From SAR86 cluster bacterium (GTDB lineage: Bacteria > Pseudomonadota > Gammaproteobacteria > Pseudomonadales > Azotimanducaceae): a stretch of DNA of 22,669 bases. Below, one piece after another: positions 1 to 22,669 of the stretch. How positions within the stretch are numbered: position 1 is the stretch's first letter; each line of letters opens with the position of its first letter. Where the stretch lies: contig JABMOJ010000065.1 in the NCBI GenBank assembly GCA_013204195.1, positions 1 to 22,669 of the forward strand, in the 5' to 3' direction. The translations under genes were made by a program, and so were the position numbers. The notes below the pieces were generated by a model. That model was not told the origin of the DNA and did not search any database. It worked only from the letters and a program-made list of their open reading frames with translations.

Positions 1-2
1 AC

Positions 3-281
3 ATTATTTTAAGCCCACCAGATTTGGTAGTGGCATGTAGTGATGTGGTTCAATCAATTGATCAAGCGTTAGAAGTTGCAAAAAGCTATGGTAAAGATAT
101 TTTTGTCATTGGTGGAGCGCAGGTTTATGCCCAATTTTTACCACTCGTAGATTGTTTGTATATCAGTTATATCAAGCACAATTATGAAGGAGATGTTTTT
201 TTTCCTGATTGTGATTGGTCTATGTGGAAAGAGGTGGAACGTGTTGACTATCCAGAATTTGAATGTGTTATTTGCGATCGA
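3..281 (+). pseudogene. folA: dihydrofolate reductase, C-terminal fragment (chimeric 3' end)
   Basis: The frame from base 3 encodes the C-terminal part of a chromosomal-type dihydrofolate reductase, which reduces dihydrofolate to tetrahydrofolate with NADPH. What shows it: the cofactor-binding IGGAQVY motif followed by AQFLP, then the late [10 protein letters not shown] segment and a typical terminal strand ending around FECVICDR. The 5' half is outside the window. The 3' end is not natural. After about base 281 the frame runs on, out of frame, through dxs sequence to a TGA at 387-389, so the gene has lost its own stop within a few residues of the expected end. Base composition (about 38% GC) is clearly lower than the rest of the window, which points to a different replicon or organism. 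Family assignment is confident. Whether this is a real gene remnant or an assembly/cloning chimera cannot be told here. Confidence 0.8.
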
Positions 282-924
282 ACGCGCCTGCCGGCTGGAA
301 GATGGTCCCACGCATTCTGGCGCCTTCGATTTGTCATTTTTACGCTGCGTGCCGAACCTCTTGATCATGGCTCCGAGCGACGAAAATGAACTGCGGCAGA
401 TGCTTTATACCGGATTTATGCACCCAGGGCCTGCCGCGGTTCGCTACCCTCGGGGCACTGGTCCAGGCGTCGAAATCGCGACGCAAATGACGCTACTGGA
501 AATCGGCAAGGCGCGACTAAGCCGAGAGGGCCAACAGGTCGCCATACTGGCATTCGGTTCGATGCTCGCTCCTGCCCTTGAGGCAGGGGAATGGCTCAAT
601 GCAACGGTAGTCGACATGCGGTTCGTCAAGCCTTTGGATGAAGCCATGCTGCGCCACTTGTCACTGAGCCACAGCATATTGGTTACGGTGGAGGAAAATA
701 CCTTGGCCGGTGGCGCTGGCTCGGCGGTCAATGAGTTCGTCGCAGCATCAGGCTTGCTCGTTTCAACCTTAAATTTAGGTATTCCAGATCGCTTTGTTGC
801 CCAAGACAAGCCTGCTCAAATGTTGGCTGACTGCGGCCTGAACGCGGCCGGCATCCATACCGCCATTACGGCACGGCTAGCCGTCTTGGCTAATCCCGAA
901 TCACTTCAAGCTTTGCGCCCCTGA
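265..924 (+). CDS. dxs: 1-deoxy-D-xylulose-5-phosphate synthase, C-terminal third (partial)
   Basis: DXS is the thiamine-diphosphate enzyme that condenses pyruvate and glyceraldehyde 3-phosphate in the first step of the MEP isoprenoid pathway. About 219 of the usual ~620-640 residues are present. They cover the end of the pyrimidine-binding transketolase domain and the whole C-terminal domain. Diagnostic segments in order: [45 protein letters not shown] (its Arg corresponds to a substrate-phosphate ligand), [15 protein letters not shown] and [18 protein letters not shown]. The left boundary is a junction with a dihydrofolate reductase fragment. Just after it, the usual DRAGLVGEDGPTH-type stretch reads [12 protein letters not shown], one residue short and altered, so the first ~12 codons may not be native. 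From DGPTH onward the sequence looks intact to its TGA. A VOC-family gene follows 43 bp later on the same strand. Confidence 0.93.
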
Positions 925-967
925 GCGAAGGACTGCGCAAGCCCGCCATACGCAAGGGGGAACGCCA

Positions 968-1333
968 GTGAGCAATCTGAACACCATCGAGCTAAAAGCT
1001 TTTATTCCCGCTAAAAATTTTGAACTGTCGAAGCAGTTTTATGTGGATTTTGGCTTTGTAAAAGCCTCAGACGAAGAGGATGTCGCCTACTTTCATGCGG
1101 GCAATTGCAGCTTTTTGCTGCAGAATTTCTATACCCCAGCCTTAGCTGAAAATTTAATGATGCACCTGTTAGTAGAAGACATTCATGGGTGGTACCAGCA
1201 GGTCATCGATGCCGGGTTGAGCTCAAAATACGGCGTCCTGGTCACAGCCATTGTTGAGCAACCCTGGCGCATGTTGGACTTCGTGGTCACGGATCCCAGC
1301 GGGGTTCTCTGGCGAATCGGCCAGAATATTTGA
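968..1333 (+). CDS. VOC (glyoxalase/bleomycin-resistance fold) family protein
   Basis: A 121-residue single-domain vicinal-oxygen-chelate protein. The N-terminus LKAFIPAKNFELSKQFYVDFGF is the classic first beta-alpha unit of the fold. HLLVEDIHGWYQQVIDAG forms the second module, and FVVTDPSGVLWRIGQ is the usual ending strand. Members bind divalent metals or small molecules as glyoxalases, dioxygenases or drug-binding proteins, and the substrate cannot be deduced here. The start is GTG at 968, preceded by an AAGGGGG purine tract about 8 bases upstream. The gene follows dxs in the same direction with a short spacer, so the two may be cotranscribed. Confidence 0.8.
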   Translation: MSNLNTIELKAFIPAKNFELSKQFYVDFGFVKASDEEDVAYFHAGNCSFLLQNFYTPALAENLMMHLLVEDIHGWYQQVIDAGLSSKYGVLVTAIVEQPWRMLDFVVTDPSGVLWRIGQNI

Positions 1334-1590
1334 TTGGTAAGAGCCTCTCGGAACAGCCGCTGGCGCTCTGGTTTACGCCTGCGACGGAGCACTGCAATTC
1401 AGCAAATCTTGGCCGCGACGATCGATGTTTGGTGGCCTGTTCATAGGCATACTTAAACAGCTGGCCTTAGCGTAGGGACGCGCCAGCATTTGTAGTCCCG
1501 CTGGCCACATACCCTCCAGAGAAGCCCATCGGGCTGTCACCCGTGTATTCCGCATGAGTCTGGCAAGCACGAGGGCTGGGCGTCAGCGCC
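1334..1590. other. 257-bp convergent spacer without a convincing gene
   Basis: This stretch lies between the VOC gene (+) and ribA (-). The only open frame is a 65-codon one on the minus strand (1373-1570). It has no recognisable family, no good ribosome site and a composition rich in Trp, Met and Arg. I see no convincing intrinsic terminator with a T-run for the VOC gene. It may be decayed coding DNA. Confidence 0.4.
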
Positions 1591-1591
1591 C
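1578..1591 (-). terminator. GC-only hairpin at the ribA stop codon
   Basis: A perfect 5-bp stem GGGCG/CGCCC with a TCAG loop abuts the ribA TAG. There is no following T-run on either strand, so it is at best a weak or Rho-assisted terminator. Confidence 0.25.
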
Positions 1592-2187
1592 TAGTCCTTT
1601 TGACCTAAAAGATGACCTAACTTGCCGGCCTTAGTGGCGAGATATCGGGCATTATGATCGTTCTGCCCGGTCTCGATAGACATGCGCTCTGTGACCTCAA
1701 TACCCAGTTTGGTCAGGGCATTAATCTTCACAGGATTATTCGTCAGCAAGCGAACCTGAGTAATCTGAAAATGGGCAAACATCGCTTTGCAGACGGTGTA
1801 ATCACGCAGGTCAGCGTCAAACCCAAGACGCTCGTTAGCTTCCACGGTGTCGGCGCCTTGGTCTTGTAATTCATAGGCTCGGATTTTATTGATCAGACCA
1901 ATACCTCGACCCTCCTGACGCAAGTACAGGATAATACCCTGACCCGCAGCCGAAATGCGTTGCAACGCGGCCTGCAGTTGAGAACCACAATCACACCGCA
2001 TACTGAACAAGGCATCCCCGGTCAGGCATTCCGAGTGGACTCGGCAGAGCACCGCCCCCCCCACTGTGACATCACCAAAGGTGATCGCAACGTGTTCTTG
2101 GCGCGTCTCGGTGTCTTCAAAGCCGTGCAGCGTGAATTCACCCCAGGGGGTCGGTAACAACGAACTGGCGATATATACAGAGCTCAA
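1591..2187 (-). CDS. ribA: GTP cyclohydrolase II
   Basis: This enzyme opens GTP to 2,5-diamino-6-ribosylamino-pyrimidinone 5'-phosphate, formate and pyrophosphate, the first committed step of riboflavin synthesis. At 198 residues it is the stand-alone RibA form, not the RibBA fusion. The zinc ligands are Cys54, Cys65 and Cys67 in [30 protein letters not shown], Tyr105 and Arg128 (FDADLRDY) match the known catalytic region and fall at E. coli-like numbering. The start is TTG at 2187, chosen because an excellent AGGAG lies 6 nt upstream and no ATG fits the family N-terminus. About 100 bp separate it from the aspartic-protease gene upstream, and candidate -10 boxes there suggest its own transcription unit. 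Confidence 0.96.
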
Positions 2188-2214
2188 GCAATACTCCTGC
2201 CTAATAATCCGCCG

Positions 2215-2223
2215 ATTCTAGCA
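2215..2223 (-). promoter_or_regulatory. possible extended -10 promoter element for ribA
   Basis: Read on the minus strand the sequence is TGCTAGAAT: an extended TGn plus a five-of-six -10 hexamer, about 28 nt upstream of the ribA TTG. No good -35 is seen. A second TAGAAT lies further upstream. Confidence 0.35.
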
Positions 2224-2290
2224 GGACAACAGGATTCCGGCGACTATTCTAAGTCCGGTGAATACCCTCAGTTGTGACCCGGTGATTGGG

Positions 2291-2929
2291 CTAGCGGCTT
2301 TTCAGCAGCATTAACCCGGCATTCTCACTCATTTTGACATTGCGAAGGAAGCTCATACCCAGGAGTATTTCTGCTGGATAGTCACCTGGCAACACGGCCG
2401 CCAGCACATTGTTAACCTGGATATCACCCACGTCGACCCGCTTGATCATGACCTGTCGCGAGTCCACCGCACCGCTGGCGGTCGTTGCTTGCATGGGCTT
2501 GGCCCGGCTCATATCGAGCCCCAAGGCGACGGCGTGACGGCTGTTCATCGCCAGAATAGTGGCCCCGGTGTCAATCAGAAAGCTCACCGGTACACCGTTG
2601 ATTGAACCGGTGGTGTGGTATTGGTTGTTGGCGCGGCGAATCGCCACTGTCGTCGGCACGTGATCGGTAAATTCGGCGCTGATATAGCTGCTTAAATCCA
2701 GCTGCAGGGTCTCGCCGTCCACAGCAATAGAGGCCCCACGGCTGTCAGCGCTCAGGAGCAAGACACCTTCGAGTGAACGTTGGCCGATTTTTAGTAACTG
2801 CTGCTCGCCGTTGATGTTTAGCACCGCTGCGTTTTTGAACAAACCGACAACCTCGATCTGGACGGTCTCGGATGCGGCTACCAGCCCTGGCGCGCTGAAC
2901 AGCCACCAAATAATCCATACACGCGCCAT
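2291..2929 (-). CDS. retropepsin-like aspartic protease (clan AA, TIGR02281-type), secreted or membrane-anchored
   Basis: A 212-residue protein when started at ATG 2929. The N-terminus MARVWIIWWLFSAPGLVAASE looks like a signal peptide or signal anchor, so the protein probably acts in the periplasm. The second half holds the single-aspartate retropepsin motif FLIDTGATILAMN (Asp120). VNNVLAAVLPGD and ILLGMSFLRNVKM follow, typical of bacterial clan AA proteases that act as dimers. The first ~90 residues form a poorly conserved beta-rich region. I prefer 2929 to the upstream in-frame start at 2965 because it carries CAGGAGA about 8 nt upstream, exposes the signal sequence and does not overlap pgpA. 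It follows pgpA by 22 bp, so it is probably the last gene of the nrdR-ribD operon. The substrate is unknown. Confidence 0.85.
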   Translation of the reverse strand: MARVWIIWWLFSAPGLVAASETVQIEVVGLFKNAAVLNINGEQQLLKIGQRSLEGVLLLSADSRGASIAVDGETLQLDLSSYISAEFTDHVPTTVAIRRANNQYHTTGSINGVPVSFLIDTGATILAMNSRHAVALGLDMSRAKPMQATTASGAVDSRQVMIKRVDVGDIQVNNVLAAVLPGDYPAEILLGMSFLRNVKMSENAGLMLLKSR

Positions 2930-2951
2930 TAAGACGTCTCCTGCACCCCCT

Positions 2952-3434
2952 TCACGGCATGCCAAGGCCCAAAGCCAGCGCCTGAATAATGATCAGGCTA
3001 AAAAACCCAGCCGCCACGTCATCAAGCATGATGCCCCAACCACCGGGCAGGCGTTGATCCAACCAGCTCACTGGCCAGGGTTTAAGAATATCGAACAACC
3101 GAAACAGAATGAAGCCGATGAAGGGCCAGTACCAGCCAACCGGCAGCATAAACAGTGTCACCCAAACGCCGACAAATTCATCGAACACGATACAGGCTGG
3201 ATCCTTAACCTGCATCTCGGTCGCGACGCGACCACATAACCAGATCCCGAACGGTATGCAGGCCAGAACAAAAAGGCCATAAGCCATCACCGACAACTCC
3301 TGCAGCGGAATCCATAATAACACTGCCAGTACGCTGCCCATGGTGCCCGGCGCCTTTGGCGCCAGTCCGCTACCAAAACCTGTGGCCAGCAAATGCCACG
3401 GATTCGTCAGGGCTTTATAGTTTCTTGGGGTCAT
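2952..3434 (-). CDS. pgpA: phosphatidylglycerophosphatase A
   Basis: An inner-membrane phosphatase that converts phosphatidylglycerol phosphate to phosphatidylglycerol. The 160-residue protein has the family's GFGSGLAPKAPGTMGS motif near the N-terminus, the acidic FDEFVGVWVTL motif, RLFDILKPWP, and a terminal GGWGIMLDDVAAGFFSLI helix. Several hydrophobic membrane spans are visible. The start is ATG 3434: an AAGGAGG ribosome site lies just upstream and overlaps the thiL stop codon, which implies translational coupling. An upstream in-frame start at 3500 would extend back into thiL and lacks this support. Confidence 0.95.
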   Translation of the reverse strand: MTPRNYKALTNPWHLLATGFGSGLAPKAPGTMGSVLAVLLWIPLQELSVMAYGLFVLACIPFGIWLCGRVATEMQVKDPACIVFDEFVGVWVTLFMLPVGWYWPFIGFILFRLFDILKPWPVSWLDQRLPGGWGIMLDDVAAGFFSLIIIQALALGLGMP

Positions 3435-3444
3435 GATCGCCTCC

Positions 3445-4413
3445 TTAAAAGTGCGCGTAACCACGGCGTGCCACGGGTACCGGCTGACCCGTAGTGTCAA
3501 AAACCTGGACCCCGCCCCCTACAACGACTCGGCCTATTCTGGTGATTTCCACCTGGGTCGCCAGTGCGACAGCGGCCACCGACTGCCGCTGGGCAATGCC
3601 GGCGGTGAATCCCAGCTCGTAGTCATCACCCCCCGCCAAGGCAAACTCGCGGCATCGCACTAAATCAAAATTTTCCAGTAAGGCGGCCGACAGCGGCAGC
3701 TGCTCTAGCGCTATTTCTATCCCGACCTCGCTGCGCGCAGCAACATGATCCAGATCAGCCAGCAGGCCGTCAGAAATATCGATCGCCGCCGTGGCTAGGC
3801 CACGCAAGGCCATCGCCGTCGCCAGCCTGGGCGTCGGATGTTGGTAGCGATCCAGCAACATCGACGACCGTGACCCGTCCGCTTGTAACTGTGCCAAGCC
3901 GCCGGCAGCGTTGCCAAGATGCCCGGTGATATAAACATCGTCGCCTAGCTGCGCGCCATCACGGCGTAGCGCCTGGCCCGCAGGCACTGTACCCAACACA
4001 GTAAAAGTCAGCGATAAAGGCCCGGAGGAGAGATTGCCACCGATCAGCGGAATCGCATACTGGTCGATTAATTCACGGAGATGGTCCGCGAAGGGCGCGA
4101 GCCAGATGTCAGTGGAAGATTGAGCATCCAGCGTCAGTGCCAGCGTGCAGGTTAATGGGCAAGCACCCATGGCCGACAAATCACTGAGATTGGCCACCAA
4201 TGCGCGATGGGCAACGACCGCCGGTGCGGCACCTAGGGGAAAATGCACACCAGCCGTCAGGGTGTCCGTCGAGATACACACTTCCTGGCCCGCGGGCACA
4301 CTGAAAATGCCGCAGTCATCACCGGGACCCAGCAGGATAGCGGAGCTCGTCGTCGTGATAAGCCCAGCAAAGTACCGCTCAATAATCGAAAATTCGCGGC
4401 GAGGATCCGTCAT
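3445..4413 (-). CDS. thiL: thiamine-monophosphate kinase
   Basis: ThiL phosphorylates thiamine monophosphate with ATP to give thiamine diphosphate, the cofactor that DXS among others needs. The 322-residue protein shows the PurM/AIR-synthase-like signatures. These are GPGDDCGIF (29-37), STDTLTAGVHFP (49-59), LSDLSAMGA, GGNLSSG, the ATP/Mg region IDISDGLLADLDH (211-223) and GGDDYELGFT (261-270). Length is normal. The start is ATG 4413 with a GAGG about 6 nt upstream; a TTG immediately before it is a less likely start. It sits 33 bp after nusB and its stop is inside the pgpA ribosome site, so it belongs to the nusB-thiL-pgpA operon segment common in gammaproteobacteria. Confidence 0.97.
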   Translation of the reverse strand: MTDPRREFSIIERYFAGLITTTSSAILLGPGDDCGIFSVPAGQEVCISTDTLTAGVHFPLGAAPAVVAHRALVANLSDLSAMGACPLTCTLALTLDAQSSTDIWLAPFADHLRELIDQYAIPLIGGNLSSGPLSLTFTVLGTVPAGQALRRDGAQLGDDVYITGHLGNAAGGLAQLQADGSRSSMLLDRYQHPTPRLATAMALRGLATAAIDISDGLLADLDHVAARSEVGIEIALEQLPLSAALLENFDLVRCREFALAGGDDYELGFTAGIAQRQSVAAVALATQVEITRIGRVVVGGGVQVFDTTGQPVPVARRGYAHF

Positions 4414-4446
4414 CAAGGCCTCATCACTACAACTATCAAACGAGTC

Positions 4447-4968
4447 TTAGCGACCACGTTCACTAGTCCGGTGATCTTTAGCCAGCCGATCTAGGATGGA
4501 ATTTATGTACTTGTGGCTCTCGGTGGCACCAAATTGGCGGGCCAGCTCAATACCCTCATTGATCACCACTCGATAGGGCACGTCGATCCGATGCACCAAC
4601 TCAAAACAACCGATAAACAAAATCGCCTTTTCAATCGGGTCTAGGGCGTCGAAGGATCGGTCTAACGTCGGCGTGATGAGCGCCATCAGCTCGCGCCGGT
4701 GAACGGTCGTACCCGACAGCAATTCGTGGAAATACTCGGTATCCACCCGCTTCATATCGTGATCCTGGAGAAACTGTTCCTCCACCGATGCCACGGAACA
4801 ATCGTTCAGCTGAATCTGATAATGAGCCTGCAGCGCAAAGCGTCGTGCCTTGCTTCTCGCCGAAGGGGTTTTAGTCAGGTCTTTCGGCACCGGTTTATGT
4901 TTGGCGCCGCTGGCCGACACGGGCTTCTTCACGCCCGGAATGAGATCGTCCTGGTCTTTAATCGTCAC
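4447..4968 (-). CDS. nusB: transcription antitermination factor NusB
   Basis: NusB binds boxA RNA with S10 (NusE) in antitermination of rRNA transcription. The all-helical domain starts around residue 37 ([15 protein letters not shown]). It ends with the conserved [31 protein letters not shown]. About 36 extra N-terminal residues, rich in Lys and Pro and probably disordered, precede the domain, making it 173 residues against about 140 for E. coli. The start codon is GTG at 4968, which overlaps the ribH stop (GTGA), so translation is likely coupled to ribH. Confidence 0.95.
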
Positions 4969-5432
4969 ACCAATTGCCGCATCAAACTGACCATCTCAAG
5001 GGCCGTCATCGCCGCATCGATACCCTTGTTACCGGCTTTCGTGCCAGATCGCTCAATCGCCTGCTCAATAGTGTCAGTGGTCAACACCCCGAAGGCTATG
5101 GGCACTGAGTTCGCCAACGCAATATGGGCAATACCACTGGCACATTCACCGGCGACAAATTCAAAATGTGGTGTCCCGCCACGAATTACCGCGCCCAAAG
5201 TAAGAATCGCATCAAATTCACCTTTTTCGGCAACCGCTTGGGTGGCCAGCGGCATCTCGAAAGCACCAGGCACCCGAATCACGGTGATATTGCTGTCGTC
5301 AACGCCATGGCGTTTGAGCGTATCCAGCGCGCCCGCGAGCAAACCCTCGACCACAAAGCCGTTGAATCTCGCTACGATGATCGCAAATTTGGCGTCACTC
5401 GCCGAGAAATCACCTTCTATTACCATGCTCAT
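4965..5432 (-). CDS. ribH: 6,7-dimethyl-8-ribityllumazine synthase
   Basis: RibH condenses 5-amino-6-ribitylamino-uracil with dihydroxybutanone phosphate to lumazine, the penultimate step of riboflavin synthesis. The 155-residue length is normal. Key segments: [15 protein letters not shown] (substrate loop), [34 protein letters not shown] (with the catalytic His after TP), FGVLTTDT and [11 protein letters not shown]. The start is ATG 5432 with AGGA about 7 nt upstream. Its 3' end overlaps nusB by 4 nt. The gene directly follows ribD with only 35 bp between, where riboflavin synthase and ribBA genes would be expected. Confidence 0.97.
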
Positions 5433-5456
5433 ATGTTTTCCTGCTGCAAATAATCA

Positions 5457-5462
5457 ATTATA
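5457..5462 (-). promoter_or_regulatory. perfect -10 hexamer upstream of ribH
   Basis: TATAAT on the minus strand in the 35-bp ribD-ribH gap, about 25 nt before the ribH ATG. No -35 match is found 16-18 nt upstream, so this may be chance or a weak internal promoter. Confidence 0.2.
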
Positions 5463-5467
5463 CCCAC

Positions 5468-6574
5468 TTAAGGCTTCTTGGCTTCTACCTTCATCGTCAG
5501 GCGTAAATCCTGACCGACACGTCGGACATCGGCAATATCCAGCTCCACCAGATCGTCCATAGTAGCAATTGTCGGTAGATTTAGTAATGACCGAGCATCG
5601 TGCCCCATCATTCGAGGCGCAATATACATCACAATTTCATCCAGCAACCCCGATTGCACCAAACCACCCGCTAACGTCGCACCACATTCGAACAGAACCT
5701 CGTTACAGTCCTGAGCACCGAGGTTCAGCAGCAGATCGCGGATATCCAACCGTCCATCAGCGCCGCGAGCCAAGCCCAGCACCGACAAATGCGCAGGCGC
5801 TTCGGCAACACGATCCTGACCACAGGCAATCTGGGTCTGTGGCTGCGTCAAGACCTTCGCTGTCAACGGAATGCGTAGATTGCTATCCATCACGATCAAG
5901 GGTCGAACAACGCTGGCCGAGAGTTCAGCAAACTCGACGTTCAGATCGGCGGCGCGGACTGTCAGCGCTGGGTCATCGGCAATCACTGTCTCTACGCCGG
6001 TGACAATCGCCGAGCTACGGGCTCGAAGACGCTGCACATCTTGCCGGGCCGCAGATCCGGTAATCCACTGACTGCTGCCATTGGCTAAGGCTGTCTTGCC
6101 ATCCAGACTCATGGCTAATTTAAGTCGAACATAGGGCATACCCGTGGTAAAGCGCTTGATATGCCCCGGGTTCAGCGCTCGAGCTGACGCCTCCAATACG
6201 GGGCCCACTACGTCAATACCGGCCGCCACCAGCTTCTCGAGACCCTTGCCACAATTCCCTGGATGAGGATCGGTCATGGCATAGACCACGGTCTTGATCC
6301 CTGCCTTTATCAAGCTGTCAGCACAGGCCGGTGTGCGGCCAACAAAACTACAAGGTTCCAGGGTTACATAGGCGGTCGCATCACGGGCCTCGGTACCGGC
6401 AAACTTAAGCGCGTTGGCTTCCGCGTGCCCATGACCGGTCTGCAGATGAAATCCGCGGGCGATAATCTGGCCGGCCTTGACCAACACACAGCCGACCCGT
6501 GGGTTCGGTTGTGCTGTATAGAGGCCGCGTTCAGCCTCACGTAAGGCCTCAGCCATGAAAGTCTCGTGGTTCAT
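5468..6574 (-). CDS. ribD: bifunctional diaminohydroxyphosphoribosylaminopyrimidine deaminase / 5-amino-6-(5-phosphoribosylamino)uracil reductase
   Basis: RibD carries out the second and third steps of riboflavin synthesis. The N-terminal cytidine-deaminase-like domain (about 1-145) has the zinc motif His50-Ala-Glu52 with Cys75 and Cys84 (PCSFVGRTPAC). The C-terminal NADPH-dependent reductase domain (about 146-365) begins PYVRLKLAMSLDGKTA and contains GSSQWITG, VTGVETVIADDPALTVR and LFECGATLAGGLV. Length 368 is standard. It begins 7 bp after nrdR and is probably cotranscribed with it. The usual partner genes for riboflavin synthase and dihydroxybutanone-phosphate synthase do not follow. Confidence 0.97.
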   Translation of the reverse strand: MNHETFMAEALREAERGLYTAQPNPRVGCVLVKAGQIIARGFHLQTGHGHAEANALKFAGTEARDATAYVTLEPCSFVGRTPACADSLIKAGIKTVVYAMTDPHPGNCGKGLEKLVAAGIDVVGPVLEASARALNPGHIKRFTTGMPYVRLKLAMSLDGKTALANGSSQWITGSAARQDVQRLRARSSAIVTGVETVIADDPALTVRAADLNVEFAELSASVVRPLIVMDSNLRIPLTAKVLTQPQTQIACGQDRVAEAPAHLSVLGLARGADGRLDIRDLLLNLGAQDCNEVLFECGATLAGGLVQSGLLDEIVMYIAPRMMGHDARSLLNLPTIATMDDLVELDIADVRRVGQDLRLTMKVEAKKP

Positions 6575-6581
6575 GCTCTGA

Positions 6582-7052
6582 TCACTCGTCGCGCTTTATC
6601 TTGCCTGCATCCAGGCGTTCGATCTCTTCTCGAAATTCATTGATATCCTGAAAGCTGCGGTAAACAGAGGCGAACCGAACATAAGCCACGTCATCCAGGT
6701 CTCGTAATTCATCCATCACGAGCTCACCCACACTGAGAGTATTCACTTCCGGCTCACCGGTAGCTCGCAGCCGGTGCTTGATCCGATTGATCGTCAACTC
6801 AACCCGCTCCAAGCTTACCGGGCGCTTCTCAATGGCTCTCAAGATACCACTTCGCAACTTGGTCTCGTCGAAGGGCTGCCGACTTCCGTTACTCTTGATG
6901 ACCCGGGGTAACAACAGCTCGGCGGACTCAAACGTGGTAAACCGCTCGCCACACTCCTGACATTCACGCCGGCGTCTAACCTGATCGCCATCGGCTACCA
7001 AACGGGAATCAATCACCTTGGTCTCGCTATGACTACAAAAAGGGCAATGCAC
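6582..7052 (-). CDS. nrdR: transcriptional repressor NrdR
   Basis: NrdR is the ATP/dATP-sensing repressor of ribonucleotide reductase operons. The N-terminal zinc ribbon uses Cys3, Cys6, Cys31 and Cys34 (MHCPFC ... [10 protein letters not shown]). The ATP-cone domain spans roughly 49-139 ([22 protein letters not shown] ... [15 protein letters not shown]). The start is GTG at 7052, fixed because NrdR proteins begin M-x-CPxC. At 156 residues the length is typical. It heads the ribD-ribH-nusB-thiL-pgpA group and is divergent from ettA; the 120-bp spacer holds promoter-like sequences for both. Confidence 0.97.
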
Positions 7053-7079
7053 AATAGGCTTCCCGGCTGGAAAACCGCC

Positions 7080-7108
7080 ATTCTACTCTAAACCGGCGAA
7101 GCTGGCAC
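7080..7108 (-). promoter_or_regulatory. candidate sigma-70 promoter of nrdR-ribD operon
   Basis: On the minus strand GTGCCA (-35, four of six) and TAGAAT (-10, five of six) are separated by 17 nt, with the -10 about 28 nt upstream of the nrdR GTG. Confidence 0.45.
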
Positions 7109-7115
7109 CGATGCG

Positions 7116-7146
7116 TTGAAACACTCAGGGGCGTATCTGTTAAACT
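7116..7146 (+). promoter_or_regulatory. candidate sigma-70 promoter of ettA
   Basis: TTGAAA at 7116-7121 and TAAACT at 7141-7146 are 19 nt apart, with a TGT extended -10 just before the second hexamer. The site ends 26 nt upstream of the ettA ATG. Confidence 0.4.
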
Positions 7147-7172
7147 CAGCTTTTTTTCTGGGTCAATTATCC

Positions 7173-8837
7173 ATGGCACAATACGTTTACACCATGTCCA
7201 GAGTCGGCAAGGTCGTCCCGCCGAATCGCGTTATCCTGAAGGATATCTCTTTATCCTTTTTTCCAGGGGCTAAAATTGGCGTCCTGGGCCTCAACGGCGC
7301 CGGTAAATCTACGCTGCTGAAAATTATGGCAGGTCTTGACCTGGAAATTCTGGGCGAAGCCAGACCCCAGCCAGACCTGAAAATTGGTTATTTATCTCAG
7401 GAACCGGAACTGGATGCGAGCCGCGACGTTCGCGGCAATGTGGAAGACGGCGTGCGGGAGCTCAAAGATCTGATCGACGCTTTCAACGAAATCAGTGATA
7501 AATTTGCCGAACCCATGTCTGATACGGAGATGAGCGATCTCCTTGAACAACAGGGAGACCTGCAACTCAAGATCGACGCCGCCGATGGCTGGGACCTGGA
7601 ACGCAAACTCAATATCGCCGCCGACGCCTTGCGCCTACCCCCATTTGACGCTGACGTCACGACGCTATCTGGCGGCGAAAAACGTCGAGTCGCCTTGTGC
7701 CGCTTGTTGATGTCCAATCCCGACATGCTCTTGCTGGACGAGCCCACCAACCATCTGGATGCGGAAAGCGTGGCCTGGCTCGAACATTACCTGCAGGACT
7801 TTCCTGGCACCGTGGTCGCCATTACCCACGACCGGTACTTTCTCGACAACGCCGCGGGTTGGATTCTAGAGCTGGATCGTGGCTATGGTATCCCCTTTGA
7901 AGGGAATTACTCCGCTTGGCTCGAAGACAAAGACCGCCGTCTGGAAATGGAAGATAAGCGCGAAGGTGCGCGCCAGAAAACCATCAAAGCCGAACTGGAA
8001 TGGGTCAGGACTCAACCCAAGGCTCGGCATGCCAAAAACCGCGCCCGCTTGGCTCGCTTTGAAGAGCTTAACGGCCAGGAATTTCAGCGCCGCAGCGAGA
8101 CCCTGGAATTGTACATTCCACCCGGACCCCGATTGGGCGATGTCATCCTTGAGGTTGAAAATGTTAGCAAAGGGTTCGGCGATCAACTACTGATCGACGA
8201 TTTGAGTTTCAGCGTGCCCAAGGGGGCCATCGTCGGCATTATCGGCGGCAACGGCGCCGGCAAGTCTACCCTGTTCCGAATGATCAGCGGCACCGATCAG
8301 CCTGACAGCGGTACGGTACGTTTAGGTGAAACCGTCGTCCTTGGTCATGTGGATCAGAGTCGCGACAGTCTCTCAGACGACAAAAATGTCTGGGAAGAAA
8401 TTTCAGAAGGTAATGAGGTGATCCAGATCGGTCGCTACGAGACGCCTTCTCGTGGCTATGTCAGTCGCTTCAACTTCAAAGGTGGGGATCAGCAGAAGCT
8501 GGTGAAAAATCTTTCTGGCGGTGAACGCAATCGCGTGCACTTGGCAAAACTGCTAAAGAAGGGCGCGAATTTCCTGCTGCTAGACGAACCCACTAACGAC
8601 TTGGACGTGGAGACCTTACGGTCCCTGGAAACAGCCATCGAAGCCTATCCAGGGACTTTGATGGTGATCTCTCACGATCGCTGGTTCCTCGACCGGATTG
8701 CCACCCACATCCTCGCCTTCGAAGGTAACAGCACGGCGGTTTGGTTTGATGGCAACTATTCTGAATATGAAGAAGACCACCGCAAACGCCAGGGTGACAA
8801 GGGCCCGACCCGAGTCAAGTACAAGAAGCTGGCCTGA
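7173..8837 (+). CDS. ettA: energy-dependent translational throttle protein EttA (ABC-F)
   Basis: EttA is a cytosolic ABC-F ATPase that binds the ribosomal E site and gates the first elongation step according to ATP/ADP ratio. The 554-residue protein has two ABC domains. Domain 1: Walker A GLNGAGKST (39-47), signature LSGGEKRR (~165) and LLLDEPTNHLD. Domain 2: Walker A GGNGAGKST (~357), signature LSGGERNR (~446) and LLLDEPTNDLD. The linker (~245-320) is the charged P-site tRNA interaction motif. There are no membrane segments. I chose ATG 7173 because family members start MAQYVYTM; an upstream in-frame start at 7116 falls on the promoter-like sequence. The Shine-Dalgarno is weak. It converges with radA, with 34 bp between. 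Confidence 0.96.
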   Translation: MAQYVYTMSRVGKVVPPNRVILKDISLSFFPGAKIGVLGLNGAGKSTLLKIMAGLDLEILGEARPQPDLKIGYLSQEPELDASRDVRGNVEDGVRELKDLIDAFNEISDKFAEPMSDTEMSDLLEQQGDLQLKIDAADGWDLERKLNIAADALRLPPFDADVTTLSGGEKRRVALCRLLMSNPDMLLLDEPTNHLDAESVAWLEHYLQDFPGTVVAITHDRYFLDNAAGWILELDRGYGIPFEGNYSAWLEDKDRRLEMEDKREGARQKTIKAELEWVRTQPKARHAKNRARLARFEELNGQEFQRRSETLELYIPPGPRLGDVILEVENVSKGFGDQLLIDDLSFSVPKGAIVGIIGGNGAGKSTLFRMISGTDQPDSGTVRLGETVVLGHVDQSRDSLSDDKNVWEEISEGNEVIQIGRYETPSRGYVSRFNFKGGDQQKLVKNLSGGERNRVHLAKLLKKGANFLLLDEPTNDLDVETLRSLETAIEAYPGTLMVISHDRWFLDRIATHILAFEGNSTAVWFDGNYSEYEEDHRKRQGDKGPTRVKYKKLA

Positions 8838-8871
8838 GTTTAGGAAACCGAGGATTCAGGCAACCGCGGGC

Positions 8872-10233
8872 TCAGGCGCCAATGGCTTCAAGGGCCTCTT
8901 GGAGCTTGCTGACGCCGGTGATCTGCATGCCTTTGATAGGTTGTTTAGGCAAGTTGGCCTTCGGCACGATGGCGTGCCGAAAGCCGTGCTTCGCTGCCTC
9001 TCGCAATCGATCCTGACCGTTCGGCACGGGTCTGATTTCACCGGATAAACCCACCTCGCCGAAACAGATCAGATCCATGGGTAGCGCCTTGTCTCGAAAA
9101 CTTGAGACCACGGCTAACAGGAGCGCCAGATCACTGCTGGTTTCTGTCACGCGAATACCACCCACCGCATTAACGAAGACATCCTGATCGCCCACCTGCA
9201 GGCCACCATGGCGATGCAGCACGGCCAGCAGCATGGCCAATCGATTCTGCTCAAAACCTACCGCCACTCGCCGAGGATTACCCAGGGCACTGGCATCCAC
9301 TAGCGCTTGAGCTTCAACTAACAAGGGTCGCGTGCCTTCCCAAACGACCATAACAATACTGCCAGGCGCCGCCTCCTCACCTCGAGACAAGAAGATCGCC
9401 GAGGGGTTTGACACTTCAGCCAGGCCCTTCTCGGTCATGGCAAAAATACCTAATTCGTTGACGGCACCAAAGCGATTTTTACTGGCGCGCAAGGTGCGAT
9501 AGCGACTGTCGTTCTCGCCTTCGAGCATCACGAAACAATCAATCATATGCTCCAACACTCTTGGGCCGGCGAGGTTGCCTTCCTTGGTCACATGACCCAC
9601 CAATAACAAGATCGTGTCGGTACGCTTGGCGTGCTGGATCAACATAGAAGCGCTCTCTCGCACTTGGGCAACACCGCCAGGGGCCGATTCCACACCATCC
9701 ATGTACATTACCTGAATCGAGTCAATCACGATTAATTTGGGCTTCATCTCATCCCAGGTCGCACAAATCGCTTCCACGTTGGTCTGCGCCATGACGTTGA
9801 GCTTATCAACCGGCAATTGCAGCCGTCGGGCCCGCATCGCGATCTGCGCCAAACTTTCTTCACCAGTGACATACAACGCCGAGTGTTGCTCGGCGAGCTT
9901 ACACAATGTTTGAATCAGCAACGTACTCTTGCCAGCCCCTGGGCTGCCGGAGATTAACACCGCCGAACCGGGCACTAGACCACCCCCCAGCACACGATCA
10001 AACTCACCAGAACCGGTGGCCAGCCGCGGCACATCCTGAGCTGACACCTCGCCAAGAATACTGGCAGCGGCCAGTTGGCCCGCAAAACCCTGCTTTCTGG
10101 CGCTGCGAGCCGTATCTTCAATCGACAGCCGAGTCATGGTATTCCATGCCTTGCAGTCACCACACTGTCCCTGCCATTTGGCGTATTCAGAGCCACAATC
10201 ACTGCAGACATAAACTGTTTTTGACTTGGCCAT
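8872..10233 (-). CDS. radA: DNA repair protein RadA (Sms)
   Basis: RadA is a hexameric helicase that promotes branch migration of recombination intermediates. The 453-residue protein has the N-terminal zinc finger (Cys10, Cys13, Cys24, Cys27). It then has the RecA-like ATPase with Walker A GSPGAGKST (96-104), LIVIDSIQ, the RadA-specific KNRFG motif (252-256) and the C-terminal Lon-protease-like domain (GVRVTETSSDLALLLAVVSS-type region). The start is ATG 10233. It is the third gene in the dnaB-alr-radA run, 60 bp after alr. I could not assign a convincing promoter in that gap, although an AT-rich GATAAT is present. Confidence 0.97.
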   Translation of the reverse strand: MAKSKTVYVCSDCGSEYAKWQGQCGDCKAWNTMTRLSIEDTARSARKQGFAGQLAAASILGEVSAQDVPRLATGSGEFDRVLGGGLVPGSAVLISGSPGAGKSTLLIQTLCKLAEQHSALYVTGEESLAQIAMRARRLQLPVDKLNVMAQTNVEAICATWDEMKPKLIVIDSIQVMYMDGVESAPGGVAQVRESASMLIQHAKRTDTILLLVGHVTKEGNLAGPRVLEHMIDCFVMLEGENDSRYRTLRASKNRFGAVNELGIFAMTEKGLAEVSNPSAIFLSRGEEAAPGSIVMVVWEGTRPLLVEAQALVDASALGNPRRVAVGFEQNRLAMLLAVLHRHGGLQVGDQDVFVNAVGGIRVTETSSDLALLLAVVSSFRDKALPMDLICFGEVGLSGEIRPVPNGQDRLREAAKHGFRHAIVPKANLPKQPIKGMQITGVSKLQEALEAIGA

Positions 10234-10293
10234 CAGTGCCGCCTGTATTGTCCGTTTGATTGAAAATTATCAGTCTCTGCCGTTAGTGGGCGC

Positions 10294-11346
10294 TTACTCA
10301 TCAACCAATTCACGCTGCACTCTGGCGGTCAGACCGGACATCAGGGTATAGCCAATGGAGCCCACTAATGCTGCCACTTCATCGACCGGTAGTGCCCGGC
10401 CCCACATCTCGGCTCGCTCATTGGGAGCTGTCGGCAGGTCACCCACATCCACCATCAAGGTATCCATGGAAACTCGGCCTACAATCGGTCGCCGCTGGCC
10501 ATTGATCCAAACCGGCATTTGCACCGGGACTTCCCGTGGATAACCATCAGCATAGCCGATGCCCAACACTGCAATACGGGTATTTTTCGGCGCGCGCCAG
10601 ATACTGCCATAACCAATCGTCTCTCCCGCTGCCACGGCCTTAACCGAGAGCACCGGTGCTGTCAGGGTCATCGCCAGACGTAAGTCAGCCACATTATTGT
10701 TCGCCGGAGAACTGCCATAAAGCATAATGCCTGGGCGAATCCAGTCATAATGACTCTCAGGCCAACCGAGGATAGCCCCTGAATTTGCCAGACTGCGAGG
10801 TATGCCCAAGTCTTTGGTTAGGGCCTCAAACAATGCCAACTGGGCACTATTTTCTGGATGCGCAAGACGCTCAGCGTTGGCGAGGTGACTCAAGACGCAG
10901 GTCACATTGAATTCGCCACTGGTGATGATGGCCTGAAACGCCACCGGCGAAAATCCTAACCGGTGCATGCCTGTATCGAGCTTGAGCCAGACCGGCAGGT
11001 CGCGACTGCCCTGATCGGACAACAGATCGAGCTGATACTGGCTATGCACGGTCGGCGTCAGCGCAGCTTGTCGACAAGCCTCGAGTTCTTGCAGGTCGTT
11101 AAAGCCATGCAACACAATAATGGGCTGCTTGACACCCTGGGCACGCAATTGTTGGCCTTCAGCAACTCGAGCGACACCAAAAGCGTCGACCCTTTGCAGG
11201 CGAGATGCCAGACCCAGCATGTCATGCCCGTAGGCGTTGCCTTTGACCATCGCCAACAATTGACTATGGGGCGAACAGGCGCGGGCAAGATCGAGATTGT
11301 GTTGAATCCCTCGAACGTGGATTCTCGCGATGGGCGAACTACTCAT
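10294..11346 (-). CDS. alr: alanine racemase
   Basis: A PLP-dependent enzyme that interconverts L- and D-alanine to supply peptidoglycan synthesis. The 350-residue protein has the PLP lysine Lys35 in AMVKGNAYGHD, the pyridine-contacting Arg204 in WIRPGIMLYG, and the catalytic Tyr246 in GETIGYGSIW followed by LGIGYADGYPRE. Length is slightly below the usual ~357. The start ATG 11346 lies inside the last unit of a 13-bp tandem repeat. There is no canonical Shine-Dalgarno before it, only GAG-containing repeat sequence. Expression probably depends on reinitiation or coupling with dnaB or with mini-ORFs in the repeat. The dnaB-alr order is conserved in Pseudomonas relatives. Confidence 0.96.
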   Translation of the reverse strand: MSSSPIARIHVRGIQHNLDLARACSPHSQLLAMVKGNAYGHDMLGLASRLQRVDAFGVARVAEGQQLRAQGVKQPIIVLHGFNDLQELEACRQAALTPTVHSQYQLDLLSDQGSRDLPVWLKLDTGMHRLGFSPVAFQAIITSGEFNVTCVLSHLANAERLAHPENSAQLALFEALTKDLGIPRSLANSGAILGWPESHYDWIRPGIMLYGSSPANNNVADLRLAMTLTAPVLSVKAVAAGETIGYGSIWRAPKNTRIAVLGIGYADGYPREVPVQMPVWINGQRRPIVGRVSMDTLMVDVGDLPTAPNERAEMWGRALPVDEVAALVGSIGYTLMSGLTARVQRELVDE

Positions 11347-11429
11347 AGAAGCTACTCACAGAAGTTACTCATAGAAGCGCCGCATATGAGTGGCTCATCC
11401 GAGCGACTCATAGAGGCTACTCATACATG
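11339..11429 (-). repeat. seven-copy 13-bp tandem repeat bridging dnaB stop and alr start
   Basis: Seven contiguous 13-bp units, read on the minus strand with consensus CTTCTATGAGTAG. In order from dnaB: CATGTATGAGTAG, CCTCTATGAGTCG, CTCGGATGAGCCA, CTCATATGCGGCG, CTTCTATGAGTAA, CTTCTGTGAGTAG, CTTCTATGAGTAG. Unit 1 supplies the last two codons and TAG of dnaB; unit 7 supplies the ATG of alr. Six units carry ATG and one GTG at the same phase, and four carry an in-phase TAG or TAA. Because 13 is not a multiple of 3, successive starts lie in rotating frames. Confidence 0.9.
11352..11411 (-). other. possible 19-codon upstream ORF before alr
   Basis: Within the 13-bp repeat, the ATG of unit 2 opens a 19-codon frame (MSRSDEPLICGASMSNFCE) closed by the TAG of unit 6. 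The stop is 5 nt before the alr ATG. There is no strong ribosome site and no similarity that I recognise. It may be a by-product of the repeat or a coupling leader for alr. Confidence 0.2.
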
Positions 11430-12793
11430 TAATCATCATAACCCTGAGCCAGATCCTCAAACTTGGTGTACTGGCCAATAAACGCCAGCTTCTTGCGACC
11501 AATAGGACCATTTCGTTGTTTCAGGATAATCGCCTCAGCGACGCCTTTTTCGGCGTCGTCGTGATAAACCTCGTCTCGATAGATCGCCAGAATAACATCC
11601 GCATCCTGCTCGATGGCGCCAGACTCTCGCAGGTCAGACATGATCGGACGCTTGTCGGGTCGCTGCTCCAGACCTCGGTTGAGCTGAGACAGAGCAACCA
11701 ACGGACACTCAAACTCCTTGGCTATCCCCTTCAGCCCACGAGAAATTTCAGAGATTTCTGTCGCTCGATTCTCCGAGCCGCCCGTCACCTGCATCAATTG
11801 CAGATAGTCCACCACGATCAAGCCGATAGGACCGTGTTCACGGACAATCCGTCGACATCGAGAGCGAATTTCATTGGGCGATAGGGCCGAGGAATCATCG
11901 ATAAACAACGGCTTGTCGTTCAACAACGTGACCGCTGATGTGAGTCTTGGCCAGTCTTCGTCGCTCAACTGTCCGCTTCGAATTTTTGATTGGTCTATTC
12001 GCCCGAGAGACGACAGCATACGCATGATCAATGAATCCGCTGGCATCTCCATACTAAACACCAAGACTGGCTTGTCACCGGCTATCACGGCATTTTCTGC
12101 AACGTTCATCGCGAAACTGGTCTTCCCCATGGATGGTCGTCCAGCGACAATCACCAGGTCACCCTTCTGCAGGCCCATGGTCATTTCATCGATATCACGA
12201 AAGCCTGTGCTCAGTCCCGTCAGCGAGCCTTTGGTTTGAAACAACTCATCGATGCGCTCAACAGCCTTGGTCAGAACACTACGTACTGGCTGAGGGCCTC
12301 CGCTTGAGGGCCGCGAATCGCCGATTTGGAAAACTTTGGATTCCGCCAGATCGATCAGCGTCGCACTATCGCGACCGTCGGGATTAAAACCACTATCGGC
12401 AATCTCATGGGCGACCGAGATCAGCTTACGAACGGTGGCACGTTCAACCACAATGGTGGCATAGGCGCGGATATTTGAGGTGGTGGGAATACTGTTGGCA
12501 AGATCAGACAAGTAGGCAATACCACCGACATTGCTGAGCTCATTGACAGCACTCAAGGCCTCAGAGATGGTAATGATATCAAGGGGTTTGTTCTGTTCCG
12601 CCATGCTTGCCATGCAGCGAAATATCACTCGATGATCGCCACGATAGAAATCCTCGGCGGTCAACAAACCTGAAATATGGTCGAACGCCTGCTCGTCGAG
12701 CATTAAGCCGCCGAGAACGGACCGTTCAGCCTCCAACGAGTGGGGGGGAACCTTGAGGGTCGCGGTGTTGATGTCGTCTGTTGCTATAGCCAA
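11417..12793 (-). CDS. dnaB: replicative DNA helicase DnaB
   Basis: The hexameric 5'-3' helicase of the replication fork. The 458-residue protein has the N-terminal DnaG-interacting domain starting LKVPPHSLEAERSVLGGLMLD (13-33). The RecA-like domain has Walker A GRPSMGKTS (218-226), the LIVVDYLQLM Walker B, SEISRGLKGIAKE, ALSQLNRGLEQRPDKRP and SGAIEQDADVI. There is no intein. The only usable start at the expected place is TTG 12793. No ATG or GTG was found in the codons I read upstream, and the Shine-Dalgarno is poor, so the start is less certain than the identity. The stop codon lies in the first unit of a 13-bp repeat array leading into alr. Confidence 0.96.
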   Translation of the reverse strand: MAIATDDINTATLKVPPHSLEAERSVLGGLMLDEQAFDHISGLLTAEDFYRGDHRVIFRCMASMAEQNKPLDIITISEALSAVNELSNVGGIAYLSDLANSIPTTSNIRAYATIVVERATVRKLISVAHEIADSGFNPDGRDSATLIDLAESKVFQIGDSRPSSGGPQPVRSVLTKAVERIDELFQTKGSLTGLSTGFRDIDEMTMGLQKGDLVIVAGRPSMGKTSFAMNVAENAVIAGDKPVLVFSMEMPADSLIMRMLSSLGRIDQSKIRSGQLSDEDWPRLTSAVTLLNDKPLFIDDSSALSPNEIRSRCRRIVREHGPIGLIVVDYLQLMQVTGGSENRATEISEISRGLKGIAKEFECPLVALSQLNRGLEQRPDKRPIMSDLRESGAIEQDADVILAIYRDEVYHDDAEKGVAEAIILKQRNGPIGRKKLAFIGQYTKFEDLAQGYDDYMYE

Positions 12794-12829
12794 AAGTGTC
12801 GCCGCGCTGAAGGATGAGCCAGGTAGGAT

Positions 12830-12857
12830 AGAGTACCCTGCGAAAAGAAACTTTCAA
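12830..12857 (-). promoter_or_regulatory. candidate promoter of dnaB
   Basis: On the minus strand TTGAAA (-35, four of six) and TACTCT (-10, three of six) are separated by 16 nt, about 36 nt upstream of the dnaB TTG. Confidence 0.3.
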
Positions 12858-12924
12858 TAGCAAAATATCTCGGGCGCCTCTCGAGCAAGACCCCCACACT
12901 TCCAGAACTTGTATGAGGCCAACC

Positions 12925-12984
12925 TGATCCCGTTTCCGGCGACTCCTGGCTTGGCAGCCAGTCTAAAACGCCATTACGGGATCA
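12925..12984 (-). other. three-tier nested inverted repeat between rplI and dnaB
   Basis: The outer arms TGATCCCGT (12925-12933) and ACGGGATCA (12976-12984) are a perfect 9-bp pair. Inside, GGCG (12938-12941) pairs with CGCC (12969-12972). Innermost, CTGGCT (12946-12951) pairs with AGCCAG (12956-12961) around a TGGC loop. The element begins 10 bp after the rplI stop. It has no T-run after it, so it is not a standard intrinsic terminator. It could be an mRNA 3'-end stabiliser, a small structured RNA or a protein site. Confidence 0.65.
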
Positions 12985-12993
12985 CGCCATCAA

Positions 12994-13443
12994 TCACGCC
13001 TCGGCGATGACACCGACTTTGAGCTTCACATTGACTTCAGTATGCAAGTGGATATCAACTTCATGCTCACCCAGGTCACGGATCGGACCTTCAGGCATAC
13101 GCACTTCACTCTTCTCTAGCTCAAACCCTTGAGCCGCTACCGCGTCAACGATATCGCGAACAGTGATTGAGCCAAACAGCTTGCCTTCATCGCCGGCCTT
13201 AGCCGTGATAGTGACTTCCAAGGCGCTGATTTTCGCACCACGAGCCCGGCATTCTGCCAACTTCTCGTCAGCCAACTTTTGCAGCTCGACCCGTCGAACT
13301 TCGAAAGAAGCAACATTTTCTTTCGTCGCTGGCACAGCTTTCTTTTGTGGCATCAGGTAATTACGCCCGTAGCCAGACTTGACCGTCACCTTGTCGCCCA
13401 GATCACCTAGGTTAGCAACGCGTTCTAACAGAATAACTTCCAT
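12994..13443 (-). CDS. rplI: 50S ribosomal protein L9
   Basis: L9 binds 23S rRNA at the base of the L1 stalk. The 149-residue length is normal. The N-terminal domain [40 protein letters not shown] carries the L9 signature. A long connecting helix (about 41-75) and the C-terminal domain with [12 protein letters not shown] and [18 protein letters not shown] follow. It starts 3 bp after the DUF2232 gene, with an AGAGGTG ribosome site inside that gene's end. Confidence 0.98.
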
Positions 13444-13446
13444 ATC

Positions 13447-14307
13447 TTACACCTCTCGATCAGATCGAAATTTCTTTCTCAATTCAAACCAGCTATCCAT
13501 CAATGCCAGCGATGCTAACAAGGGTGAAACTAGCTGATACATGATTATCAACACTACATAGAAGCCACCCAGCCAATGACCGGACAACCCCTTCATGGCA
13601 ACCAGCCAGTGCACCAGGCCAATTGCCGCCATGACCAAAGGTACCGTTAACAACGGCACCCAGCGCAACGCTTGCGGCGTACCAATTACAACGCAGACCA
13701 GCAGCAGCACTACAATGCCAGCGGCTAATGGTGCCGGCATACGTAGCTGGTGAAACTCAGTCTGTAATCCGCCAGGATGATATAACTGGCTCTGCCATGA
13801 TCTCGCCAAAACCAGAAAACCGATCATGGCATACGCCTGACCCATGGCAAACAAACCCATAATCACCTGTCGCGTCAGCTGCTGAGTCTCGACCGAATCA
13901 GTTTGTTGAGCACTACCATCAGCCGTCAGCTTCAAGTACCACTCCACAAGCATCGTCAAATCTTCTGCCACCAGTAACTCAAAGATGAGACTACTGGCGC
14001 CTGCAACAACGACCACGGCACCTAACACTAGCGCCCAAGATTGGGTGCTGCGCAAGATCGACGCCAGGCAAACCATGCCCATCAGGCCCATCAACGGACC
14101 TGGGTCACCGGTGGTGACATACAGCCCGATGAGCGGGATACATGCCAACAGCAACAGCATTAACCCTTCATTGACGCCCTTGCGTAGCAGCACCAAACAA
14201 ACGATCGCCGCACTAAACCAATGACCTAACGGTAGCAATGCTAGCCCGACACAGACTGCCATCGCCTGAAGCCGACCTCGCATCACGAATTCAGCCAGGG
14301 CACGCAT
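13447..14307 (-). CDS. DUF2232 (YybS-like) polytopic membrane protein
   Basis: A 286-residue very hydrophobic protein with about eight predicted membrane spans and a short basic, charged C-terminus (FELRKKFRSDREV). A soluble-looking segment rich in Gln, Thr and Ser lies near residues 128-148. Position between rpsR and rplI matches the conserved uncharacterised DUF2232 membrane protein found there in Pseudomonas and relatives. Its function is unknown to me. It lies 57 bp after rpsR and 3 bp before rplI, so it is part of the ribosomal protein operon and should be made with S6, S18 and L9. Confidence 0.75.
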   Translation of the reverse strand: MRALAEFVMRGRLQAMAVCVGLALLPLGHWFSAAIVCLVLLRKGVNEGLMLLLLACIPLIGLYVTTGDPGPLMGLMGMVCLASILRSTQSWALVLGAVVVVAGASSLIFELLVAEDLTMLVEWYLKLTADGSAQQTDSVETQQLTRQVIMGLFAMGQAYAMIGFLVLARSWQSQLYHPGGLQTEFHQLRMPAPLAAGIVVLLLVCVVIGTPQALRWVPLLTVPLVMAAIGLVHWLVAMKGLSGHWLGGFYVVLIIMYQLVSPLLASLALMDSWFELRKKFRSDREV

Positions 14308-14364
14308 GCTAATTGCTCTCAGTAGTTAGCGGAAACTTAGCAGGAAGTCTGAAATAACGACGAC

Positions 14365-14592
14365 TTACTTGTGCCCATCGGTAAAAGGGATCAGAGCGAG
14401 ATAACGCGCACGCTTAACGGCTTTCGCCAATTGACGCTGGTATCTGGCTTTAGTGCCCGTAATACGACTCGGAACGATCTTGCCTGTCTCTGAGACATAT
14501 TGCTTGAGCATTTCGATATCTTTGTAGTCAATCTCGGTTACGCCTTCAGCTGTAAACCGGCAAAACTTTCTTCTTCGATAAAATCTTGACAT
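14365..14592 (-). CDS. rpsR: 30S ribosomal protein S18
   Basis: The 75-residue S18 pairs with S6 on the 30S platform. [20 protein letters not shown], then [31 protein letters not shown], is nearly invariant for the gammaproteobacterial form. The start is ATG 14592 with GGAGAG upstream, 12 bp after rpsF. Confidence 0.98.
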
Positions 14593-14604
14593 GACGCTCT
14601 CCGG

Positions 14605-15027
14605 TTAGCTGACTTCTTCTGAATCGGCTGTTGTTTCTTCAACGGCCACGGGCGCCGGAGCACGAGGCGCCGGTACGTCGTCTCGCTCTTTACGCTCGCG
14701 ACTCTCGCGCTCGACCTTCATAATGGGCGAATCTTCCGTCTCAGGACCCTTACGGCTCATGATCAGGTTGCGCAAAACAGCGTCGTTAAAGCGGAAAGCC
14801 GTGTTCAGTTCCTCGAGAACCTCTTTGCCACATTCGACATTGAGCAAGGCGTAATGGGCTTTATGGATTTTGTTGATCGGGTAGGCTAACTGACGACGAC
14901 CCCAATCTTCGACGCGGTGAACCTGGCCACCACCGTCGGTAATCATGTTGGAGTAACGCTCTACCATTCCTGGGACCTGCTCGCTTTGATCAGGGTGCAC
15001 CAGAAACACTATTTCATAATGTCTCAT
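14605..15027 (-). CDS. rpsF: 30S ribosomal protein S6
   Basis: S6 (140 residues) starts [25 protein letters not shown]. It contains the conserved [16 protein letters not shown] and [10 protein letters not shown] segments, ending the folded core near residue 100. The last ~40 residues are a charged, Pro/Ala- and Glu-rich tail, longer than the core needs; E. coli S6 also has a modifiable acidic tail. It ends EEVS, not in a Glu run. The start ATG 15027 has a strong AAGGAG. It is the first gene of the rpsF-rpsR-DUF2232-rplI operon. Confidence 0.98.
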
Positions 15028-15049
15028 TCAAGACTCCTTTCGGGTTAAT

Positions 15050-15083
15050 GCTTCCCAGCACGCGAGATTCGCGGCGGTGAAGC
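15050..15083 (-). promoter_or_regulatory. putative S6:S18 autoregulatory leader hairpin
   Basis: In the rpsF 5' leader, read on the minus strand: GCTTC pairs with GAAGC, and inside it CGCGA pairs with TCGCG around an ATC loop. The arms are separated by an internal loop with ACCGC on the 5' side and TGCTGG on the 3' side. A CCG-containing bulge in a hairpin just upstream of rpsF is the hallmark of the S6:S18-binding motif through which the protein pair represses its own operon. Exact conformity to the consensus was not tested. Confidence 0.5.
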
Positions 15084-15103
15084 AAGGAGAAAACTGGGGG
15101 CGC

Positions 15104-15132
15104 ATTGTAGCGATACACTGACAGAAATTCAA
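15104..15132 (-). promoter_or_regulatory. sigma-70 promoter of rpsF operon
   Basis: On the minus strand TTGAAT (-35) and TACAAT (-10, five of six) are separated by 17 nt. A GC-rich discriminator GCGCCCCC follows, as is usual for growth-rate-controlled ribosomal promoters. It lies about 77 nt upstream of rpsF and leaves room for the leader hairpin. Confidence 0.6.
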
Positions 15133-15166
15133 ACCTTGTTCGTTTTTATTATTTTTAGCCTCGGCG

Positions 15167-15943
15167 TTACTCGCTCAAAACAGACGGCAGTGCCGCATGT
15201 AAGCGCTGCCGGACCGCCTCATACAGACAAATGCCCGTCGCCACGGAAACATTAAAACCCAAGTTCACGTAGGGCATAGGGATATTGACGAGATAATCAC
15301 AGGCCTTGGTTGTTCGATCACGCATCCCGCGCTCCTCGGAACCCATGACAATCGCCACATTACCGCTCAGATCTACTTGCTCTATCGCCTGATCGGCTTC
15401 CAGTAACGTCCCGACGATCCAGATACCTCGTTGCTTGAGCTGCTCAATACAGCGGACCAGATTCACTACCTGCACCACTGGCACGATAGAGGCCCCACCC
15501 GAGGCGGTTTTGGCAGCCGCGGCATTCAACGGCGCGCTATTGTCTTTCGGCACTATCACGCAATGTACGCCCAACGTCGCGGCGCTACGCAGGCAGGCGC
15601 CAAAATTTCGCGGATCAGTCACTCCATCCAAGACCAAGAGCAACAACCCTTCCGTATTGGCCTCGAGAATCTGGTCCAAGGCTTTCTCACCAAGCATCAC
15701 CATTGGCGCCACGGTCAGTGCGACGCCTTGATGACTGATACTGGTCATTTCATCTAACGCTCTGTCAGCAACCCGCTGTACCGGTATTGCAGCGGACTCC
15801 GCCAGCTCGACCAAAGCCTCGACCCGTCGAGACAAAGGACCTTCACGTACCGTGAGGGTATGCACCCCCTGCTTGCCTGCCAGCAACCGGCTTTCCACAG
15901 AATTAATGCCGAACAGAACATCTGTAACCGCAGCATCTTTCAT
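15167..15943 (-). CDS. rlmB: 23S rRNA (guanosine-2'-O-)-methyltransferase RlmB
   Basis: RlmB methylates the ribose of G2251 in the 23S P-loop using S-adenosylmethionine. The 258-residue SPOUT protein has the N-terminal L30e-like substrate-binding domain (about 7-80). The knotted catalytic domain has motif 1 LDGVTDPRNFGACLRSAATLGV (105-126) and motif 2 IVMGSEERGM (198-207). Motif 3 reads IPMPYVNLGFNVSVATG (221-237). In the E. coli enzyme the last motif reads GSVSSLNVS; here the Ser-Leu before the Asn is Gly-Phe, though the Asn is kept. The start ATG 15943 overlaps the rnr stop (ATGA), so translation is coupled. Confidence 0.93.
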   Translation of the reverse strand: MKDAAVTDVLFGINSVESRLLAGKQGVHTLTVREGPLSRRVEALVELAESAAIPVQRVADRALDEMTSISHQGVALTVAPMVMLGEKALDQILEANTEGLLLLVLDGVTDPRNFGACLRSAATLGVHCVIVPKDNSAPLNAAAAKTASGGASIVPVVQVVNLVRCIEQLKQRGIWIVGTLLEADQAIEQVDLSGNVAIVMGSEERGMRDRTTKACDYLVNIPMPYVNLGFNVSVATGICLYEAVRQRLHAALPSVLSE

Positions 15944-18417
15944 TTGCGCCGCCTGCGCTTAGGCGCGTCGACTTTTTCAACGGCGCTGACATCAGACGGC
16001 GCCTTGGGCTTGGGCTTGGGCTTGGGATTGGCCTTGGGCTTTGATTTAGACTTCGGCTGGTCATTCGCCTGAACTTTGGCTTTAGCTTTAGCTTTGGCCT
16101 TGGCTTTTGGTCGAGGCTTGCCGTCATGTTTTGAGCCAGACTTAGCGTTCGTTTTCGACCTAGACCCGGCTCCGCCCTTGACCACATTTTTGTGGGCCTT
16201 ACGGCGACTAGTCAGCGGCTCATGGGATATCAGCTCAAAATCCATTTTACGTTCTGTCACATTGACTCGGGCAACTTCGACACTGACGGTATCGCCCATC
16301 CCATAGGTCACCCCGGTTCGCTCACCCACGAGCGTCTGGCTCTGCTGATCAAATTGGTAGTAGTCGCCAGCCAGCGTGCTGACATGGACCAGGCCTTCCA
16401 CAAAAACGTCCACCAACTCAACAAAAAAACCAAACTTGGCGACGCCAATGATAACGCCGTCATGAATATCGCCAACACGATCACTCATGTAGTCGCACTT
16501 AATCCACTCCAACACTTCATAAACCGCCGCATCCGCACGGCGCTCCACCAAAGACGTATGTTCACCCAGCGCCATTACCTCTAGGGCCTCATAGGGGTAG
16601 TAGCTGGCCTTAGCCGGCTTGCCGAAGCGCAAGATCCAATCACTCAGTGTTGGGCCGTGAATCACGCTCTTGATGAGGCGATGCATCAGCAAGTCAGGGT
16701 AACGTCGGATCGGCGAGGTGAAATGCGCGTATTCCTTATAGCCCAGACCAAAGTGACCCTTGTTTTCAGGCTGGTAAACGGCCTGATTCATGGAGCGCAA
16801 CAAAGCCATCTGTAACACGTGGCTATTCTTCTTCTCCCGCAATTGACTGATCACCTGTTGGTAATCGCGGGTTGTGGGGTTCTCGCTATCTTCCATGGTG
16901 ACATTGAAGCGACCCAGAAAACCACGCAACAACTCTACTTTTTCGGCAGTGGGCGGCTCATGAACTCGAAACAGCCCCGGCTTGCCGTGCTTCACAATAA
17001 ATTGCGCGGCACAAACGTTGGCGCAAAGCATGCACTCTTCGATGATGCGATGGGCGATATTTCGGCTACGAGGTGAAATGGAGCTGACACTACCCTTCTC
17101 ATCAAAGAAAAATTGCAACTCTGTGGATTCGAACTCAAGGGCACCGCGCTCGTGGCGCTTCTCCATCAAGACATCAAATAAATCGCGCAAATCCAGCAGC
17201 TTCGGGATCAACTCTGGATGATCGAAGGCCTCTGAGGGCGAATTGATCAGACCGGCGACATCGGTATAGGTCAGACGCGCGGCTGAACGGATCACTGCCT
17301 CATAAAATTTGTACGCTGTGACCCGCCCTTTGGCGGAGATCTGCATATCGCAGACTATAACCAGTCGGTCAACATAGGGATTGAGTGAACACAGGCCATT
17401 CGACAGCTTTTCTGGCAGCATCGGCACCACATATTGCGGGAAATACACCGAGGTACCACGAGCAAATGCCGCCTGATCCAGCGCCGAACCTACTTCCACG
17501 TAGTGCGCCACATCGGCGATCGCCACCCGCAATTGCCAGCCACCTCGAGATTTCGGCTCACAGAGCACCGCATCGTCGAAGTCTCGCGCATCTTCACCAT
17601 CAATGGTCACAAACGGCAGTTCGCGCAGATCCTGACGACCCACCAGATCCTTTTCTCTGACTTGGCTTGGCATGCGATCCACCAAGGCGTCTACTTCTTC
17701 AGTCCAATCAACGGGTATGTCGTGGTTCCGCAAGGCAATACCCACTTCCATATCTGGCGTCAGCTGCTCACCCAGGACTTCAACAATTTCAGCGGTCACA
17801 TGGCCATGACCTTTGGGGTGCTCAAGCACCTTGACGACAACGATCTGACCTTCTGGCTGCTGATCAACTTTGACCGCCGGCAGTAGAATATCGAAATTAA
17901 TACGATTATTTAGGGGGTCAACAAAACATAAGGCCCCTTCGTGGAATACCCGCCCCACGAGCTGATCGGTATTACGCTGGACAACTTCAACAATATCGCC
18001 CTGCAGGCGGCCGCGCCGATCCTTGCCGCCGACTCGAACCTGAGCAATATCACCATGGAAGACCTTGTGCATTTGCCGCTCGGAGAGAAACACGTCCTCT
18101 TCGCCCTTCGGCGTGACAAGAAAGCCATAGCCATCAGAATGAGCGGAGATTTTACCGGTAATCAACTCCATCTTACTGGCGATGGCGAAGATATTGCGCC
18201 GGTCAAACACCAGCTGACCATCTCGGACCATGGCCCGAAGCCGATTTTGCAAGGCGTCCCGCTGGCTTTCAGCTTCTAGAGCCAGTGTTTTCGCCAGTTC
18301 TTTAAAGCCCATGGGCTCACCGGCTTGCTCCATGCAGGCGAGAATATGCTCTCGACTGGCGATGGGTTCAGCGTAGTTTCGCGCTTCGCGATGTTGAAAT
18401 GGATCTTTTTTCATCAT
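15940..18417 (-). CDS. rnr: ribonuclease R
   Basis: A processive 3'-5' exoribonuclease that degrades structured RNA. The 825-residue protein has an N-terminal winged-helix domain (about 22-85) and two cold-shock domains (about 88-245). The RNB catalytic domain (about 260-600) has the metal-binding aspartates in TIDGEDARDFDDAV (Asp273, 279, 281, 282). An S1 domain (about 655-740, GVIIGVAKFGFFVELVDVFVEGLVHVSTL) follows. The last ~80 residues are a disordered basic tail of Lys-Ala and Lys-Pro repeats ending PKRRRRK. Tails of this kind help RNase R bind structured RNA and ribosomes. The start is ATG 18417, with a second ATG next to it; the Shine-Dalgarno is weak. It overlaps rlmB by 4 nt. Confidence 0.96.
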   Translation of the reverse strand: MMKKDPFQHREARNYAEPIASREHILACMEQAGEPMGFKELAKTLALEAESQRDALQNRLRAMVRDGQLVFDRRNIFAIASKMELITGKISAHSDGYGFLVTPKGEEDVFLSERQMHKVFHGDIAQVRVGGKDRRGRLQGDIVEVVQRNTDQLVGRVFHEGALCFVDPLNNRINFDILLPAVKVDQQPEGQIVVVKVLEHPKGHGHVTAEIVEVLGEQLTPDMEVGIALRNHDIPVDWTEEVDALVDRMPSQVREKDLVGRQDLRELPFVTIDGEDARDFDDAVLCEPKSRGGWQLRVAIADVAHYVEVGSALDQAAFARGTSVYFPQYVVPMLPEKLSNGLCSLNPYVDRLVIVCDMQISAKGRVTAYKFYEAVIRSAARLTYTDVAGLINSPSEAFDHPELIPKLLDLRDLFDVLMEKRHERGALEFESTELQFFFDEKGSVSSISPRSRNIAHRIIEECMLCANVCAAQFIVKHGKPGLFRVHEPPTAEKVELLRGFLGRFNVTMEDSENPTTRDYQQVISQLREKKNSHVLQMALLRSMNQAVYQPENKGHFGLGYKEYAHFTSPIRRYPDLLMHRLIKSVIHGPTLSDWILRFGKPAKASYYPYEALEVMALGEHTSLVERRADAAVYEVLEWIKCDYMSDRVGDIHDGVIIGVAKFGFFVELVDVFVEGLVHVSTLAGDYYQFDQQSQTLVGERTGVTYGMGDTVSVEVARVNVTERKMDFELISHEPLTSRRKAHKNVVKGGAGSRSKTNAKSGSKHDGKPRPKAKAKAKAKAKVQANDQPKSKSKPKANPKPKPKPKAPSDVSAVEKVDAPKRRRRK
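16003..16038 (-). repeat. hexanucleotide repeat encoding Pro-Lys run of RNase R
   Basis: Four perfect CTTGGG units (16003-16026, plus strand), then ATTGGC and another CTTGGG. On the coding strand these give alternating Pro-Lys. Gain or loss of units would keep the reading frame. Confidence 0.9.
16073..16108 (-). repeat. hexanucleotide repeat encoding Lys-Ala run of RNase R
   Basis: Six near-identical hexamers of GCTTTA/GCTTTG type on the plus strand, encoding alternating Lys-Ala on the minus strand. Synonymous changes between units suggest an older array than the CTTGGG run. Confidence 0.85.
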
Positions 18418-18434
18418 TCAATACCAGAGTATGA

Positions 18435-18463
18435 TTGACAGCAATGATAGGCCTTAGTAATCT
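18435..18463 (+). promoter_or_regulatory. promoter of tRNA-Leu
   Basis: A perfect TTGACA -35 and a weak TAATCT -10 (three of six) with a 17-nt spacer. A GC-rich TCCGCGCC discriminator follows, as is typical of stringently controlled stable-RNA promoters. The -10 ends 13 nt before the mature tRNA. Confidence 0.55.
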
Positions 18464-18476
18464 TCCGCGCCTCATT

Positions 18477-18563
18477 GCCGAGGTGGTGAAATTGGTAGAC
18501 ACGCTAGCTTCAGGTGCTAGTGCTCGCAAGGGCGTGGAGGTTCAAGTCCTCTCCTCGGCACCA
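18477..18563 (+). tRNA. tRNA-Leu (anticodon CAG)
   Basis: An 87-nt class II tRNA. The acceptor stem GCCGAGG pairs with CCTCGGC, followed by discriminator A and an encoded CCA. The anticodon stem CTAGC/GCTAG encloses the loop TTCAGGT, giving anticodon CAG, which reads CUG. A long variable arm (GCTCGCAAGGGC region) and the T arm with GGTTCAAGTCC follow. It strongly resembles the E. coli CAG leucine tRNA. It lies divergent from rnr, a position shared with Pseudomonas relatives. Confidence 0.97.
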
Positions 18564-18590
18564 TAATTCCCTAGGGACTTATGGTTTTTT
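18561..18590 (+). terminator. intrinsic terminator of tRNA-Leu
   Basis: CCATAA (18561-18566) pairs with TTATGG (18579-18584). After a T/C mismatch TCC pairs with GGA around a CTAG loop, and a run of six T follows immediately. The 5' arm begins with the CCA of the tRNA itself. Confidence 0.85.
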
Positions 18591-18630
18591 ATCCGTAGTA
18601 CCCAGCTGCCACGGTGCCTTTAGTCGTTAT

Positions 18631-18656
18631 GGGTCGGTAGCGCTTCGCTATAACCC
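18631..18656 (+). other. hairpin in tRNA-PhyH spacer
   Basis: GGGT/ACCC outer arms and TAGCG/CGCTA inner arms enclose a CTT loop, with a small internal loop between the arms. A pyrimidine-rich stretch but no T-run follows. Its role is unclear. Confidence 0.4.
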
Positions 18657-18699
18657 TCTCTTAGTAATCTGTCTTAATATTCAGCAGTAACAGTCTATC

Positions 18700-18738
18700 G
18701 TGATCATCTGTTGTGATCATCTGTCGTGAAAATCTGTG
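18700..18738 (+). repeat. three 13-bp direct repeats
   Basis: GTGATCATCTGTT, GTGATCATCTGTC and GTGAAAATCTGTG lie head to tail. The first two contain the palindrome TGATCA. The phase is 13 bp, as in the alr repeat, but the sequence is different. Confidence 0.85.
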
Positions 18739-18756
18739 CCAGCATTTTCCTGGCAC
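18736..18756 (+). other. 7-bp stem-loop between the two repeat arrays
   Basis: GTGCCAG and CTGGCAC form a perfect stem around a 7-nt loop (CATTTTC). No T-run follows. Confidence 0.5.
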
Positions 18757-18766
18757 CGCCACTTTA

Positions 18767-18830
18767 CCGATACAGGCACTTTGCCGATACAGGCACTTTG
18801 CCGACACACGCTCTTCGCCGACAGGCGAGG
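18767..18830 (+). repeat. 17-bp direct repeats, about 3.5 copies
   Basis: CCGATACAGGCACTTTG occurs twice without a change (18767-18783, 18784-18800). A diverged third unit CCGACACACGCTCTTCG and a partial fourth starting CCGACAGGC follow. The upstream CCACTTTA looks like the tail of an earlier unit. Confidence 0.85.
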
Positions 18831-18896
18831 CCGACCTGACAAGCCCACTCAACAAGGCTCGCTATTATCTTACTATTGGCGAGCTCATCAATTGAC

Positions 18897-18926
18897 TTGA
18901 CGTGCCCTTTTGGTGCGCATGATACT
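18897..18926 (+). promoter_or_regulatory. candidate promoter of PhyH-family gene
   Basis: TTGACG (five of six) and GATACT (four of six) are separated by 18 nt, about 90 nt upstream of the ATG at 19017. Confidence 0.4.
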
Positions 18927-19016
18927 GAGTAACCACCAGATTGTCGCCTGGTCAGCCGGCCTAATCCGTGATTTGACCCGGACCGCAGCCAATTTACCCT
19001 AACGAGGCCGCTAAAA

Positions 19017-19994
19017 ATGCCCATAAAGCTCCAACAACAGGAAAACCTTGCCGGCGATAACAGCCATGCGGCCCAAGGGTTTGGCCGTATCAGCAAAACA
19101 CCACCGCCAGCCTTTAACCCGCAAAACGAACAACAAGCAGCCTGTACTTATTTCGCCGACAACGGGTTCGTGGTCTTAAGAGACTGCTTAAGCACCGCCG
19201 ATTTGAGCTTTCTCAACCAGTTTTTCAACCACACCCAACAAACAAAACCAGATGCTTGGGGATTAGGCGAAAGACGTAAACCCCATCATCGCAATCAGGG
19301 TCTGATTTTCTCGCAGCCACTGCTGGACCATCCAGAGCTCGACCGCTTCACTCGCCATCCAGGTGCCTTCCCGGTCGTCTCAAGCTTGCTTGGTGGCGAG
19401 CAACAGGCGCGCTTCAGCGAGTTCAACTTCAGAGAGACTCCTTTGAACGCCGGCGTCGGCACCATGAATTTTCATCACGACGAGGCTCTCGCAGACCGCT
19501 TGGTGCGCCGCCCGTATATGCCTTGCGACTGGTTATGCGCCATCCACTATCTCACCGACGTGGAACCCGGCACGCCTTCTTTTTGTGTCGTGCCGCGCAG
19601 CAACCGGTTTGAAACCCTGAAGGAAGCCTTTGCGGAGCTTGGCGAAGACTACACAGAGATCCCGCTGTATGGCACCGCTGGCACCTGCATCTTGTATGAC
19701 ACTGCGACCTTTCATACCCGTCTGGATGGTGATGGCATCAGATCACGTCGAACCTGGCACCAGTATTATGCCCGCGGTGGCTGGCTACCCAGCGCTCTGC
19801 CCACCACCAACAAATATATTCGGGCACCCTCACCACCTCTGACCAATTGGAATCTTTTTCCCGAGCGGCTCGCACTGCACCCAGACGCTGGTACTCGGCG
19901 ATTTTTCTCTCACTGGAACACCGCCCAAGGCGAGTGGGTCGCCTCGGGCTTTGACCCGATGCTGCGCAAGTCCATGCCCCGGGGTGAACAGTAA
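19017..19994 (+). CDS. phytanoyl-CoA dioxygenase (PhyH) family Fe(II)/2-oxoglutarate oxygenase
   Basis: A 325-residue cytosolic oxygenase of the PhyH family. The iron-binding triad is visible as His153-x-Asp155 (NFHHDEA) and His233 (TFHTRLD). Arg244/Arg245 (SRRTWHQYY) are positioned to bind 2-oxoglutarate. The N-terminal region FADNGFVVLRDCLSTADLSFLNQFF is the usual entry to the double-stranded beta-helix. Such enzymes hydroxylate lipids, small metabolites or secondary-metabolite intermediates; the substrate cannot be inferred and no pathway genes are beside it. The start is ATG 19017 with GAGG about 10 nt upstream. It is monocistronic and on the opposite strand to its neighbours. It occupies the tRNA-Leu to purA interval, which is usually empty in relatives, so it is probably an accessory insertion. 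Confidence 0.85.
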   Translation: MPIKLQQQENLAGDNSHAAQGFGRISKTPPPAFNPQNEQQAACTYFADNGFVVLRDCLSTADLSFLNQFFNHTQQTKPDAWGLGERRKPHHRNQGLIFSQPLLDHPELDRFTRHPGAFPVVSSLLGGEQQARFSEFNFRETPLNAGVGTMNFHHDEALADRLVRRPYMPCDWLCAIHYLTDVEPGTPSFCVVPRSNRFETLKEAFAELGEDYTEIPLYGTAGTCILYDTATFHTRLDGDGIRSRRTWHQYYARGGWLPSALPTTNKYIRAPSPPLTNWNLFPERLALHPDAGTRRFFSHWNTAQGEWVASGFDPMLRKSMPRGEQ

Positions 19995-20011
19995 CCGCAT
20001 TGATACGGACC

Positions 20012-20041
20012 GACGGCGCTGCAACGAACCCAGCAGCCGTC
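20012..20041. terminator. convergent inverted repeat between PhyH gene and purA
   Basis: GACG-GC-GCTGC and GCAGC-CGTC form a 9-bp stem with a 2-nt bulge and a 10-nt loop in the 49-bp convergent spacer. There is no T-run on either side, so it is only a possible bidirectional terminator. Confidence 0.3.
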
Positions 20042-20043
20042 CG

Positions 20044-21306
<1,263 letters not shown>

Positions 21307-21326
21307 TCATTACTCTGTCGATCTTG

Positions 21327-22499
21327 CTAGTGAGTTTTGGTGAGCTGCCACTCACCATCGTATTGGTTCAAACTAAAATCGTGAGGCACTGTCTGTTTGC
21401 CTGACTCAAGCACAATATAGCCCGCTGTGCGTAGCTCACGAATCTTCTCCCAACGGGGCAGGTCATCAATCCCCGCGCCCGGTTCTGCGATCACAACCGG
21501 GCGCTTGGCCTCAGTGGTCGTCGAAAATTTTGCCAGGGTCTTCACGTCTACATCGAAACCGGTGGCACCACGATCACGACCAAAGACACTACCGATACTA
21601 TCGTAGCGACCACCTTGCGCGACTCGGCGCCGAGCTTCACCCAGATACGCGGCGAAGACGATACCCGTATGGTAGTTATAACCACGTAGTTCGCTCAAGT
21701 CATAATAAATTTGAATCCCGCTGAACCGCGACTCAACACCTCGAGCGACCTCCCCGAGACTCGCCAAGCGCTGCATAATCTGCGGATAACCGCCGAAGAC
21801 GGCCTCAGCTCGAGCAAGCACCCCTGAGTTACCGCAAAGACCCGGTAATTCAAGTATGATTTGCTTGTGACCGGCATCCAAATCCAGTTCCTGGACGCAA
21901 GTTTCGAGCTCAACCATCGCCTTTTTTTGGATCAGCGCAAAGAGCTTCTCTTCTGTCTCAGGGGAGATTTTAAACTGCTGAACCAGCAGCCTGAAAATAC
22001 CGACATCACCTAATTCTATCACCACCGACGGCATACCCAGACCATGCAGGGACTCGACCATTAGGCTCACAATCTCCAGATCAGCGGGACTCCCCGAGTC
22101 ACCGAACAACTCGGCACCGACATGCAATGGCGCCCGTGAGGCGAGCATATTGTTCGCCTGAGCGTGCAATACGGTGCCGGCGTAACAAAATCGTGCCACA
22201 CCTTTTTTGTTCTGACTATGCGCGTCGATTCGAGCAACCTGGGGCGTAATATCCGCGCGAATACCCATCATTCGCCCAGACATCTGATCCGTGATTTTGA
22301 AGGTCTTGAGATCCAGGTCACGGCCTGTGCCCGTGAGCAATGACTCCAGAAACTCCACCATCGGCGGAATCACATAGTCATAGCCCCAGACAGCAAAGAT
22401 ATCGAGCAGCCGGCGCCGAACGCGCTCAAGGTTCAAGGCCTCGGGCGGCAGTACCTCATCGATACCGTCAGGTAGCAACCAACGGTCACTAATATTCAT
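21327..22499 (-). CDS. hisZ: ATP phosphoribosyltransferase regulatory subunit HisZ
   Basis: HisZ is a histidyl-tRNA-synthetase-like protein that pairs with short-form HisG to form the first enzyme of histidine biosynthesis. The 390-residue protein begins ISDRWLLPDGIDEVLPPEA. It carries class II synthetase-like motifs (GYDYVIPPMVEFLESLLTG, MMGIRADITPQVARI) and the GRYDSIGSVFGRDRGATGFDVD segment. It lacks the C-terminal anticodon-binding domain of true HisRS. The hisZ-purA linkage supports HisZ over HisS. The start ATG 22499 has a strong GAGGTG. Confidence 0.95.
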   Translation of the reverse strand: MNISDRWLLPDGIDEVLPPEALNLERVRRRLLDIFAVWGYDYVIPPMVEFLESLLTGTGRDLDLKTFKITDQMSGRMMGIRADITPQVARIDAHSQNKKGVARFCYAGTVLHAQANNMLASRAPLHVGAELFGDSGSPADLEIVSLMVESLHGLGMPSVVIELGDVGIFRLLVQQFKISPETEEKLFALIQKKAMVELETCVQELDLDAGHKQIILELPGLCGNSGVLARAEAVFGGYPQIMQRLASLGEVARGVESRFSGIQIYYDLSELRGYNYHTGIVFAAYLGEARRRVAQGGRYDSIGSVFGRDRGATGFDVDVKTLAKFSTTTEAKRPVVIAEPGAGIDDLPRWEKIRELRTAGYIVLESGKQTVPHDFSLNQYDGEWQLTKTH

Positions 22500-22521
22500 C
22501 TTTCACCTCTACAAAAAATAT

Positions 22522-22669
22522 CTAATTGATCAGGTACAACAGCGTCGTACCGATCAACATGCTGCCAAGACCCATCAGACGCATCGCTCGGTCATCAATG
22601 GTCGCCAGCACCGCAACCAACGCTTTCCAACGCTTCGGATAAAGAAACGGTATGACACCCTCTATCACC
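22522..22669 (-). CDS. DUF2065 (YjeT-like) small membrane protein, C-terminal part
   Basis: The minus-strand frame ending at TAG 22524-22522 encodes about 48 residues. It includes IEGVIPFLYPKRWK, LATIDDRAMRLMGLGSM and a final hydrophobic helix LIGTTLLYLIN. This is the characteristic end of the ~60-residue DUF2065 protein normally found between hflC and hisZ. The N-terminal ten or so residues lie beyond the window edge. Function is unknown; it is a predicted inner-membrane protein, probably cotranscribed with hflK-hflC upstream and hisZ-purA downstream. Confidence 0.85.
   Translation of the reverse strand, partial: VIEGVIPFLYPKRWKALVAVLATIDDRAMRLMGLGSMLIGTTLLYLIN

Follow-up and report, generated by a model that had tools for sequence, protein, structure and literature searches.

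A 13-bp tandem array at the dnaB–alr junction of a SAR86 cluster bacterium, probably derived from a duplicated stop/start overlap

Bacterial variable-number tandem repeats consist of short head-to-tail units whose copy number differs among relatives, and both properties are shared by a 13-bp array lying between the genes for the replicative DNA helicase (dnaB) and alanine racemase (alr) of a SAR86 cluster bacterium. The array differs from such repeats in that its unit contains both a stop for the first gene and a start for the second, and neither protein is affected by the copy number. The same gene pair in the same order is found in related gammaproteobacteria, where dnaB and alr are joined by a single overlap and the array is absent (−8 in the congener G001, −4 in G007, and Marinobacter loci such as L100 with −1). 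The closest described arrangement is translational coupling of neighboring genes at stop/start overlaps (NTGA for −4, TGATG for −1, and NTGNNTGA for −8). The intact units of the array share the −8 geometry, and a TGA overlapping the start codon (ATGA or GTGA, −4), as in coupled pairs, is present in six of the seven units. Such overlap spacings are described as enriched in a review (PMC12548453), which names −4, −1, and −8, and in PMC6728339. In the coupled pairs described there, one overlap joins two genes, whereas here five to seven repeats with mini-ORFs between them occupy the junction, and coupling at this locus is a candidate function. A tandemly repeated stop/start overlap is not reported in the titles and opening lines of abstracts of the literature searched, with subscription journals mostly outside reach. 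Our preferred explanation combines tandem duplication of a stop/start overlap with termination and reinitiation along the copies, and we assign it a probability of approximately 0.6 as a whole.

Anatomy of the dnaB–alr junction

The window, which is the whole stretch of DNA analyzed (22,669 nt), is one contig of a 3.16-Mb genome assembly in 593 contigs that is 87% complete. TRF called an array with a period of 13 at 11339–11425 (6.7 copies, score of 69), which reads out on the minus strand as seven adjoining 13-bp units at 11339–11429. The head-to-tail copies are beyond chance; when the window was shuffled 60 times (first order), no array scored 69 or more, and two arrays in total scored at least 50. 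The genes and units are as follows, all on the minus strand.

11417–12793, minus strand: dnaB, replicative DNA helicase (Pfam and NCBIfam), ending ...GYDDYMYE, with a TTG start as mechanically listed
11417–11419, minus strand: TAG stop codon of dnaB, within unit 1
11417–11429, minus strand: unit 1, CATGTATGAGTAG, containing TAT GAG TAG of dnaB and the ATG that it overlaps
11404–11416, minus strand: unit 2, CCTCTATGAGTCG, with ATG and without TAG or TAA at its end
11391–11403, minus strand: unit 3, CTCGGATGAGCCA, with ATGA and without TAG or TAA at its end
11378–11390, minus strand: unit 4, CTCATATGCGGCG, with ATG and without either stop; no counterpart in G004 in the alignment by eye
11365–11377, minus strand: unit 5, CTTCTATGAGTAA; no counterpart in G004 in the alignment by eye
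11352–11364, minus strand: unit 6, CTTCTGTGAGTAG, with GTG, as in the penultimate units of G003 and G004
11339–11351, minus strand: unit 7, CTTCTATGAGTAG, containing the alr start
11344–11346, minus strand: ATG start codon of alr, within unit 7, the sole in-frame candidate listed
10294–11346, minus strand: alr, alanine racemase, 350 aa (Pfam and NCBIfam)

A sequence-only reading of this DNA had described seven 13-bp units holding the dnaB stop and the alr start and carrying ATG or GTG at one phase in each unit, and the array agreed with it in these respects, with six units having ATG and one having GTG. Its statement that most units carry TAG or TAA holds by a slim majority, as these stops are found at the ends of units 1, 5, 6, and 7 and are missing in units 2–4. 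The intact unit, TATGAGTAG, reads Y E stop in the dnaB frame and M S S from its own ATG in the alr frame, giving a −8 stop/start overlap identical in geometry to that at the G001 junction. As 13 leaves a remainder of one on division by three, the ATG of an intact unit is in frame with the terminal stop of the next unit, and where that stop is mutated, the mini-ORF continues until a later unit supplies one. Mini-ORFs stopping on later units, also noted by the sequence-only reading, are present in the array. A search of the source genome for the unit with at most one mismatch retrieved four matches, three of them inside the array, compared with six for the reversed control pattern, and the unit was rejected as a dispersed repeat.

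The alr start was searched for from the preceding in-frame stop to 60 nt into the gene. The best Shine–Dalgarno pairing of this gene was GAG (−2.2 kcal/mol), one of the weaker pairings in a set of 17 window genes, scored with the canonical anti-Shine–Dalgarno sequence in place of one read from the genome's own 16S. A strong Shine–Dalgarno site for alr was rejected on this result, in line with the earlier remark that alr has no canonical one. No match to a sigma-70-like promoter, the promoter type covered, and no match to a terminator were found at 11200–12000.

Junctions of relatives and origin of the array

DnaB was searched for in 58 genomes including the source genome and matched in 57. The genus comprises six of these genomes, again including the source genome, and Alr was found in all six. 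Three congeners carry the array, with seven units in the source genome, six in G003, and five in G004 (DnaB 98% identical in both), as seen in one genome per species. The distance from the dnaB stop to the alr ATG is +70, +57, and +44, respectively, in exact 13-nt steps, and the DnaB end (...GYDDYMYE) and the Alr start (MSSSPIA) are identical in all three. The sequence-only reading had called for a unit count in relatives and had held that a uniform copy number together with a strong alr start elsewhere would mark the array as neutral debris; the counts differ by whole units, and neither another in-frame alr start nor a strong ribosome site was detected. Units 1, 2, 3, 6, and 7 of the window match units 1–5 of G004 in order when aligned by eye, which suggests that the array is probably older than the split of the three species and that units were gained and lost later.

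The remaining junctions of the genus are of several types. G001 has no array, and its dnaB stop and alr start overlap by 8 nt, TATGAATAAC, so that the end of dnaB (TAT GAA TAA) and the start of alr (ATG AAT AAC) share bases. G002 and G005 also have no array, and their spacers are longer. In G005, the dnaB stop is overlapped by an ATG that begins an 18-codon ORF, and the TGA of this ORF forms a 4-nt overlap with the alr ATG; the stretch between the two ATGs is 53 nt, near four 13-nt periods, and clear repeats were not seen in it by eye. The corresponding ORF of G002 has five codons and ends with GTG at −1. Among 24 family loci, including those of G001 and G002, TRF detected nine arrays, none of them at the dnaB–alr junction. 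The sequence-only reading had taken the array to replace the usual dnaB–alr spacer; several relatives have a stop/start overlap and no spacer to be replaced. A scan of viral contigs gave 14 pattern matches, none of which had DnaB or Alr at E 1e-5.

It is very probable that the array arose by tandem duplication of a stop/start overlap. The final bases of the ancestral dnaB, TATGAGTAG, would have both terminated that gene (Y E stop) and begun alr in the next frame (M S S), forming an 8-nt overlap of the kind still found in G001. A 13-bp stretch that includes the overlap would then have been duplicated, and units would have been gained and lost thereafter, moving the genes apart, with dnaB ending at the first copy and alr beginning at the last and with neither gene harmed. 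The array would be tolerated because dnaB and alr each retain their own copy of the overlap. When the arrays of the three genomes are collapsed to one unit, all three give dnaB ending in ...YDDYMYE-stop and alr beginning with MSSSPIA, joined by a −8 overlap.

Alr N-termini from other genomes were compared with 35 distinct DnaB tails. Of the 120 listed closest Alr proteins among 7959 found, seven have an N-terminus that one or more of these tails can encode in the +1 frame over seven codons, compared with an average of 0.04 for shuffled Alr heads; several of the seven are close kin and hence not independent, all are known from protein rather than DNA, and as the heads were not matched to the tails of their own genomes, a fitting tail may come from another genome. 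The two nearest Alr clusters contain 64 and 27 members. Examples are MTITRMSNTP, and MTITRMSN against ...YDDYAYE-stop. A looser test over at least three residues was passed by 12 of these 120 proteins, compared with a shuffle mean of 2.96. From the G001 overlap and the Alr N-termini readable in DnaB tails, the stop/start overlap looks ancestral and derivation of the array from it is the likeliest course, and we infer the polarity from overlap to array accordingly in this direction. A counterpoint is provided by G005, which has neither the array nor a direct dnaB–alr overlap although the DnaB tree places it as the sister of the array clade (support of 87/85, with only 269 aa of the G005 DnaB used, as its gene is split over two contigs). 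In the Alr tree, unlike the DnaB tree, G005 groups with the long-branched G001. For nine Alr proteins (P0005–P0007, P0009, P0011, P0013, P0014, P0056, and P0057), the predicted start may fall within dnaB, with the conserved start perhaps lying further on, at the Met of MSN or MSD.

Short noncoding arrays in the surrounding genomes

Noncoding arrays with a TRF score of at least 50, with coding regions defined by a simple ORF rule, are common in the genomes sampled around this locus. There were 65 in 651 kb of G003 (L121–L180), 13 in 151 kb of the source genome (L181–L200 and the window, counting the dnaB–alr array), and 77 in 329 kb of G006 (L201–L220). Densities were far lower elsewhere: G041 had five in 400 kb, and 20 other genomes sampled at 20 kb each had three in 400 kb, none with a period below 25; the congener G002 had none in its 20 kb. 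Periods of 11–16 bp accounted for 53 of the 65 arrays in G003, 11 of the 13 in the source genome, and 54 of the 77 in G006, and the units differed. No gene was called on one side of 28, 2, and 11 of these arrays, respectively; the G003 figure may be inflated, as its one-sided arrays lie mostly at contig ends. When coding was ignored, 32 Halomonadaceae dnaB-region loci contained 46 arrays in 202 kb, many of them one recurring 21-bp or 15-bp repeat, compared with 6 in 129 kb of Marinobacter and other loci and 9 in 148 kb of the 24 family loci. The Halomonadaceae counts weigh against a clean contrast in array density.

The dnaB–alr array is one instance of a local habit and is special in having fallen on a stop/start overlap. 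Given how frequent short noncoding arrays are here, its expansion requires no special cause or selection. Co-directed genes flank 75 noncoding arrays in the source-genome, G003, and G006 samples, and two of these arrays bridge the junction itself, namely the dnaB–alr array and one in G006. The latter is an 11-bp array (L219:16448–16488), and its units contain stop codons without start codons. This commonness of arrays and the match of the unit to the overlap of a congener were not visible to a reader of the window alone.

A single array could be paired between the G003 and source-genome samples, with a difference of one unit: its 16-bp unit occurs twice in G003 (L174:201–233) and once in the source genome (L191). 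Within the window, 13-bp and 17-bp arrays lie at 18694–18821 behind a tRNA-Leu gene (18477–18563), and the same place in G003 (L242) has different repeats, which suggests rapid repeat turnover there. Two arrays of 6-bp units lie at 16003–16107 in the far 3' part of a gene matching ribonuclease R. Loss of a repair gene was considered as a cause of the arrays and rejected, as the patterns of neither the 5'–3' exonuclease domain PF02739 nor MutS explain them. PF02739 was found in 38 of 38 genomes, in a frame of 902–918 residues in the source genome, G003, G004, and G006, as expected of PolA, and only in a 277-residue frame in G001. MutS was above the cut-off in 34 of 38 genomes; the source genome (87% complete) gave no match, and its five genus mates were each above the cut-off, with a match in G006 as well.

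Reinitiation along the array and rival explanations

The second part of the preferred explanation, a working relay along the array, is doubtful and well short of an even chance. We infer that coupling from dnaB to alr would be kept by termination and reinitiation along the array. A ribosome that terminates on one unit would restart at the start codon overlapping that stop, read six or nine codons, stop on a later unit, and restart again, until the ATG of the last unit finally opens alr. ATG or GTG is kept in all 18 units of the source genome, G003, and G004, and each of the 15 unit starts other than that of alr opens an ORF whose stop overlaps the start of a later unit; these mini-ORFs mostly have six or nine codons, with one of 19. 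The chain from unit 1 to alr proceeds in all three genomes by hops that are each −4 or −8, requiring five restarts in the source genome and four each in G003 and G004. The dnaB stop and the alr start are themselves not overlapping or a few nucleotides apart as in coupled pairs, and coupling could only be stepwise. According to the review PMC12548453, coupling is best from −4 to +3, becomes 3–10-fold weaker towards roughly +40, the limit to which it was followed, and falls faster with deeper overlap. The direct gaps (+44 to +70) exceed that range, and coupling, if it persists, would therefore run through a stepwise relay. As deeper overlap lowers coupling in that review, the −8 hops may be poor, and four to five successive restarts could be costly for alr expression. 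The G005 junction, with its 18-codon ORF and −4 overlap, is a point for the relay, and the G002 mini-ORF ending at −1, outside the −4 and −8 spacings, is a point against the pattern.

The observed substitutions were scattered randomly over the middle units as a null model. All middle starts survived with p values of 0.040, 0.027, and 0.089 in the source genome, G003, and G004, respectively, and of about 0.006 jointly (0.003 when the absence of dead-end mini-ORFs was added), in a test chosen post hoc with few independent substitutions and a rough phylogeny. An intact chain alone gave p values of 0.24, 0.30, and 0.41, and 0.074 jointly. Columns 1 and 10, which are outside the start codon, are as invariant as the start codon. 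These comparisons give moderate, post hoc support to retention of the unit start codons, little evidence that the chain as such has been selected, and weak support for selection of the relay. It is unlikely that a relay from dnaB to alr via three or four mini-ORFs operates with its starts under selection and with the unit number setting alanine racemase output.

A nearly even chance is given to neutral repeat debris left by slippage, which shares the duplicated-overlap origin with the preferred explanation and denies the relay; alr would be started independently, and the ladder of starts and stops would merely be inherited from the duplicated unit. The abundance of noncoding arrays in the source genome, G003, and G006, set against the array-poor samples of G041 and the 20 further genomes, is consistent with it, as are the missing terminal stops of units 2–4 and the joint p value of the intact chain. 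Against it stand the retention of all interior starts in three genomes, the weak Shine–Dalgarno of alr, and the lack of a sigma-70-like match near its start. Tuning of alr translation by copy number, raised by the sequence-only reading, is possible from the whole-unit differences between species and the restart numbers of five, four, and four. Its selective form, in which unit gain and loss are favored for altering the steps or distance of reinitiation and hence the alanine racemase level, is improbable, since six and five units alike need four restarts, and the single genome seen per species gives no sign that unit number varies within a population or is under selection.

An RNA element is a very improbable account of the array. 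The repeat would fold such that translation of dnaB opens the alr start, as in the coupling model based on RNA unfolding, and mutual pairing of the units, which have short stretches of complementarity, is indeed predicted. This reading was rejected because the folding energies are not clearly beyond those of dinucleotide shuffles (the z values of the three genomes are −1.50, −0.49, and +0.24, and their folds were equaled or bettered by 16, 56, and 115 of 200 shuffles), and the predicted folds differ among the genomes. On/off phase variation of alr through unit number, the other device proposed by the sequence-only reading, retains next to no probability. The unit length is not a multiple of three and the unit number varies, but the array is spanned by the reading frame of neither protein; dnaB stops in unit 1 and alr starts in the last unit, so both protein ends are unchanged with five, six, or seven units, and a frameshift switch is contradicted by the anatomy. 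Copy number was found to switch neither a frame nor a promoter, the latter checked for sigma-70-like promoters only.

Under the preferred explanation, overlapping genes can separate without being broken, since duplication of the overlap leaves one copy for each gene. The junctions with one, five, six, and seven units form a natural series that asks whether a bacterial ribosome restarts several times in succession, and the array points to genomes that are unusually rich in short noncoding tandem arrays.
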